Origin: Desulfobacterales bacterium HSG16 | GTDB taxonomy: Bacteria; Desulfobacterota; Desulfobacteria; Desulfobacterales; HSG16 | DNA: 64,000 nt | Direction of reading: 5' to 3' | Assembly: GCA_030377965.1 (NCBI GenBank) | Contig: JAUCGE010000006.1 | Coordinates: forward strand, 1 to 64,000 | In this document: in pieces, positions 1-64,000 of the stretch | Numbering within the stretch: position 1 is the stretch's first letter | How the letters are laid out: every line of letters begins with the position of its first letter | Made by a program: the position numbers and the translations under genes | Notes under the pieces: model-generated | The model's input: only the letters and a program-made list of their open reading frames with translations | Told to the model about the DNA's origin: nothing | The model's database searches: none

Positions 1-198
1 ATAAAAATTGTATCTTTCAAAATTTGCTCTTTTCCCTGTCTTTTTTTAATTTGTTAAACCGTCTTTATTGAATTTAAGTACCTAATCAAATATTTCTCAA
101 CATTAATGTAGGGGAAGGCCCTGTGCCTGCCCTTGTACGGAGGGCAACCACGAGGGTTTGCCCCTGCAATAAATGTAACATAATTTATGCACAGGTAC
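1..198. repeat. intergenic with GC-rich hairpin element
   Basis: No convincing gene is seen downstream of cbiP. Positions about 110-175 hold a GC-rich element in otherwise AT-rich DNA. It contains an inverted pair at about 141-164 (gggcaacc ... ggtttgccc). It looks like the short dispersed intergenic hairpin repeats common in large bacterial genomes. It could also help end the cobalamin transcript, but there is no clean U-tract after the stem on the minus strand. Confidence 0.4.
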
Positions 199-1713
199 TT
201 ACAGGCCCAGTATATCAGAAATGGCTTTCGTATCGACATGTTCCTGGAAATAATCCGCAAGTTTTTCATATTCCAGATCTCTTGCTGCCAACCCCTGAAC
301 ATCATCCACTTTTATATCGGAAAGCCCGATTTTTGCAAGCCATCGGCGGGTAATTTCAGAGGAGTCGAACATGCCATGCATATATGTACCCATTATCCGG
401 GCATTTTCAGTTATGCAGCCATCTTCTCTGCTGCACTTTTCCTGGTTCTGCATCAAGACTTTAAACAGAGGCAAACCTCCTGTTCTCGTGGTCTGTCCCA
501 TATGGATTTCATAGCCGGTTCCGCAAATGCCATCATACTCAAACCTGCTTATTGTAGTGGTTTTGGGTGCTTTCAAAAAAGTTTCGACCGGCAGGAGATC
601 AAGACCGGCAGTGATGCCAGGCAAACCCTCCAAGCCATCAGGATCATGAACTTTTGTACCCATCATCTGGTATCCGCCACATATGCCAAGCACATTTCCT
701 CCATCCTTTGCATAATCTGAAAGAAGAGATGCCCAGCCGGTTTTTTTCAGCCATTCGAGATCATATCTCGTATTTTTCGATCCGGGCAGGATTACAGCAC
801 AAAATTTTGAAAGTTTTTGAGCCTGTTCAAGGAAAAATACATCCACGCCTTCAAGACTGCACAAAGGATCGAAATCAGTAAAATTGGAAATATGGGGGAT
901 ACGGATTATTCCGATTGCAGGCTGATCTGCTGAATCGAAATTCTGCCTGACAGGATTTTCGATAACGACAGAATCTTCGGCCTCAATTCTTATATGGTTG
1001 AACCAGGGAAGAACACCGAACACTTTTTTGCCTGTTTTTTGTTCGAGCCACTGCACGCCGTCATCAAACAGGCTCAAATCACCTCGAAATCTGTTGATTA
1101 TAAAGCCTGCAATTCTGTCTTTCAACTTTTCATCAAGGCAGGCAAGGGTTCCGACAATCTGGGCAAAAACTCCCCCGCGATGAATATCAGCCACCAGAAT
1201 CACTTTTGCATCGGCGTGTTCAGCTACTTTGAAGTTGACTATGTCATGGGCCATGAGGTTGACTTCTGCACATGATCCAGCCCCTTCTATCACCACCATT
1301 TCATGCTCTTTTTTCAAACGGTCAAAAGCGGCACATGCGGCTGCAAATAAATCTGCCTTTCTTTTGTGGTACTCAATGGCAGTGCTGTCAAAGGCTGCGG
1401 TTCCGGCAAGAACCACCTGAGCACCTTTTTCCGAAGTGGGTTTGAGCAAAATGGGATTCATGTCCACATGAGGGGCGATCCGGGCAGCTTCAGCCTGAAC
1501 TATCTGGGCCCGCCCCATTTCAAGTCCTTCAGGAGTTACGCCTGAATTGTTGGACATATTTTGAGCTTTGTATGGCGCTGTGCTGATTCCCTGCCTGGAA
1601 AAAAAACGACACAGGGCAGTTGCCACTACACTTTTTCCCACATCCGAACCGGTTCCAAACACAGCTAATGCAAAAGATTGCAGATTTTTTTTAGAGTTCA
1701 TATTTTTTGGCAT
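199..1713 (-). CDS. cbiP: adenosylcobyric acid (cobyric acid) synthase CbiP/CobQ
   Basis: This amidotransferase uses glutamine and ATP to amidate four peripheral carboxylates of adenosylcobyrinic acid a,c-diamide, giving adenosylcobyric acid in the cytoplasm. The protein has 504 residues, a normal length for the family. The N-terminal synthetase domain opens with the dethiobiotin-synthetase-like P-loop GTGSDVGKS. The C-terminal class I glutamine amidotransferase domain carries the nucleophile Cys in GICGGYQMMG and a distal His in YMHGMF. The start overlaps the end of cbiH by 23 bp, as expected for a coupled operon. It is the last gene of the minus-strand cobalamin run. Recognition is firm. 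Confidence 0.95.
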   Translation of the reverse strand: MPKNMNSKKNLQSFALAVFGTGSDVGKSVVATALCRFFSRQGISTAPYKAQNMSNNSGVTPEGLEMGRAQIVQAEAARIAPHVDMNPILLKPTSEKGAQVVLAGTAAFDSTAIEYHKRKADLFAAACAAFDRLKKEHEMVVIEGAGSCAEVNLMAHDIVNFKVAEHADAKVILVADIHRGGVFAQIVGTLACLDEKLKDRIAGFIINRFRGDLSLFDDGVQWLEQKTGKKVFGVLPWFNHIRIEAEDSVVIENPVRQNFDSADQPAIGIIRIPHISNFTDFDPLCSLEGVDVFFLEQAQKLSKFCAVILPGSKNTRYDLEWLKKTGWASLLSDYAKDGGNVLGICGGYQMMGTKVHDPDGLEGLPGITAGLDLLPVETFLKAPKTTTISRFEYDGICGTGYEIHMGQTTRTGGLPLFKVLMQNQEKCSREDGCITENARIMGTYMHGMFDSSEITRRWLAKIGLSDIKVDDVQGLAARDLEYEKLADYFQEHVDTKAISDILGL

Positions 1714-2596
1714 ATCCTCTTGGTGTCACCATGAAATCACGATAAACTGCCGATGCCGAATTCCCGACAAAAACTATGCTCTGCATATTTACATCTGCTT
1801 TAGAAAGCTCGGAAAGACTTGTGACAGTGACATCTTCAGATTCCCGCATGGCTGAAGTGACTATTCCTGTCGGAGTTTTGCCGGATCTATGCTTCAGGAT
1901 AATATTTGCGGCCTTTTCCAGCTGCCAGTTTCTCTTTTTACTTTTAGGATTGTAAAATACTATGACAAAATCAGCTTCTGCTGCGGCTTCGATCCGCTTT
2001 TCTATCACTTCCCAGGGAGTCAGCAGATCGCTTAAACTGATGGTTGCAAAATCGTGGCTGATGGGCGAGCCAAGAAGGGACGCACCTGCACACAGGGCAG
2101 GTATGCCTGGAACAATTTCTATTTTAAGCAATTCGTCGTTTGACCCGCCCTCCCCTTTTACCACATTTTCTTTTGCTCTGGCAGAATCAGCGGGAATAAT
2201 AGAAATATTTTTTTGCTCGCACATTTCAAACACCAGTCCGGCCATTGCATAAATGCCAGGATCACCGCTTGATATCAGGGCGCAGGATCGACCGGATAAA
2301 ACCGTTTCGACAGCCTTTTGCACTCTATCTTTCTCACGGGTCATACCAGTAGCAATCAATTCTTTCCCATCAAGCAGAGGCAGGATGAGGTCGATATAGG
2401 TGGTGTATCCTGCCACAGTATGTACTTCGTCTATAACATCTATTGCCCGTCGGGACATATGATCTATACTGCCAGGGCCTATTCCCAGGATATAGAGGAC
2501 ATTTTCACGGCTATTGCCACAGTCACATTCGGTGTTTTCTGTTTTGGAACTATCAGTCTGCCGTTTCCTGCTGCAAGTATCGCTGCTGCTTCGCAT
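1691..2596 (-). CDS. cbiH: precorrin-3B C17-methyltransferase CbiH/CobJ
   Basis: This SAM-dependent methyltransferase methylates C17 and drives ring contraction. The context with CbiG and CbiD indicates the anaerobic branch, where the substrate is cobalt-factor III / cobalt-precorrin-3. The class III (tetrapyrrole) methylase fold is recognised by YILGIGPGS near the start of the homologous region and by SSGDPGIYAMAG in the middle. The ATG lies about 118 bp inside cbiG and adds some 32 hydrophilic, Cys/Ser-rich residues before the family start. There is no ATG, GTG or TTG at the expected family start; the codon there is GTC. So either the long overlap is real or initiation is unusual. Confidence 0.92.
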   Translation of the reverse strand: MRSSSDTCSRKRQTDSSKTENTECDCGNSRENVLYILGIGPGSIDHMSRRAIDVIDEVHTVAGYTTYIDLILPLLDGKELIATGMTREKDRVQKAVETVLSGRSCALISSGDPGIYAMAGLVFEMCEQKNISIIPADSARAKENVVKGEGGSNDELLKIEIVPGIPALCAGASLLGSPISHDFATISLSDLLTPWEVIEKRIEAAAEADFVIVFYNPKSKKRNWQLEKAANIILKHRSGKTPTGIVTSAMRESEDVTVTSLSELSKADVNMQSIVFVGNSASAVYRDFMVTPRGYAKKYEL

Positions 2597-3603
2597 ACGC
2601 TTTTAACTCCCACATATTTTTCCACCGTATCCGATGGGGTTTCGATTTTTTTCACACTGTTCAATCGATCTTTTTCAAAAAAACTGATAGGAAGATCGAG
2701 TTCTTCACCAAGCTCTATAAGACCCTTTTCGTCTGATTTTAAATCAATGCTTGCAAGTCCGGCAAGGCTGCCTGGTGACAGGCTGTTTCGGGCAAGAACA
2801 TCTGACAATAAAGAGCGCATTTCCTTTTTATCCGTATTCCGGTTGCACCCTATTCCGGCAAAAAGAGTTTTTGGACGTAAAACCAGGGTCTTTTCCGGCA
2901 ATTCGGCTGTCCTGTGGTCTATATAAATACCGGGCATAGTCTTGTCTGAAATGGTTTTGTCTGAAATGGTCTTGTCTGGAAATGCTTTTACAAAAATTTG
3001 AGAATCACAAAAATCTTCGGCCATGATATCAAAAGGATCATGAATCATGATTTTTGATTTTGTAATAAGAGCCATGTTTACATGCTTGATAGCTTCTGGA
3101 TTTTCGATAACAAGATTTTTGTCCATTGCCATAACATCTATCGCCATAACGCCGTTGACATCTGTGGCAGTGGTGATAATCGGAACTGCGCCAATAATTT
3201 TTGAAATCTCTCCTGCAAGATTATTTGCACCGCCTATATGCCCGGAAAGCAGGCTGATGGCATACCTGCCAGCTTCATCCATGACAACAACTGCCGGATC
3301 GACAGTCTTATGCCGGATTGAAGGTGCAATCATCCTGACCACGATACCGGCAGCCATTATGAAAATATGACCCTGATATTCATGAAAATATTCGGATACC
3401 GCATGGCTCAGTCTTTCAAACCGGATCACTTTTTTGTTATCAGGATAATTTTTTTCCGCAATGCATAATTTTGCAGGAAGATAAACATGCGGTTTTTTTA
3501 AAATCACAGATTCCAATCGGGAGGAAAGAAGGCTGGCAAGATTTGCTCCTTCTGGCGTAACTGCCCATACGGCAATCAATTTATCATGAAAGAAATTCTT
3601 CAT
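2479..3603 (-). CDS. cbiG: cobalt-precorrin-5A hydrolase CbiG
   Basis: CbiG opens the delta-lactone of cobalt-precorrin-5A and releases acetaldehyde, a step specific to the anaerobic pathway. The protein has 374 residues. The N-terminal part includes the family signature SGHIGGANNLA and the stretch TTATDVNG. The C-terminal domain contains GIGCNRNT and the closing GRLIVPKQKTPNVTVAIA block. An ATGA overlap joins it to the upstream U32 gene. At 2939-2983, between the two domains, three 15-bp direct repeats encode ISDKT-type units, an in-frame expansion of the inter-domain linker that is not expected to touch the active regions. Confidence 0.92.
   Translation of the reverse strand: MKNFFHDKLIAVWAVTPEGANLASLLSSRLESVILKKPHVYLPAKLCIAEKNYPDNKKVIRFERLSHAVSEYFHEYQGHIFIMAAGIVVRMIAPSIRHKTVDPAVVVMDEAGRYAISLLSGHIGGANNLAGEISKIIGAVPIITTATDVNGVMAIDVMAMDKNLVIENPEAIKHVNMALITKSKIMIHDPFDIMAEDFCDSQIFVKAFPDKTISDKTISDKTMPGIYIDHRTAELPEKTLVLRPKTLFAGIGCNRNTDKKEMRSLLSDVLARNSLSPGSLAGLASIDLKSDEKGLIELGEELDLPISFFEKDRLNSVKKIETPSDTVEKYVGVKSVCEAAAILAAGNGRLIVPKQKTPNVTVAIAVKMSSISWE
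2939..2983. repeat. 15-bp x3 in-frame tandem repeat in cbiG
   Basis: Three consecutive 15-bp units of the form gtcttgtctgaaatg lie head to tail with few changes. They encode repeated (I/M)SDKT-like pentapeptides on the minus strand in the linker of CbiG. This is direct sequence evidence of slippage-type duplication. Confidence 0.85.
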
Positions 3604-4841
3604 ACGGACGATTCGGTTGTTTTTACCCTCAAAAGATCATTTACAGATGACTTGACATTCATCCGCATTTTGACCTTTGTTCCAGGATGTACGACTTCTA
3701 CAGGCAGCCCGGAAAGATCAAGCATTTCATCAATCAGACCTCTTTCTGCCGGCCCTTTCTCAGATAAAATCTCAATTTCAGAGTCTTTGAATATCCTGTT
3801 TCTCACTTCAAGCAATACCTGACCATCGGTTTCTGTTTCCATGATTTTTCCTGAAAATATCCAGTCCGGATCATATTTATGCTCCTTGTAATTAGGCTGA
3901 ATCTGAGTCGGATCTTCAAGATAAAATCCGGTACAATACTCTCTGAAGCCAACTTTGGCAAGTTCTTCAAGCCAGTAATCGCGGGCCATGTAGTTTTTTC
4001 GATCTTTCCAATACGCATCAATGGCTTCCCTGTAAACTTTTACCGCTGTTGCCAGGTAATGAATACCTTTCATGCGGCCCTCGATTTTAAAGGAATCCAC
4101 TCCTGCTTCAACAAGTTCTGGAATATGTTCAATCATGCAGAGGTCTTTTGAGTTGAACATGTATGTTCCCCGATTGTCCTCAGCAATTGGAAAATAACGT
4201 CCAGGCCGGGATGCTTCCACAACAGAATACTCGAATCTGCACGGATGGCAGCACATACCTCGATTTGCTTCCCTGTTTGCCATAAAACTGCTCAAAAGGC
4301 ATCTGCCGGAATATGAAATACACATGGCTCCATGAACAAATGCCTCGATTTCAACTCCGCATTTTTCCCCGATTTCCTTTATTTCCGACAAAGAAAGTTC
4401 TCGTGCGGTATTGACTCGTTTTATACCCTGTTTTTCCCAGAACAGAGCATTTTTATAATTGGTCGTGTTTGCCTGGGTGCTTAAATGAAGAGGCGTATCA
4501 GGCAAAATTCTCAAGGCTTCCATGATAATACCCGGATCAGAAACGATCAAGGCATCTGGATTTATGTCTTTTACAGTTTCAAGATACTGGCTTATAGCCT
4601 CCTGCTCATGGTTTCTCGAATAGATGTTGCAGGCCAGATACGCTTTGATATTTTTGTCATGTGCAAACCGCACAGCTAATTTCAACTCGTCTGTGGTAAA
4701 ATTTTGGGAAAAATTTCTTAAACTGAAATCCTTGCCTGCAAGATATACTGCATCAGCTCCATAATGAATCGCAATTTCGAGTTTTTCAAAATTGCCGACC
4801 GGCGCTAAAAGTTCGGGCTTTGTTTTCAAATGATCTGTCAT
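3600..4841 (-). CDS. U32 family peptidase-like protein (TrhP/YegQ-type)
   Basis: Members of this family include TrhP (YegQ), needed for 5-hydroxyuridine formation at the tRNA wobble position, and RlhA, which acts on 23S rRNA. Older members were called collagenases. The 413 residues start with ELLAPVGNFEKL and carry the full U32 signature EAFVHGAMCISYSGRCLLS, followed by a cluster of conserved Cys (GMCCHPCR). This fits an iron-sulfur or metal site. A C-terminal beta-barrel-like tail is present. The length suits TrhP better than RlhA. Its ribosome-binding site aaggag lies inside the 3' end of the preceding ATPase ORF. It has no obvious link to cobalamin and seems to be a passenger in the run. 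Confidence 0.85.
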   Translation of the reverse strand: MTDHLKTKPELLAPVGNFEKLEIAIHYGADAVYLAGKDFSLRNFSQNFTTDELKLAVRFAHDKNIKAYLACNIYSRNHEQEAISQYLETVKDINPDALIVSDPGIIMEALRILPDTPLHLSTQANTTNYKNALFWEKQGIKRVNTARELSLSEIKEIGEKCGVEIEAFVHGAMCISYSGRCLLSSFMANREANRGMCCHPCRFEYSVVEASRPGRYFPIAEDNRGTYMFNSKDLCMIEHIPELVEAGVDSFKIEGRMKGIHYLATAVKVYREAIDAYWKDRKNYMARDYWLEELAKVGFREYCTGFYLEDPTQIQPNYKEHKYDPDWIFSGKIMETETDGQVLLEVRNRIFKDSEIEILSEKGPAERGLIDEMLDLSGLPVEVVHPGTKVKMRMNVKSSVNDLLRVKTTESSV

Positions 4842-4846
4842 TTTTT

Positions 4847-6136
4847 TTATATTATCTCCTTATATTGGAGTCTTTCGAAAATAAGCATATGTTTTAGCCT
4901 GCTGGCATATAAACCATGAATGACGAAGTTCGGAATCTTTAGAGCGAGCTTGCCTGTACGAGTTATTGCTTCTATGGTCAATAACCCGGAATAATATAGA
5001 ACAGAGGCCATGAATACCGTATCTTTCCCGGTTTCAGAAAGCATATCTGAAATGCCGAAACGATCTTCCAGAGCAGGCACATTTATCTGGTGATTTTTCT
5101 TCACAAGATCCAGAATCATCTGCTTTCCGCCGGATATTTGAGATATGTACTGAAGTTTTGCTTCATCCATTGCAAGATTCGCGTCCAGTAACTGTCGGGG
5201 GCCTTTGCAGCGTTTACAAAAGGCTTTCATGAAATAAATAGCAAGGGTAGGATTAAAGACTGTCATCCGGGCATCCGGTGAAAAAAGATAGCCGTTGTAA
5301 TATGTTCGCATCAAGTCAACAGCGTTTTGCACATCAATCTGTGCAAGTCCGCACTCATCTGCCAGCTCTGCCATTATGTTACCGATTTCTTTTTCCGTAA
5401 ATCCGCACAGATCATTGAAATCCGGGTCAAGAAAAATATCGTCGCCAATATTGTACCCACTGGTGATATCACTCATTACAACCGGAGATACACCGGTTAT
5501 GAAAATACGGTCTATACCTGATCCGTCCGTAAAGGATTTAATAGTTTTGAAGAATGTTTTCAACGGACCTTCTTCAAATACAAGGGCCTTATAGACCGCT
5601 TTTTTGTCATGACTACCCATCATCACTTCATTGGCGAAATTATCATATTCATCAATCAGAAGATAAATTGGATAGCCGCTTTTCCTGGATACTGAGACCA
5701 GAGAAGTGAGAGATACAAGCGCATCGTCAGGATCTATTCTGATTTTACGTTTGAGAAAATCCTCATAATCAAGAATAAATCCTTCGATTCTTGAATTGAT
5801 ATGATTATATAAAGCTTTTTTGATATCAGCGGCCAAGCCTGTGGGATCAACACAGGAAAAATCGAATTTCAGAATAAAATATTGATTGCGGGAAGAAGTC
5901 GGGTTCCTGCCGATTGCAAGATTTCCGAAAACCTGTTCGAATTTTTCAGCACACCCGATATCATAATAATTTTGAAGCATGGAGAGCAAAAGGCTTTTTC
6001 CAAATCGCCTGGGGCGTAGAAACAAAAGGTTCTCACCCGCAGATTCGATGAGTGGAATCCGTTCAGTCCGGTCAATATAGAGATATCCTTTTGTTATGAT
6101 CTTGTTAAAATTGCAAAGGCCATATGGAAATTTCAT
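4847..6136 (-). CDS. AAA-ATPase-like protein lacking its nuclease domain
   Basis: The protein belongs to the AAA-ATPase-like family whose members usually carry a C-terminal PD-(D/E)XK nuclease-like domain of roughly 130-150 residues. The N-terminus FPYGLCNFNKII and the P-loop region FLRPRRFGKSLLLSML are typical. A Walker B-like segment YLLIDEYDNF and a sensor-like FITGVSP follow. The ORF stops at about 430 residues, right after the segment that normally leads into the nuclease domain, so it looks C-terminally truncated. The ATG at 6136 with aaggaa upstream is preferred over the in-frame TTG at 6139. It lies between rmlD and the U32 gene with the same direction. The role is unknown; a remnant of a selfish or defence gene is likely. 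Confidence 0.75.
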   Translation of the reverse strand: MKFPYGLCNFNKIITKGYLYIDRTERIPLIESAGENLLFLRPRRFGKSLLLSMLQNYYDIGCAEKFEQVFGNLAIGRNPTSSRNQYFILKFDFSCVDPTGLAADIKKALYNHINSRIEGFILDYEDFLKRKIRIDPDDALVSLTSLVSVSRKSGYPIYLLIDEYDNFANEVMMGSHDKKAVYKALVFEEGPLKTFFKTIKSFTDGSGIDRIFITGVSPVVMSDITSGYNIGDDIFLDPDFNDLCGFTEKEIGNIMAELADECGLAQIDVQNAVDLMRTYYNGYLFSPDARMTVFNPTLAIYFMKAFCKRCKGPRQLLDANLAMDEAKLQYISQISGGKQMILDLVKKNHQINVPALEDRFGISDMLSETGKDTVFMASVLYYSGLLTIEAITRTGKLALKIPNFVIHGLYASRLKHMLIFERLQYKEII

Positions 6137-6248
6137 CAAAAAATTCCTTTTGGTTTATCCTGCCAGATAACTCTGAGGAGTACAAAAACAAACTATCCTG
6201 TTTCAAAAACTTAGGGAAGTCACAGAAAATTGCATAATATCGGGTATA

Positions 6249-7166
6249 TTATTTTCTATAACATCCCTTACCGCATAACAAATTTTCCGAATTATGGCAA
6301 AGAAAGGTTTCAAGGCTTTGTTTCCAGGGTTCTGGAGTGATGTTGAATTTTTTTTCTAGCTTACTGCAATCAAGAACTGAAAACATGGGTCTTCTAGCGT
6401 CAGTGGGCCATTCTTGTGTAGTTATGGGTTCTATTTTTTCTGTTTTCAGATCAAGCTTTGCCCCGGCAATTCGTAAAATATTTTCGGCAAATTCGTGCCA
6501 GCTTGTAATTCCATATCCAGAATAATGATAAATCCCCCAATCGATTTCATGCTGATTTTTTATAATTCGGGCAATCTGCAGCACAGCACCAGCAAGATCC
6601 GAAGCGTTTGTCGGGCATCCGAGCTGGTCTGATACCACACGAACATTTTTGTTTTTTGAGAAAACTCGAATCATGGTTTTCACAAAATTGTTTCCATGCT
6701 CGCCATACAGCCATGAAGTACGTATGATTATATGCTTTCTGGCCAGAGACATAACAGCCTCTTCCCCTTCAGCCTTACTTAGTCCGTAAACACTCAAAGG
6801 ATTTGTAGGCTCTTCTTCCGTGTAAGGAGTTCTACCGCTTCCATCAAACACGAAATCTGTTGATATATGAATCATTGGAATATCCGCTTCACCACAGAAG
6901 CCGGCTATATGACAAGCACCCTCCCTGTTAATGGCAAATGCAGTATCGATTTCGGTTTCTGCCTTGTCGACATTAGTATAAGCGGCTGTGTTTACTACAA
7001 TATCTGGCTGAACTTTTTCAAATACCCGATTAATTTGATCCTGATTACAGATATCCAGGCTGTCACGCAGAAAACCGTGAATCTCCATATCTGTTTTTTT
7101 TCCGCTGCGGACAAGCTCTTTTCCCAACTGACCGCCAGCACCTGTTACAAGAATTTTCATATTCAC
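6249..7166 (-). CDS. rmlD: dTDP-4-dehydrorhamnose reductase RmlD
   Basis: RmlD performs the last step of dTDP-L-rhamnose synthesis, reducing dTDP-4-keto-L-rhamnose with NAD(P)H for O-antigen or capsule glycan. The 305 residues form an extended short-chain dehydrogenase. The evidence is the Rossmann motif VTGAGGQLG at the N-terminus, STDFVFDG, and the catalytic YGLSKAEGE (Tyr-x3-Lys). The C-terminal WPTDARRPMFSVLDCSKL is a family hallmark. It lies 35 bp downstream of rmlC in the same direction. Confidence 0.95.
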   Translation of the reverse strand: MNMKILVTGAGGQLGKELVRSGKKTDMEIHGFLRDSLDICNQDQINRVFEKVQPDIVVNTAAYTNVDKAETEIDTAFAINREGACHIAGFCGEADIPMIHISTDFVFDGSGRTPYTEEEPTNPLSVYGLSKAEGEEAVMSLARKHIIIRTSWLYGEHGNNFVKTMIRVFSKNKNVRVVSDQLGCPTNASDLAGAVLQIARIIKNQHEIDWGIYHYSGYGITSWHEFAENILRIAGAKLDLKTEKIEPITTQEWPTDARRPMFSVLDCSKLEKKFNITPEPWKQSLETFLCHNSENLLCGKGCYRK

Positions 7167-7201
7167 ATTCTTTCAAAGTTTATACATTATAAGTTTATGC
7201 A

Positions 7202-7759
7202 TTATAAATTGACAACAGGTAAGCCGTTACTGGAACAATCTGAAAGAATTGGAAGTTTTGCATCTTTCTCAGAGACAACAGGGTTGGCTGCCGGCCACTT
7301 TATGCCAATATCAGGATCAGACCAGAGAATACCGCCTTCATCTCCAGGTCGGTAAATATCGGAGCATTTGTAAGATACTCTGGCAGTATCACTCAATACG
7401 CAAAAACCGTGGGCAAAACCACGGGGAATATATGCCTGCCTGTTGTTTTCATCTGAAAGCAGCATTCCTACCCAGTTGCCATAAGTTTCTGATTCCAGCC
7501 TGAGATCAATGGCAGCATCGAATATTTCTCCTGAAATGACCTGCAGGAGTTTTGTCTGGGGATATTTTATTTGAAAATGCATTCCCCGCAGCACATTCCT
7601 GGAGGAAAATGAAAGATTGTCCTGAACAAAGATATCGTTGATGCCAACCTCAGAATATCTATCTTTGTTATAGGTTTCCATAAAACAGCCGCGAGAATCG
7701 TTGAATACATCAGGTTCTATTATCAGCACATCAGGTATTTTGGTGGGTATCACTTTCAT
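7202..7759 (-). CDS. rmlC: dTDP-4-dehydrorhamnose 3,5-epimerase RmlC
   Basis: RmlC epimerises C3 and C5 of dTDP-4-keto-6-deoxyglucose. The 185-residue cupin has the expected order FNDSRGCFMETYN, the catalytic region VLRGMHFQ with its conserved His, and YIPRGFAHGFCVLSDTA. The start is supported by ggag about 10 bp upstream of the ATG. It follows rmlA across a 115-bp spacer that carries a copy of the dispersed hairpin repeat (7811-7868). Confidence 0.95.
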   Translation of the reverse strand: MKVIPTKIPDVLIIEPDVFNDSRGCFMETYNKDRYSEVGINDIFVQDNLSFSSRNVLRGMHFQIKYPQTKLLQVISGEIFDAAIDLRLESETYGNWVGMLLSDENNRQAYIPRGFAHGFCVLSDTARVSYKCSDIYRPGDEGGILWSDPDIGIKWPAANPVVSEKDAKLPILSDCSSNGLPVVNL

Positions 7760-7810
7760 ATTATGAACACTCCTTAAAAACCGAAAAACACTCCTTAAAA
7801 ACCAAAAAAT

Positions 7811-7868
7811 GGCGGAGACGGGACTCCGCCTGTCATATCGGGTGTTTTATTTATTTTAAAATCTCTGA
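7811..7868 (+). repeat. dispersed hairpin repeat, copy A
   Basis: A GC hairpin (ggcggag ... ctccgcc) is followed by an AT-rich tail with gtgttttatttatt and aaaatctctga. The same pattern recurs at 22485-22515 (tail only), 26391-26479 and 47113-47172. Just upstream, at about 7767-7809, a 22-bp unit aacactccttaaaaaccgaaa is also tandemly repeated. Confidence 0.75.
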
Positions 7869-7874
7869 ATCTAT

Positions 7875-8744
7875 TTATTCTGTTTTCAGTAAATCCAGAA
7901 GATATCGACCATATGGATTATGGGCAAGAGGACGAGCCAGTTTTTCCACTTGTCCGGCATCTATAAAACCCTTATTGAATGCAATCTCTTCCAGACATGC
8001 AACTTTGAGTCCCTGACGATTTTCGACAGTCTCGATAAAGGCTGATGCCTGGGACAGGGTTTCTATGGTTCCGGTATCGAGCCATGCAGTACCTCTGCCC
8101 AGAGTTTCCACACGCAGCCTGCCCATTTCAAGATAGGTTACGTTCACATCGGTAATTTCCAATTCACCTCTGGGCGAAGGTTTCAGCTTTCTGGCTATAT
8201 CTACAACCTGGTTGTCATAAAAATATAACCCTGTGACAGCATAATTTGATTTGGGATGCGCGGGTTTTTCTTCAATTGATACAGCATCTCCGTTTTCCTT
8301 GAAGCTGACCACACCATATCTTTCCGGATCTTTGACCCGACAGGCAAACACAGTGGCTCCAGAGTTGGTTTTCTTTGCATTCTCGACCTGCCCGGTCATG
8401 CCGTAACCATAGAAAATATTATCTCCCAGAATCAGACAGACATCTTCGTTTCCTACAAACTCGCTGCCTATGATAAAAGCCTGGGCCAGTCCTTCGGGTC
8501 TTGGCTGCTGTGCGTATTCAATGGAAAGCCCCCACTGGGAGCCATCTTTCAGAAGTTTTTTATATAATGGGAGATCATGAGGTGTCGAAATAATCAGAAT
8601 CTCCCGGATATCGGCCAGCATGAGAATCGACAAAGGATAGTAAATCATGGGCTTGTCATAGATCGGCAGCAGTTGTTTGCTGATGACGTTGGTTATAGGA
8701 TACAGTCTCGTGCCTGATCCTCCCGCAAGTATTATACCTTTCAT
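7875..8744 (-). CDS. rmlA: glucose-1-phosphate thymidylyltransferase RmlA
   Basis: RmlA makes dTDP-glucose from dTTP and glucose-1-phosphate, the entry step to dTDP-rhamnose. The 289 residues begin with the nucleotidyltransferase signature [14 protein letters not shown] and contain [24 protein letters not shown] and TGTAWLDTG-like blocks. It is first of three rml genes in the order A-C-D. The 4,6-dehydratase gene rmlB is not in this window. It starts 21 bp after cbiF in the same direction, so it is probably transcribed from the cobalamin operon as well. Confidence 0.95.
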
Positions 8745-8765
8745 TTCATGCCCCCATTTCTTAAT

Positions 8766-9554
8766 TTATCCGTTTGCAGATTGTCGAAAACCGTGTGAAA
8801 AATGACTGTCATAGAGCTTTGATTTTTTTGCAGGACTACCTTGTTCTCTTTTCTGAAAGTCAAGGGTCTGACCTGCTATAACCAGAGCCTGGCGGGTGAT
8901 ATTTTCTTCCCTGGCTTTTTTTGCAAGATCTTTTGCTTCCATAAACATAATTTTTTCTTCAGGATGCCCCACGCAATAAGCTATAGCACAGATGGAATCC
9001 GGGCCGTATGCATCAGTTAAAACCTGTTGTACTTCGTCAATAAGAGAAATGCTCAGATAAATGGCCATCGAAGCCTTATGCTTTGCCAGAGACGATAATG
9101 ATTCCAGTTCAGGCACAGGAGTTCTTCCTGCCATGCGCGTAAAAATAAGAGTCTGTGAGACTTCCGGGAGGGTAAATTCTATCTGCATGGCTGCCGCAGC
9201 CGCAAAAGCCGCTGTCACACCGGGAATAACTCTGTAAGGAACTGATTGCCTGTCAAGTTCGGCCATCTGCTCGAAAATCGCTCCGTAAAGGCTTGGGTCA
9301 CCGGTATGAAGGCGAACAACTTTTTTTCCTGATTTATAGCTTTCTGCCATTTTCTGGACGATTTCTTCCAGATGCATGGATGCGCTGTTTATAAGTTCTG
9401 CTTTTTTATCCGCCCATTTCAAGACTGCTTCAGGTACTAATGAGCCTGCATAGATTACAATATCAGCACAGCACAGGGCATTTTGCGCCTTGACCGTAAT
9501 CAGTTCCGGATCACCAGGTCCTGCGCCTGCAAATATTACGGAATTTTCGTTCAT
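8766..9554 (-). CDS. cbiF: cobalt-precorrin-4 C11-methyltransferase CbiF/CobM
   Basis: This SAM-dependent class III methyltransferase methylates C11 of (cobalt-)precorrin-4. In the 262 residues, IFAGAGPGDPELIT opens the SAM-binding lobe, LHTGDPSLYGA is the middle motif, and PGVTAAFAAAAA and TRMAGRTPVP are typical of the CbiF branch. The start codon overlaps the end of cbiET by ATGA. The C-terminal tail after about residue 235 is hydrophilic and not conserved in the family as I know it. Confidence 0.93.
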   Translation of the reverse strand: MNENSVIFAGAGPGDPELITVKAQNALCCADIVIYAGSLVPEAVLKWADKKAELINSASMHLEEIVQKMAESYKSGKKVVRLHTGDPSLYGAIFEQMAELDRQSVPYRVIPGVTAAFAAAAAMQIEFTLPEVSQTLIFTRMAGRTPVPELESLSSLAKHKASMAIYLSISLIDEVQQVLTDAYGPDSICAIAYCVGHPEEKIMFMEAKDLAKKAREENITRQALVIAGQTLDFQKREQGSPAKKSKLYDSHFSHGFRQSANG

Positions 9555-11104
9555 ATCATTTCCTCGTTCGATTTTTTCCCCGATATAATCCAGACCGGGT
9601 TAAGGGCTTCCATCCGATGGCCAGAAGCCATCTGTTTTCCTCGACTTACCTGTACCTGTACAATCCGGGTATCAAAATCAAGTTCCTGCATTGCAGACAT
9701 GGCCGTGTCCACATTTTTTATAATTACGGTATTGACAACCATTATGCCTCCCGGATTGAGATAAGCGGCAGCCGCTTTTATAATAGCGCAAAGATCCCTG
9801 CCTCCGCCTCCAATAAAGATTCTGTCCGGTTTTGTGGAAGAAAGATTTTTCAGACAGTCGGGCAGACTGGCCTGCACGATTTCCAGGTTATTTACACCAA
9901 AGCGTTTTCTATTATTTTCTATATCGGATATTCTTTCTGGATTTTTTTCAACAGATATCACCCTGCCCAGGGGAACGAACATGGAAACTTCGATACCTAA
10001 AGCGCCGCTTCCAGCACCTAAATCCCACACATGATAATCCGTTGAATTAAGTTTCAATTTGGCAATTGACACGGCTCTGACTTCAGCCTTTGTAATAAGC
10101 CCTTTTTTGTGATCATAGGCTTTTTCCGACATTCCCGGATAAATCTTGCCAGCACTGTCCTGACGAGGAGAAGTTCTTCGTAATATCACGACATTCGGAT
10201 GAAGGAATTTCCTTGAAACTGCCACATTCGGGTCATACCATTCCACATGCTCGTCAGGAGTACCCAGTTTTTCAAAAACGCACATGTTGAAATCAGTAAT
10301 CTGATGTTCTATAAGAAAAGAAGCCAGGCGTGCAGGATCGTTTTCAGGGTCGGTCAGTATGGCAATCTTGTCTTCTCTTGAAAATACGTTGAGCAACTCA
10401 TTTGTTTTAAATCTGCCGTGTATGCTTATAATCCGGGCATCGTTCCATGATTCTTTGATCTTTGCAAATGCCAGAGATATGGTGGAAACATTGGGGTAAA
10501 TTGTAACGTTGCCAGGCCCCAGATTATTTATAAGGCTTTGGCCTATGCCGAAAAAAAGAGGATCACCGGAGGCTAAAACCACAATTGATTTTCTATCTTT
10601 CCAACTCTTTATATATTCAACAATTCCCTTTATATCTTTGTTCAACTCTTTTGTCAGGCAATCTTTTCCTGCAAAAATGTCAAGGAACCGCTTTGCCCCG
10701 ATCAAAATTTCCGCATTTTCGATCAATTTCATGTGCCGGGAAGTCAGATCCTGCTCGTTTACTCCCATTCCGATAACAGCAACAGGGGCTATAGAGGAAA
10801 TATTCGGATATATGAATACGTTTTCCCTGCCCAGAGCCTTGATCAAAAGCGGACCGATATCAAAAGTAAAAGGATCGCCAGAAGCTAAAACCACAATGGA
10901 TTTCCTGTCTTTCCACTTCTCTATAAACTCGATAGTACCCTTCAGATCCCTGCTGATTTCCTTCTTCTGCGCCGAGTAATCTTTGAAATACTCCAGATGG
11001 CGCTTGGCACCGATTAAAATCTCGGCATTCTTGATCAATTCCTGATGCTTGGAAGTCAGATCCTGTGGAAAAACACCCATTCCTATTATGGATACCGGTT
11101 TCAT
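9551..11104 (-). CDS. cbiET: fused CbiE/CbiT precorrin methyltransferase with duplicated CbiE half-domain
   Basis: The fused enzyme methylates C5 and C15 and decarboxylates the ring-C acetate (CobL type). At 517 residues it is about 110 longer than usual. The extra length is a tandem duplication of the CbiE N-terminal lobe. Residues about 3-105 and 107-210 align throughout; both contain IGMGV..QDLTS, NAEILIGAKR and WKDRKSIVVLASGDP. The second copy has the normal GDPLFFGIG motif and runs into the rest of CbiE. The first has GDPFTFDIG and is probably degenerate. The CbiT part has the Rossmann methylase motif WDLGAGSGALGIE and FIGGGGRDL. ATGA overlaps occur with both neighbours. Confidence 0.93.
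   Translation of the reverse strand: MKPVSIIGMGVFPQDLTSKHQELIKNAEILIGAKRHLEYFKDYSAQKKEISRDLKGTIEFIEKWKDRKSIVVLASGDPFTFDIGPLLIKALGRENVFIYPNISSIAPVAVIGMGVNEQDLTSRHMKLIENAEILIGAKRFLDIFAGKDCLTKELNKDIKGIVEYIKSWKDRKSIVVLASGDPLFFGIGQSLINNLGPGNVTIYPNVSTISLAFAKIKESWNDARIISIHGRFKTNELLNVFSREDKIAILTDPENDPARLASFLIEHQITDFNMCVFEKLGTPDEHVEWYDPNVAVSRKFLHPNVVILRRTSPRQDSAGKIYPGMSEKAYDHKKGLITKAEVRAVSIAKLKLNSTDYHVWDLGAGSGALGIEVSMFVPLGRVISVEKNPERISDIENNRKRFGVNNLEIVQASLPDCLKNLSSTKPDRIFIGGGGRDLCAIIKAAAAYLNPGGIMVVNTVIIKNVDTAMSAMQELDFDTRIVQVQVSRGKQMASGHRMEALNPVWIISGKKSNEEMI
10475..11098. repeat. 312-bp tandem duplication inside cbiET
   Basis: Two consecutive copies of about 312 bp, roughly 11098-10787 and 10786-10475, encode 104-residue units that are clearly similar at the protein level. 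The copies have diverged, so the event is not recent. Confidence 0.85.
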
Positions 11105-12303
11105 AACAAATTTTCCTGATTGTTTGTGTCAAATCCCCTTGTGTCAAATACGATCTTCCCGTCATAATCAAATATCATAGCCCCTGTTTTCACATCAGGG
11201 CCTGCAAACTTTTTTGCAGTCTGTAACATTTTTTTACCTACAAAAGCAATCAATTCCGGATATTCGGGTACTATCATTTCAAATGCATGGCGTGCAGTAT
11301 TGGCTTTTTCTATTTTTTCGGTCAATGTCCGATTACCGGTCAGCGAAAAGCACCAACTTGCAAGCTGTTCGATATTGAGTTCTGATTTTCCAGCATGTGT
11401 ATGTGCAAACCCCTGGGCCATTTTAACTGCCTTTCCAAAAAAGACAGCAAGAGTGACAGCCGAAATCTTCGCTGATGCAGCACTTTCAAGCGAAGCTTTG
11501 AAAAAATCTCCTGTCTGAATAAATGCTTCCTCCGGCAAAGTTTTTAAAACATCTGCCGCATGGCGCTCACTTCGCCTGCCCGTAGCAAATACAACATGGC
11601 GGCAGCCAGCTGCACTGGCCACGGAAAGAGCAGCCTCAATGCTTGCAAGGTAGGCATCATGGGACATTGGCCTTACGATTCCGGTTGTTCCGAGTATGGA
11701 GATCCCGCCGATTATTCCGAGCCTGGCATTTAAGGTTTTTTCGGCAAGCTGCTGCCCGCGAGGCACAAAAATTTTGACATGAACATCTCCTGAAAGATTG
11801 AACGAATCCAGAATATCATTAACAGCTTCCCTTATCATCTTTTGCGGCCCCTGATTTATTGCAGCCTCACCGACTGGAACTTCAAGTCCCGGTTTTGTGA
11901 CTTTCCCAACTCCGCTGCCTCCTGTTATGCGGATCGAAATTTTGTCCGTATCAGGCTTGAAAAAAACTTTTGCGCCGATCAGCGCCCTGTGTGTGACATC
12001 AGGATCATCACCAGCGTCTTTTGTAACCATACATTCGCCAGTGTCATCATCCAGAGACTTAAAAGATGTAATGGGAATTGCCATCTTCTGACCTGACAGC
12101 ATTCTTATTTCAACGGCCTTTATTTCACTGGCTCTTATTTCACCAGCTCTTATTTCACCAGCTCTTATTTCAACTGCCAGGGGAGGCTTTCTTTCCTCGG
12201 ACGATTGTCTTTCAATGATGCCATAAAGAGCGCCTTTTGCAGCAGCAGCCGCCGCAGCTCCTGTGGTGAAACCGCTTTTCAACTTTTTTTCTTCAGATGC
12301 CAT
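11101..12303 (-). CDS. cbiD: cobalt-precorrin-5B C1-methyltransferase CbiD
   Basis: CbiD methylates C1 in the anaerobic pathway. The 400 residues contain the N-terminal LKSGFTTGAAAAAAAKGAL, the central GGSGVGKVTKPGL, LGIIGGISILGTTGIVRPMS and a FVGKKMLQTAKKF-type end, all family marks. Residues about 42-67 contain five near-identical pentapeptides (EIRAG/EIRAS/EIKAV) encoded by 15-bp DNA repeats. They replace the short variable loop before the conserved GD(D) region. The ORF is intact, so the expansion seems tolerated. It is coupled to cbiET by ATGA. Confidence 0.94.
   Translation of the reverse strand: MASEEKKLKSGFTTGAAAAAAAKGALYGIIERQSSEERKPPLAVEIRAGEIRAGEIRASEIKAVEIRMLSGQKMAIPITSFKSLDDDTGECMVTKDAGDDPDVTHRALIGAKVFFKPDTDKISIRITGGSGVGKVTKPGLEVPVGEAAINQGPQKMIREAVNDILDSFNLSGDVHVKIFVPRGQQLAEKTLNARLGIIGGISILGTTGIVRPMSHDAYLASIEAALSVASAAGCRHVVFATGRRSERHAADVLKTLPEEAFIQTGDFFKASLESAASAKISAVTLAVFFGKAVKMAQGFAHTHAGKSELNIEQLASWCFSLTGNRTLTEKIEKANTARHAFEMIVPEYPELIAFVGKKMLQTAKKFAGPDVKTGAMIFDYDGKIVFDTRGFDTNNQENLL
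12104..12178. repeat. 15-bp x5 in-frame tandem repeat in cbiD
   Basis: Five 15-bp units of the type cttatttcaccagct run head to tail. The third and fourth are identical. The minus-strand translation is a run of EIRAG-like pentapeptides in CbiD. Confidence 0.9.
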
Positions 12304-12331
12304 CTAATGATTTCCCTGATGCCAATTCCCT

Positions 12332-13060
12332 CTACACCTGCGGTTTTTTCTTGGCAATAATCAGCGTCCAGTAACCAGGCGGTTTTTTGGCAAGATCCCG
12401 GACATCGGTATAGATTTGTTCATCCTTCTTCCCACAGTTGCTTATACCTACACTGTTTTCCAGAAGGCCGGTTTCATCCAACGCAAGGGATATATCGGCT
12501 ACATTCCGGTACGCTTTTAAAAATACAACATTCTCAGGAAGTACCGAATTTCCCCTCAACCTGTCACCACCTGTAACTCCCGATGTTATGAGCAGAGCTT
12601 CCTCACCCTCAACAAGGGGAGTGTTAAGCCTCGCTGCAGCTGCCTGGTAGGAGGTAATACCGGGTATGGTTTCGATAGCGATATCAGGGGCCATTTCACT
12701 GATATTTCTGACTATGTAACCATAAGTCGAATAGGTCATGGTATCTCCAAGTGTCAAAAAAGCCGCATTTTTTCCCTGCTCAAGGTACTCTATGATGATT
12801 CGTGAATTCTCCCTCCATGCCTTGCGGGTCTCTTCCTTTTCTGTAGTCATGGGAAATGGAAGAAATTTCACAGGTGTCGATTCCGGGATATGTTCACTGG
12901 CTATGTTCACTGCCATGCTGTAGTCATTTTTTGAAGATGATGCAGCAAAAATAATATCGACACTGCTCAGTATTTTAGCGGATTTTATCGGTATGAGATC
13001 CGGATCTCCCGGGCCTGTGCCGATACCAAATAAGGTTCCGGTCTTTTTATCTTTTTCCAT
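12332..13060 (-). CDS. cbiL: cobalt-factor II / precorrin-2 C20-methyltransferase CbiL
   Basis: CbiL adds the C20 methyl group to (cobalt-)precorrin-2 using SAM. The 242 residues have the class III methylase motifs GIGTGPGDPDLIPIKS at the N-terminus, LTLGDTMTYSTYGYI in the middle and IPGITSYQAAAARL after it, which fit the CbiL/CobI branch. Spacing is 28 bp to cbiD and 32 bp from cbiC, consistent with one transcript. Confidence 0.94.
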   Translation of the reverse strand: MEKDKKTGTLFGIGTGPGDPDLIPIKSAKILSSVDIIFAASSSKNDYSMAVNIASEHIPESTPVKFLPFPMTTEKEETRKAWRENSRIIIEYLEQGKNAAFLTLGDTMTYSTYGYIVRNISEMAPDIAIETIPGITSYQAAAARLNTPLVEGEEALLITSGVTGGDRLRGNSVLPENVVFLKAYRNVADISLALDETGLLENSVGISNCGKKDEQIYTDVRDLAKKPPGYWTLIIAKKKPQV

Positions 13061-13092
13061 CTAAGTTATCACATTCTCAACGTTAAAAGGTT

Positions 13093-13710
13093 TTATACAG
13101 GGTTTACAGCCATGATGGCAAGGGCATTGACAACCGCAGCAGCGAGGTTTGAACCTCCTTTTCTGCCAATATTAGATATAAAAGGCAGGTCTGTCTCAAT
13201 TAACATAGCCTTTGATTCCGCAGCATTTACAAAACCAACCGGCAGACCGATTACAAGGGCAGGTGCTGCTTTGCCCTGTCTGACAAGTTCAAGAAGCCGC
13301 ATGAGAGACGTAGGAGCATTGCCAACGACATAAATCCCAGCTCCTGTTAAATTTATGGCTGCATCAACAGCGGCCTTTGCACGGGTACTTTTCTCAAGCT
13401 GGGCTTTTTTCACAACTTCCGGATCATTGATAAAACATTCGACTCTGCATCCGAAATCTGCAAGCTCTTTCTTTCTGATACCAGTACGGGCCATTTCCGT
13501 GTCCGTGACAATGGTTGTCCCGGACCTGATTGCCGCAAGTCCGTTTTCTACAGCCATATCATGAAAACGAATATTTTTGATATATTCAAAATCAGCGGAT
13601 GTATGGATCATTCTTCTGACGATTTGCCATTGCTCGTTGGAAAACGGGTGCTGGCCGGCTTCCTTATCAATAATACTGAAACTCAATCCTTCGATTTCAT
13701 CAGGTGTCAT
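13093..13710 (-). CDS. cbiC: cobalt-precorrin-8 methylmutase CbiC
   Basis: CbiC moves the C11 methyl to C12 to give (hydrogeno)cobyrinate. The 205 residues carry the catalytic His in RRMIHTSADFE and the family blocks TDTEMARTGI, VGNAPTSLMRLLE and GLPVGFVNAAESK. The end NIGRKGGSNLAAAVVNAL is typical. It follows cbiA after 39 bp. Confidence 0.95.
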   Translation of the reverse strand: MTPDEIEGLSFSIIDKEAGQHPFSNEQWQIVRRMIHTSADFEYIKNIRFHDMAVENGLAAIRSGTTIVTDTEMARTGIRKKELADFGCRVECFINDPEVVKKAQLEKSTRAKAAVDAAINLTGAGIYVVGNAPTSLMRLLELVRQGKAAPALVIGLPVGFVNAAESKAMLIETDLPFISNIGRKGGSNLAAAVVNALAIMAVNPV

Positions 13711-13737
13711 AAACTTTTTTTCCTTTCTGCTTTTCTA

Positions 13738-13772
13738 TCTGCCATTTTCTCAGATATCTGCCATTTTCTCAG
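13738..13772. repeat. 17-18-bp direct repeat at the cbiA stop codon
   Basis: The sequence atctgccattttctcag occurs twice in tandem. One copy covers the end of cbiA and the other lies just past the stop codon. It is another small tandem duplication in this gene run. Confidence 0.8.
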
Positions 13773-15201
13773 AATGATACATATTACAGGTTTCTACAAA
13801 ATGCAAAGCTGCGCCAGGCAGGCTTCCGAAATGAAGATGAATATAACTTCCCAGGGTTCTTTTTATTCGATACCCTTCAATGTCGTGAGTGTTCTTCAAT
13901 CTTGCAGCAACATGATAAATATTTTCGATTTCAGACGTATCGTTCTCATCTCCCGACCGGGTCATATCCAGCCGGGGCATATCCAGCCGGGTCATATCAG
14001 AATAATGGAATTCATGTCCGCGCAGAGACTGGCCGGACAAACCGAGGATATTATCATGCAAAAAAGTTATTTTGCGATATCCGAGTGCTTTAAGACGTGA
14101 AGACATGGCCGTCTGAAAAGGAAAACACCCGGTCATCTGGTAAGTATTATCTTTTTTGTCTATAATCTTTTCACAAAGATACATAAAACCGCCGCACTCT
14201 CCATAAATCGGCATACCTGCAAGACTTTTTTCCTTTATCTGATTTCGCATATTTTCATTTTCAGCAAGCTTGTCCGCATAAATTTCAGGATATCCGCCTC
14301 CTATATACAAACCATCAAGGTTTTCCGGCAGATTCAAATCATCAATGGGAGAAAAAGGGATGAGCTGCGCTCCGGCCTTTTCTATCATGTCCAGATTGTC
14401 CTGGTAATAAAAACAGAATGCACGGTCTTTTGCCACGCCTATACGAATTTTTGTATTTTCATTTGTATTTATATTTTCCGAAATTTGCGGACAAAAATTT
14501 TTTTCCTCATGCAAATCAATTTCCGGCAGATTATCCAGAACAGCATCAAGATCGATATTATCTTCGATCATGTCGGCAAGACGGTCAATATCTTCTACCG
14601 ACAGAGGATGATCCTGGCGGGTAACGAGGCCGAGATGACGTTCCGGGATCGCTATTTTTTCATCTCTTGGTATAGCTCCTGTAAGTTTCATGTCAACATG
14701 ACCGACAAGAGCTTCTTTCAGATATTCTTTGTGACGGGGGCTTCCCACATGATTGAATATAACACCAGCAAACTTGAGATCTTTATCGAAAATTTCAAAT
14801 CCTTTTACAAGTGCGGCAGCGCTTCTTGCCATGCTCTTTGCGCTTGCGACCAGGATAACCGGAAATCCGAGCCATTTTGCCATCTGTGCAGTGGAGCCGG
14901 CATCGCTCTTTCCGTCATAACCGTCAAAAAGCCCCATAACGCCTTCGACCACAGCAATATCCGAAGATTGAGCATGATTTCTGACACAATCCAGATTTTT
15001 TTCTTTCGACAGCATCCAGCCATCCAGATTCCGGCTGGTAATTCCGGTAACAGCACTGTGATGCCCCGGATCGATAAAATCAGGGCCGACCTTGAAGGGT
15101 GCAACTTTCAAACCCCGACGCGCAAGAGCTGCCATGATACCGATAGATATGGTAGTTTTGCCGCAGCCGCTACATGTTCCAGCAATTACAAGCCCTTTGA
15201 T
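13750..15201 (-). CDS. cbiA: cobyrinate a,c-diamide synthase CbiA
   Basis: CbiA amidates the a and c acetates of cobyrinate with glutamine and ATP. The P-loop GTCSGCGKTTI opens the synthetase domain. The glutaminase nucleophile lies in MPIYGECGGFMYL, with a C-terminal YIHLHFGS. There is no ATG near the family start. An ideal Shine-Dalgarno aggagg (15207-15212 on the complement) sits 5 nt upstream of an ATC at 15201, exactly where homologues begin. I place the start there as a rare ATC initiator. The in-frame TTG at 15252 has no good ribosome site. Near the C-terminus, 15-bp repeats (13961-13999) encode DMPRL-like units. Confidence 0.92.
   Translation of the reverse strand: MKGLVIAGTCSGCGKTTISIGIMAALARRGLKVAPFKVGPDFIDPGHHSAVTGITSRNLDGWMLSKEKNLDCVRNHAQSSDIAVVEGVMGLFDGYDGKSDAGSTAQMAKWLGFPVILVASAKSMARSAAALVKGFEIFDKDLKFAGVIFNHVGSPRHKEYLKEALVGHVDMKLTGAIPRDEKIAIPERHLGLVTRQDHPLSVEDIDRLADMIEDNIDLDAVLDNLPEIDLHEEKNFCPQISENINTNENTKIRIGVAKDRAFCFYYQDNLDMIEKAGAQLIPFSPIDDLNLPENLDGLYIGGGYPEIYADKLAENENMRNQIKEKSLAGMPIYGECGGFMYLCEKIIDKKDNTYQMTGCFPFQTAMSSRLKALGYRKITFLHDNILGLSGQSLRGHEFHYSDMTRLDMPRLDMTRSGDENDTSEIENIYHVAARLKNTHDIEGYRIKRTLGSYIHLHFGSLPGAALHFVETCNMYHSEKMADI
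13961..13999. repeat. 15-bp tandem repeat in cbiA
   Basis: Two and a half units of gtcatatccagccgg run head to tail and encode MTRLD/MPRLD-type pentapeptides near the C-terminus of CbiA. Confidence 0.85.
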
Positions 15202-15334
15202 GGCAGCCTCCTTTAAAAAGAGTAAGGGGAGTGGATGAAATAACTTCCACAACCCTAAGGGGCTTGGCAGGAATATTTTTTCCCATCATATTTATCTGGC
15301 CCGTCTTTTCCGTTATGTACAGGTTATATACAAT

Positions 15335-15368
15335 GAAACCGGGATATGAAACAACATATCCCGGTTTC
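15335..15368 (-). terminator. strong hairpin between the DUF3141 gene and cbiA
   Basis: A perfect 14-bp stem (gaaaccgggatatg at 15335-15348 against catatcccggtttc at 15355-15368) with a 6-nt loop lies 49 bp past the stop of the upstream gene and about 130 bp before cbiA. The sequence after it on the minus strand is AT-rich but lacks a clean U-run. It may terminate the upstream transcript or act as a leader hairpin of the cobalamin operon. I see no B12-box riboswitch consensus in this gap. Confidence 0.55.
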
Positions 15369-15417
15369 GGGAACACACAAAAGGATTCTCTTACCTTCTT
15401 ATCAAATTTTTTTCAAT

Positions 15418-17586
15418 TCAAAGTTCGAGCAAACCCTCAATTTTTTCTATCAGAACTTTTTCTTCAGGTGCGTAATTCCCGTCTGCAAATGCCATATCCC
15501 GGGCTGTTTGAATCGCTTTCTCACGCTCTTTTCGGGTTACAAGAAGGTCTGCAAGGGTTTTCAAAGCAAGCTCTTTGTCGGTCTGCAAGATTCTTGCCTG
15601 CGCCTTTATCATCTCTCTGAACTCGCTCCTTCGCTTTTTTGCAAACACAGGATAGCTTTTCGCTACAGTTTGATAACGAAGCAGTTCACTCCTGTCTATA
15701 ACATCGTCTGCTTCCGCAATCGCCACCATGATCCTGCAAAGCCCTTCTGCAAATCCGCCCTTTTTCATGGAATTGATCCAGTTTTTTTCATCTGCCTCAG
15801 CTGCTGCCCTGTCTGAAGCATCCTGCATTTTTTCAGTTTCCCCTGCCAGATCCCCTGTCTCCGGTCTGGGGAAAAGTGCTTCCATGACAGGATTTTCATA
15901 AATAGCCTTGAACATAAACTCCAGAGAATTGTCCCTGGCCTCTTTATATAAATTCAGGCTGGTTGTCACGGTCTTGGAAATACTTTTTTCCACATGCATG
16001 AAAGGATTGTCAGAATCAGCCTTTTTACGGTCTTTTTTTGCCATTTCGCTCAAAGCCGGAAACATCAGCATCAGCGGATTAACCTTATCTGAAAAAAGAT
16101 ACCGGGATGCCCGCAGAGGATGACTCTGCCGCATCATTTCAGCAGTCTGCTCAGTGGTAATAAGTTTCACCCAGGGCTGGGCAAAGGTTTTGTACATTTT
16201 ATCATTAAACTCAGATATGGCAGCAACAGGCTCAAAAGCATATTCATCTTCGAGTCCATCGTCGAAGGCAAGGATATCTTCAAACATTCTTGGCACAAAA
16301 CTGACCTTGTAATCATCAACCCCTACTTCAGTTTCTCTGTCTTCGATAACCATTTCATAAAGGCCGGGAGAGAGCAGTTCGATCAAATCAATATTGCCGA
16401 TAATCTCCTTATGCTCTTTCTTTGCCACCTTTCCGGAAACGAATATGCCAAGATGCCCGATGCTTTCATGCACCATATATATGATAACCTGCTTGCACCG
16501 TTTAAGCTCCTCTTCGGTTTTATAAACCTTTACGATCCAGTTGAGAGCCTGCTGCGGCGGAGTAATGTTATCACCGCTGGACGCAAACACCACCACCGGA
16601 TCTTCGAGATTTTTCAAGTCAATCGTTTTTTCGTCTTCGAGCTTGACTCTGCCCTGCTCCAGTCGGTTTCCCACGAAAAGATTTTCCACGATAAAATGAA
16701 TTTCTTCGGTATTCATGAAAAAATAGCCGTTCCACCATTTCTCGAAATTAAGATACCGATCTTCTTCAGTATCTATCTTGGCAAAAAGATTGTATTGTTT
16801 CGTCCACCAGGTATTTGCAGGGTTGAGATCCTCAAAACCCCATACGAGATTGGCTCCGTCGAATTTCCCATTTCCAAGATCGCTTAAAAGAGATGTCAGC
16901 CATATGCCGCCCAGAATTCCGCCTTTGTACCGCATTGGATTCTGACCGTCTTTTCCTGCCCAATAGGACATGGGAGAACCGTTTAAAACAATCGGGCCTG
17001 TCACATCCGGCCGATCGGCGCTCATGAGCGCAATTGCCCAGCCAGCCTGACAATTGCCGATAACTGCCGGTTCGTCAGCTTCAGGGTGCAGCGTTGCAAC
17101 TTTTTTTACAAACTCGACTTCGGCTTCTTTGACATCAGCAATGGTCTGACCCGGTACAGGTTCTGGATAAAACTGGACAAAATAAACCGGATGCCCTTTT
17201 TTCAGCGCCACTCCGATTTCAGAATCTCGTTTCGATCCGCCAATGCCAGGCCCATGCCCGGCTCTTGGATCTATGATCACCACAGGCCGTTTCCTGTCAT
17301 CTGTTACGCAATTTTCTTCATCAGATATGATTCGGACAAGAGCGTAATTGACCGGACGGGAAAGTTTTCTGCCGTCTGTGATCAGATCATAATCATAGGT
17401 CAGTACAGGAGGTTTGTTTTTGTCGATGTGTTCAAAGTAAAGGTTGCCCCGCTTTCTCAGTGTATCCATGAACAGGATGGATCTTTGCATTGTGTCACAA
17501 GTATAATCAAAGGCATCGTTTATCCATGACATGTCCGTCAATCCTGCGGCCCATTCTTGAGCCGTATCGTTTTCTGTCATTTTCAA
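15418..17586 (-). CDS. DUF3141 alpha/beta-hydrolase-like protein with TerB-like C-terminus
   Basis: The N-terminal two thirds look like a polyhydroxyalkanoate-synthase-related alpha/beta hydrolase of the DUF3141 family. There is an early region on a substrate-free surface, then IIDPRAGHGPGIGGSKRDSEIG, the nucleophile-elbow-like VIGNCQAGWA with Cys in the elbow, and a late HESIGHLGIF that may supply the His. The last hundred or so residues (IMVAIAEADDVIDRSE to APEEKVLIEKIEGLLEL) form a TerB-like acidic helical domain. The protein has 722 residues and the substrate is not known. It is monocistronic between the protease and the cobalamin operon. Family assignment is fairly sure; function is not. 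Confidence 0.75.
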   Translation of the reverse strand: MKMTENDTAQEWAAGLTDMSWINDAFDYTCDTMQRSILFMDTLRKRGNLYFEHIDKNKPPVLTYDYDLITDGRKLSRPVNYALVRIISDEENCVTDDRKRPVVIIDPRAGHGPGIGGSKRDSEIGVALKKGHPVYFVQFYPEPVPGQTIADVKEAEVEFVKKVATLHPEADEPAVIGNCQAGWAIALMSADRPDVTGPIVLNGSPMSYWAGKDGQNPMRYKGGILGGIWLTSLLSDLGNGKFDGANLVWGFEDLNPANTWWTKQYNLFAKIDTEEDRYLNFEKWWNGYFFMNTEEIHFIVENLFVGNRLEQGRVKLEDEKTIDLKNLEDPVVVFASSGDNITPPQQALNWIVKVYKTEEELKRCKQVIIYMVHESIGHLGIFVSGKVAKKEHKEIIGNIDLIELLSPGLYEMVIEDRETEVGVDDYKVSFVPRMFEDILAFDDGLEDEYAFEPVAAISEFNDKMYKTFAQPWVKLITTEQTAEMMRQSHPLRASRYLFSDKVNPLMLMFPALSEMAKKDRKKADSDNPFMHVEKSISKTVTTSLNLYKEARDNSLEFMFKAIYENPVMEALFPRPETGDLAGETEKMQDASDRAAAEADEKNWINSMKKGGFAEGLCRIMVAIAEADDVIDRSELLRYQTVAKSYPVFAKKRRSEFREMIKAQARILQTDKELALKTLADLLVTRKEREKAIQTARDMAFADGNYAPEEKVLIEKIEGLLEL

Positions 17587-17675
17587 TATTCCTTATTTAT
17601 GTTGTTGATCCGTTTTTTACGGCCTTAATAATGATTTGTTCAAACAACAAACAAAAATTGTAAACCAGGTATTGA

Positions 17676-20600
17676 TCACGGTTTTACTCTCACCTTTTTC
17701 AGAACCGGCCTGGATGCTTTTATTGATGCTGTAATAAGGAGAATAAGGCAAAAAAACGCTATCATCAAATATCCGGCTGAATGTCCGGCTGAACCGGTTG
17801 TTGAAACAAAACAGCCTGTGCCGCCGCCATCATCAACTATTCCGGCATCTGTCGAATTTCCGTTTCCGCTGTCGTTACCATCTCCGTCACTACCATCTCC
17901 GTCACTACCATCTCCGTCGTTACCATCTCCGCTCGACGCAGCAACTCTGTAAACAGTGCCATAATCTCCGTCCGAAATATAGGATTCAGGATCTCCGGAA
18001 GATGTCATGCGATCTCCTTCAAGAGGCTGTCGAAGAATGGAAAAACCTGTTGTAACCGAAGGATTTGGGATTGAGTATATGATAGCTCCATCATCTCCCG
18101 TATATGAAGGTGTACCCCAGTTGCCCGAAACCTTGGCAATGATTTCCATGTTACCTTTGATCATGTTCAAAGTGTAAATGGTCGATTCTCCAGATTCCGT
18201 GTCATACGCGTCAAAAGTGATAAAATTGTCATTTGTCTGGCTCAAGGCTGGAAACCCGATATCAAGGCCATATGCGGGAGATACGAGTACCAGAGTCTGT
18301 CCAAGTTCAATATCAATCGCGTAAATACTCCATGCTCCGTATTTTGACCCATCATTGAGTTGAATGACATTGTAAGCATCATATATTATGTAACGGTTGT
18401 CAGATGTCAGGTTCATGGCTTCGGCATATAAGATATTATTCATCGAAACACCGTCTATGGCAGGAGCAACAAGGTCAAATATTTTTACCTGTTCCCGATC
18501 ATTTTTAGCCGCCAGATCGAACAGGGCAATAGAGTCTTTCGGCTCACCGGTTTCATCCAGAAAAACAAAACCGTACATGGAGGCATCCTTTGACATGGCA
18601 ACGGAATAAACATCATCCCATCCCATACATTCAGCAGGGCTTTGTCCGTTCGTAGTTTTAAAGCACATGTCGTTATTTTCGTTTACAAACACGGCAAGAG
18701 TTCCATCCTCCGATACCGAAGCTCTGGAACGATTGACCCTGAAATCTGATAATTGGATTCCTCCTTCAGGATCACCTGTTTCCCTGCGTCCAAGATAATA
18801 TCCTCCGTTATTAGCGTTATAATACACGAAAAGAGCTGAATCAGGTCCGTCAACAGGCTGTGTGTCCATAACTTCGTCCGGGTGGGGAGTAGGTGAAGAG
18901 TCATATATCTCAACAGTATCAAAGGCTTCTGCTGTCTTTTGCGCGTGTACGGAACCTGCGCCGTACAGTTCTTCAGCAGAAGATATACAGGCAAGCCTTG
19001 CGTCTATAAACTGCGAGCTTGCGACAAGATTATAAACAAGCGCTCTGTAAAAAATCTTTTCCGATATTTTAATTCCCAGAGCGCCGTCAAGTCCTGAAGC
19101 CAGAAGGTAATAAGCATGGCTGAAAATGGTGGAATTCATATGAACTCCGCCTTCATCGGAACTCGTGTTTATATAATCGCTCATTCTCGCTGGAAAGTAC
19201 CTGCCGCCTCCTGCCTTGTACTGCCCTGGATTCGAAAGGCTCCGAATGGGTTCGGAAAGACCGGTTCCCATCAGCCAGTCAGGGTTACCATAATTTGCCC
19301 GTGCTTCTGTCATCTCTCCGAAAATATCTGCAAACCCTTCGTCAAGAGCTCCTGACTGATATTGATATATGAGATTTGCAGTGTTGGAAACCACGCCATG
19401 AGTCATCTCATGTGCCACAACATCAAGAGAACCTGCAAAAGGGAGTGCATCTCCAAAAATCATGGTATTGAGATCACCCACCCATGCAGCATTGGGCCAG
19501 TTTCTGCCGATCCTTACAATGGCATAAACAGATCCTCCCTTGCCGTCAATTGAGCTGCGCCCGTGACGTTCCATATAATAATCATAGGTCTGTGAAAAAT
19601 TCCAGGCAGCACTTACCGCATCAGGCAGCCATCCTGATGTAGCACTGTTCGATGTAACATAGACAACGCGCGGTATCGAATCCACATCAGATGTTTCAGG
19701 CTGATTCTGCGCGTCAAAAATGGTAATAGCCCCGAAGGTCGATTCCTGTGCTGGCGGATTCGATGCTGAAGCGTTAAACATGGATTTGCTCGTGTCCACC
19801 ATGAAAAAAGTATTGTTTTCCCGCCAGATGTTCAACGCCCTTGGTATCCCATTAATATCCCTTCCTGCGCCTGATATCTGAAAATCTTTTACCTGATTAA
19901 ATGCCTGCCGAATCGTGCCGTCAACTGCATCCACAACGACAAGCCACCTTTTTTGGATGGAACAGGGCAGTTCAACCTTCCAGCCAAGCCTTGCCGGAAG
20001 ATTCCCCGGCCCATGAACGATCAGCTCAGGAGCCTTTACGTTTTCATCGTTTACACAATCCACATGCTTTACAGCAATATCGACAGCTTCATCCGATGAT
20101 ATAACCGGGCGTGTCACAATTTTTCGAGGTGTTGCAACAAAAGCCCCGTTCATCAGATCAACATTGCCTGCTTTATCAAGATGAACGATCAGTTCACAGG
20201 GCCAGACCGGCAGATTTTTGTAAACCTGTGAAAACCGGATATGCCTCCTGTCGATTGAGTCAGTTACCATACTTTTGACTATAAACTCGCCATCAGGATC
20301 ATCAATTTTGAGCTGACCGCGAAAAGCCCTTAAAAACATACGGGCAGTGCTTTCATCCTGTTTTTTCCGTGACAATGTTCTGTTATCGGTAGCTGGCTGA
20401 AGCATTTTTCCCTTGATCTGCAAAGGGGTTCCGGTTTTTTCCCGATAATGTATTTTTGCTTCGGCAAAAGGATTCTTGCCTGAGCGTGTCAAAGTTCTTT
20501 CAGCTATTGTTCTTTTTTCGCTGTTTTCGCTTTGTAAGCTGTTTTCAACATTCCGGACAGCACTCGAAATTTTTTCAAACCTGTTGATCAAGCTTTTGGA

Positions 20601-20810
20601 ATCTTCCGAAGACAGACCAGATTCATCAGACGACAGCAGAGGGCGGGTTGAAATCGAAGGCGCATCAGAAAGATTATTTGCAATGACCGCCCTGCCATGA
20701 TCGCCGGAAACCGCCTCTGCCCTCGAAAAGCTGAAAACAGCACTGAAAACACACATAACAAACATGATCACAATACTGGCAAGCCAAAAATGTCCGGATT
20801 CGTCTTTCAT
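17676..20810 (-). CDS. secreted thermolysin-family (M4) metalloprotease with propeller-like C-terminus and membrane anchor
   Basis: The 1,044-residue protein has an N-terminal signal or anchor helix (about residues 9-30), an FTP/PepSY propeptide region (about 120-280) and an M4 catalytic domain. The zinc motif is VVAHEMTHGVV near residue 466, with the third ligand in LDEGFADIFGE and the downstream substrate/active-site region GGVHMNSTIFSHAYY. After the peptidase, a region of about 300 residues with repeated DNRYIIYDA-like strands resembles a beta-propeller. A Gly/Asp low-complexity linker, a GGGTGCF motif, one hydrophobic helix and a basic tail follow, resembling a C-terminal sorting or anchoring signal. 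A good ribosome site (ggagg) precedes the ATG. Confidence 0.9.
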   Translation of the reverse strand: MKDESGHFWLASIVIMFVMCVFSAVFSFSRAEAVSGDHGRAVIANNLSDAPSISTRPLLSSDESGLSSEDSKSLINRFEKISSAVRNVENSLQSENSEKRTIAERTLTRSGKNPFAEAKIHYREKTGTPLQIKGKMLQPATDNRTLSRKKQDESTARMFLRAFRGQLKIDDPDGEFIVKSMVTDSIDRRHIRFSQVYKNLPVWPCELIVHLDKAGNVDLMNGAFVATPRKIVTRPVISSDEAVDIAVKHVDCVNDENVKAPELIVHGPGNLPARLGWKVELPCSIQKRWLVVVDAVDGTIRQAFNQVKDFQISGAGRDINGIPRALNIWRENNTFFMVDTSKSMFNASASNPPAQESTFGAITIFDAQNQPETSDVDSIPRVVYVTSNSATSGWLPDAVSAAWNFSQTYDYYMERHGRSSIDGKGGSVYAIVRIGRNWPNAAWVGDLNTMIFGDALPFAGSLDVVAHEMTHGVVSNTANLIYQYQSGALDEGFADIFGEMTEARANYGNPDWLMGTGLSEPIRSLSNPGQYKAGGGRYFPARMSDYINTSSDEGGVHMNSTIFSHAYYLLASGLDGALGIKISEKIFYRALVYNLVASSQFIDARLACISSAEELYGAGSVHAQKTAEAFDTVEIYDSSPTPHPDEVMDTQPVDGPDSALFVYYNANNGGYYLGRRETGDPEGGIQLSDFRVNRSRASVSEDGTLAVFVNENNDMCFKTTNGQSPAECMGWDDVYSVAMSKDASMYGFVFLDETGEPKDSIALFDLAAKNDREQVKIFDLVAPAIDGVSMNNILYAEAMNLTSDNRYIIYDAYNVIQLNDGSKYGAWSIYAIDIELGQTLVLVSPAYGLDIGFPALSQTNDNFITFDAYDTESGESTIYTLNMIKGNMEIIAKVSGNWGTPSYTGDDGAIIYSIPNPSVTTGFSILRQPLEGDRMTSSGDPESYISDGDYGTVYRVAASSGDGNDGDGSDGDGSDGDGNDSGNGNSTDAGIVDDGGGTGCFVSTTGSAGHSAGYLMIAFFCLILLITASIKASRPVLKKVRVKP
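17876..17932. repeat. 15-bp tandem repeat encoding the GDGSD linker
   Basis: About four units of accatctccgtcact encode GDGSD-type pentapeptides in the linker before the C-terminal anchor of the M4 protease. Confidence 0.85.
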
Positions 20811-21247
20811 GATTTTTCCTCCCTGCTTTAATATCTACGATAAAATTCTGAAACCTCATTGACAGATCTACCTTTTATATAATAGCAGAGCTTAATTCAA
20901 TTATCTCGGCGTGTCAAATTCAGGTTTTATGAATGTTCGATTTTTTTGTGAAAATTTTTGAGAGGAATGATGTGAATGGGGATTTTGGGAGCATGGCTGC
21001 GGACTGATTTCCATCGAAATATCAACTTGATTTTTTTCAAATGCAGCGCCATAATTTTAATTGACAATAAAAATATTTTGCAGTAACTTTGATAAAGTTG
21101 ATTTTGCAGCATCTTTTAAAATAGGCTGCAATAGAGCATGTTAGATTGATATTTAGTAAGTGAATAACTGATTACTTTCGTTATGCAGTCTTTATCTGTT
21201 TTGCTGGAAAAAGAATGACTATTTAAATCTAAAAAGAAGGTGAACAC
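20811..21247. other. divergent intergenic region
   Basis: This 437-bp AT-rich gap separates the minus-strand protease from the plus-strand island. No gene is seen. It should hold promoters for both sides. Confidence 0.5.
21061..21089 (+). promoter_or_regulatory. possible sigma70 promoter for the nuclease/PIN genes
   Basis: TTGACA at 21061-21066 is followed after 17 bp by TAACTT. The -35 is perfect and the -10 weak. It lies about 150 bp upstream of the first ORF of the island. Confidence 0.35.
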
Positions 21248-21706
21248 ATGAGAAATCTCGCTGACATGACTGTCTATGATACTCATAGTCAATTATCCCT
21301 GGTTATCGAAGTGAAAAACAAATCGGGAACATCAAGTGACTGGGCTGCCAAAATGCGCCGTAATATTTTAGCGCATGGATTGATTCCATCCGCCACATTG
21401 TTCCTTCTTGCCCTTCCCGATCACTTTTATCTGTGGAAAAATGTCGGAATGATTTCGGGAGAAATTCCTCCAACATATGACATAAATCCAGAACCATTTT
21501 TAAAGCCCTATTATGACAGGATTGGAATCTCACCTGAAGGGCTTAGTGGAATAAGTTTTGAATTAATCGTTTTTTCCTGGTTGAACGAATTGAAATTAAC
21601 TGATACAATACCTTCTCATCTACCCCGTAAATTGCAAGATTGGTTGTTTGAATCTGGATTTTTTGAAGCAATTCAAGATGGACAAATAGAATCTGAGAAA
21701 ATATGA
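21248..21706 (+). CDS. small PD-(D/E)XK-like protein
   Basis: I do not recognise the family by name. The 152 residues begin with a segment that reads like a restriction-endonuclease-fold core: an Asp in VYDTHSQ, then LSLVIEVKNKSG with the E-x-K pair on a strand. SDWAAKMRRN follows, and then strands of a LFLLALPDHFYLWKN type. Such proteins often bind or cut nucleic acid, but activity is not shown. The ribosome site aaggtg precedes the ATG. The stop overlaps the next start (ATGA), so it is coupled to the PIN gene and the two probably act together. Confidence 0.6.
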   Translation: MRNLADMTVYDTHSQLSLVIEVKNKSGTSSDWAAKMRRNILAHGLIPSATLFLLALPDHFYLWKNVGMISGEIPPTYDINPEPFLKPYYDRIGISPEGLSGISFELIVFSWLNELKLTDTIPSHLPRKLQDWLFESGFFEAIQDGQIESEKI

Positions 21707-22314
21707 TGAATGTGTATGTCGAATCCAATTTTATCCTTGAATTAGCGTTGAAGCAAGAGCAATGTTCAAGCTGTGATGCCATCATGTCGCTGGGAGAAAA
21801 ACGGAATATTAAAATCATCCTTCCAGCGTTTTCTCTCTCAGAGCCTTATGATACGGTTATCAGGCGGTCGAAGGGAAGAGAATCCTTGACAAAAAAGCTT
21901 GCTTTGGAAATGCAGCAACTCTCTCGTTCAGAACCCTATAAAAACAAAGTTGAAGTGATCCAGCAGATCACAAGTTTCCTGGTTCAAAGCATTGAAGATG
22001 AACAGGAACGGCTTACCACAACGCTTGAAAAACTGCTTCAGGTTGCCGAAACCATCCCGCTGGAAAAAACAATTCTTTCTTCATCTGTCCGATTTCAAAA
22101 AACGTTTGGATTTTCTCCTCAAGATGCTATTATTTATGCTTCTGTCCTTGAGCATCTCCAGCTATCTGATAGCGATAAGAACTGTTTTTTGAATAGAAAC
22201 TCACGAGATTTCAATGATCCGAATATCGTCAATACATTGGAGGCATATAATTGTAAGATGCTCTTTAGTTTCGAGCGTGGCTATAATTACATTAACAGTC
22301 AAATAAAGGATTAG
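21703..22314 (+). CDS. PIN-domain protein
   Basis: PIN domains are metal-dependent ribonucleases, often toxins. The 203 residues start with VYVESNFILELAL, carrying the first acidic cluster (E/D near the N-terminus). They continue with an acidic SLSEPYDTVI and end with FSPQDAIIYASVLEHL and NRNSRDFND, which supply the later Asp/Asn positions of the fold. It is longer than VapC toxins (about 130 residues), owing to a helical insert around residues 65-110. It is coupled to the PD-(D/E)XK-like gene upstream, which could be the partner or antitoxin-like component. No typical VapB-like antitoxin is seen. Confidence 0.72.
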   Translation: MMNVYVESNFILELALKQEQCSSCDAIMSLGEKRNIKIILPAFSLSEPYDTVIRRSKGRESLTKKLALEMQQLSRSEPYKNKVEVIQQITSFLVQSIEDEQERLTTTLEKLLQVAETIPLEKTILSSSVRFQKTFGFSPQDAIIYASVLEHLQLSDSDKNCFLNRNSRDFNDPNIVNTLEAYNCKMLFSFERGYNYINSQIKD

Positions 22315-22611
22315 TGCTACATAAAAAAGTCAAGTGGAATGATGCTTTATCCTTTTTAAAAAAAGTTACAACATGGCTGATCCAAATTTTTTCAATCCAA
22401 GAGACTTTACCATTAATGATATTAATCAAAACAGTGGAATAATGAAGGAGGGTAGTATTTATGCTGGCATCTTGCAAGCATTGTGATCAGGTATTTTATT
22501 TATTATGAAATCTCTAAACACAAACCAAACGGATTATAAGAACAATTCATCATTATCGGAGGATAAATTGGATAATGACATGGAATTGGTCGAAACTGGA
22601 ATACATCGGTA
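22315..22611. other. gap inside the defence-like island
   Basis: Between the PIN gene and the methylase there is no supported gene apart from possible short ORFs of 37-41 codons without ribosome sites. It holds the tail of a dispersed repeat (22485-22515) and a 27-codon ORF at 22575-22658. That ORF is preceded by ggagg and may be the true 5' end of the methylase in another frame. Confidence 0.5.
22485..22515 (+). repeat. dispersed repeat, partial copy B
   Basis: The AT-rich tail of the dispersed element (gatcaggtattttatttatt, then gaaatctct) is present without the GC hairpin, matching the tail of copy D at 47113-47172. Confidence 0.6.
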
Positions 22612-22617
22612 TTGTTT

Positions 22618-25600
22618 ATGGAAGTTGTAAACACAATAAAAGAATTTGGATGTCATGATGTTGTTTTACTTGACGACGAACCAACATCCAGACATTTGAA
22701 CTACCTTGACCTTTTAAAAGTGTCCGGGAAAAGAAGTCTGACAGTCAGTGCCGTCGCTGAGTTCCAGTCAAGACCTCTGCTCTACATTGTCTCAAATGAC
22801 CGAATACAAGATTCCGACAACAATAAAATTCTTGATCTGCAATGCCTTCTGGCTAACAGGGGGGAGAGGGCATATCTTGGCATCTTGAGTCCGGGTGAGT
22901 TAAATGTATATCCTATAAACTTGAACCGTTTTGTTTTGGCTGGCGGAAATAAAAAAACCATTGAACGGAAGTCATCATCGGCATCACTGTTCTTTCAGAA
23001 TATTGTGAATGGCGCTTTCACCCTGGAAGGTCAGCCTGACGATTCTGATTATGTATTCAAGACAATCTATGACTTGATGACCATATCCTCTAAAAATCTC
23101 ATCAAAACCTATGGTATAGATCCTCTGGATGTCCTTTCATTTCTCGGCAGGGCATTGTTTCTCCGTTTCTTGTGGGATCGCAAAATAGTCAGTTCCAATG
23201 AACTTAATTCTATAAGTTCACATTCCGAATCGCCTGGTGACTGCTTTCGCAATGTTGAAAACTCCGTTGCATTATGCCAGTGGCTCGATAAAACATTTAA
23301 TGGTGATCTGCTTCCGCTCTCCGGCAGTTATAAAACCGTATTCGACCAGGCAAATGAACGGACAGACGGTAAAATTTTTCTCCACCTGCAAGCCATTATA
23401 GAAGGATGGAAGCATGCAGGGGCAGAACAATTTCAGCTTCAGATTGATTGGAACGATCTCAACTTCGCTCATATTCCAATAGGTGTACTCAGCCAGGTAT
23501 ATGAGAATTTCAGCAGAACATGGGATTTGCAGAAAACAAAACAAACGAGTGTATATTATACACCTGAGAACATAGCGAGCTACCTCGTGGCTGACGCATT
23601 CGAAGGTGTCAGCGACAAGAAAAATGCCCGAATTCTCGACCCAAGTTGCGGAGCGGGAACTTTCCTTGTCATGGCATTCAGGAAACTGGTCGCTTTCCGA
23701 TGGGAACATGATGGAAAAAGACCTGATACCAAAACAATTCAGTCCATTCTTTACAATCAACTTTGTGGTTTCGATATCAGTGAGCCTGCCCTGCGCCTTG
23801 CGGCATTGTCGCTTTATATTACCGCCATCGAACTCAATGGCTCTCCTCGACCTTTAAGAAGTCTGAAGTTTCCGAAACCGCTTCAAGGCATCGTGCTGCA
23901 TAATCACAGACGATCCGAAGAACGCGCGGCCAGGGGTTTTGTGTTGGGCAGTTTACGTTCGGATCTTTTCAAAGATTTCAATGGCAGTTTTGATATTATT
24001 ATCGGCAATCCTCCCTGGAGTCGCCTGAAAGGAAAGAAAGAAGAGATAAAAGCACTCAATGCCGTTTTCACCGAGTTGATTTGTCAAATTCTTGCAGATC
24101 GTGAGCTTGAAGATATAGCAAAAAGCTACCGCAATCCTGACAACAACCCTGATCTGCCGTTTTTATGGAAATCGACTCAATGGGCGAAACCAGGAGGTAT
24201 CATTGCAATGGCGCTGCCCGGAAGAATATTTCTCAAGCAGACAGGCCCCGGCACTCGTGCGTTCAATGCGATACTGAGAGGGCTTGAAATTACAGGAATA
24301 TTGAACGGGTCAAACCTGTCTGACAGTGCGGTATGGCCGGGTATGAATCAGCCTTTTATGCTTTTCTTCGCACGCAATCGAGTGCCTTCCACAAGCCATC
24401 ATTTTCATTTTGTCACGCCTCATTTTGAACGACAATTGAATGACAAAGGGCGTATCCGCATAGATTATCAAGCCGCTCAACCGGTAGCCGTCCGTGAAGT
24501 CATCGGAAATTCATGGCTGTTGAAAACACTGGCGATGGGTACTTCTCTTGATGTGGATGTGGTCAGCAAACTCGCTGACACAAGGTGGCCTTCTGTCAAG
24601 TCGTATTGGAAGAGCCAGGGGCTTTACTCGGGAAGAGGATATGATTTGTCACCCAGACAAGCAGATCAGGGGGATGCATCATTCATGCGCGGATTGCCCG
24701 ATTTCGTACTTCCTGGAAATAACGAGTTTTCGGTCGATGTAACATCACTACTCAAATTCAAGCATCCTACTGCAAGTAGGCCAAGACGCATTGAATTATA
24801 TACACCTCCAATGCTCATTGTTCCTGAATCATCGGGCAGTTCGCTCTTTTCACCCAGGTCATGGATCATTCGAGAATCCGTTGTTTTCCGTAAAAGCTAT
24901 TACGGCTTTTCCGCTCACGGCAGCAAGAATGCGGATGTGATCATCGCATTTCTTCATCTGATCACTAATTCCGACCTGTTCAGATATCATGTATTGATGA
25001 CCAGTTCGAGGATGGGCGCTGAACGACGAACTTTTCTAAAGGAGAATATCGAAAATTTTCCGTTTCCGGAAATAGATACGCTGTCTGGACAACAGCGAAA
25101 AAATGCGATGAAACTGTCTCATCAGCTTGAAACTGCCTCCGACAAACCCTGGAAGGCGATCAACGATTTTATTTTTGATATATACGGACTGGATAAGTAT
25201 GATCGCCAGGTCGTAAAAGACACGCTTGAAGTGGCCGATCCTTTCAAAGAAGCACGAGATCAAGCTAACAGTACCCCGACGAAAAAGGAACGCAATGCCT
25301 TTTATGCCATACTTCAACGGTTGCTCGCACCATCGTTCGACATAACGAATGAAAAGGTATCGATCCATGAAATCGAGCTTTCAGGTCAGGATATTCCTTC
25401 ACCCTGGTATTTTTTCGCAATTTCTTCATCCTCCGTTTCCGCAGATTTGACGCAAGATGTGCAGAAACGACTGCTCTCTCAAATTGTCAGGGATGCCTGC
25501 AAAACAGGTTGCAGCAGGGCCATAATTCACGAAAAGGGGCGACTGGTTGTAGGGATCATTGGCCAATATCGTTATTGGACATCGAGTCGTGCTCGTCTGT

Positions 25601-25656
25601 GTACACTGGACATTATGCGCCATCATCTCGATACCTTCCCCATTGGAGAAAGCTGA
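22618..25656 (+). CDS. N6-adenine DNA methylase (Eco57I/type IIG-like), possibly 5'-frameshifted
   Basis: The protein has about 1,012 residues. A helical N-terminal region is followed by the SAM-binding motif LDPSCGAGTFLVMAF (about residue 340) and the catalytic N6-adenine motif IIGNPPWSRLKG (about residue 465). A long target-recognition region and a C-terminal half like those of single-chain type IIG enzymes follow. No D-x(n)-E-x-K nuclease motif is evident at its N-terminus, so cleavage may come from the next gene. The listed start is the ATG at 22618, which has no good ribosome site. A better start with ggagg lies at 22575 in another frame; see findings. The stop overlaps the next ATG (TGATG). 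Confidence 0.85.
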   Translation: MEVVNTIKEFGCHDVVLLDDEPTSRHLNYLDLLKVSGKRSLTVSAVAEFQSRPLLYIVSNDRIQDSDNNKILDLQCLLANRGERAYLGILSPGELNVYPINLNRFVLAGGNKKTIERKSSSASLFFQNIVNGAFTLEGQPDDSDYVFKTIYDLMTISSKNLIKTYGIDPLDVLSFLGRALFLRFLWDRKIVSSNELNSISSHSESPGDCFRNVENSVALCQWLDKTFNGDLLPLSGSYKTVFDQANERTDGKIFLHLQAIIEGWKHAGAEQFQLQIDWNDLNFAHIPIGVLSQVYENFSRTWDLQKTKQTSVYYTPENIASYLVADAFEGVSDKKNARILDPSCGAGTFLVMAFRKLVAFRWEHDGKRPDTKTIQSILYNQLCGFDISEPALRLAALSLYITAIELNGSPRPLRSLKFPKPLQGIVLHNHRRSEERAARGFVLGSLRSDLFKDFNGSFDIIIGNPPWSRLKGKKEEIKALNAVFTELICQILADRELEDIAKSYRNPDNNPDLPFLWKSTQWAKPGGIIAMALPGRIFLKQTGPGTRAFNAILRGLEITGILNGSNLSDSAVWPGMNQPFMLFFARNRVPSTSHHFHFVTPHFERQLNDKGRIRIDYQAAQPVAVREVIGNSWLLKTLAMGTSLDVDVVSKLADTRWPSVKSYWKSQGLYSGRGYDLSPRQADQGDASFMRGLPDFVLPGNNEFSVDVTSLLKFKHPTASRPRRIELYTPPMLIVPESSGSSLFSPRSWIIRESVVFRKSYYGFSAHGSKNADVIIAFLHLITNSDLFRYHVLMTSSRMGAERRTFLKENIENFPFPEIDTLSGQQRKNAMKLSHQLETASDKPWKAINDFIFDIYGLDKYDRQVVKDTLEVADPFKEARDQANSTPTKKERNAFYAILQRLLAPSFDITNEKVSIHEIELSGQDIPSPWYFFAISSSSVSADLTQDVQKRLLSQIVRDACKTGCSRAIIHEKGRLVVGIIGQYRYWTSSRARLCTLDIMRHHLDTFPIGES

Positions 25657-26345
25657 TGGCGGCAGGTTTTTTTACGAAAGGCATAGAATACACATTGCCT
25701 CACCCGAAAATCCCGCAGCGTACGGTTCTGCTTCTTTGCAAGGTAATCGAAAAAGCCTGGAAGTTACTCGAAGAAAACCCGCCTTCCGGTTTTTACAGGC
25801 AATCCGCAGATGAAGACACAATTACCCAGATGCTGGTCGAAATAATTGAAAATCGTTTGCGGAAAAACGGTGACATTGCTGGATTCAACTCTGCTATGTT
25901 TGGCAAAGTGGACAGGGAGCCAAAGATTACAAACGTAGATAAAACACACCTCGACAAAATGCCTGACATAGTCTTCGATCTAAAACGTGAGCGACTGCCG
26001 ATTCTCAGTGATCAGGATGGACTATTCGTCGAGTGCAAACCCGTTGACCGTAAACATCCGATTGGGTCATGCTACTGTAAAAAAGGACTGATACGATTCG
26101 TGAACGGCAGCTACGCCTGGGCAATGCAGGATGCATTGATGGTCGGATACGTAACCCACCCTTATTCATTTAAAAAACTTGCATCTGTCCTCAATGATCG
26201 TAAAAAGGGTTCTATATATAATACTACTACCCACTCAAAAGTTGATAAATGTCTGATCTTTCGATCAAATCACGACAGGGATTTCAAATGGCCAGAAGGC
26301 AATGGTAAAGCTTGCGCTATAACAATATCACACCTTTGGCTGTAA
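25656..26345 (+). CDS. PD-(D/E)XK nuclease-like protein coupled to the methylase
   Basis: The 229-residue product starts at the ATG that overlaps the methylase stop. A longer ORF beginning inside the methylase is ignored. It contains a plausible restriction-fold core: Asp in KMPDIVFDL, then after about 20 residues LFVECKPVD with E-x-K, then a helix with GLIRFVNGSYAWAMQDALMVGYV. This makes it a good candidate for the endonuclease subunit of a restriction-modification-like unit with the upstream methylase. No homologue is recalled by name. Confidence 0.65.
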   Translation: MAAGFFTKGIEYTLPHPKIPQRTVLLLCKVIEKAWKLLEENPPSGFYRQSADEDTITQMLVEIIENRLRKNGDIAGFNSAMFGKVDREPKITNVDKTHLDKMPDIVFDLKRERLPILSDQDGLFVECKPVDRKHPIGSCYCKKGLIRFVNGSYAWAMQDALMVGYVTHPYSFKKLASVLNDRKKGSIYNTTTHSKVDKCLIFRSNHDRDFKWPEGNGKACAITISHLWL

Positions 26346-26390
26346 ATTTGATTTCAAATTTACTCCACAGTCAATATCCCCGATGCTTCT

Positions 26391-26479
26391 CAGGGATTTC
26401 CCAATTAATAAAATATCTTATGGTAGGGCGGGGTTCCGTCTCCGCCGAAAGATGGCGGGGACGGAACCCCGCCCTACCG
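26391..26479. repeat. dispersed hairpin repeat, copy C (inverted double)
   Basis: The element is present in reverse orientation (26391-26446: cagggatttccc ... ggggttccgtctccgcc). It is immediately followed by a second GC-hairpin half in forward orientation (26451-26479), making a large palindrome between the nuclease gene and the convergent flavodoxin gene. The GC-rich arm ggtagggcggggttccgt pairs with acggaaccccgccctacc, so it may serve as a bidirectional terminator. Confidence 0.75.
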
Positions 26480-26502
26480 TCGATATTGAAGATGAATCTT
26501 GA

Positions 26503-26988
26503 TCAGGAAAACAGCCGTTTAACCAGATCAGCGACCCGAGAACCCAGTTTTCTGCCGTTTTCAGCAGCATCCACATCCGGTTCGCCGACACATGCGGTTC
26601 CGTAATGGCCGGTTGCCGACATTGGATCGCCCACGATGATCATGCCGTAAATCATCAATGCCTGGATCATGGACATCATAGTCGTTTCCTTGCCACCTGT
26701 CGGATCTCCGGAAGTGGTAAATACTGCTCCGATTTTGCCTTCCATTTTTTTTCGTGTGCTGACAAAATCATCAAAGATTTTTTTCATCTCTGCGGCCATA
26801 GTGCCAAAATAGACTGGTGAACCGGTAATGATACCATCGGCTGTAAGAAAATCTTCTTTGGTCACATCTTTGGTGCTTTTCAGATCAGCATTTACACCGT
26901 CAACCGAATTGACACCTTCTGCTATTGCTTCAGCCAGCTTGCGGGTATTTCCGCCTTTCGAATAATACAGAACAAGAACCTTGGACAT
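26503..26988 (-). CDS. flavodoxin-fold NAD(P)H:quinone oxidoreductase-like protein (WrbA-related)
   Basis: The 161 residues open with VLVLYYSKGGNTRKLAEAI, the FMN-phosphate binding loop of flavodoxins. They contain TADGIITGSPVYFGTMAAEMKKIFDDF and VFTTSGDPTGGKETTM, as in the WrbA/multimeric flavodoxin group. It likely carries FMN and handles quinone or electron-transfer chemistry in the cytoplasm. The start at 26988 is chosen because aggagg lies upstream; the longer ORF adds a non-homologous Lys/Cys-rich leader. It stands alone, convergent to the island. Confidence 0.85.
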   Translation of the reverse strand: MSKVLVLYYSKGGNTRKLAEAIAEGVNSVDGVNADLKSTKDVTKEDFLTADGIITGSPVYFGTMAAEMKKIFDDFVSTRKKMEGKIGAVFTTSGDPTGGKETTMMSMIQALMIYGMIIVGDPMSATGHYGTACVGEPDVDAAENGRKLGSRVADLVKRLFS

Positions 26989-27120
26989 TATTTTTTTTCC
27001 TCCTGTCAGTTTTGCAGATACCGGAATTTTGCATTTGCATTTTTTAACCGTGCCTGCTGTTTTTTCAGGATTCATTAGCGCAATCAGTTCCAGAGTACAA
27101 CAAAAAAGTTCAGGATAAAA

Positions 27121-28695
27121 TCACTCATCTGGTTCTGACTCATCTGGGAATCGATTTTTGATTTCGATAAATCTATCCAGGTTTTCAAGAAATATATCCA
27201 CGAGATTCGGATCGAAATGTTTTCCTTTCTCCATTCGAATCAGCTCGATTATCCCTTCGAGATCCCAGGCTTTTTTGTAAACTCTACGGCAGGCAAGCGC
27301 ATCAAATACATCCATGAAGCCTGCTATACGACCGGCAATATGTATATTTTCTCCCGCAATTTTTTTAGGATAGCCGCTTCCATCCCATTTTTCATGGTGT
27401 TCCATTGCGATGATAGCACCGGTTTTCATTATACTTCTTTCCGAATGCTTGAGAATATCGTGTCCGATTGTAGTATGAGTCTTGATGATTTCAAATTCCT
27501 GGTCAGTCAGTTTTCCCGGTTTGTTCAAAATTGCGTCTGGAATGCCAATTTTTCCCACATCGTGCAAAGGAGCGGCAAGAAGGAGCAGTTCTGCTTCTTT
27601 TTTGTCAATATGTGCAAGTTTTCCAAGAAGATATGAATATTCGGCAACTCGGCGTACATGATTAGCTGTTTCCTTTGACCTGTTCTCAACTACTTCTCCG
27701 AGGGTTACAATCACTTCTTTTTGAGTATCTACAATTTCTCTGTTGAGATCTATATTATCGAGAGCAATGGCTACATTCGTGAAAAAAATACGGATCAGGT
27801 TTTCATCAAGTTCGCTCAGAGGCTTATTATAGCCTCCCATATAAAGAAGATTTTCCGAACCGCTTTGAGTCGAAAAATAACCAGAAAAATGTTTGTCCGA
27901 GAATACATTTTTCTTTTTTTCCGAAGCCTGATGCAGGGTTTCGAGGATAGGTTCAGGGACGACTTCCCGGATAGGCTGATTGATATCGTCGCTGTATTTT
28001 CCGGTAGCCGCAATTATGTTCCAGCCGTCTTCCCTGTTCTCAGCAGAAAAGCCTGAAGCCTGGATATAAATAGAATCATCGTCCAGCCCCAGAATTGATG
28101 TCAATTGTGTAAGAGCGCCTGTAGCAAATTTTTTTATGGAATTAACCCTGAAAAGGCTGACTGATGCTTCAATTATCTGCTCTAGTCCAATTCTGTTTCG
28201 CTCGATTATCCGCAGATCACGGTAAGTACGTATAGCGGCAACCACGGTTGTAAACAATGTATGGTCGGTAAGGATGGTTTTCAGTTTGTAGTCGTTTATG
28301 TCGTATTTGGTTATGACTTCCCGTGCTGGAGCGTGGCCAGGCTGCCCGGTTCTCAGGATTATCCGGACGAAATTGTTTTTCAGAGTCTCGCGAATATCCT
28401 GAGTAACCACAAGCCCTGCATTATTTGCTTCCATTACCACGTCCAGAAGAATCAGTGCAGTATCTGGATGTTGACGAATCATCATAGATGCCTCTTTGCC
28501 GGAATAGGCGCTTAAAAATTCGATTCCTTTTCCGTCGAATACAAAATCGTCCAACACAAGCTTTGTTACCTTATGAATTTCTTCCTCGTCATCTACAATC
28601 ATGACTTTCCATGTTTCCAAAGGCTTTTCAGAAATCTTTTCGGTTTCCTCAGCAAAGATCAATTCATCACTGCTGTCATTTTTCTCTTCTCTCAT
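27121..28695 (-). CDS. response regulator with HD-GYP cyclic-di-GMP phosphodiesterase output
   Basis: The 524 residues begin with a REC domain (WKVMIVDDEEEIH, phospho-Asp in TALILLDVVME). A DUF3369-like spacer holds ITKYDINDYKLKTILTDHTLF, a GAF-like middle follows, and then a complete HD-GYP domain: PLHDVGKIGIPD, HHEKWDGSGYP and IAGFMDVFDAL. It should hydrolyse cyclic di-GMP in response to phosphorylation. The start overlaps the end of the upstream kinase by ATGA, so the two are coupled. Its REC plus spacer are closely similar to those of that neighbour, implying duplication. Confidence 0.93.
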   Translation of the reverse strand: MREEKNDSSDELIFAEETEKISEKPLETWKVMIVDDEEEIHKVTKLVLDDFVFDGKGIEFLSAYSGKEASMMIRQHPDTALILLDVVMEANNAGLVVTQDIRETLKNNFVRIILRTGQPGHAPAREVITKYDINDYKLKTILTDHTLFTTVVAAIRTYRDLRIIERNRIGLEQIIEASVSLFRVNSIKKFATGALTQLTSILGLDDDSIYIQASGFSAENREDGWNIIAATGKYSDDINQPIREVVPEPILETLHQASEKKKNVFSDKHFSGYFSTQSGSENLLYMGGYNKPLSELDENLIRIFFTNVAIALDNIDLNREIVDTQKEVIVTLGEVVENRSKETANHVRRVAEYSYLLGKLAHIDKKEAELLLLAAPLHDVGKIGIPDAILNKPGKLTDQEFEIIKTHTTIGHDILKHSERSIMKTGAIIAMEHHEKWDGSGYPKKIAGENIHIAGRIAGFMDVFDALACRRVYKKAWDLEGIIELIRMEKGKHFDPNLVDIFLENLDRFIEIKNRFPDESEPDE

Positions 28696-30008
28696 GCTTC
28701 ATTTCCTTGTTTTTTGAATCGGGCAGTAAAATAAAAACTTGATCCTTTGTCAGGTTTGCTCGACATCCAGATCTTTCCGCCCATCTTTTCAATGATCTCT
28801 CTGGAGATGGCAAGGCCCAGGCCTGCCCCATCCAGTCTTTTTGTTCTCACTTCTTCACACAGGGTAAAGGGTTCGAAAATATCATCCTGCTTGTCGCTGG
28901 GTATACCGATACCCGTGTCATTCACCTCGAACAGAATATCAATGTAATTTCCGGGCTTGTCTCCAGAAATATTATCGCGAGATAACCCAGATTCTCTAAA
29001 AATGGAGACATCCAGAGCAATGCATCCTGCTTCGGTATATTTGATGGCATTCACGGTAAGATTCATCAGTACCTGCTTTAATCTGTCCGGATCTCCTGTA
29101 AGAATATCGGGAACTTCATCGTCTATAAAATGAAAAACTGACAATTGCTTCCATTCCGCCTGAATTTTCAAGACGCTTATAATCCTTGCAACCAGCTCCC
29201 GCAATCCGAAAGTGGTCTCCTTTAAAACCAGTTGCCCTTCTTCAATATTTGTCAGATCAAGTACATTACTGATGATTTCGAAAAGCCCCTGACCGGATGT
29301 TCGGATTATTTCGGTAAAATTTTTCTGTTTTTTTGTCATGCTGGTGTTCAGGAGGATTTCAGCACCTCCCAGGATACCATTTAAAGGTGTCATAAGTTCG
29401 TGCTGCATGTTGGCAAGAAACTGGGTACGGGCTTTTTCGGCTGCCCTGGCCTGTTCAAGGGCATCTTCAATTTCCTTCCGGCTCTGCTCAATGAATCTCA
29501 AATCCCGGTATGAACGTAAGGCAGAAATTACAGTGGTAAACAGGGTGTGATCAGTCAGAACGGTTTTGAGTTTATAGTCGTTTATATCATACCTGGTAAT
29601 GACATCTCTTTCCGGGGCATGGCCCGGCTGCCCGGTGCGAAGAACAATGCGGACAATGTTGTTTTGCAGCTCGCTTCTGATATATTCGGTTACATCCAGG
29701 CCAGCACTGATGGTTTCCATAACCACATCAAGAAGTATCAGGGCAGTGTCCGGGTTATCTCGAATCATCTCACATGCCTGCTTTCCGGAATATGCGCTCA
29801 GACAAGATAGTTTTCTGCCGTCAAAGATGATTTCATCAAGTATCATCTGAGTTATTTTATGAAGATCTTTCTCATCATCAACGATCATGATCTTCCATGT
29901 TTCTGCCGAAGTTTCAATTGATTCACCAGGTGATTTTACCGGTGTTTCCTCAGCGAAAAAAAGTTCGTCATCTTGATCATATAAAAGATTATTATTACTG
30001 TCCTTCAT
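28692..30008 (-). CDS. REC-histidine kinase hybrid (reverse architecture)
   Basis: The 438 residues start with REC (WKIMIVDDEKDLH, TALILLDVVMETI) and the same DUF3369-like block (ITRYDINDYKLKTVLTDHTLF) as the next gene. A coiled coil and a HisKA domain with phospho-His in MQHELMTPLNG follow, then HATPase_c with N-box NLTVNAIKYT, DTGIGIPSD and GAGLGLAISREIIEKMGG. It has no membrane segment. It overlaps the upstream membrane kinase by 14 bp and the HD-GYP gene by 4 bp. It likely relays a signal from the former to the latter. Confidence 0.92.
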   Translation of the reverse strand: MKDSNNNLLYDQDDELFFAEETPVKSPGESIETSAETWKIMIVDDEKDLHKITQMILDEIIFDGRKLSCLSAYSGKQACEMIRDNPDTALILLDVVMETISAGLDVTEYIRSELQNNIVRIVLRTGQPGHAPERDVITRYDINDYKLKTVLTDHTLFTTVISALRSYRDLRFIEQSRKEIEDALEQARAAEKARTQFLANMQHELMTPLNGILGGAEILLNTSMTKKQKNFTEIIRTSGQGLFEIISNVLDLTNIEEGQLVLKETTFGLRELVARIISVLKIQAEWKQLSVFHFIDDEVPDILTGDPDRLKQVLMNLTVNAIKYTEAGCIALDVSIFRESGLSRDNISGDKPGNYIDILFEVNDTGIGIPSDKQDDIFEPFTLCEEVRTKRLDGAGLGLAISREIIEKMGGKIWMSSKPDKGSSFYFTARFKKQGNEA

Positions 30009-31560
30009 CTGTCATCTCCTCTTCTCTGGGAATCTGGATCGTAAAAACAGCGCCGTTTCCGGGTTCGCTTTCACAATCAATCTTTCCACCCAGCGTCCGT
30101 GTAACCAGGTTATATACGATATGCATTCCCAGGCCGGTTCCCCCTTTTGTTCGACGTGTGGTATAAAACGGATCGAATATTTTATTGCATTGTTCCTGGT
30201 TCATCCCTTCTCCATCATCCTTGTACGTTATACAAATTTTTGTTCCCAAATCCTTTACATGGATTGACATCTTTCCTTTTTCCACGTTCTCAAAGCCATG
30301 ATAGAGAGAATTTACGACAAGGTTGGTTATTATCTGCATGAAAGCCCCAGGATAACTATACAAAACGATATCATCATGGCAATCTACGGTTATGGTGTGT
30401 TGAGTTCTCTTATATTTGGGTCTGAGGCTCAAGAGCATATTATTCAGATATTCACTTAGCTTAAAATGTCTTTTTTCCTCGGAGGTCTGATCCACTGCCA
30501 GTTTCTTGAAGCTCTGGATAAGTTCTGCTGCCCGGCTCAAATTCAAAAGAATGGAAGCAGAAGAATCTGTAGCTGTGTTCAAATATTTCTCAAGATCCGA
30601 GCGTTTGAGGCTCCCGGAGTTAAAAAGCCTGTTTGTTTCTGTGGTTTTTCTCTCCAGGAAAGAGGCTGCTGTAACACCGATACCCACTGGCGTATTGACC
30701 TCGTGAGCAATGCCTGCAACAAGTCCGCCCAGAGCAGCCATCTTGCGTGATTCCACAAGATCGTCCTGGGTTTTTTTCAGGTTTTCCATGGATTCCTCAA
30801 GAGCCATGTTGGCTCTGGTCAGTTTTGCTGTTCTCTCATCAACAATATTTTCCAGATGATCCCGATGCTCCGCCAGCTCGGCATTGAGACACCCGGCTTC
30901 CACCTCTCTTTTGTCGATATCTCCAGCCATGAGGTTCACTTCCCTGATGATACTGTCAATATCGTTCTGAGGTGCAGAATCAAGAGGATGGCTGTAATCT
31001 CCCCGTGCAATAGTTCTGATACCACAGATCAGTTGCTGTAAAGGTTTGTCCAGGAGAGTACTCATTATAAAATGTGTTCCCAGAATCAGGGCAATAATGA
31101 CAGAGCCAATGCTTATGATCATGGAATATATCATGGTTTTCTGTGTCCGCTTCACATTTTGATCAGTAAAGTAAAGTTCTATCTCCCCGATTTTATGCTT
31201 TTTCTTATAAATCGTTCTTTTCAGAAGAATCAATTTTTTGACATTGGCGGGAATTTTATCGAAAAGGATGCGCTTTTCCGCTTTCACCCGAACACCCACA
31301 AGATATTCCGAATTCAGATACGCCTGGAAAGTCTGCTGGATCGATTCAAAGTCCACGTTCCACATAGGGAGCGTTATAACCCTTACAATTTCATCGCTGA
31401 TAGAAGCTGTTTTTTCTTCCAGTTCCCGTTGTAAATTCTGTGTTGCCACAATAAAAAAAAATGTCCCGATCATGGTGGCTACAATGCAGATAGCAAAAGC
31501 AAGCCCTGCCAGAAGATCCCTGGATATGGTCCGCTTTCCTAAATTTGTAATTATGTTCAT
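29995..31560 (-). CDS. membrane sensor histidine kinase
   Basis: The 521 residues have a first transmembrane helix at about 15-38 and a periplasmic region of about 110 residues. A second helix at about 150-175, a HAMP domain, a coiled coil with DERTAKLTRANMALEESMENL and a HisKA-like domain (GIAHEVNTPVGIG) follow. HATPase_c carries NLVVNSLYHG, DDGEGMN and KGGTGLGMHIVYNLV. The first gene of a three-gene signalling operon; a TTGACA-type promoter lies just upstream. The ligand is unknown. Confidence 0.92.
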   Translation of the reverse strand: MNIITNLGKRTISRDLLAGLAFAICIVATMIGTFFFIVATQNLQRELEEKTASISDEIVRVITLPMWNVDFESIQQTFQAYLNSEYLVGVRVKAEKRILFDKIPANVKKLILLKRTIYKKKHKIGEIELYFTDQNVKRTQKTMIYSMIISIGSVIIALILGTHFIMSTLLDKPLQQLICGIRTIARGDYSHPLDSAPQNDIDSIIREVNLMAGDIDKREVEAGCLNAELAEHRDHLENIVDERTAKLTRANMALEESMENLKKTQDDLVESRKMAALGGLVAGIAHEVNTPVGIGVTAASFLERKTTETNRLFNSGSLKRSDLEKYLNTATDSSASILLNLSRAAELIQSFKKLAVDQTSEEKRHFKLSEYLNNMLLSLRPKYKRTQHTITVDCHDDIVLYSYPGAFMQIITNLVVNSLYHGFENVEKGKMSIHVKDLGTKICITYKDDGEGMNQEQCNKIFDPFYTTRRTKGGTGLGMHIVYNLVTRTLGGKIDCESEPGNGAVFTIQIPREEEMTDEGQ

Positions 31561-31604
31561 TTTCCCTTACCTTAATAAGTGATGATAGCGTTCAAATCCT
31601 TAAA

Positions 31605-31633
31605 GCTTTAAAATAATTTATAACTTTTGTCAA
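31605..31633 (-). promoter_or_regulatory. possible promoter of the signalling operon
   Basis: On the minus strand, TTGACA (31633-31628) and TAAAGC (31610-31605) are separated by 17 bp. The expected start of transcription is about 40 bp before the kinase ATG. The -10 is weak. Confidence 0.4.
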
Positions 31634-31935
31634 TATTCTCGAAAGATTGACAGGCAGTGATCCAGACTGTCTGGCATCAATGAATGATCCTGAACCCTGA
31701 TTACAAAGATGCAGGATGACATGATTACAAAATCAGGAAATCCTTCAATCCTTTTAATCAAGGTTCAAAGATTTCATGGTTCGTTGTAAGCATCAGGCCA
31801 TGGGAATTTATATGAAATAAACTTATTATCCGATTACTGCAAAATTGAAAAGAGTCGAAAAGTCGAACAGCCTTGTTGTGACCGGGCAGAGAGGAATGAC
31901 ATTGATACCAGATCAGGCTTTTGGTTTTGTTCGCG

Positions 31936-32020
31936 TGAACCGCAGATAATCATGATGTTTATGATGATCATGATGGTGAAATCATGGATATCATCTTTTA
32001 TCATGATTATCTGCGGTTCA
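31936..32020. repeat. 21-bp perfect inverted repeat with 43-bp loop
   Basis: tgaaccgcagataatcatgat at 31936-31956 is exactly inverted at 32000-32020. The loop is itself full of atgat/atcat words, so extended cruciform or hairpin forms are possible. It sits downstream of the CHAT gene and upstream of the kinase operon. Confidence 0.85.
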
Positions 32021-32060
32021 AGAGTGAAAAAATTCTTCGCAGCCCTCGTCGTCTTCGTAG

Positions 32061-32085
32061 GTTGGGTTGAGGAACGAAACCCAAC
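32061..32085. repeat. GTTGGGTT...AACCCAAC hairpin
   Basis: An 8-bp stem (gttgggtt / aacccaac) with a 9-nt loop lies 16 bp past the CHAT gene stop codon. Such GTTGGGTT-type hairpins are widespread intergenic repeats. It may help end the CHAT transcript, but there is no U-run. Confidence 0.6.
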
Positions 32086-32100
32086 GAAATCGATGTCAAA

Positions 32101-35100
32101 TCATTCGGAAGCCTTTTTGAGTCGTTCTTCTGCTTCTTGCGGTGTGATTTTCAAGATTTCGGCAATGGCTGCGGGTAGAATTTTGTCTTTGCTGGCTTGC
32201 CAGAGTCTGGCTAAACTATTTATCGTAATATTCAGGTCGTGTTCACCGCCAAATTCAAACGTAATTCCCAAATCCTTCAAGTAGTACTCACGAGCCTGAT
32301 CAAATAGTTGCTGTGCCTCGGATACTCTCCCCAACTGGTGGTAGGTGGAAGCCTGTGAATATCGGTCGTTGAATTCGATTTGGATTTTCAGAGCCTGCTG
32401 GTAGTAGTTCTCCGCCTGATCATATTGACGCTGTTCCTCGGACACTATCCCCAACTGGTGGTAGGTTCCAGCCTGTGAATATCGGTCGTTGAATTCGATT
32501 TTGATTTTCAGAGCCTGCTGGTAGTAGTTCTCCGCCTGATCATATTGACGCTGTTCCTCGGACACTATCCCCAACTGGTGATAGGTGGAAGCCTGTGAAT
32601 ATCGGTCGTTGAATTCGATTTTGATTTTCAGAGCCTGCTGGTAGTAGTTCTCCGCCTGATCATATTGACGCTGTTCCTGGGACACTCTCCCCAACTGGTG
32701 GTAGATTCTAGCCTGTGAATATCGGTCGTTGAATTCGATTTGGATTTTCAGAGCCTGCTGGTAGTAGTTCTCCGCCTGATCATATTGACGCTGTGCCTGA
32801 GAAATCACGCCAAGTTCGTGATACGTGGTAGCTTTATGCATACTTTTGGACTTCTCATCCATTTTATCCAATGAATCAATATGCTTCAAAGCTTTCTGAT
32901 AAGACTTTTCCGATGCTTCGTAGAGATTAGTAAATCTTTGGCGTCTGGCAATATCCCCTATGGTTCTGAGAAGATCAAATCCCAAATCCCCTGAAATCAA
33001 ATCTGCAGGGTATTTTTCTAAATCAGACAATACCATTTGTCCAAACTCTATCCCTCTTTGATGATCCTGAGTTATATCTATGTATTCATCAATAGCTGTA
33101 TAAATTTCACTGATCGAAACCCGTTCTCCCAAAGCCAGCTTCAACCCCGTCATCAAATTCTCATACTCCAAACGAGTAAGAACCTGCCCCGTCTGCTTTT
33201 CCTGAGCTTCTTTGGACGTAAGCATTTGCCCCAAAGCTCCCCCTACTCCATCATAAAACTGCCGAAAAGCCCTTTCAACAGCCTGCCGAAAATCAGAAGA
33301 AGCATCATTCAACCGTGCGCGAAGAAAATAAGGAAAAATCGGCTGAAGATGCAAAAATATGGGAATCTCATGGGACGTAAGCAACCCCCAGTTGCCAGCC
33401 TCTTTCAGCACCTCCTCGAAATTCTCGAAAGGCAGATCCGCCAGTTTTTCCTGTGCCTTTAGTTTTTCGATGTATTGCGGCAAATGGCTGATATCAATCA
33501 CCCCGGTAAAAGGCGCAATACAAAGCAGTAATTTCTGTGCATCTTCAGAAAGATTGCTGTGGGAGTAATCAATACATTTCAAGATACTCTCGGTTTTCTC
33601 CCCTGAATCTTTCTTTGGATCAAGAGCCACAACACCAGCCTGCAAAGCTTTCAGCACATCCGCAGGAGTCTGCCGTGACAGGTTTGCGAGAACTACTTCC
33701 AAAGGCAGGGGATAACCGTCCAGAAGCTTGAGCAGGCTTTTAAATTCATCCGATTTTCGATATTGCTCCAGGGTCGAATTATCTTGAACATGCCGCTTCA
33801 AGATCCGATCTGCCAGGGTGGAAGCGGCTTCGGAATCAAGACCCGGCAAGTCATAGATATCGGTCTTTCTCAATGGTGCGTTGGCTCCATCCACCAGCCA
33901 TGCCTCACCGCCCCGGCTTCCCAGAAGCACGAGAGTTTCCCCGTCCAGGAGATCAGCTAAGAAATTCCGCAATATCTCACGCTCCTCAATCGGCAGAGTA
34001 TTTTGAATGGCCAGATTCTCGCCGGTCACGGACTCCAGATTATCCAGAATCAGCAGATGACGCTTGTTCCTCAGTTTTTGAGCGAGATTTTTTGCCTGTG
34101 CCTGGGGAGCCAGGGAGCGAAACCCTATCATTTCAGGAGAAACAGCCATACCGGAGGGAAGTGCCGCCTGCCCTGCGGGTTGAAACAAACCTGCAGCGAT
34201 TTCATCCATGATCTGGTGAAGAGTCCAGGCTTTCTCGTCATATCCGAAATAGAAAACCTCTTTTACAAACCGGGTGGTCTGCCACCATTCCCCGAGATGG
34301 CGCAGCAGGGAAGTCTTGCCAGCACCTCCCATCCCGCGAATGAAAAGAAGGTTGCGCCGCTTTCCCTCGTTTTTTTGCAAAAGCCGCTTTTCTATTTGAA
34401 GAATATCCAGGTCACGGCCCACAAAACCGTATTCCGGCTCAATGGCCGTAAACCCGACAGCCTGCCTATTATAAAAAGCTGCGGATTCCTCAAGCGTAAA
34501 CTCCCGGAATTCAAGCGAAGTTTTCGCATTCGCGCCCCCGGTTTGATACGCCACGGGCAGCATCCAGTCTTCAAGCTTGATGCATTGATTGAAATATGCC
34601 CTGCGTTCCTTGTCTCCATAGAGTGCCGCACGGGAATGAACAAAGGCTTTGGACAAATCGTTATTCTCGAACAGGCTCCGATAAAAATTCTTCATCAAAA
34701 GCTCTGCTGCGCTCACCGTGACCGTATAGCCCATTGCAAGAACTGTCCGAACACCTGCCTGAAGCAGTCGGCTGCCCAGGCTGGTTTCTTCTACCGCTCC
34801 CACCTGCTTTCCGGACTGGCAGGCGTTTAAAACAGCCACGGGGATATGATGATCAATCAAAAGTTCTGCCAATTCACCCGATTCTGCCGGATCTGACCGG
34901 CCTTCCTGTTCTCCCTCGAAGAAAAGAAAAGCTTTTTTTCCGTCAAAAGGCTCCATATCCGACCTGCCATATCGTTGGAAAAGATGAGTGTCGGTATCAA
35001 TCTCTGCGGTCTTTACCTGATCAAATTCCATCAAAGCGCCATGCATGTCAAAATGGATGATATGATAATATCCGACTCCGTGATTGTCCCGCATTTTCCT

Positions 35101-35721
35101 GAGATGTTCGGTCAATGCCCTGTAAGTTCCGGGCCGGAGGATATCCACACGAACAGGCAGCTCCGCCTTACGCAGGCTTCCAACCAATGGCCGGGAGATT
35201 GTGCGATACCCCACATCGGATTTACCTCCTGGTCGGGCAGTCACCACGAGCAGGTTGATGACAGGCGAAGGCTGGACATTCAAAGTGGCCGCAACCGGAT
35301 CGACACCGCACCGAACCATCGGAGCGTCGATGACAAAGGCTTTTGGCTGTTTCGGATCTTTTAACGCCTCCCAATGGAGCTTGTGAAATCCCGGAGATCC
35401 CACAATCTCGAACTTCAAGGCACTCACGCCCTCAGCTTTGGCCTGCCCGTATCGGCTGAACAAGTCAAAATCTTGTTTGAAGACCTGCTCGAATAGCTGT
35501 TCTCCATACGCTTTGACGCTCGCAGCAGCCTCTTTTGCCCGAACCTGGTGTAAAAAAGGCATACACAGATGCTGCTCGAAATACCACTCAAGAAGTTTTT
35601 CATCCTGTTCTGAAAACGGATCATTGACAGTTACGGGAAAATTCCCCTGGTTATCGAAGCTGACTGCAGCATTTGGACTCTGGTCGAAACTAGCTGTCTC
35701 GCATATGGTTATTACTGTCAT
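32101..35721 (-). CDS. CHAT protease-NTPase-TPR conflict protein
   Basis: The 1,206-residue protein combines an N-terminal CHAT (caspase-like) domain with an NB-ARC/NACHT-like NTPase and a C-terminal TPR array. The CHAT dyad is His227 in YYHIIHFDMHG and Cys301 in VAVLNACQSG. The P-loop is at about 463-471 (GMGGAGKTS), with Walker B in HLLILDNLES. A helical region follows, then TPRs (about 950-1150). Four of the TPRs are almost identical 40-residue copies of YYQQALKI.IEFNDRYSQA..YHQLG..S. Such proteins are sensor-activated proteases in bacterial conflict systems. It lies 31 bp after the EACC1-like gene, in one operon. Confidence 0.92.
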   Translation of the reverse strand: MTVITICETASFDQSPNAAVSFDNQGNFPVTVNDPFSEQDEKLLEWYFEQHLCMPFLHQVRAKEAAASVKAYGEQLFEQVFKQDFDLFSRYGQAKAEGVSALKFEIVGSPGFHKLHWEALKDPKQPKAFVIDAPMVRCGVDPVAATLNVQPSPVINLLVVTARPGGKSDVGYRTISRPLVGSLRKAELPVRVDILRPGTYRALTEHLRKMRDNHGVGYYHIIHFDMHGALMEFDQVKTAEIDTDTHLFQRYGRSDMEPFDGKKAFLFFEGEQEGRSDPAESGELAELLIDHHIPVAVLNACQSGKQVGAVEETSLGSRLLQAGVRTVLAMGYTVTVSAAELLMKNFYRSLFENNDLSKAFVHSRAALYGDKERRAYFNQCIKLEDWMLPVAYQTGGANAKTSLEFREFTLEESAAFYNRQAVGFTAIEPEYGFVGRDLDILQIEKRLLQKNEGKRRNLLFIRGMGGAGKTSLLRHLGEWWQTTRFVKEVFYFGYDEKAWTLHQIMDEIAAGLFQPAGQAALPSGMAVSPEMIGFRSLAPQAQAKNLAQKLRNKRHLLILDNLESVTGENLAIQNTLPIEEREILRNFLADLLDGETLVLLGSRGGEAWLVDGANAPLRKTDIYDLPGLDSEAASTLADRILKRHVQDNSTLEQYRKSDEFKSLLKLLDGYPLPLEVVLANLSRQTPADVLKALQAGVVALDPKKDSGEKTESILKCIDYSHSNLSEDAQKLLLCIAPFTGVIDISHLPQYIEKLKAQEKLADLPFENFEEVLKEAGNWGLLTSHEIPIFLHLQPIFPYFLRARLNDASSDFRQAVERAFRQFYDGVGGALGQMLTSKEAQEKQTGQVLTRLEYENLMTGLKLALGERVSISEIYTAIDEYIDITQDHQRGIEFGQMVLSDLEKYPADLISGDLGFDLLRTIGDIARRQRFTNLYEASEKSYQKALKHIDSLDKMDEKSKSMHKATTYHELGVISQAQRQYDQAENYYQQALKIQIEFNDRYSQARIYHQLGRVSQEQRQYDQAENYYQQALKIKIEFNDRYSQASTYHQLGIVSEEQRQYDQAENYYQQALKIKIEFNDRYSQAGTYHQLGIVSEEQRQYDQAENYYQQALKIQIEFNDRYSQASTYHQLGRVSEAQQLFDQAREYYLKDLGITFEFGGEHDLNITINSLARLWQASKDKILPAAIAEILKITPQEAEERLKKASE
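32341..32820. repeat. 120-bp tandem repeats encoding identical TPRs
   Basis: Four consecutive 120-bp units, differing at only a few positions, encode 40-residue TPR copies. A fifth, more diverged unit lies on the upstream-coding side. The near identity of the DNA argues for recent expansion or gene conversion. Confidence 0.92.
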
Positions 35722-35752
35722 GAATATGGCTCCATCATTATGTCGGTTTGAT

Positions 35753-36157
35753 TCATTCTGATTTGTCTTTTATCACAAGCAGTCGGCTGCCGTCGGGCTG
35801 GTCTATCATAAGAATTTCAACTTCAGGCATGATAATTTCAACTTCAGGCATGATAACTTCAACTTCAGGCATAAGAACTTCAACTTCAGATTCGGGTTTC
35901 GCTTTTTTAGGCATCTTCTCTTTTATGAACGTGATCACCTGTTCCTTGAGAAGGTCTTTTAAAACATCATAAGCAAACGAAGCCAGCACGCCGCCTAGAA
36001 ACATTGACATCGTGCCGGGTTCGGCAAAACTCTCGGCAGGGGATTCGGAAAGTTCGGCCTTTGCAACCTTCTCACATTCGCCTGTCTCGTTCCATGCGGA
36101 TACAAACTCATCAATTTCGATATCGAGTCCGGGGGATAACACTATGCGGTAGTCCAT
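35753..36157 (-). CDS. small EACC1-like partner of the CHAT protein
   Basis: The 134 residues have an N-terminal strand-helix unit (YRIVLSPGLDIEIDEFVSAW). A PGTMSMFLGGVLASFAYDVLKDLL stretch is hydrophobic and may sit at the membrane. A basic segment, four 7-residue repeats (PEVEVIM) and the C-terminal strand pair IDQPDGSRLLVIKD follow. The order matches the 'effector-associated constant component' proteins found beside CHAT/NTPase effectors, but this link is by pattern memory only. Strong ribosome site aggagg. It precedes the CHAT gene by 31 bp and is probably its regulator or substrate. Confidence 0.6.
   Translation of the reverse strand: MDYRIVLSPGLDIEIDEFVSAWNETGECEKVAKAELSESPAESFAEPGTMSMFLGGVLASFAYDVLKDLLKEQVITFIKEKMPKKAKPESEVEVLMPEVEVIMPEVEIIMPEVEILMIDQPDGSRLLVIKDKSE
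35813..35896. repeat. 21-bp x4 tandem repeat in the EACC1-like gene
   Basis: Four 21-bp units (aatttcaacttcaggcatgat and variants) encode the heptad PEV-E-V/I-I/L-M on the minus strand. Confidence 0.9.
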
Positions 36158-36522
36158 AAAACCTCCTTTGATAAATTGAATTTATGGCGGATAACATTGC
36201 ATATGAAGAGGGTTTTGAGCAAGACAAAGTTCAAGGATTAAGTATCTGACCATATATTTTTTTTAACTTTTTCCGATACATTGTCTGAATCAGAAATCTC
36301 AGAATTTTCAAGATTTTCAGAATTCTGTTCATTCTTTAATCCTGCAAATTATGATTCAGAAATTTTTCACATTATATTTTTTAATTTTTTCCCTTGTAAT
36401 CAAGGTTCAAAGCTTTCATTTACAGTTTCGTTTTTAATTGACAAAAATATTTCATATCAATAAAAAACACCAGATATTTAGTTTTTGTATGATAAATAAA
36501 ACCACCATTCAGGAGAGATGTC
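36158..36522. other. divergent intergenic region
   Basis: This AT-rich 365-bp gap between the EACC1-like gene and the arginine decarboxylase carries degenerate repeat words (cagaattttcaagattttca, atcaaggttcaaag) like those near 31750. It also holds the promoter listed at 36438. Confidence 0.5.
36438..36466 (+). promoter_or_regulatory. sigma70-type promoter of the arginine decarboxylase gene
   Basis: TTGACA (36438-36443), a 17-bp spacer and TAAAAA (36461-36466) lie about 57 bp before the ATG. A ribosome site aggagag sits before the ATG. Confidence 0.5.
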
Positions 36523-37068
36523 ATGTACGTTCCAAGATATATGTTTTTTACAAAAGGGTGCGGAGTTCATAAAGAAAAATTATCCTCTTTCGAAAATGCG
36601 CTGCGCGATGCGGGGATTGCTCACCTAAATCTTGTCATGGTCTCATCGATTTTTCCCCCGGACTGCAAAATAATAAGCCTGGAAGAAGGGATAGCGAAGC
36701 TGGAACCGGGAGAGATCACACATTGCGTTATGGCACGGGAACAGATCAATGAACCGGGCAGGCGGGTAGTTGCCGCCATCGGCCTGGCTCTGCCCTCGGA
36801 AAGCGGTAGATACGGGTATCTGTCCGAGCATCATGGCTTTGGTCAGACACAAGTTGAAGCAGGCGAGTATGCTGAAGATCTGGCAGCTTCCATGCTGGCT
36901 AATACACTCGGTATCGAATTCGATCCGGACGAAAACTATGACGAACGCCGAGAAGTATATGAAATGTCAGGTAAAATCGTAGAATCACAGCATATGAGCC
37001 AGGCATCCCAGGGTGATGACAAGGGCAGGTGGACAACCGTGGTATCAGCGGCAGTTTTTGTGAAATAG
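36523..37068 (+). CDS. pyruvoyl-dependent arginine decarboxylase
   Basis: The enzyme turns arginine into agmatine for polyamine synthesis, using a pyruvoyl group made by self-cleavage. The 181 residues match the archaeal/bacterial PvlArgDC family. The serinolysis site lies in [13 protein letters not shown] (cleavage between the two Ser), with THCVMAREQ and the Gly-rich [16 protein letters not shown] after it. It ends with the [11 protein letters not shown] strand. It is monocistronic, with a good promoter and ribosome site. No agmatine-using gene is next to it. Confidence 0.92.
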
Positions 37069-37119
37069 AGCTTTACCTGAAAGCTTGTGTTGATGGTCGA
37101 AAAAGCCCATGCGGATATG

Positions 37120-38523
37120 TCAACCCGACATGCGGAAAACGATTTCTATAGCAAAACCCTTTTCGAGATTGAGCGCCCGGATAGTTCCATCGTGGCGCTC
37201 TATTATCTTCCGGGTAATGGCAAGCCCAAGCCCTGATCCGGCAGTATCAAAGTTTGCCACTCGATGAAACGGCTCGAAAATCTTTTCCATATCATCTTCG
37301 CTTAACTTGTCAAAAGTATTGGAAACTCTTATTATATAACTTCCTTTTTCAAATTTTGTCGTAACCTCAATTTTTCCCTTTTTTCGCGTAAACTTTACAG
37401 CATTGTCAAAAATATTTGAAAGTGCAGCCAGCAAAGATTCACGGTCGCAGGGATACGAATAACCTCTGATGAAATCCGTCGTAAGCATAAGTTTTTTATG
37501 TTCAATGGCAGGCATAAACTTATTAAGAACATCACGGATCAGATCCGTTGGATCGAGCAGATCAAGTTTCAATGGTTTTTCCCGAATATCGAGTCTTGAT
37601 AATTCCAGGATGCGGTCTATCAGGTGGTCAAGGACTTCGATATCCTCACGAATGTCGAAAAGACGACGGTTCAGCAAAAGGCATTTGTCCGGGTATTGTT
37701 CATCCTCTGCGATCAATTCCACCAGAATATTTATTCTTGCCAGAGGGCTTCGCAGTTCGTGGGAAATATTTGCGGTCAGCTCCCGCCCCCCGCTAACCAT
37801 CCGCTCTATCTGATCTGCCATCCGGTTGAAGGATTGGCCCAATTCACCGATTTCATCTTTTCCAATCACATCAGCGCGATGAGATAAATCCCCTTCAGCA
37901 AGCCTTGTAGCAGATATGCGGAGATGATTGAGAGGCCCTGTGATACGCCTTGATATTGGAACGATCAAAAGCGCTATGACACCCCCGATTACGAGAAGAC
38001 CGAGCGCGAAAACCATTTTATGTTTTTCATCTGCCTCGCCCCCTTTCAGATAAGCGTGAAATACGACCTTTCCTTTGCTTGTCTGGATATCTCCGGTTTC
38101 TATATCTACAGAAAGATAACACCGATGGCGTCTGCAGAATTTAACTCGAATGCCTTCATCACTGATCTCATATTTTTTATTTTCTTTGAAGATATCTTCT
38201 GGCACTGCCCCTTCAAAGGATTTAATAGCGATACTGCCATCAGGTGCGGTCAGCCAGACTTTTGCATCATGGGTCTCGGCAAAAAACTGGATAAGCGATC
38301 TCAATGATTCGTTTTTTTCAAGGGGAAGTTTGGGTGCATCCTTGATTTTTTCCTCAACAAAGGCTTTTGCAACCTTTGCCTTTGCAACTGAATAATGCTC
38401 CAGCCGGGAATGAAAAATTCTGCCGGCAGTGAGGATGAAAAGCCCGAAGATGAGAATTTCAGCAACAAAAAGCACTATCACAAAAGATACCAGGATCTTT
38501 ATATAAACTCTTCCGAAAATCAT
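37120..38523 (-). CDS. CpxA-like envelope sensor histidine kinase
   Basis: From the ATG at 38523 (ATGA overlap with the regulator) the protein has about 467 residues. It has a transmembrane helix at about 7-30 and a periplasmic domain of about 130 residues. A second helix around 170-190 leads into HAMP, then HisKA with phospho-His in ANISHELRSPLARI. HATPase_c carries NIFDNAVKFT and GSGLGLAITRKIIERHDG. The SPLARI-type H-box and the divergent CpxP-like gene support a CpxA role in envelope stress. The longer ORF start at 38556 lies inside the regulator and is not used. Confidence 0.92.
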   Translation of the reverse strand: MIFGRVYIKILVSFVIVLFVAEILIFGLFILTAGRIFHSRLEHYSVAKAKVAKAFVEEKIKDAPKLPLEKNESLRSLIQFFAETHDAKVWLTAPDGSIAIKSFEGAVPEDIFKENKKYEISDEGIRVKFCRRHRCYLSVDIETGDIQTSKGKVVFHAYLKGGEADEKHKMVFALGLLVIGGVIALLIVPISRRITGPLNHLRISATRLAEGDLSHRADVIGKDEIGELGQSFNRMADQIERMVSGGRELTANISHELRSPLARINILVELIAEDEQYPDKCLLLNRRLFDIREDIEVLDHLIDRILELSRLDIREKPLKLDLLDPTDLIRDVLNKFMPAIEHKKLMLTTDFIRGYSYPCDRESLLAALSNIFDNAVKFTRKKGKIEVTTKFEKGSYIIRVSNTFDKLSEDDMEKIFEPFHRVANFDTAGSGLGLAITRKIIERHDGTIRALNLEKGFAIEIVFRMSG

Positions 38524-39245
38524 ATTTTTTCCAGAAACATGTAACCTGTTCCCCATACAGTCTTGATCCGATCTTTGCCGGACGGATGTTTAGCCAATTT
38601 TGTGCGAAGTTTGCTGATATGTACGTCAATGCTCCTGTCAAATGCCATATAATCCTTTCCTCTGGCAAGATTCATGAGCTGATCTCTTGTTAAAATCGTG
38701 TCAGGCCGTGACATCAACACTTTGAGAAGATCGAATTCAACGGCTGATAAATCCACGTTCTCTTTGCCCATGCAAAGCACTCTTTTTGCTCCGTCCAGGG
38801 TAATACCGCCCAATGTTATCATCATGCCATCATTCTCCCCGTTTTTCACCTGCCCGCCAGATGGCTTCATCACTCCATCGGCAGGAACTCTTCTGAGTAC
38901 CGCCTTCATCCGGGCAAGAAGCTCCCGTGGATTAAAAGGTTTGGGAAGATAATCATCCGCACCGAGTTCAAGCCCTACTATCCGGTCGGTTTCATCGCGC
39001 CTTGCCGTCAGCATGATCACAGGAAGATCGAAAATCCTGCGAATCTCCTTTAAAACATCCAGGCCATCGGGACCGGGCATCATTATGTCTAAAATAACCA
39101 TGTCCGGGGAAATATTTTCCAATTTTTGAATAATTTCCGATCCGTCACCTGCAATAAAAACTTCAAACCCGTTTCCTTCAAGATATTCTTTGAGCAAGCT
39201 TGTAAGCTTTTTATCATCATCCACCAGAAGAACGGTTTTGTCCAT
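38520..39245 (-). CDS. CpxR/OmpR-type response regulator
   Basis: The 241 residues comprise REC (VLLVDDDKKLTSLL, phospho-Asp in DMVILDIMMPGPDG, Lys in LPKPFNPREL) and a winged-helix DNA-binding domain (LTRDQLMNLARGKDY, RSIDVHISKLRTKL, KTVWGTGYMFL). The start at 39245 is preferred, as the upstream extension is Cys/Lys-rich and unlike the family. It is cotranscribed with the kinase. Its promoter region contains four TTTAC words (GTAAA on the other strand), the half-site of the CpxR box, so autoregulation is likely. Confidence 0.92.
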   Translation of the reverse strand: MDKTVLLVDDDKKLTSLLKEYLEGNGFEVFIAGDGSEIIQKLENISPDMVILDIMMPGPDGLDVLKEIRRIFDLPVIMLTARRDETDRIVGLELGADDYLPKPFNPRELLARMKAVLRRVPADGVMKPSGGQVKNGENDGMMITLGGITLDGAKRVLCMGKENVDLSAVEFDLLKVLMSRPDTILTRDQLMNLARGKDYMAFDRSIDVHISKLRTKLAKHPSGKDRIKTVWGTGYMFLEKI

Positions 39246-39260
39246 AGAGACCCCTTGTGT

Positions 39261-39317
39261 TTTACATTTTTTACATTTTGTTAACAATTTTTTACAATTG
39301 CCACAAACATTTTTTAC
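39261..39317. promoter_or_regulatory. four CpxR-box-like half-sites (GTAAA/TTTAC)
   Basis: TTTAC occurs at 39261-39265, 39270-39274, 39291-39295 and 39313-39317 in the 157-bp divergent gap between cpxR-like and cpxP-like genes. The first two form GTAAA-N4-GTAAA on the minus strand, close to the known CpxR consensus. The later ones follow at 21-22-bp steps, about two helical turns. Confidence 0.65.
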
Positions 39318-39402
39318 AAGGACAGTATATCTTGGGTTCAAACGGCAGAGAAAAACAGATTTTCATCAGCCCAAACTAACTTAAAGCAAAGGAGAAAGAA
39401 AA

Positions 39403-39882
39403 ATGAAAAAAAGAACAAAATGCATTACAATCGGAGTGGTTACCATCGCCCTTATTCTCGGTTGCGTGGCATTTATCTATGCTCATAACAATCCGGGAAG
39501 TTTTTGCCATCGCCAAAATTTCAAAAAACATATTCGTGCAAAAATTCTCAATCACATAGACGAAAAAATCATGGCCTTGAATCTGAACGATACTCAGGAA
39601 GAAAAATGGGAAACGATAAAAGGCAAAGTAACCGAAGGTTTTGATGCCTGCACCCAAAAACGAAAAGCCTTTATTGACACAATCGACGCAGAACTTAATA
39701 ACGAAAATCCTGACATGGAAAAAATCGCAGGGATTGTCAAAGATCATGTAAATAAAATTCCTGCGGTTATCGAGACACACATCAATCATGTGATGGAGTT
39801 TTACAATGTCCTGGATGCAGATCAGCAGCAGAAGGTGATTGAAAAAATGCGGGAACATATAGGAGAATGCGGAAAGGTTTGA
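39403..39882 (+). CDS. periplasmic CpxP/Spy-like protein
   Basis: The 159 residues have an N-terminal hydrophobic signal (about 8-26, ending ...AFIYAHN). The mature part is charged and all-helical, with LNLNDTQEEKW and FYNVLDADQQQKVIEKMREH. These resemble the LTxxQ motifs and 'L..EQ...' helices of CpxP/Spy/CnrX proteins. Such proteins bind misfolded proteins and hold the sensor kinase inactive. It is divergent from the CpxRA-like operon across a region rich in GTAAA sites, so induction by CpxR is probable. Ribosome site aaggaga. Confidence 0.8.
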   Translation: MKKRTKCITIGVVTIALILGCVAFIYAHNNPGSFCHRQNFKKHIRAKILNHIDEKIMALNLNDTQEEKWETIKGKVTEGFDACTQKRKAFIDTIDAELNNENPDMEKIAGIVKDHVNKIPAVIETHINHVMEFYNVLDADQQQKVIEKMREHIGECGKV

Positions 39883-39897
39883 TATAATGTCGCCTGT

Positions 39898-39927
39898 GCT
39901 GGTTCCCAATAGCGATTGGGAACCAGC
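39898..39927. terminator. 13-bp hairpin between convergent genes
   Basis: gctggttcccaat / attgggaaccagc form a perfect 13-bp stem with a 4-nt loop (agcg), placed between the 3' ends of the CpxP-like and TOPRIM-like genes. It could block transcription from both sides, though U-runs are lacking. Confidence 0.55.
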
Positions 39928-39973
39928 AGATAAGTTGCTCTGCTACCAGATCCGGTCAAGCAGATGTTTGTCA

Positions 39974-40840
39974 TCAAAACCGTTTTGCATTTTTGAATTC
40001 ATTGATATAATCTCGAATTTCCCGATCTACTCTGTTATTCAATCTACTTGCCAATGTAAAACGCAAATCATCACCTTTTCGCGGTCGAAAAGCCAGGTTC
40101 AATCTTCGCAGCACTCGTTTGCCATCAAGCAGACGGTTTATTCGCTCCCATCTTACAATAGATGGACTATCATTATTTTCAGAAAAACTTTCGATTTTTT
40201 CCACATAAACGTTCAATTTCTCTATTTCTCCATCATCTAATTTTTCACGGACGAATTTTTCTGTCTTCTCTTTGAGTATCTCAAAATCCGGAATTCTATC
40301 AAGTTTAGTTCCAAAATTTCTTCCGTTCTCATTAAAAAGTATAGAGGCAGCGGATAAAACTTTAATTTCTTCTGCAAGATCATTCAAGAAAAAATTGACT
40401 GCATCAGGAAACTGTTTTGTGCGTCCGTCACGATCAGCCATGACCTCTTCCAATATATCAGGCACAAGAAGATAATTCTCCAGTTCCCATCTTTTGAGTA
40501 TTCTGATCGACTCTCCGAATGGCCTGGCCTGATTGAATTTCTGGTCATCTGCTTCCCACCACAAATCCCAACAGCCCTCTCTCATAAGAACATCTCTGTC
40601 AACAATTCCGAAAACGATATGGCCAGCATCTTTATCTTGCTTGACTCTTTTGATAACTTCATTCGCCCCACCGCCTTCACCTTCATCCACTGACCTGAAA
40701 TCTATCATCTCGCCTTGATCGAAAAACCATCGATCATTTATGATGAGGCAATCTTCTTCTGATTCCAGATATACGATCACGCGTTCAAAATATTGATCCG
40801 CTATTACCTCAGATTGTCGATATTTTTTAAAACCGGGCAT
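39974..40840 (-). CDS. TOPRIM/DUF4435-like effector of ATPase pair 1
   Basis: From the ATG at 40840 the protein has 288 residues. The N-terminal half reads as a TOPRIM-type core: VIVYLESEEDCLIINDRWF (catalytic Glu), then HIVFGIVDRDVL (D-x-D). LKRWELENYLL follows, as in DUF4435/OLD-type nucleases. The rest is helical and not recognised. It follows the ATPase gene by 19 bp. The ATPase-TOPRIM order recalls PARIS (AriA/AriB) and split OLD systems. Start choice: the longer ORF would overlap the ATPase, and its extra residues are basic and unlike the family. Confidence 0.68.
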   Translation of the reverse strand: MPGFKKYRQSEVIADQYFERVIVYLESEEDCLIINDRWFFDQGEMIDFRSVDEGEGGGANEVIKRVKQDKDAGHIVFGIVDRDVLMREGCWDLWWEADDQKFNQARPFGESIRILKRWELENYLLVPDILEEVMADRDGRTKQFPDAVNFFLNDLAEEIKVLSAASILFNENGRNFGTKLDRIPDFEILKEKTEKFVREKLDDGEIEKLNVYVEKIESFSENNDSPSIVRWERINRLLDGKRVLRRLNLAFRPRKGDDLRFTLASRLNNRVDREIRDYINEFKNAKRF

Positions 40841-40859
40841 ATCACATCCATTGTGTTGT

Positions 40860-42002
40860 TTATTCCAACCCTTCTTTAATGATCTCTCCCCCTTTACGTA
40901 TTCCATCTTCAGGAACCTCGAAACCAAAGGCTTCCAGCATTGCCAGTGAATGAGATGCCGCAATTATGGTGATACCTGGATAATTTTTCACGAGCATTCT
41001 GAAAAGCTTCATGAGTCTGTGCTGCCAGCGGGGATGGAGATGCACATTCGCTTCATCGATCAGCACAATCGTACAGCGGGTCATATGAGTTCCGATCTGA
41101 AAAAACATCTCTGTAAGATTTTTTTCACCGCTGCTCAATCTGTCGAGCCTGTGGGTTTGATCACCGTTTGCCACAACTACTTCTGGAGGCTGCCGTCTAA
41201 TACTTTTAATGAATTTTGTACTTCCTTTAAAGACCCTTTCATTTACGAACTCAACAGCTTTTTCAAATCTTCCGTCATCCAGCCATTTCAGCCACACAAA
41301 AAGATTGTCCAGGGAATATGACCATTGTTTTCCCTGTGCGTTGAAAAAATATACGGGTTGATAACCCCATTGTTCCGGTTCGGAGATCGTTCTTCTCGCG
41401 CTTTTTATCAAAGGAATATCACGATAGGAAGTAAAATAAAGAAGCGCTGGAAGTGATGTTGATGTGCTTGCAAAATCTTGAGGAGGTTCCCCTGTAGATC
41501 CCCGGATAACTGCCATCAATTCTTTTACCAGATCATCCTCTGCACCGACAGTTTCTAAAAAACCCTTGACGTGCCGCCTGAAACCGGTTCTGTGCCAACT
41601 TGATGCAGTGTATTTTTTCAAATCTCTGTCCTGCCAGATTTTCAAAACGGCATTTTTACTCAGGTTTCCTGCCAGGATAGACAGAATAATAGTTTCATCC
41701 CTCCCCTGTCGATTCAGTGTTACACAGACATCCCATTGAGCACGGCCTCTGCCTGTATCCAGATCTTCATGGCCAAATAAGTCAGGAGACTTTTCCCCCA
41801 AAAGGTTCATCAGGCGCGCCATCAAATCGAGCAATGTCGTCTTGCCTCGTCCATTTTCCGACATGAAAAGGAAAAGATTGCAGGATATATCCTGCTCATC
41901 CGTGAAATCCACTTCATATGGCTGATCCTGAAAAGGTCCCACCCCATCCACTGTGAGAAAAATCGGTTTAAAAGATAATACTTTCAACTCATCATCTGGC
42001 AT
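40860..42002 (-). CDS. ABC/SMC-type ATPase of pair 1
   Basis: The 380 residues are a single RecF/AAA_21-like ATPase: Walker A SENGRGKTTLL, an ABC signature LSSGEKNLTEMF, Walker B CTIVLIDEANVHLHPRW and the switch His in AASHSLAML. Such ATPases sense phage or foreign components and control a partner nuclease. A gagg ribosome site is present. The operon is closed by the TOPRIM-like gene. It is not closely similar to the ATPase of pair 2, so the two loci look independently acquired. Confidence 0.85.
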   Translation of the reverse strand: MPDDELKVLSFKPIFLTVDGVGPFQDQPYEVDFTDEQDISCNLFLFMSENGRGKTTLLDLMARLMNLLGEKSPDLFGHEDLDTGRGRAQWDVCVTLNRQGRDETIILSILAGNLSKNAVLKIWQDRDLKKYTASSWHRTGFRRHVKGFLETVGAEDDLVKELMAVIRGSTGEPPQDFASTSTSLPALLYFTSYRDIPLIKSARRTISEPEQWGYQPVYFFNAQGKQWSYSLDNLFVWLKWLDDGRFEKAVEFVNERVFKGSTKFIKSIRRQPPEVVVANGDQTHRLDRLSSGEKNLTEMFFQIGTHMTRCTIVLIDEANVHLHPRWQHRLMKLFRMLVKNYPGITIIAASHSLAMLEAFGFEVPEDGIRKGGEIIKEGLE

Positions 42003-42363
42003 AATCGCCTCATTTTCTGAGCAGCGCGAACACTCGCTGCGATGTCATAGCATCATTAAAAATGATTCCGTTTCCTGATAATTTCCAAGTACTTTTTTTT
42101 CCATATCAGACAACGCAGCTCGTTTCAATCATTTTACATCAAATCATTCATTGGATTGAGATTAAAAATAATTGCCAAAAGAGGCGGCAGTATTGCTCCC
42201 AGCATTCGGAGAGAATTGGCAGAATGGCTCATCTCCGTTGTCCTGTTTCTTGAGATACACTGACGCTGCAATCGGAATTCCGATTTTTTTTTCCTTGACA
42301 TCCAATTCGATTGTCATTAAGTTGTTTATGACCGACCAACCGGTCATAAAAACAGGAAAAAAG
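42003..42363. other. divergent intergenic region before tetR
   Basis: No supported gene lies in this 361-bp gap. It contains the TetR promoter and operator at 42295-42347 and, presumably, the promoter of the ATPase pair. Confidence 0.5.
42295..42347 (+). promoter_or_regulatory. promoter and palindromic operator of the TetR operon
   Basis: TTGACA (42295-42300), a 17-bp spacer and TAAGTT are followed at 42328-42347 by atgaccgaccaaccggtcat. Its 7-bp arms (atgaccg / cggtcat) are a typical TetR-family operator, 17 bp before the regulator's ATG. This supports negative autoregulation of the operon. Confidence 0.7.
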
Positions 42364-42972
42364 ATGCCAAAAATAGTCGATAAAAAGCAGAAACGAGCAG
42401 AAATCGCAACAGCAGCCATCAAGCTTTTTGCCCAAAAAGGGTTTGAAAAGACCACCATTCAGGAAATAGCCACTTCCGCAGGCATTGGCAAAGGTACGAT
42501 TTACGAGTATTTTAAAACCAAAGACGATATTTTGAAACAGGCATCAGAGGAAATATTCAAGCAACTGGAACAGGCGCTGCATAATAATTTCAACTCTTCT
42601 GCCAATCCTTCAGAGCAGATCTCCGCTTTGTCGATGATGGTATTGAGCGTGGGAAAAGAGGTTGAGCAGATTTTCATAGTTTATCTTGAACTCTGGTTGA
42701 GAAATATGCGTACACATAAATATGCTGATTTTATGAATATTTTCCATGTACTACTTGGAGAAATGCGCGAGGTTCTGGCAAATATCATAGAATCCGGGAA
42801 GAAAACCGGCGCATTTCGCGCGGATGCAGATTCAAGAGCATTAGCCATTTATCTTCTGGCCTCTTTTGACGGTATTTTCATGCATTACCTGCTGGATAGT
42901 TCGGCTTTTGACCTTGTGGAAGTGGCAAAAGCCTTTATCAATAATTTTATCAAAGGGTTGGAGCGTACTTAA
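42364..42972 (+). CDS. TetR/AcrR family regulator
   Basis: The 202 residues begin with a classical TetR helix-turn-helix: AAIKLFAQKGFEKTTIQEIATSAGIGKGTIYEYFKTKDDIL. The C-terminal ligand domain is helical. The start at 42364 follows the palindromic operator; the longer ORF upstream has no family similarity. It is the first gene of a seven-gene plus-strand run for envelope lipid or lipoprotein transport and probably represses it until a lipid-like ligand binds. Confidence 0.93.
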   Translation: MPKIVDKKQKRAEIATAAIKLFAQKGFEKTTIQEIATSAGIGKGTIYEYFKTKDDILKQASEEIFKQLEQALHNNFNSSANPSEQISALSMMVLSVGKEVEQIFIVYLELWLRNMRTHKYADFMNIFHVLLGEMREVLANIIESGKKTGAFRADADSRALAIYLLASFDGIFMHYLLDSSAFDLVEVAKAFINNFIKGLERT

Positions 42973-42988
42973 TCATAAAGGAGATATC

Positions 42989-43759
42989 ATGGAACGTTTT
43001 GGTCATTTCAAACTTTTTTTCATTTATTCTATTTTTATAGTTTTATTTATTTTTTCCGAAGTTTACGCTCTTACAGGAAAAGAAATCATTGAAAAATCGG
43101 AACAGCTTGTACAGGGCAACACACAGATTTCAGTTATCAATATAACGATAAAAACCAGGCGATGGACAAGAACAATGAAAATGAAATCCTATATGGATCG
43201 TCATAAACCCATGAAATCTTTCGCTGATATAGTTTCTCCTAAAAAAGATGCCGGAAACCGGTTTTTGATGCTCGGAGACCGTATGTGGCATTATGTGCCT
43301 AAATTGCAGCAGACCATTAAAATATCTCCGTCCATGATGCTTCAGTCATGGATGGGATCTGATTTCACGAATGATGATATTGTAAAAGAATCGAGTATTA
43401 TAAACGATTATACCCATAACCTTCTGGGCAAAGAGATAGTTGAGGGCTTTGAATGTTATAAGGTGGAACTTATTCCCAACCCGGATGCAGCAGTTGTATG
43501 GGGAAAAGTCATCTATTGTGCGAGGACGGACAATTTTTTGCCCGTTCGCCAGGAATATTACAATGAACATCAGGTCAAAAAAAAGGTAATGACGTACAGC
43601 AAATTTAAAAAAATGGATGACAGGATCATTCCTACCGAATATAAGATGCAGACAGTCAGCAAAAAGAATCGACACACCATCATGGAGATTACCGCTGCTA
43701 AATTCAATGTAAGGATACCGGATGATATTTTCACCCTCCAGAATCTCAAAAGGAAATAG
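42989..43759 (+). CDS. outer-membrane lipoprotein-sorting (LolA-like) protein
   Basis: From the ATG at 42989, with an aaggag site, the protein has 256 residues. It has a signal helix (about 8-25, ending ...SEVYALTG) and a periplasmic beta-structure. Blocks such as FLMLGDRMWHYVPKLQQTIKI, GKEIVEGFECYKVELIP and KVIYCARTDNFLPVRQEYY are typical of the LolA-like family encoded next to FtsX-type permeases. It probably carries a lipid or lipoprotein across the periplasm for the adjacent ABC transporter. It is 16 bp after tetR. Confidence 0.85.
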   Translation: MERFGHFKLFFIYSIFIVLFIFSEVYALTGKEIIEKSEQLVQGNTQISVINITIKTRRWTRTMKMKSYMDRHKPMKSFADIVSPKKDAGNRFLMLGDRMWHYVPKLQQTIKISPSMMLQSWMGSDFTNDDIVKESSIINDYTHNLLGKEIVEGFECYKVELIPNPDAAVVWGKVIYCARTDNFLPVRQEYYNEHQVKKKVMTYSKFKKMDDRIIPTEYKMQTVSKKNRHTIMEITAAKFNVRIPDDIFTLQNLKRK

Positions 43760-43764
43760 AAAAA

Positions 43765-45021
43765 GTGAAAAATACAAAATCCGAATTTATAAGCGCAAGG
43801 CTTGCATGGCGCAATATCTGGCGTAACAAACGCCGAACGATTTTGACACTTTTAACCATCATTGCCGGATGTTCCATGATCGTCCTTCTCAATTCTCTGG
43901 GAAAGGGAGGTCATGATCAGATGATAGAAGATGCGGTCGCCCTCAATACCGGGCATATCCAGGTACATGAACAGGGATACTGGGATAACATGACCATAGA
44001 TTATGCATTCGAGCCGTCTGACAAGCTTGTGAATTATCTTGATTCAGGCCCGGATGTTCAAGCCTTTTCAGAACGTGTCGTCGCAGGCGGACTCCTTTCT
44101 TTCAAGGATACCACAAGGGGGGTTATAATCCAGGGAATAGATCCCTTAAAAGAAAAGACTGTGACAAATCTTGCCGATAAAACCCGGCCTGAAGGCAGGT
44201 TTTTGAAACCAGGCGACACCACGAGTGTAGTTGTCGGCAAAATATTGGCTAAAAATACAGGGCTTATAATCGGGGACAAACTTGCAATAATCTCCCAGGG
44301 ATTCGACGGCTCCATAGCAGCCGAACGTTTTACAGTTGTCGGGATTCTGGAAAGCGGGATTCCTGAATTCGACAGAGAACTCATGCTGATTCCAATTTCC
44401 CAGGCAAAAGAAACTTTTTCCATGATGGGATTCGTTCATACGATCATAATCCGCTTAAAGGATGTATCTTCTGTGAACAAAGTAAAATCGGGAATTATCG
44501 ACATAATTTCCGGGGAAGAAACCCGACTGGAAGTCATGGGCTGGGAAGATCTGATGCCAGAACTTGTGCAATATATCGTCATGGACGATGTTGGAGCTTA
44601 TATATTCGATTTTATTCTGTTTATGGTGGTCGCTTTCGGAATCTTGAATACTATACAGATGTCGGTGTTCGAGAGGACAAGAGAATTCGGGGTAATGCTC
44701 TCTATCGGAACACCTCCCGGGCAGATTGTATCCATAGTACTGATCGAATCGGCTATTATCACTTTTTTCGGTATAATTATAGGAATTGCTGTCGGATGGG
44801 CAGGAGGCTATTATTTACAGGTCAATCCCATAGATTATTCTTCCTATACTGAAGAACTGGCTGTATGGGGTGTGTCCACGACCCTGTTTCCGGCAAAAGT
44901 GACGACTGTTAATATTTTCACTACTTCCGCATTGACCTTTGTTTTGGGGCTTTGCTTTTCCATATTTCCGGCCTATCGGGCATCTAAGCTCAATCCCATA
45001 GAGGCTCTGCGGCAATTATAA
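43765..45021 (+). CDS. FtsX/LolC-type ABC permease (first)
   Basis: The 418 residues start at GTG. An N-terminal helix follows the positive motif LAWRNIWRNKRRTILT. A large periplasmic MacB-PCD-like domain comes next. Three C-terminal helices end with PIEALRQL, the standard FtsX-domain tail. This is the LolC/E class, which extracts lipids or lipoproteins from the inner membrane. It is five bp after the LolA-like gene and is paired with the permease at 47200. Confidence 0.93.
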   Translation: MKNTKSEFISARLAWRNIWRNKRRTILTLLTIIAGCSMIVLLNSLGKGGHDQMIEDAVALNTGHIQVHEQGYWDNMTIDYAFEPSDKLVNYLDSGPDVQAFSERVVAGGLLSFKDTTRGVIIQGIDPLKEKTVTNLADKTRPEGRFLKPGDTTSVVVGKILAKNTGLIIGDKLAIISQGFDGSIAAERFTVVGILESGIPEFDRELMLIPISQAKETFSMMGFVHTIIIRLKDVSSVNKVKSGIIDIISGEETRLEVMGWEDLMPELVQYIVMDDVGAYIFDFILFMVVAFGILNTIQMSVFERTREFGVMLSIGTPPGQIVSIVLIESAIITFFGIIIGIAVGWAGGYYLQVNPIDYSSYTEELAVWGVSTTLFPAKVTTVNIFTTSALTFVLGLCFSIFPAYRASKLNPIEALRQL

Positions 45022-45052
45022 TCGGTATTTATTAGATAAGGAGACAAGAAGA

Positions 45053-47059
45053 ATGAAAACAATGAAAAAGATTCTTTTGATTGTCAGTGTACTTTTCATA
45101 GCTGTTATTGCAGGGATCGCATTCCTTGTTTCAACCTATGATTTCAACAAATTCAAGCCAATTGCTACAAAAGCTGTTTTTGATGCAACCGGCAGAAAGT
45201 TGACTATTACCGGGGACATAGAAGTTGCACTCGGTTTCCGGCCTTCTCTGGTATTGGAACATATTAAATTTGAAAATGCAAAATGGGGCAGCAGGGCGGA
45301 TCTGGCGACTCTCAAGCGTTTCGATATTCAGGTTGCATTGCTTCCATTACTTTCCGGAAACGTCGAAATAAGGCGTTTTATAATCGACAGCCCTGATATT
45401 CTGATAGAACTGGATGAAAAGGGAAAATCGAATCTTGAATTCGACGTGGAAAAGAAAAAACCGGAAGAAACTCAACCCGAAGAAACCGGAAAAGATGCGA
45501 TCCCACTTCCAGAAGTCAATTTCAAGCAGCTCAGGATCAAAAACGCGCGTGTCGTATTCAAAGACGGCAAGGCAAAAACCATGTCAGCTATCTTTGTGGA
45601 CGATTTCAGCCTGAGCGGTACTTTAGGAGATATCATTGCCCGCAATGGCATGGATCTTAAACTCATGGTTTCCGGCAAGCTGCCTGAAAAATTCGTACAG
45701 CCTCTGACACAACCCCTGTCTTTTGAAAAAGAGTTTGAAGTTTCTTCTTCTTTTACATCTCCTGCAGCGAACAAGTTTTCTGCCCAGGAAACGAAAATAG
45801 TCTTTGATAAAAATAAGATAAATTTATCTGCAACAGTTGATATTTCAGGAAAAAAACCGGCTGCTGCAGTCAAAGTCGAATCTGAAAAAATTGATCTGAG
45901 GCCCTTTTTGCCCGAACCTGAAAAACCTGGAAAAAAGACTAAGCGTCCGGGAAAGAAAAAATCGGGCAGAGTCTTTCCCAGAGACCCTTTGCCTGCAGAA
46001 GCTCTGAACCTTGCAGATGCTGATATCACTGTAAGAATCGCAAAAATCCTGCTTCCCAAAATTGCCATGAATGACTTAAAAGTCGATATAGCTCTTCATG
46101 ATGGTCAGTTGGAAGTAAAACCGGTTCAGGCAGTCATCGGCGGAGGAAAACTCGACGCTTCCGTAAAACTTGCGGCTCCCAGATCAAAAAAAGATTCAAA
46201 GACCGCTTTTTCAGCAGCCCTGGATATTTCATCTCTGGATGTCGGGCAGATGCTTCGTGACCTTGAGATTACGGATTTATTCGAAGGACAGTTAAACGTT
46301 GATGTAAAGCTGAACTCAAAAGGCGGGTCTGTTGCAGGACTTATGGCAGCTCTTAACGGCCATTCTAAAATAATCATGAACAAGGCCCTGGTTTATAACG
46401 GTCTTCTTGAATTCGTCGGTGCGGATCTCAGGGCAAGCCTTTTTCGTATAGTCAACCCTTTTGAAGAAAAAAGGCAGGCTACCAATATCAACTGCTTTGT
46501 CAATTATTTTGATTTTAAAAAAGGTATTGCCCAATGCTCCGCCCTTGTCGTAGATACAGACAGGTTGAGTCTTATAGGCGAGGGACATATCAATTTACGA
46601 AACGAGCGGCTCGATCTATCTTTGAAGCCTTCTCCCAAGGAAGGACTTGGCACAAAACAAGTAGGAAAAATAAGCATCAGTATATCGGAACTTGCAAAAC
46701 CTTTCAAATTAGGCGGAACACTTGCAAAACCGGCTCTTGCCATTGACACTGCCGAAGCTGCCATCGCCCTGGGAAAGGCTGCTGCAGGCGTTGCCCTGTT
46801 CGGACCGGTGGGCATTGCAGCAGCCCTTGCTGACGGGAATACTGGTAGTAAAAATCCCTGTCTCGGAGCTATAGATGCCGCTGAAAAAGGGGTTAAGTAT
46901 TCCCAGCCTAATAAAACGGATCAATTGAAAAAAGTGCTGAACAAAACCGGAAGTAAAGTGGGACAAAGTATCAAGGATGTTGGAAAAGATGTTGGAAAAG
47001 ATCTGGGAAAAGGTGTCAAGGACGTTGGAAACAAACTAAAAGGATTATTTGGAAACTGA
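45053..47059 (+). CDS. AsmA-family protein
   Basis: The 668 residues begin with one membrane helix (about 5-27) followed by STYDFNKFKPIATKAVFDATGRKLTITGDIEV. This is the AsmA N-terminal chorein-like repeat start (substitutes for phospholipid bridge proteins). The region repeats the beta-rich AsmA pattern, and the DUF/AsmA_2-type C-terminal block RLSLIGEGHINLRNERLDLSLKP is clear. AsmA relatives help move phospholipids to the outer membrane. The C-terminus carries 12-bp DNA repeats encoding DVGKDVGKDLGKGVKDVG. Its place between two permeases suggests a joint lipid-transport role. Confidence 0.9.
   Translation: MKTMKKILLIVSVLFIAVIAGIAFLVSTYDFNKFKPIATKAVFDATGRKLTITGDIEVALGFRPSLVLEHIKFENAKWGSRADLATLKRFDIQVALLPLLSGNVEIRRFIIDSPDILIELDEKGKSNLEFDVEKKKPEETQPEETGKDAIPLPEVNFKQLRIKNARVVFKDGKAKTMSAIFVDDFSLSGTLGDIIARNGMDLKLMVSGKLPEKFVQPLTQPLSFEKEFEVSSSFTSPAANKFSAQETKIVFDKNKINLSATVDISGKKPAAAVKVESEKIDLRPFLPEPEKPGKKTKRPGKKKSGRVFPRDPLPAEALNLADADITVRIAKILLPKIAMNDLKVDIALHDGQLEVKPVQAVIGGGKLDASVKLAAPRSKKDSKTAFSAALDISSLDVGQMLRDLEITDLFEGQLNVDVKLNSKGGSVAGLMAALNGHSKIIMNKALVYNGLLEFVGADLRASLFRIVNPFEEKRQATNINCFVNYFDFKKGIAQCSALVVDTDRLSLIGEGHINLRNERLDLSLKPSPKEGLGTKQVGKISISISELAKPFKLGGTLAKPALAIDTAEAAIALGKAAAGVALFGPVGIAAALADGNTGSKNPCLGAIDAAEKGVKYSQPNKTDQLKKVLNKTGSKVGQSIKDVGKDVGKDLGKGVKDVGNKLKGLFGN
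46964..47037. repeat. 12-bp tandem repeats at the asmA 3' end
   Basis: Units like gatgttggaaaa repeat with small changes and encode a VGKD/LGKG-type amphipathic tail. Confidence 0.75.
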
Positions 47060-47112
47060 TAGGTAATTTCAAAGAAATAATATACCCAATTATCGATGAA
47101 ATCGAGCCGAAA

Positions 47113-47172
47113 GATGGCGGGGACGCAACCCCGCCCTGCCATATCAGGTATTTTATTTATTGGGAAATCCCT
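47113..47172 (+). repeat. dispersed hairpin repeat, copy D
   Basis: gatggcggggacgcaacccc with an inverted arm is followed by atatcaggtattttatttattgg and gaaatccct. This is the full form of the element shared with copies A-C. It sits between asmA and the second permease. Confidence 0.8.
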
Positions 47173-47199
47173 ATTGAGGTCTATAATGGAGACTGAGAG

Positions 47200-48432
47200 A
47201 TGAAAACTTTTTTCATGATTGGCTGGAGAAATCTCTGGAGAAATAAAAGACGATCTCTTGTTGTAATCTCGTCTGTAGCGCTGGGTATTTTTGCTATGCT
47301 TTTTTCAATGGGATTCATGAACGGAATGAACCGTCAGATGGTGGAAAATACCATAAGCACTTCTTTAGGCCATGTTTCCATTCATTACAAGGGGTTTCTG
47401 GATGACATGAAACTCGAAAAGAGTTTTGTCCCCTCCACTTCCCTGCTCGACAGGCTCGAATCGATTCAAGGGCTTGCTTTTGCCCCAAGAGTCAAGATGG
47501 AAGGGATGATACGTTCGAGCGAGGCTTCAAGAGGTGTCATGATAATCGGCATTGATCCTGAACGTGAAAAAAGTGTGACTAAAATCTTTGACTATACCAA
47601 AAAAAATGAGAAAAGTGCTTATCTATCCGATCCTGGCAGGCATGATATTCTCATTTCCCAGACCTTAGCGGAAAAACTCGATCTTCTGACAGGTGACAAA
47701 CTGGTTTTGATGGTAAAAGGCCATGACAAGGAAATTGTGGGCATGGCCTTTCGAATCAAGGGTTTGTTTCAATCTCCTCTGGACAGTTTCGATAAATTTG
47801 TAGTTTTTACCGGAATTACTGCATTACAGGAGATAGTCGGAATCAAAGACAGGATTTCGGAAATCGTAATCCGCACTCCTCACAGGGATCTGGTCGATGA
47901 AATCGCGGTCAGGATAAAAACATTTATAAAAACACCGGGTGTCACTGCCATGACCTGGAAAGAGATGGCTCCCGGTCTTATGAAAGCCGTAATACTGTTT
48001 GATAATATGATGTATATCTTCTTCGCTATTATCTTCACTACAGTTGTTTTCTCCATAGCGAACACATTGATCATGGCAATAATGGAAAGATTCAGGGAAA
48101 TCGGTGTAATGAAATCAATTGGCACAAGGCCATCATGGATCGGAGCAATGGTAATGTTCGAGTCGATCAATCTTGGGATTGCGGGCATGATCGCTGGAAT
48201 TCTGATGACCATGATAGTAGTAATTCCTCTCTCTTTTTCAGGAATCGATTTTTCATTTTACGCAGAGTCGATGCGAGACTGGGGTACAGGCAATGTCATT
48301 TACCCGGTTATGAAGACCCGGGATCTGATCGTATGCGGGATTATTGTGCTGACAACTACAATTGCAGCAGCTATATATCCTGCCATAAAAGCGGCAAGAA
48401 TAAAGCCATTGGATGCTCTGCATCATGTATAA
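47200..48432 (+). CDS. FtsX/LolE-type ABC permease (second)
   Basis: The 410 residues mirror the first permease. FMIGWRNLWRNKRRSLVVISS leads into the first helix, then a periplasmic domain, then three C-terminal helices ending KPLDALHHV. The two permeases are homologous but distinct and probably form a heterodimer around the ATPase at 48451. A ggag ribosome site is present. Confidence 0.93.
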   Translation: MKTFFMIGWRNLWRNKRRSLVVISSVALGIFAMLFSMGFMNGMNRQMVENTISTSLGHVSIHYKGFLDDMKLEKSFVPSTSLLDRLESIQGLAFAPRVKMEGMIRSSEASRGVMIIGIDPEREKSVTKIFDYTKKNEKSAYLSDPGRHDILISQTLAEKLDLLTGDKLVLMVKGHDKEIVGMAFRIKGLFQSPLDSFDKFVVFTGITALQEIVGIKDRISEIVIRTPHRDLVDEIAVRIKTFIKTPGVTAMTWKEMAPGLMKAVILFDNMMYIFFAIIFTTVVFSIANTLIMAIMERFREIGVMKSIGTRPSWIGAMVMFESINLGIAGMIAGILMTMIVVIPLSFSGIDFSFYAESMRDWGTGNVIYPVMKTRDLIVCGIIVLTTTIAAAIYPAIKAARIKPLDALHHV

Positions 48433-48450
48433 TTTTTCAGGAGAAAATTC

Positions 48451-49143
48451 ATGAACATAATCGAAGCTGATAAAATCAAAAAAACATATGAAAGTAACGG
48501 ATTGAGCGTGACTGCGCTCGGAGGCGTGGATGTGGCAGTCAAAAAAGGGGAATTCACTGCTCTGGCAGGACCTTCTGGATCGGGTAAAACCACGCTTTTA
48601 AATATTATAGGCGGCCTGGACGCTCCCACGAGCGGAAGTATAAAAGTTGACAATGTGGATTTAGCACCGCTCAAAGCCAAAGCGCTTGCCGAAATTCGCC
48701 TGACAAAAATCGGTTTCGTGTTCCAGGCATACAACCTGATTCCGGTACTTACAGCTATTGAAAATGTCGAATATGTTCTTTTGCTCCAGGGAGTGGGGAA
48801 AAAAGAACGCCGGGATCGATCCGTAAATGTTCTCGAACAAGTCGGCCTCAGCGATCAGGTCAATAGAAGACCCCACGAGCTTTCCGGCGGACAGCAGCAG
48901 CGTGTGGCAGTTGCCCGTGCCATAGTCTCGGAACCTGCCATAGTTCTGGCTGACGAACCTACCGCAAATCTGGATCAAAAAACCGGGGCAAAACTTTGTG
49001 ATATGATGAGAGATCTGAATGAGCAGAAACATATCACATTTTTATTTTCAACCCATGACAGCATGGTCATGGAACGTGCAAGACGTCTTATCCACCTCAT
49101 AGACGGAAAGGTAGTAAAGGAAGAAAGTAAAGGAAAAAAGTAA
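48451..49143 (+). CDS. LolD/MacB-type ABC ATPase
   Basis: The 230 residues have Walker [18 protein letters not shown], the Q-loop [17 protein letters not shown], signature [15 protein letters not shown], Walker [13 protein letters not shown] and the H-loop STHD. This is the LolD branch. It powers the two adjacent permeases. The stop abuts the outer-membrane gene start. A ribosome site aggag lies 7 nt upstream. Confidence 0.95.
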
Positions 49144-50577
49144 ATGAATGAAAACATGCTCCGGCCCGTATTCCTGAGTTTTTTCCTTTACAGGCTCATC
49201 ATACTGATATCATTTTTTTTATCTTCATTTTTTCTATCCTCACTGGCTGTTCATGCAGAAGCCGGGGATTTACTGATATCAGGTTCTTCGGATGAAGACC
49301 TTTTAAACGAGATGCTCTATTTCGAGCAGGAGAAACCGTCCGACAAAGAAGAAGATTTAAAAAATACAGTCAAAAACGATACAAAACCTGGCTTTGCCAT
49401 TCGCGGCCATTACAAGAATATCATGGCATGGTCAGGTTCTGATTCATTTTTGAACAATGCAGACAGCTTGCCGGAAAAAAGAAAAATGTTCGCGTCCCTC
49501 AACAGGGTGCGGATATCTCCCGAACTGAAATACGGGCAAAATTTATTCATTCACGCGGATATAGATAACCAGGTCATTTTATCCGATTACGCGCATACCA
49601 GAACTTTCGACCTTTACTGGTATCCGTCAAACTATAACGATCTTTGCGACCCTTCTTTTGAATCCAAAATCTCAGAAGATGCGGAATATCGTTTCAATAT
49701 TCATCGACTGTACGCAAAACTGGTTTCCGGAGATTTCACGATGACCATAGGCAGGCAGCAGATAAGATACGGCAGCGGTCGTCTCTGGAACCCGCTCGAC
49801 CTGCTTAATCCCATATCCCCGACATTTATCGAAGGAGCCGAAGATCAGAAAGGTACAGACGCTGTAAGAGTCGAATATTATCCTGGATCATCATCGGAAA
49901 TTTCCATTGTTTACGCTCCTCATCGTAAGAACGATAAAATGGACAGCCGGATTTTTGCCAACAGAAACACAAATCTTGTCGGAAGATATAAAACCACTGT
50001 CAATGATATGGAAATGGCAGTTCTGGGCGGAAGAGTGGCTGGAAAAGATATTGCCGGAATTGATATAGCGGGTATAATTAATAAAGGAATGCTCAGAGGC
50101 AGCCTGGTATTCGCGTCTCCCGATGACGGAGACCATTACTTCATGGCCAGTGCGGGCTATGAATATAATTTTCAAAATGGCATCTATTGCATGGTGGAAT
50201 ATTTTTTCAACGAAAACGCTTTCAATGATAAGCCTGAATTGAAAGAAGCATACATGGGCGTGATTTCAGGCCGGATGACCGATAAAACCTATCGAACTGT
50301 TTCAAATACGTTTTTAACTTTCAACAGCCATTATACTGGCATAGCTCTTGGATATGACATAACGCCCCTGATGAGAGCAGAACTTTTTCTCATGGCTGAT
50401 TTCGAAGGACAAGGTATTTTTTATTCACCTGCTTTAAAATACAACCTGCTCCAGAACCTGGACTTGACTTTTTCAGCCATGCTGGGCCATGTAAGAAATC
50501 AGGAAGGCACGCCGTCTGATTTTGCGAGTTTCGAAGATCACCCTCTTTTTTCCGGCACAATTCAGTGGTATTTCTAA
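49144..50577 (+). CDS. outer-membrane beta-barrel protein
   Basis: The 477 residues start with a hydrophobic signal (about 8-36, ending AVHAEAG). Alternating aromatic strands typical of a large beta-barrel follow, and the final residue is Phe in GTIQWYF, a usual outer-membrane sorting mark. The exact family is not recognised; the segment MTIGRQQIRYGSGRLWNPLDLLNP resembles alginate-export or DUF1302-like porins. It directly follows the ATPase gene, so it may be the outer-membrane endpoint of the transport system. Confidence 0.75.
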   Translation: MNENMLRPVFLSFFLYRLIILISFFLSSFFLSSLAVHAEAGDLLISGSSDEDLLNEMLYFEQEKPSDKEEDLKNTVKNDTKPGFAIRGHYKNIMAWSGSDSFLNNADSLPEKRKMFASLNRVRISPELKYGQNLFIHADIDNQVILSDYAHTRTFDLYWYPSNYNDLCDPSFESKISEDAEYRFNIHRLYAKLVSGDFTMTIGRQQIRYGSGRLWNPLDLLNPISPTFIEGAEDQKGTDAVRVEYYPGSSSEISIVYAPHRKNDKMDSRIFANRNTNLVGRYKTTVNDMEMAVLGGRVAGKDIAGIDIAGIINKGMLRGSLVFASPDDGDHYFMASAGYEYNFQNGIYCMVEYFFNENAFNDKPELKEAYMGVISGRMTDKTYRTVSNTFLTFNSHYTGIALGYDITPLMRAELFLMADFEGQGIFYSPALKYNLLQNLDLTFSAMLGHVRNQEGTPSDFASFEDHPLFSGTIQWYF

Positions 50578-50604
50578 AACACAAAAAAATTAAAGGAAAG
50601 AAAA

Positions 50605-51072
50605 ATGCGCGTAGGACAAGGATATGATGTTCATAAACTGGTAGAAGGACGAAAACTCGTATTGGGCGGAATAACTATTCCTTTCAAAAAGGGCCTGCTT
50701 GGCCATTCGGATGCGGATGTACTTGTCCATGCCATCTGCGACGCTCTTCTGGGTGCGGCAGGCATGGGCGATATCGGCCTTCATTTTCCTGACACCTCCC
50801 CTGAATTCAAAGATTTTTGCAGCCTTAATCTACTGAAAGAAACCTGCCGGATGCTGTCTGAAAAAGGATATTCCATTGTAAATATAGATTCCACTATTTT
50901 TGCCCAGGCTCCCAAAATCGCACCATATCGGGAACAGATGGTCGATACGGTTTCAGATTCTGCTGGTATTTCTGGCGACCGTGTCAATATTAAAGCCACT
51001 ACTACCGAAGGGCTTGGTATGATCGGGAAGGGGGAAGGGATTGCGGCTATGAGTGTCGCTCTTATAGAATAG
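50605..51072 (+). CDS. ispF: 2-C-methyl-D-erythritol 2,4-cyclodiphosphate synthase IspF
   Basis: IspF makes the cyclic diphosphate of the MEP isoprenoid pathway. The 155 residues have metal ligands Asp8 and His10 in GYDVHKL and His in LLGHSDADVL, the family blocks GDIGLHFPDT and the C-terminal TTTEGLGMIGKGEGIAA. A good ribosome site aaagga is present. It lies 27 bp downstream of the barrel gene, as last gene of the run. No IspD is next to it. Confidence 0.97.
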   Translation: MRVGQGYDVHKLVEGRKLVLGGITIPFKKGLLGHSDADVLVHAICDALLGAAGMGDIGLHFPDTSPEFKDFCSLNLLKETCRMLSEKGYSIVNIDSTIFAQAPKIAPYREQMVDTVSDSAGISGDRVNIKATTTEGLGMIGKGEGIAAMSVALIE

Positions 51073-51102
51073 GTTTTAAATAAGTATCTATCCAATAAAT
51101 TA

Positions 51103-51246
51103 TTGACATTTTATTAAGGAAAAATAGATTCTCGTCAAGAAGCTGGTTCATCGGAAAAAGTTAAAAAATATATGGTCATGTACTTATAATGCAATCTTTG
51201 AGAATCGTTATTTTTCATTGACAATATGAATTGATCACTGTAAATC
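51103..51246 (+). promoter_or_regulatory. two TTGACA promoters before ATPase pair 2
   Basis: TTGACA at 51103-51108 has a 16-bp spacer to TAGATT. TTGACA at 51218-51223 has a 17-bp spacer to TAAATC. The second ends about 50 bp before the ATPase ATG. The gap 51073-51295 has no gene. Confidence 0.45.
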
Positions 51247-51295
51247 TATGCCTATTAATATCTTGGCATTTTTAAAAAAGGAGACTGATTGAACC

Positions 51296-52600
51296 ATGCA
51301 GATTCAAAGAATTCAAATAAAAAATCTTTTTGGAATGTTCGATCATGATATCAATCTGAAAATCAAAGACAGGATAACGATTATTCACGGCCCGAATGGC
51401 ATCGGAAAAACGACTGTCTTGAAACTGTTAAAAGAAATATTCGATATACGGTTCTGTGCTTTGCAACCTGTTCCGTTTTTAGAAATTATTATAACATTTG
51501 TCAATCAATATAAACTTCACCTCCAAAAAAAAGATACAGGAGATATGATTCTGACTCTTAAGGAAGGAGATGAAACACTGATTGAGCATGAAATGAACAT
51601 TTCGATATTGAATAAACAAACAGGTGAACATAAAATTGGCCCCAAAGATTTTATGTCTCATTTAGATCGTGTTGGGCCTAACAAATGGTATGATAAGAGT
51701 ACTGGCGACACTATTTTCGAAACAGATGGTAGTCATGGAGTTCCGATAGAAACCATAATAAAAAAACCGCCTAAAAAAATTGAAAAGATTTTAAAAGATT
51801 TTAGAACGTATTTTTTAGAGACACAAAGGCTCACGACCTCATCTTCTAAAGATTATGACAATCATGACCTGAAAACAAAAATATTGAATAATGTTGAAAA
51901 ATATTCGATTGAAATGACTGAAATACTACAGGAAGCTATAAAGGAATCAGCTTCAATTGCAGCTTCTCTGGACAGGACATTCCCTCATAGGTTGTTTAAG
52001 TCAGAACTACCAGAAAATGCGAATGAAATTGAAATCAGAAAAAGGTATCAAAATCAAAGTTCCTACCGGCAACGATTGATGAAAGCCGGTTTATTGGAAG
52101 TATTGGAAGAAGAGGAATCAGTCTCTCTTCCTGATGGTAACCTGGAAAGTAACGATCTAAAATTCCTTTGGTATTATATATCTGATATGGATACCAAGCT
52201 GGAAGTTTTCAGTCCACTGCTTAAAAAGATTGAACTCTTCAAAGATATTATCAATTCAAGGCTTTTATATAAATCTTTTTCAATTGAAAAATCCGAAGGC
52301 TTTGTTTTTTTATCTGATAATGGAGAAAAAATTCCACCGAAAACTCTTTCTTCAGGTGAACAACATGAAATTGTTTTAGCATATGAATTGATATTTAAAG
52401 TTGAAAAAAAATCCTTTATCATGATTGACGAACCTGAATTATCGCTTCATGTTACATGGCAGCATAAACTTTTAAGCGATCTTGAAAGAATTTCAAAGCT
52501 TGTCGATCTGGATTTTCTCATTGCCACACATTCGCCATCAATCGTTCATGATCGCCGATCTTTGATGGTTGCACTGGAAAAGGAAAGCGATCATGCTTGA
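51296..52600 (+). CDS. ABC/SMC-type ATPase of pair 2 (AriA-like)
   Basis: The 434 residues open with RIQIKNLFGMFDHDI, then Walker A IIHGPNGIGKTTVLKLL. The middle is a long coiled, helical insert. The C-terminal half carries TLSSGEQHEIVLAYEL, Walker B SFIMIDEPELSLHVTWQ and the switch His in IATHSPSIVHD. This is the AAA_15/21-type ATPase that forms the scaffold of PARIS and related systems. It overlaps the following gene by 8 bp. More AT-rich than its neighbours by eye, which fits a transferred cassette. Confidence 0.85.
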   Translation: MQIQRIQIKNLFGMFDHDINLKIKDRITIIHGPNGIGKTTVLKLLKEIFDIRFCALQPVPFLEIIITFVNQYKLHLQKKDTGDMILTLKEGDETLIEHEMNISILNKQTGEHKIGPKDFMSHLDRVGPNKWYDKSTGDTIFETDGSHGVPIETIIKKPPKKIEKILKDFRTYFLETQRLTTSSSKDYDNHDLKTKILNNVEKYSIEMTEILQEAIKESASIAASLDRTFPHRLFKSELPENANEIEIRKRYQNQSSYRQRLMKAGLLEVLEEEESVSLPDGNLESNDLKFLWYYISDMDTKLEVFSPLLKKIELFKDIINSRLLYKSFSIEKSEGFVFLSDNGEKIPPKTLSSGEQHEIVLAYELIFKVEKKSFIMIDEPELSLHVTWQHKLLSDLERISKLVDLDFLIATHSPSIVHDRRSLMVALEKESDHA

Positions 52601-53471
52601 TTATGCCACACCAGCCTCTCTTGTTGCCGAAATCGATATGATGCGTACCGCATTTTCAGGAGCTATTTTATTATTGGAAGGTGAAAGCGACAGTAAATTT
52701 TTTCAAAAATTCATTGATGATAATCACTGCAATATTCTCATAGCACAAGGCAAGGAAAATGCGGTCGATGCAATAAAAATTGCAAACTCCGAAGGGAAAA
52801 AAGGAGCTTTAGCCATTATTGATGCCGATTTCTGGAGAATAGATGAATATGAATGCCCTCATGACAATTTGCTTATGGCAGATGACCATGATATCGAATC
52901 GATGATTTTTAACAGCGAGGCTTTTGATCTCATTAAAAATGAATATTGCTCAAAAGAAAAAATCGGCAAGTTCGATGATTTGAAGCGTTATATTTACGAT
53001 AGGGCTTTTCCAATCGCTGTTCTCAGGTTTTTGTCGCATAACAAGCGGCTGGAACTGGTTTTCAAAAAAATTGATTATAAAAAGATTACAGAAAAAGGAA
53101 GTATAGATATTAAGGAAGAGATTCTTATCAAAAATATCATATCTCAGACAAAAGAAAATGCTAAAAATAAAGGCAAATCAACAACCTTGCCATCTGATGA
53201 TGCCATTTTAGAGGCATGGAGCCAAATGGCAGTTAAATGTCGAGATTATGAATTATCGGAATTATGTTGCGGTCATGATTTGACAGAATTATTCGCCAGG
53301 GGATTACGAACAGTTTTTGCAAATCAGGATAAAGCTGTAGCAAACCGGGAGAATATGGAAAAAGTTTTCAGACTTTCCTTTGATACAACTCATTTTAATA
53401 AAACAGCTTTAAGTGGCTTGATTAAAGACTGGGAACAAAACAATAGCCATTTTCGCATTCTAACAGACTGA
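52593..53471 (+). CDS. DUF4435/TOPRIM effector of pair 2 (AriB-like)
   Basis: The 292 residues carry a clear DUF4435-type TOPRIM core. ILLLEGESDSKFFQKFI has the catalytic Glu; IAQGKENAVDAIKIA and GALAIIDADFWRI supply the Asp pair. DDHDIESMIFNSEAF follows. AriB-type proteins are released from the ATPase by phage anti-restriction proteins and then cleave tRNA; that function is known for PARIS and is inferred here. The ATG at 52593 overlaps the ATPase stop, with aggaaa upstream. A hairpin with U-run follows at 53597-53638. Confidence 0.82.
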   Translation: MLDYATPASLVAEIDMMRTAFSGAILLLEGESDSKFFQKFIDDNHCNILIAQGKENAVDAIKIANSEGKKGALAIIDADFWRIDEYECPHDNLLMADDHDIESMIFNSEAFDLIKNEYCSKEKIGKFDDLKRYIYDRAFPIAVLRFLSHNKRLELVFKKIDYKKITEKGSIDIKEEILIKNIISQTKENAKNKGKSTTLPSDDAILEAWSQMAVKCRDYELSELCCGHDLTELFARGLRTVFANQDKAVANRENMEKVFRLSFDTTHFNKTALSGLIKDWEQNNSHFRILTD

Positions 53472-53596
53472 ATATACATAAAATCAAATAACTTTAGCTT
53501 TATCTGTCAAACGCTCAAGAAACATCTCTGAATTTCTTCGGGATTTTTTCCACACCAAATAGTTTGTAGAGAATAGTTTTGTTCATGATTATAAAA

Positions 53597-53638
53597 TCCG
53601 ATCATAACAGTGCCTTGCTGTGACCGGACTTTCTTTTT
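53597..53638 (+). terminator. possible intrinsic terminator after pair 2
   Basis: An imperfect hairpin (tccgatca...cag / ctgtgaccgga) is followed by ctttcttttt on the plus strand, 125 bp after the stop of the DUF4435 gene. A similar string, aacagccttgttgtgaccgg, occurs at 31869-31888. Confidence 0.45.
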
Positions 53639-53649
53639 GCTAACACCTT

Positions 53650-53742
53650 TCATATTAGCGTAAAAGCACAAAAAGATACAAGAACAAAAATGATCGCTGT
53701 ACCTGCAAAAAGTTTTGAGAAAAACATGGTTTTTTCAAACAT
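53650..53742 (-). CDS. 30-residue single-helix membrane peptide
   Basis: The product reads MFEKTMFFSKLFAGTAIIFV and then ten more hydrophobic residues. This is a single transmembrane helix with a short charged N-terminus. A strong aaggag site lies 8 nt before the ATG. It resembles small type I toxin or regulator peptides, but no family is recognised. It lies just before the 62-residue secreted ORF's 3' end, on the same strand. Confidence 0.45.
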   Translation of the reverse strand: MFEKTMFFSKLFAGTAIIFVLVSFCAFTLI

Positions 53743-53769
53743 TTTGAAATCTCCTTTTTAAATTTGGAA

Positions 53770-53958
53770 TTAACAAAATTTTTTATCGCCTATTTTGCAC
53801 AGTGGTTTGTAAAAAAAAATGGAGCATGGTTTTAGACCATCCTGATATTCTTCCGGGCAGGGAGGAACCTTCGGGGGAACTTCTCTGCCGGACGAGTTTA
53901 CAAATTCTGCCATTAGTGTTATAGAAAAAATAAAAAATAATAATATTTTTTTCTCCAT
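53770..53958 (-). CDS. 62-residue secreted Cys-containing peptide
   Basis: The ORF has a typical signal helix (KKILLFFIFSITLMAEFVNSS). The mature part is small and Pro-rich, with four Cys and charged residues (PKVPPCPEEYQDGLKPC...). The start is supported by aaggaag. No family is recognised. The Cys pattern suggests disulfides in the periplasm or outside. It lies on the same strand as the 30-residue membrane peptide, which begins 27 bp downstream. Confidence 0.5.
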   Translation of the reverse strand: MEKKILLFFIFSITLMAEFVNSSGREVPPKVPPCPEEYQDGLKPCSIFFYKPLCKIGDKKFC

Positions 53959-54380
53959 TTATTCTTCCTTAATAATTAAATAATTAACCTGGGTAACAAC
54001 TAATTTTTAAAAAAGCACTCGCTAATTTTTTTGATGTCAGTTAAAAACTTGCCGATGAAACGAAAAATTGCCTTCCGGGTTTTTTTCCGTTTCCCGGCAA
54101 TGTTCTCCTCTGGTTCTTCCTATAGTATATGTTTTTATTTTTTTATATAGCCACCTCCTTTGCGTGTCACCGATTTATGGAGAAACATAGATAATTGTCC
54201 TGTAATTTATCTCGTTTCATCGCAATTTTAATTTAACCGTTTTAACCGTTTGAAACAGTGTTATCTTTATTTTGTTTAGTGATACACCTCCTTTTTTCTC
54301 ATTTACTCGTTAAAAAAACGAATATTTTATATTTTAGATTCGTTATGAATATTTCATTGGAACGAATCCTGGCATTACCT
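53959..54380. other. intergenic region with orphan Shine-Dalgarno-like sites and a hairpin
   Basis: This AT-rich 422-bp gap has no gene of size. On the minus strand it carries two strong aaggaggtg words (complement of about 54149-54160 and 54285-54294) without a good start codon behind them. It also holds ttaaccgttttaaccgttt as a direct repeat at 54233-54251, and a hairpin with U-run at 54061-54100. Confidence 0.5.
54061..54100 (-). terminator. possible intrinsic terminator
   Basis: On the minus strand ttgccggg pairs with cccggaaggcaa (with a bulge) and is followed by tttttcg. It is downstream of the HTH gene at 54381 and could end that transcript. Confidence 0.45.
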
Positions 54381-54608
54381 TTATGAATTCAAGCTGTCGA
54401 GTCCTTCGGCCATGTACTGCACAAGCCAGTTTTTTATAGTATATTTATTTTTTCCAGTTCTCAAAGATATAGCATCAATACACACTCCAGATGCTATCAT
54501 TGATATAGCTATGCATTTGATTCTTGAACAGCTTCCGACAGGTTGTCTGGCGTATTTTTCAAGTTGTCTGATCTCATAAATCGAAAATTGGTATTCCGAG
54601 GCTTTCAT
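54381..54608 (-). CDS. 75-residue helix-turn-helix protein (IS630-type N-terminus-like)
   Basis: The middle and end (CIAISMIASGVCIDAISLRTGKNKYTIKNWLVQYMAEGLDSL) read as the helix-turn-helix found at the start of IS630-type transposases and similar small regulators. No catalytic DDE part follows, so it is either a fragment of a transposase or an independent small HTH protein. Strong ribosome site aggagg. The start overlaps the stop of a 35-residue ORF upstream. Confidence 0.6.
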   Translation of the reverse strand: MKASEYQFSIYEIRQLEKYARQPVGSCSRIKCIAISMIASGVCIDAISLRTGKNKYTIKNWLVQYMAEGLDSLNS

Positions 54609-54712
54609 AACGCCTCCTGCATGATTTCATCGCCATCTGGATTCAATGCATCGACAATTACAAACAGGCCAATCAGCTTGAGTTTCATATTTATATCTTT
54701 AAGATGGGTCAT
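54605..54712 (-). CDS. 35-residue ORF coupled to the HTH gene
   Basis: The ATG at 54712, with aggaag upstream, opens a 35-codon frame whose TGA overlaps the next ATG (ATGA). The product has a hydrophobic centre (KLKLIGLFVIVDAL) and an acidic end. It may be a leader peptide or a real small protein. No family is recognised. The coupling and ribosome site are the main support. Confidence 0.4.
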   Translation of the reverse strand: MTHLKDINMKLKLIGLFVIVDALNPDGDEIMQEAL

Positions 54713-54769
54713 ATTTCTTCCTGTATGCGGTTATGTAGTTTATGAGGTGTCATATATTCGTTTCTGCCG

Positions 54770-55135
54770 TTAACCTGCAAGTCTTCTGACAACCGAAAGC
54801 AGTTGCTCAGGTTTGAAAGGTTTTACCATCCATCCTGTTGCTCCGGCACTTTTCCCCTCGTTTTTCTTAGCTTTTTCAGATTCAGTGGTCAGCATGAGGA
54901 TGGGGATATATCGGCAGGTCGGATCAGACCTCAATGAACAGATGAATTCAATGCCGTTCATCTCGGGCATGTAAAGATCTAATATTATCATAGTAACATT
55001 TATCCCGTTCATTTTTGAAAGAGCATCTTTGCCATCAACAGCCTCAAGTACTTCATAATCTGCATTTCTCAGGGTAATACCGACCATACGCCGGATGCTG
55101 ATTGAATCATCCACTGTCATGATCACTTTCTTCAT
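54770..55135 (-). CDS. CheY-like single-domain response regulator
   Basis: The 121 residues are a REC domain alone: MKKVIMTVDDSISIRRM with the acidic pair, phospho-Asp in MIILDLYMPEMNG, Thr in PILMLTTES and Lys in WMVKPFKPEQLL. The start at 55135 is chosen for the family N-terminus. It is divergent from the large hybrid kinase, which may be its phospho-donor. Confidence 0.92.
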   Translation of the reverse strand: MKKVIMTVDDSISIRRMVGITLRNADYEVLEAVDGKDALSKMNGINVTMIILDLYMPEMNGIEFICSLRSDPTCRYIPILMLTTESEKAKKNEGKSAGATGWMVKPFKPEQLLSVVRRLAG

Positions 55136-55321
55136 TAGAATTTTCCCCTCTTCCTTCTCCTGTACAATTATAGATGGCAATAGAGCTATCAATTTAAAAA
55201 TTATTACTTCAAATGTTATGCCATCTGTGTTAACTTATCTGATAAATATCAATTCTATCTGAATATACAGATAGATATATTGCTCAGGCCGATAATCAGA
55301 AAGATGCGGTCAGAATAAAAA

Positions 55322-58300
55322 ATGTCTCAAATTCAGGAACGATTCTTGTATATTGGATTTTTTCCTGTTATCAGGACAAATAACAGGTACAATGATAAAA
55401 TGCCAAATGTTCATGGAGGAGGCTATGTTAAATTTAGTGGGAATCTGGACAGAATGAATAGAAAAGATATAAACGACAATGGAATCAAAAAAGCGATCAT
55501 CATGGCTGTGGATGACAGGCAGGATAATCTGATCGTCTTAAAGGCTTTGATCACAAAGTTTTGTCCAGAATGCAGATTAACGACTGCCAAAAACGCGAAA
55601 CAGGGGTTGTCGATCCTTTCATCGACAGGTGTGGACGTAGCAATTCTTGACTTTCAAATGCCTGGAATGGATGGCATAGAAATGTGCAGGCGCATCAAGA
55701 CGAACGGCAGAACAGCACATATTCCTGTGCTTCTTGTCACTGCCCATTCTGTTACATCACGGATGAAGGCGGTCGGCCTGGAGGCAGGAGCGGATGATTT
55801 TATCTCAAAACCGATTGACAATGCTGAATTTACGGCAAGGATAAAAGTCATGCTCAGGATAAAAAAGGCCGAAGATATCATGCGCCGGGAAAAAGAGATC
55901 CTGAAAGAGGATGTAAGAAAACGAACGGAAAAACTCGAATTCACTGAAAAGCGATACAAAACTTTGTTCAACAATGCATCGGATGCCATATTCATTCATG
56001 ATATTGACGGTCGATTTCTGGAAGTCAACAACGAAGCCTGTAAACGCCTCGGTTATACTCGCGAGGAATTTTCAATGATGACCCCGATGGATATCGACAG
56101 CCCCGAATATTCGTGTAAAGTATCCGAAAATATCGAAAAATTAACACAAAAAACCTCTGCAGTTTTAAATACAATCCATGTTGCAAAAAATGGAAAGCAT
56201 ATTCCTTCTGAATTGAACAGCCGGGTTATCAACTACGATGGAATACCTGCAATTCTTACGGTTGCCAGAAATATCACCCGGAGAATTGGCTATGAAACTG
56301 ATCTGCAAAGAACGAACAGGGCATTGAAAGTACTTTATCAATGCACGGATGCGTTGAGGCATGCAAAAGACGCTGATGAACTTGCACGTCGAATCTGCAG
56401 ATTTATAGTGGAAACCGGGCAATATATCATGGCATGGGTGGGAATAGCGGAACATGATGAAAACAAATCAGTACGGCCCATCGCACATTTCGGATATGAA
56501 AGCGAATATTTACATGAACTGGATATCACCTGGGCAGATACCGTTAGCGGAAAAAATCCGGCTGGAAAAGCCATTCGCACAAGAAAACCACATATTGCAC
56601 GCAATATCGAAACTGATCCCAATTTCACCCCCTGGAGGAAGGCCGGAACTCTTAAATCAGGCTTTAAATCTGCCTTAGCTATACCTGTTTTCGATAGTAA
56701 AAAAATGTATGGAGCCCTGAATATATACTCATTCGAATCTGATGTATTCGATATCAAAGAAGTAAGCGTAATGGAAGATCTGGCATCCAATCTGGCATAT
56801 GGTTTTGCAATATTGGAAGTACGGGCAGAAAAAAAGAAAGTGGAAAAAGAACGAGCTCTTCTCGCTGCTGCAATCGAATATACGGATGAAGAACTCATTA
56901 TAACAGATACAACCGGAGTCATTGTATATGTCAACCCTTCTTTTGAAAGGACAACGGGTTATAAATATAAAGAAGCGGTCGGACAAAACATAAGTATCCT
57001 CGAAAGCGGCAGGCATGATAAGCAATATATGGAAAATCTATGGAGTACCATTTCAAGCGGCAAAGTCTGGGTAGGAATTTTTATGAACAAAAAAAAAGAC
57101 GGTACTATATATGAAACCGAAACAATAATTTCGCCGGTATATGATAAAAATGGCAAGATCATCAACTATGTTGGAGTTTACCGGGATATGACGGAAAGAA
57201 ACATGCTCGAAGAGAAGCTGAGAAAGGCTCAAAAAATGGAGGCCATCGGAACTCTGGCAGGCGGTATCGCGCATGATTTCAATAATATTCTTTTTCCCAT
57301 AGTCGTATATGGAGATATGGCAAAGGACGAACTGCCAGCAAACAGCAAAAGCGTATCATACATAAACGAAATTATTACTGCTGCAAGACGGGCAACAGAT
57401 CTGGTTCGACAAATTCTGGCCATGAGCAACAGTGGATCAAAGGAACCAAGAGTCTTCAAAATCCAGACCATCGTAAAAGAAGTTCTCAAATTTATGGGAG
57501 CAACTCTTCCATCAACTATAAGTGTGACCCGAAATATAGATCCCAAATGCGGCCCGATAATGGGAGATCCCACTGAAATTCACCAGATCCTCATGAATCT
57601 TTGCATCAACGCTTTTCACGCTATGCAGGAAGCCGGAGGCAAGCTTGAAGTGATTGTCAAATCGGTTTACTTGAAACCAGACGACGTGGTGAAGGAAAAA
57701 AGGTTGAAATCATGCCCATATATCTGCATCTCAATTGAGGATACGGGCTGCGGAATGGATTCGGAAACTAAAAGCCGGATCTTCGAACCCTACTTCACTA
57801 CCAAGGAAGCCGGTAAAGGAACCGGGCTGGGGCTTTCGGTATCTCATGGAATAGTCATGAAAAACAAAGGAGATATAAAAGTTGAAAGCATGCCTGGTAA
57901 AGGAACGAAGTTTATGGTTTACTTTCCAATGATAAAAACGTCTGTAGCTGAAACTGAAAAAAACCCAGATCAAAAACTTCCACGCGGCATTGAACATGTC
58001 CTGGTAATAGATGATGAAATTACTGTCGTTAAAATGCTTCGTGCGATGCTCAGAAGTCTCGGATATAAAATTACAGGCATGACAGACAGCGTCAAGGCGC
58101 TGAACAGATTTAAAGAAAAACCAGATGAATTCGATCTTGTTTTAACAGATATGACAATGCCTGCAATAACCGGTGACATCCTTGCAAGAAAAATGATTAA
58201 AATCAAACCGGGCCTGCCCGTTATCCTCTGCACTGGATTCAATGAAATGATCAATGAACAAAAAGCAAAGGAGGCGGGTATCGCAAAATATATTATCAAG

Positions 58301-58357
58301 CCGATTTTTAAAGATGATCTGGCATTCACTATTAGAGATATTCTTGACAAAAAATGA
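55322..58357 (+). CDS. hybrid sensor kinase REC-PAS-GAF-PAS-HisKA-HATPase-REC
   Basis: The 1,011-residue cytoplasmic protein has an N-terminal REC (phospho-Asp110 in VAILDFQMPG) and a PAS domain (FNNASDAIFIHDIDG). A GAF domain (VLYQCTDALRHAKDADELARRIC to FGYESEYLHELDITW), a second PAS (EYTDEELIITDTTGVIVYVNPSF) and HisKA (AGGIAHDFNNILFPI) follow. HATPase_c has NLCINAFHAM and GKGTGLGLSVSHGI, and a C-terminal REC has LVLTDMTMPA. No membrane helix is seen. The start is uncertain: the first 55 residues are outside REC, and later Met at 45 or 61 are possible. It is convergent with the NtrC-type gene. Confidence 0.92.
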   Translation: MSQIQERFLYIGFFPVIRTNNRYNDKMPNVHGGGYVKFSGNLDRMNRKDINDNGIKKAIIMAVDDRQDNLIVLKALITKFCPECRLTTAKNAKQGLSILSSTGVDVAILDFQMPGMDGIEMCRRIKTNGRTAHIPVLLVTAHSVTSRMKAVGLEAGADDFISKPIDNAEFTARIKVMLRIKKAEDIMRREKEILKEDVRKRTEKLEFTEKRYKTLFNNASDAIFIHDIDGRFLEVNNEACKRLGYTREEFSMMTPMDIDSPEYSCKVSENIEKLTQKTSAVLNTIHVAKNGKHIPSELNSRVINYDGIPAILTVARNITRRIGYETDLQRTNRALKVLYQCTDALRHAKDADELARRICRFIVETGQYIMAWVGIAEHDENKSVRPIAHFGYESEYLHELDITWADTVSGKNPAGKAIRTRKPHIARNIETDPNFTPWRKAGTLKSGFKSALAIPVFDSKKMYGALNIYSFESDVFDIKEVSVMEDLASNLAYGFAILEVRAEKKKVEKERALLAAAIEYTDEELIITDTTGVIVYVNPSFERTTGYKYKEAVGQNISILESGRHDKQYMENLWSTISSGKVWVGIFMNKKKDGTIYETETIISPVYDKNGKIINYVGVYRDMTERNMLEEKLRKAQKMEAIGTLAGGIAHDFNNILFPIVVYGDMAKDELPANSKSVSYINEIITAARRATDLVRQILAMSNSGSKEPRVFKIQTIVKEVLKFMGATLPSTISVTRNIDPKCGPIMGDPTEIHQILMNLCINAFHAMQEAGGKLEVIVKSVYLKPDDVVKEKRLKSCPYICISIEDTGCGMDSETKSRIFEPYFTTKEAGKGTGLGLSVSHGIVMKNKGDIKVESMPGKGTKFMVYFPMIKTSVAETEKNPDQKLPRGIEHVLVIDDEITVVKMLRAMLRSLGYKITGMTDSVKALNRFKEKPDEFDLVLTDMTMPAITGDILARKMIKIKPGLPVILCTGFNEMINEQKAKEAGIAKYIIKPIFKDDLAFTIRDILDKK

Positions 58358-58419
58358 GTTTGTTATAAGTAAGGATATTTATTTATCAAAAATGCTCTAA
58401 ATAATTGTTTTCAAAGACT

Positions 58420-59823
58420 TCATGCCTTTCGCCCAATGCCATGTTTTTTCAATATGCTATAAACTCGCGAACGTGAAAGCCCGGATATTCTGCATACTTC
58501 TTTGATATTACCTCTGGTCAGTGATATCAACTGCTCGAAATATTCTTTTTCAGCTTTTTCCATTGTTATGCGAAAGCTTTCAATATTATCGGATTCAGAG
58601 TCCTTTTCAACCTGAGCAAAATCTTCCTGCCCCTGCCTTTTTATGGCTGACCGGGCAGAATAAACCCGGATATTAATGGGAAGATGAATGGGAAGCAGAG
58701 TATGGGCATATTTTGCACAGGTAACTGCATGCTCAATGGCATTGATCAATTCCCGCACATTTCCAGGCCAGGGATATGCTTTCAATGTATCAAAAAACTC
58801 GTTTGAAATTCCTTTTGCACCACAATTATATCGATTGCAGAAAATGGAAATATAATATAATGCAATTTTTTTCATATCTTCGAAATATTCTCTCAATGCA
58901 GGCATTTTGATAGGCAGGCTGTTTATTCGATATAAAAGATCTTTCCGAAACGTTCCTTCTTGAACCATTGCATCAAGATCCTGGTTGGTTGCAGATATCA
59001 ACCTGAAGTCGCTTACAATTTCAGTTCTGCCTCCTACATGACGAAACCTGCGTTCTTGAATAACTCTTAAAAATGATTTTTGAATAGTGATGGGCAGCTC
59101 TCCGATTTCATCAAGAAAAAGTGTACCCCGGTCAGCTTGTTTTATCAAGCCATTCTGCATTTTTTCCGCTCCTGTAAACGCACCTTTTTCGTGTCCGAAC
59201 AGAACGCTTTCAACCAAATTTTCAGGCAGGGAAGCACAATCGACAACCACGAATGGTTTGTCAGACCTTTTGCTATTTTCGTGGATTGCATGGGAGAAAA
59301 GATCTTTTCCAGTGCCGGTTTCACCTGTTATCAAGACGTTGGCCATGCTGTCCGAAGCCTGTGCCAGCATGTCCAGGCAGACTTTCATGACAGGGCCGTC
59401 GCCTATTATGCTTTCCCGCTTCAGTGAAATAGTAGTTATTTTCCGAGCAGACATTTTCTCTTCCCGATATCGCATTGCTCTGGAAAGAGGAAGTGTCATT
59501 TTTTTAATTGAAGCCGTTTTTTCAATATAATCCCAGGCACCGGTTTTTATGGCGATCTCTGCCCCGTCAGGATTTCCAGCACCGGTCATGATTATAACTT
59601 CCGGGTTTGATAAGTTTTTTTTCAATCCAGGTAAAAGATCAAGCCCGCATCCATCAGGAAGATCCACATCCAGAAGTACGACATCGAAATCATCAGATCT
59701 GGCTATTTCCGCCCCCTGTTTCATGTCAAATGCCTCCACAATTTCATGGCCCATCTGTCCGGCAAGAATGCCCATTGTCCTCGAAAAGACTTCATCATCG
59801 TCGATTATCAGAATTTTACCCAT
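58420..59823 (-). CDS. NtrC-type sigma54-dependent response regulator
   Basis: The 467 residues contain a REC domain (ILIIDDDEVFSRT, DVVLLDVDLPDG) and a full AAA+ activator domain. The latter has GETGTGKDLFSHAIH, the sigma54-contact loop GAFTGA, Walker B GTLFLDEIGELP and a complete arginine-finger region. A Fis-type HTH (NIKEVCRISGLSRSRVYSILKKHGI) closes it. It should activate sigma54 promoters after phosphorylation. Ribosome site gggag. The likely kinase is the neighbouring hybrid. Confidence 0.95.
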   Translation of the reverse strand: MGKILIIDDDEVFSRTMGILAGQMGHEIVEAFDMKQGAEIARSDDFDVVLLDVDLPDGCGLDLLPGLKKNLSNPEVIIMTGAGNPDGAEIAIKTGAWDYIEKTASIKKMTLPLSRAMRYREEKMSARKITTISLKRESIIGDGPVMKVCLDMLAQASDSMANVLITGETGTGKDLFSHAIHENSKRSDKPFVVVDCASLPENLVESVLFGHEKGAFTGAEKMQNGLIKQADRGTLFLDEIGELPITIQKSFLRVIQERRFRHVGGRTEIVSDFRLISATNQDLDAMVQEGTFRKDLLYRINSLPIKMPALREYFEDMKKIALYYISIFCNRYNCGAKGISNEFFDTLKAYPWPGNVRELINAIEHAVTCAKYAHTLLPIHLPINIRVYSARSAIKRQGQEDFAQVEKDSESDNIESFRITMEKAEKEYFEQLISLTRGNIKEVCRISGLSRSRVYSILKKHGIGRKA

Positions 59824-60003
59824 GATTCTCCCGCTGTTATTTCTGCGTCAGCACCTTTACGGTCAAAAAAACCGGTATTTTATCATACAAAACTTTCTCA
59901 CAAAGTCTCGCTCCCAGACACTGCCTGAAAACGAGGAGCAAAGAACAGGATCAATCCTTTTCTTATAATCCGATTCTTATTTTAAATCCTTGTAGCAAAA
60001 AAC

Positions 60004-61356
60004 TTACTTACTATCACTATTTTCCTTTCCTGTCTCTATTTTTGTTTCCTTTTCCTGAACCAGCCTTTTCCTGTTATCACCTGCAAAGCCTGTCCGCAAC
60101 AATGAATCCCGGCTGATCATGCCTTGAAATCTGCCATCTGTATCAAGTACGGGCAGGCGCTTGATCCGTTTTTCGACCATGAGCCGGATGGCCTCATCAA
60201 TGTCTGTATCTTCGGTCACTGTGAACAGATCTGTCACCATCATATCCTCCACAGTTTTTTCATGTATTTTCATAGTCGAAGATTTATGTCTATCGCCTCT
60301 TTCGGCAAAAGGCATTGTATTCGTTAAAAAATCCCAGACTCCGGGAGCATGGCCGCCAAAAGCCTGGAGCAGCTCCCTGTCGGAAATCAGCCCTTTGAAC
60401 ATGCCTGATGCGTCAACTACGGCAAGCCGCTGTATGTCATGCTCTGTTATAAGACGAAGAGCTTCTTCAACAGTGGTTTCAGGCGATATTTTGCATGTGT
60501 CCCGCCTCATTATGTCTGATACATGACAAAGATTGTCTATATGAACGTTTTGTTTTTTAAATGCATTCCAGTCCGGAGATTCTTTCGTTATTGTCTGAAA
60601 TATGTCCAGTCTCGACAACATGCCGGTAAGTTTGCCCTGATCGTTCATGACAGGCAGTCTTTTTATTTTTTTTCTGAGCATTATATCTACAGCAACACCT
60701 ACCGGTTCATCTTCTTTTATGCATATGGACGGGCATGTCATGACTTCCATAGCCCTTTTCCAGGATAATTTTTCCAGGACGTTCTCTATACGATCAGGCT
60801 CCGATTCTTCTAAAAGCCCGATCCGAAGAGGCATCCCGGCTCTTTCGATAAGATCGCCCTGAGTAATTATCCCGACTGGATTGTTTTTCTCGTTCACCAC
60901 CGGAACCCCGGTGAATATGGCAGGCAGAAGAATTTTTAATACCTGGCTTAACGGCGTGTTTTCTTCAACTTTTTCTATGTCTGAGGTCATGATATCCCTG
61001 ACCCGGATCTGTCTGGGGATGAGCGTCTTTTTCATTTTGTGGCAATATACCTGCATGGGCCGATATGCGATAATCCCCTGATCTGTCATCTTCTCTAATA
61101 CAGGCAGAATCTGATCGAGTTCGGGGGTGGGCAGGATGATCTCAATTTTTACAGGCATGTTGAATGACAATGTGAGAATATTCCTGGTCGCGATTTCCCC
61201 GTTTTCATAACATGCGTCCGTACCTTTTGCCACCACACAGCGAGCCGCTATTTTCAGTTTTCTGATATAATCGATTATGGCTCCGCAAAGAGGTTTATTC
61301 TGATATCGAGATTCTTCGCTTATATGCATTTCTATCATACTGTAGTTGATTGGCAT
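60004..61356 (-). CDS. DUF190 protein with four CBS domains
   Basis: The N-terminal hundred residues are DUF190 (MIEMHISEESRYQNKPLCGAIIDYIRK, GENGEIATRNILTLSFNMPVKIEI-like). Four CBS motifs follow: VRDIMTSDIEKV, AMEVMTCPSICI, VSDIMRRDTCKI and VEDMMVTDLFTV, each with a KRLPV or RLAVVD second half. CBS pairs usually bind adenylates. DUF190 is often encoded beside fluoride channels, as here, with the fluC stop overlapping. ATG at 61356 is preferred for its spacing to aaaggag; a GTG at 61365 forms a GTGA overlap with fluC. Confidence 0.9.
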   Translation of the reverse strand: MPINYSMIEMHISEESRYQNKPLCGAIIDYIRKLKIAARCVVAKGTDACYENGEIATRNILTLSFNMPVKIEIILPTPELDQILPVLEKMTDQGIIAYRPMQVYCHKMKKTLIPRQIRVRDIMTSDIEKVEENTPLSQVLKILLPAIFTGVPVVNEKNNPVGIITQGDLIERAGMPLRIGLLEESEPDRIENVLEKLSWKRAMEVMTCPSICIKEDEPVGVAVDIMLRKKIKRLPVMNDQGKLTGMLSRLDIFQTITKESPDWNAFKKQNVHIDNLCHVSDIMRRDTCKISPETTVEEALRLITEHDIQRLAVVDASGMFKGLISDRELLQAFGGHAPGVWDFLTNTMPFAERGDRHKSSTMKIHEKTVEDMMVTDLFTVTEDTDIDEAIRLMVEKRIKRLPVLDTDGRFQGMISRDSLLRTGFAGDNRKRLVQEKETKIETGKENSDSK

Positions 61357-61361
61357 TTTTT

Positions 61362-61757
61362 TCACTCTCCTTTGAATATAATTTCAATCATCCACATGCC
61401 GGCCAATACGAGAGATATGCCGACAAGATTATTGACAAGAAAGTTGATCAATGCAATCCCAATGCTTCCGGTACGAAGGGAATTGAGGGTTTCCAGCGCA
61501 TAGGTGGAAAATGTTGTCAGCGCTCCCAGAAATCCGGTCATGAACAGGAGCCGTGCGCCAGGACTCAGAAAATTGGTTTTTTCCGCCATCGCAAAGGCCA
61601 TGCCGATCAAAAAGCATCCGATCATGTTGGCAAAAAAGGTTCCTATGGGCAGTCGAGTTTCAAACAATCGCGCTGCGCTTAAGGAAATGGCGTATCTGCT
61701 CACAGCTCCGAGGCTGCCGCCTGTCATTACCAATAATATTTTGTAGCTTGTGTTCAA
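61362..61757 (-). CDS. crcB: fluoride channel FluC/CrcB
   Basis: This small dual-topology membrane protein exports fluoride. The 131 residues have four hydrophobic helices and the family motifs GGSLGAVSRY at the N-terminus, IGTFFANMIGCFLIG and TGFLGALTTFSTY. The start is TTG, with a ggaag site, and lies only 3 bp past the end of the NACHT gene. No fluoride-riboswitch consensus is seen next to it. It probably shares a transcript with the NACHT gene and the DUF190-CBS gene. Confidence 0.93.
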   Translation of the reverse strand: MNTSYKILLVMTGGSLGAVSRYAISLSAARLFETRLPIGTFFANMIGCFLIGMAFAMAEKTNFLSPGARLLFMTGFLGALTTFSTYALETLNSLRTGSIGIALINFLVNNLVGISLVLAGMWMIEIIFKGE

Positions 61758-61760
61758 CTT

Positions 61761-64000
61761 TTATCTTCCGGTTTTTGTTTTTGCTTCTGGTTTGATGTTC
61801 AGCTTTTTTATCAAATCGTCACATGCTTTTTCGAGCATGGCTTCAGAGTTTTTCATAGAGCATGTACGGACAGGTTCGTCTTCCAGCCAGTCTGCGAGAA
61901 TGGCACGGACCGCCGCCTGTGGTGACCAGGCTTGAGTTTTTAATAACGCGAGATCTGAGAGCAGCATTTTTCTGTCTTGTGCCGGTAATCCTTTTGGAAA
62001 GAAGAATTTCAGGATTTCGTTGTCATTGTCGAGCCAGTTTTTTAATTTCAGCAAGTTTTCGCGTTTTTGTTCCTCTAATGGGATGCCGTTTTCATCAAAG
62101 AGGTTCAGGTGCTTCGGAAGCGGTTCTCCTATTCTGTGGCCTCTGCGTTTTACCATTTCTGGGGATTCGGACTGTTCTGCAAACCAGTCCTGTCCGGCGT
62201 AGTGATAAAAGTATCTTTCGAGAGCCTGATAGAATGAGAGAAGAACTTCTTTATAAGGATTATGTTTATTGATATAGTTCTCGACAATGGACATTTTTGT
62301 TTTTATACTTTCTGGAATACTTAGCGACTGTGACTGCGACTGTGACCGCGACCGTAACCGAGACTGTGACTGCGACTGAGACCGCAACCGAGACCGCAAC
62401 CGAGACCGCGAGTGCAGCAGCAACCACGACCGCAACCGAGACCACGACCAAGACCGCGACCACACTCGCGACTGCGACTGCGACCGCGACAGTAACCGCG
62501 ACCGTTTTTTTGAAAATAAAAAAAAATGTTTTCCTAAAGAAATTGTTTCAAAAAAAACTATTGCCTGATAAAAGGCAGTTCCGAGACTGGTGCGGCGACA
62601 GAGATTTTGTCTGGGAAATAAGGAAAGTAAAACAGAAGGTTGGCTACAATAATTATGATAATCATCATTATATAATTCTCCCTGTAAAACTATAATATCA
62701 GGGGCGATCCGCCCAACTGCCTTTTTCCATAATTCACCTTTATCCGGTACAATCGCATCAAGGATATTTCCTGCATTTGTAATTACAGGAACGAGAGAAT
62801 CATCATCGTTCTCTCTATACCATAGACTTGAAGATGCCTGTGAATCAGATGAATATTTCGGATTCATACGTTCTTCGAACCAGCCTGCTATGGAATTTGT
62901 CAAAGGACTGTCAAACGGAAGAACATAAGAATACGAATCATTGTTATCAGATGCCCACTCTGTGTCGATAACAATACTCAACAGGCTGTAAGCCCTGGCT
63001 TCCTCTTCTCCAAAACCGCCACTCCATGTCGAATCGTTTGGAGGGGGCATCCACCTGTCTTTGAGAGACTTGAAATAAGGATAGCTTTCAAGCTCTTCAA
63101 TTCCGGGAGGAATACAATCGTCCAGACGATCTTCCAGCACCTTCCATAATGACTCATGATCATAATCGTCAAAAAGTTCTTTAATAAGATTCAGCCCTGA
63201 TTGCCTTAAATTTTCAGGCCATTGGGATAACTGCTCACCAAAGCCTCTATCTGGATGTGTCAGGAAGCATCCGACGGCAACAGGTAACCATGCTTCCCGT
63301 TCTTCGTCTGTAAAAGGCAATTCCCTGCCTTTCAAAGCTTTAACCAACAAACCAGCCTGATGGCCGTTTGACAGATCCAGCCATGTCAGCATCTCGAAAT
63401 GGCCTTCGTTCTGGGTTTCTTCGGCATGAATGGCCAAAAGAAGCATTCCAACTTCATCCCATCCGGGTTGTCCTATGCGGGAAAATAATTCTGTTTTAAG
63501 ATATGTTTTCAAGCCCTTTACCCTGCCCCGGCCATATAAAAAATCAGCACACAGATATTCCTGAAAACTGAGATGAGCGAATTGAATCTTTTCCGGTTCA
63601 GGTTCTATCAAAAGTCCTGCCGGATGCATGAAATAATTTAGAATGTCTTCACAAGATTCGTTTTTCAGCACAGTAAAACGGCCATATTTCCTTCCTGACA
63701 GTTGAACTTTTATAGCTTCAAGCAGTTTCTCCTTTTTCCAGACTACCTGTCTTTTCTGCTTATCGCTGTTTTTTTCTTCGCTCCCTTTTTTCTGGCTCAA
63801 CCATGCAAGGTATCCCAAAACCATCCGTTTTTCCTGATCAGGCCAGTGGGGCATAATTTTGCCCTCTTTTGTCTCTTTCAAACGCCGGCTGCGCTCCTGA
63901 CGTATCAGGTATAAATCTACAATTGCCTTATACAACGCCGCACGGCCATGCGGCATTTCGTTTCGTGAACAATGAACCAGAGCCATCAGAGTTAAAAAGA
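61761..64000 (-). CDS. NACHT NTPase, C-terminal part (5' end beyond the window)
   Basis: The frame is open to the window edge; the ATG at 63986 is internal. Residues MALVHCSRNEMPHGRAALYKAIVDLYL and FAHLSFQEYLCADFL are the helical end of a NACHT module, whose P-loop must lie upstream of the window. The long C-terminal sensor part is not recognised. At 62325-62504 a run of some 30 six-bp units encodes an Arg/Ser/Gln-rich stretch (SRSQSQSR-type), followed by about 180 ordinary residues. NACHT proteins are often phage sensors, so this one is likely a defence gene. Confidence 0.85.
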   Translation of the reverse strand, partial: FLTLMALVHCSRNEMPHGRAALYKAIVDLYLIRQERSRRLKETKEGKIMPHWPDQEKRMVLGYLAWLSQKKGSEEKNSDKQKRQVVWKKEKLLEAIKVQLSGRKYGRFTVLKNESCEDILNYFMHPAGLLIEPEPEKIQFAHLSFQEYLCADFLYGRGRVKGLKTYLKTELFSRIGQPGWDEVGMLLLAIHAEETQNEGHFEMLTWLDLSNGHQAGLLVKALKGRELPFTDEEREAWLPVAVGCFLTHPDRGFGEQLSQWPENLRQSGLNLIKELFDDYDHESLWKVLEDRLDDCIPPGIEELESYPYFKSLKDRWMPPPNDSTWSGGFGEEEARAYSLLSIVIDTEWASDNNDSYSYVLPFDSPLTNSIAGWFEERMNPKYSSDSQASSSLWYRENDDDSLVPVITNAGNILDAIVPDKGELWKKAVGRIAPDIIVLQGELYNDDYHNYCSQPSVLLSLFPRQNLCRRTSLGTAFYQAIVFFETISLGKHFFLFSKKRSRLLSRSQSQSRVWSRSWSWSRLRSWLLLHSRSRLRSRLRSQSQSQSRLRSRSQSQSQSLSIPESIKTKMSIVENYINKHNPYKEVLLSFYQALERYFYHYAGQDWFAEQSESPEMVKRRGHRIGEPLPKHLNLFDENGIPLEEQKRENLLKLKNWLDNDNEILKFFFPKGLPAQDRKMLLSDLALLKTQAWSPQAAVRAILADWLEDEPVRTCSMKNSEAMLEKACDDLIKKLNIKPEAKTKTGR
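62325..62504. repeat. degenerate 6-bp tandem repeat (gaccgc-type) in the NACHT gene
   Basis: About thirty six-bp units of the type gaccgc, gactgc, gagacc run without a break. All are in frame, giving Ser-Arg/Gln dipeptides in the coding frame. All three frames on either strand remain largely open, which is why a long TETATV-type ORF appears on the plus strand. Confidence 0.9.

Follow-up and report, generated by a model that had tools for sequence, protein, structure and literature searches.

In type IIG restriction enzymes cutting and methylation are carried out by one polypeptide, and separate M and R genes represent the classical type II arrangement. LexA is the repressor that cleaves itself when RecA has been activated upon DNA damage, releasing the genes under its control. 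Dedicated control of immune operons has been described in other forms. CapW/BrxR, CapH+CapP and CapK+CapS regulate immune operons next to them in response to DNA damage; the paper that deals with them does not mention LexA (PMC13373217). RptR represses a phage defence island that includes restriction-modification genes; the paper on it mentions neither LexA nor SOS (PMC12255303). In the literature that could be searched, no restriction operon was found to be described with a LexA-type repressor of its own. Here, a window of 64,000 nt (contig JAUCGE010000006.1 of Desulfobacterales bacterium HSG16) was analysed with respect to four genes labelled P1 to P4. Our observations make it probable that these genes represent two independent modules lying side by side, and that P3-P4 is a two-polypeptide restriction-modification system whose ancestral dedicated LexA repressor has been lost in the window.

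The four ORFs, all on the + strand, were confirmed at positions 21248-26345 from the ORF list and the sequence (Table 1). The original prediction had described them as two coupled pairs running in one direction, and both stop/start overlaps proved to be real. The listed start of P3 is a TTG codon at 22612; the alignment of homologues favours the ATG at 22618. The two pairs are separated by a gap of 303 bases, and the end of this gap is the relic of a fifth, lexA-like gene. No terminator-like site was found on the + strand between P2 and P3, so that shared transcription is possible in the window. The search of the region against Rfam and the tRNA scan of the window gave nothing. Profile searches matched P2 and P3 to families; P1 and P4 matched no family in Pfam, PADLOC or NCBIfam. 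Between P2 and P3, a short open stretch at 22373-22483 (MADPNFFNPRDFTINDINQNSGIMKEGSIYAGILQAL) is perhaps a fragment of another gene. Directly downstream of P4 (26422-26478) lies an inverted repeat (GGTAGGGCGGGGTTCCGTCTCCGCC) whose arms of 25 bases are 96% complementary and enclose a loop of 7 bases; it is either REP-like or a terminator.

Table 1. Features of the P1-P4 locus in the window.
Feature	Position	Strand	Description
P1	21248-21706	+	152 aa; upstream member of the PIN pair; conserved D6...E21-x-K23 (PD-(D/E)XK-like)
P2	21703-22314	+	203 aa; PIN-domain protein (PIN_12, PF16289); overlaps P1 by ATGA
Intergenic DNA	22315-22581	.	30% G+C; unrelated to the upstream DNA of any P3-P4 relative
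Relic, 3' end of lexA-like gene	22582-22620	+	one-base insertion; stop codon changed to TGG
P3	22618-25656	+	1012 aa; N6-adenine DNA methylase with target-recognition region and N-terminal domain
P4	25656-26345	+	229 aa; PD-(D/E)XK nuclease-like partner of P3; TGATG overlap

P3 was identified as an N6-adenine methylase by two Pfam families, both above the cut-off (Eco57I, 1.4e-12; N6_Mtase, 2e-12), and matched the PADLOC model of type IIG enzymes (REase_MTase_IIG) with 3.4e-25. In an alignment of 33 sequences it keeps the conserved NPPW and CGAG regions. The N-terminal domain is conserved in 29-33 homologues, yet it has no conserved E-x-K motif. The earlier description of P3 as a type IIG-like methylase without a visible nuclease motif was thereby borne out. 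Residues 1-308 were modelled with a pLDDT of 84.7, and Foldseek revealed no significant solved relative of this N-terminal model; RecU was among the weak matches, which were not taken as evidence. P3 resembles type IIG enzymes of the Eco57I/MmeI type in its methylase region and is of similar length, but it lacks their one-polypeptide organisation: P3 has no conserved E-x-K motif, and the motif of a nuclease is found in a separate 229-residue protein, P4. Over the methylase core, P3 also shows weak similarity to the methylases of BREX (PglX) and MADS; however, its scores are far under the NCBIfam cut-offs (41 of 900 for PglX, 52 of 720 for MAD2), and no other BREX or MADS genes were found beside P3-P4.

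In P4, residues E53, P103-D104, E126 and K128 as well as further residues are invariant among 37 sequences, and two more conserved motifs, H206-x-R208 and H226-x-W228, lie outside the core. The AlphaFold2 model (pLDDT 88.7, pTM 0.87) consists of a helix (53-69), three strands (82-87, 105-109 and 122-130), a second helix (136-149) and a further strand (159-166). This is the alpha-beta-beta-beta-alpha-beta order of the PD-(D/E)XK core, with D104, E126 and K128 in the elements where they are expected. The proposed D..E-x-K character of this 229-residue protein was thus supported by the invariant residues and by the predicted structure. A Foldseek search of the PDB with the model gave nothing at E <= 0.001, so the family appears divergent and its assignment rests on the motif and the order of the elements; weak matches included the PD-(D/E)XK proteins VC1899, EcoO109I and HamA and were not taken as evidence. 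P4, which has no Pfam, NCBIfam or PADLOC model, represents an undescribed small family of putative nucleases and would supply the PD-(D/E)XK nuclease activity of the pair.

The distribution of the pair was surveyed by scanning one genome per species, which yielded 41 loci with P4 relatives of 34-77% identity. P3 directly precedes P4 in all 40 evaluable loci, and the two were never found apart; the remaining locus (L026) starts inside P4 at a contig end, so that P3 could not be evaluated. The loci range over Desulfobacterota, Acidobacteriota, Planctomycetes and Proteobacteria. On plasmids of Pseudomonas, Burkholderia, Agrobacterium and Allorhizobium a methylase gene likewise stands before the P4 relative, in the Burkholderia plasmid split into two ORFs. 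The pair is also present on one viral contig; a search for P4 in phages found none. Two assemblies carry two copies each: Desulfobacteraceae assembly S24.Bin080 has two different ones on two small contigs (L012, L013), and Geobacter sp. UBA6151 has two as well (L019, L023). The elements of a type II restriction-modification system are present, namely a methylase with intact motifs (P3) and, judged by motif and predicted fold order, a partner nuclease (P4). In the simplest reading P3 would recognise and methylate DNA and P4 would cut it, and the two would probably act jointly. The idea of a split type IIG unit, which implies that P4 depends on P3, is compatible with this conserved methylase/PD-(D/E)XK pair.

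A lexA-like gene of about 205-240 codons was found directly upstream of P3 in 20 loci, often overlapping it by the four bases ATGA. In all five proteins tested, both LexA_DNA_bind and Peptidase_S24 were above the Pfam cut-off, and the Ala-Gly site, the serine in GDSM and the lysine in ATLK are visible in the sequences. The 20 P3-linked LexA proteins, which carry seven phylum labels, are split by one branch (98/96) from 11 other LexA proteins of the window's phylum, and both kinds occur in the same genome in one Geobacter and one Desulfobacteraceae. An exact CTG-N10-CAG box lies within 130 bases upstream of the lexA-like gene in 13 of the 20 loci (by chance, 0.035 per 120 bases or about 0.8 over the 20 loci would be expected); most of the genes without an exact box have one that is a single position off. 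The upstream regions of the other lexA genes examined contained no box of this kind. CTG-N10-CAG is therefore predicted to be the operator of the LexA-like repressor. From what is known of the LexA family, an autoregulated and damage-inducible P3-P4 operon can be predicted, and by analogy its control in the relatives would depend on RecA.

The repressor is not needed everywhere, since a lexA-like gene is lacking near P3 at 15 of the P3-P4 loci. The upstream gene of Pseudomonas, Burkholderia and Thiohalocapsa encodes a protein of 151-163 residues that looks MerR-like by eye; two of these proteins were searched against Pfam, and neither matched a family. On two rhizobial plasmids the upstream protein is annotated as XRE, and the one tested has weak similarity to HTH_3. 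As the upstream regulators differ while P3-P4 stays constant, the regulator appears to be exchangeable. It is about evenly balanced, in our judgement, whether the ancestral operon was a restriction-modification system under its own RecA-sensing, self-cleaving repressor of the LexA type, co-inherited across several phyla, repeatedly lost and apparently exchangeable.

Of the lexA-like gene, the window retains no more than the final ~40 bases. Positions 22582-22635 align with the lexA/P3 junction of one relative (L017) at 85% (E 9e-11), and left of 22582 no significant similarity to the upstream region of any relative was found. Everything on that side, P1-P2 included, is by this comparison unrelated to the upstream DNA of the P3-P4 family. 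A short ORF at 22506 (MKSLNTNQ...) was considered as the 5' end of the lexA gene and rejected, as the DNA comparison backs the 3' end only, from 22582. The window copy has neither an intact repressor gene nor an operator: CTG-N10-CAG is absent near P1 and upstream of P3, and a CTGT-N8-ACAG box is absent from the window. LexA_DNA_bind was not found in the window's genome (80% complete), which means little because half of 30 genomes searched likewise had none. Decayed remnants of the lexA-like gene were detected upstream of P3 in three relatives as well (L007, 1050-1265; L008, 1591-1734; L022, 6775-6966), and the loss is therefore recurrent. L007 and L008 retain most of the promoter region, and in L007 the P3 frame is broken as well. 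The P3 and P4 frames of the window are intact and differ from those of the relatives mostly at third codon positions.

The first pair has a distribution of its own. P2 is a PIN protein as originally proposed (PF16289, 2.9e-12, above the Pfam cut-off), with E7, E47, D141 and D169 invariant among the aligned homologues. The E-x-K motif noted in P1 was confirmed, since D6, E21 and K23 are invariant in the six sequences aligned. Homologues of P1 occur on cyanobacterial plasmids, most of them 39-44% identical, and the overlapping P1-P2 pair is found on plasmids of Tolypothrix/Microchaete, Nostoc, Gloeothece and Hymenobacter, where the P2 relative always adjoins the P1 relative; in Chroococcidiopsis the PIN gene is interrupted by an insertion of the IS200/IS605 type. 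On the cyanobacterial and Hymenobacter plasmid regions examined, relatives of P3 or P4 were neither annotated nor detected. The known distribution covers plasmids and one phylum: among 297 genomes of the phylum, P1 was present in the window copy only. Viral contigs scanned with P1 and with P2 contained no relatives, and a PIN_12 search in 20 relatives gave distant PIN proteins with no P1 relative in their stretches. As P1-P2 and P3-P4 are each found without the other, P1-P2 is regarded as an acquired, separate unit; it is probably a module of plasmids with a toxin-antitoxin-like or defensive role. As in VapBC-type pairs, a small upstream gene overlaps a PIN gene, often on plasmids, and P2 would correspond to the PIN toxin. 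Unlike in these pairs, P1 matches no antitoxin family, so that a recognisable DNA-binding partner is missing, and carries a conserved D...E-x-K motif, and the PIN domain is of the PIN_12 family.

Three other explanations were weighed against these results. The original prediction had suggested that the four genes may be one compound defence system, in which P3-P4 would restrict and P1-P2 would serve as a back-up abortive-infection RNase; in the window the four may share one transcript. The common direction, the 303-base gap and the lack of a + strand terminator-like site between the pairs fit such a system, and with the lexA-like promoter lost P3-P4 is left without its former regulation. However, the other 40 loci with P3-P4 contain neither P1 nor P2, although in 32 of them the DNA upstream of P3 extends for 1.4 kb or more; P3 and P4 are absent from the P1-P2 plasmid regions examined, P1 is absent from the 296 other genomes of the phylum, and the junction, lying within a gene that was lost, is a scar. 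Conserved co-occurrence of the four genes in unrelated genomes was not found, and outside the window the loci surveyed showed the two pairs apart. We give a compound system very little credence and retain two independent modules. That the window's P3-P4 is a dying remnant, non-functional since the loss of the regulator and awaiting decay, is somewhat less remote and still improbable. The regulator has decayed in the window and in three relatives, one of them (L007) with a broken P3 frame too, but the window's P3 and P4 are of full length and keep their invariant residues. The bias towards third codon positions also speaks against decay, although this pattern averages the whole divergence and not the time since the loss.

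An alternative that concerns P3-P4 itself, namely that it is a classical type II pair with DNA recognition by P4 alone and not a split type IIG unit, is unlikely and yet the strongest of the three. P3 and P4 are separate genes as in the classical M/R arrangement, and P4, with its 229 residues, has motifs beyond the core that agree with a self-sufficient enzyme. On the other hand, P3 is like type IIG methylases in length and region, as the PADLOC match indicates, and is never found apart from P4. Moreover, its N-terminal domain is kept in all homologues without an E-x-K motif, as expected if the nuclease function had moved to the partner.

Further genes of the window deserve mention. A 1206-residue protein with CHAT peptidase-like, NB-ARC-like ATPase and TPR regions is encoded at 32101-35721 (-) (Pfam CHAT 5.3e-15, NB-ARC 1.2e-5, TPR_12 2.1e-43), a layout known from bacterial conflict systems. 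Two gene pairs, at 39974-42002 (-) and 51296-53471 (+), each seem by eye to combine an AAA ATPase with a TOPRIM- or DUF4435-like partner and are possibly defence genes. At 61761-63986 (-) lies an ORF of 741 residues in which Ser, Arg, Gln, Leu and Trp make up a long stretch of low complexity (SRSQSQSR...).

According to the preferred reading of two separate modules, P3 would recognise and methylate DNA, and the P4 nuclease would probably join it in attacking sites that lack methylation. The operon of many relatives opens with the gene of a LexA-type repressor, which would bind CTG-N10-CAG operators located before that gene; upon DNA damage, activated RecA would cause this repressor to cleave itself and the operon would be released. 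In the lineage of the window, a rearrangement would have taken the operator and all but the last ~40 bases of the repressor gene. With both removed, expression of P3-P4 would be constitutive or would depend on transcripts that come through the foreign P1-P2 upstream. The supposed four-gene system is thus replaced by two conserved modules and the rearrangement of one of them. The novelty lies in the LexA-linked ancestral form of P3-P4 and in the recurrence of its loss. As the window and three relatives keep P3-P4 with a decayed regulator, they would, if LexA control is confirmed, provide a natural test of what happens when a restriction system loses its repressor.

LexA control of P3-P4, if confirmed, would couple restriction directly to the SOS signal. 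Like RptR, the P3-P4 LexA-like protein would be a dedicated repressor of restriction-modification genes. Like CapW/BrxR, CapH+CapP and CapK+CapS, it is a repressor at the start of an immune operon from which a response to damage is expected, and like CapH, which is inactivated by proteolysis, it would be proteolytically inactivated. In contrast to the Cap controllers, a single LexA/S24 protein is predicted both to sense RecA and to cleave itself, and it has been lost in the window. If this holds true, the LexA-like repressor of the restriction-modification operon would add another class to the controllers by which immune operons respond to DNA damage.
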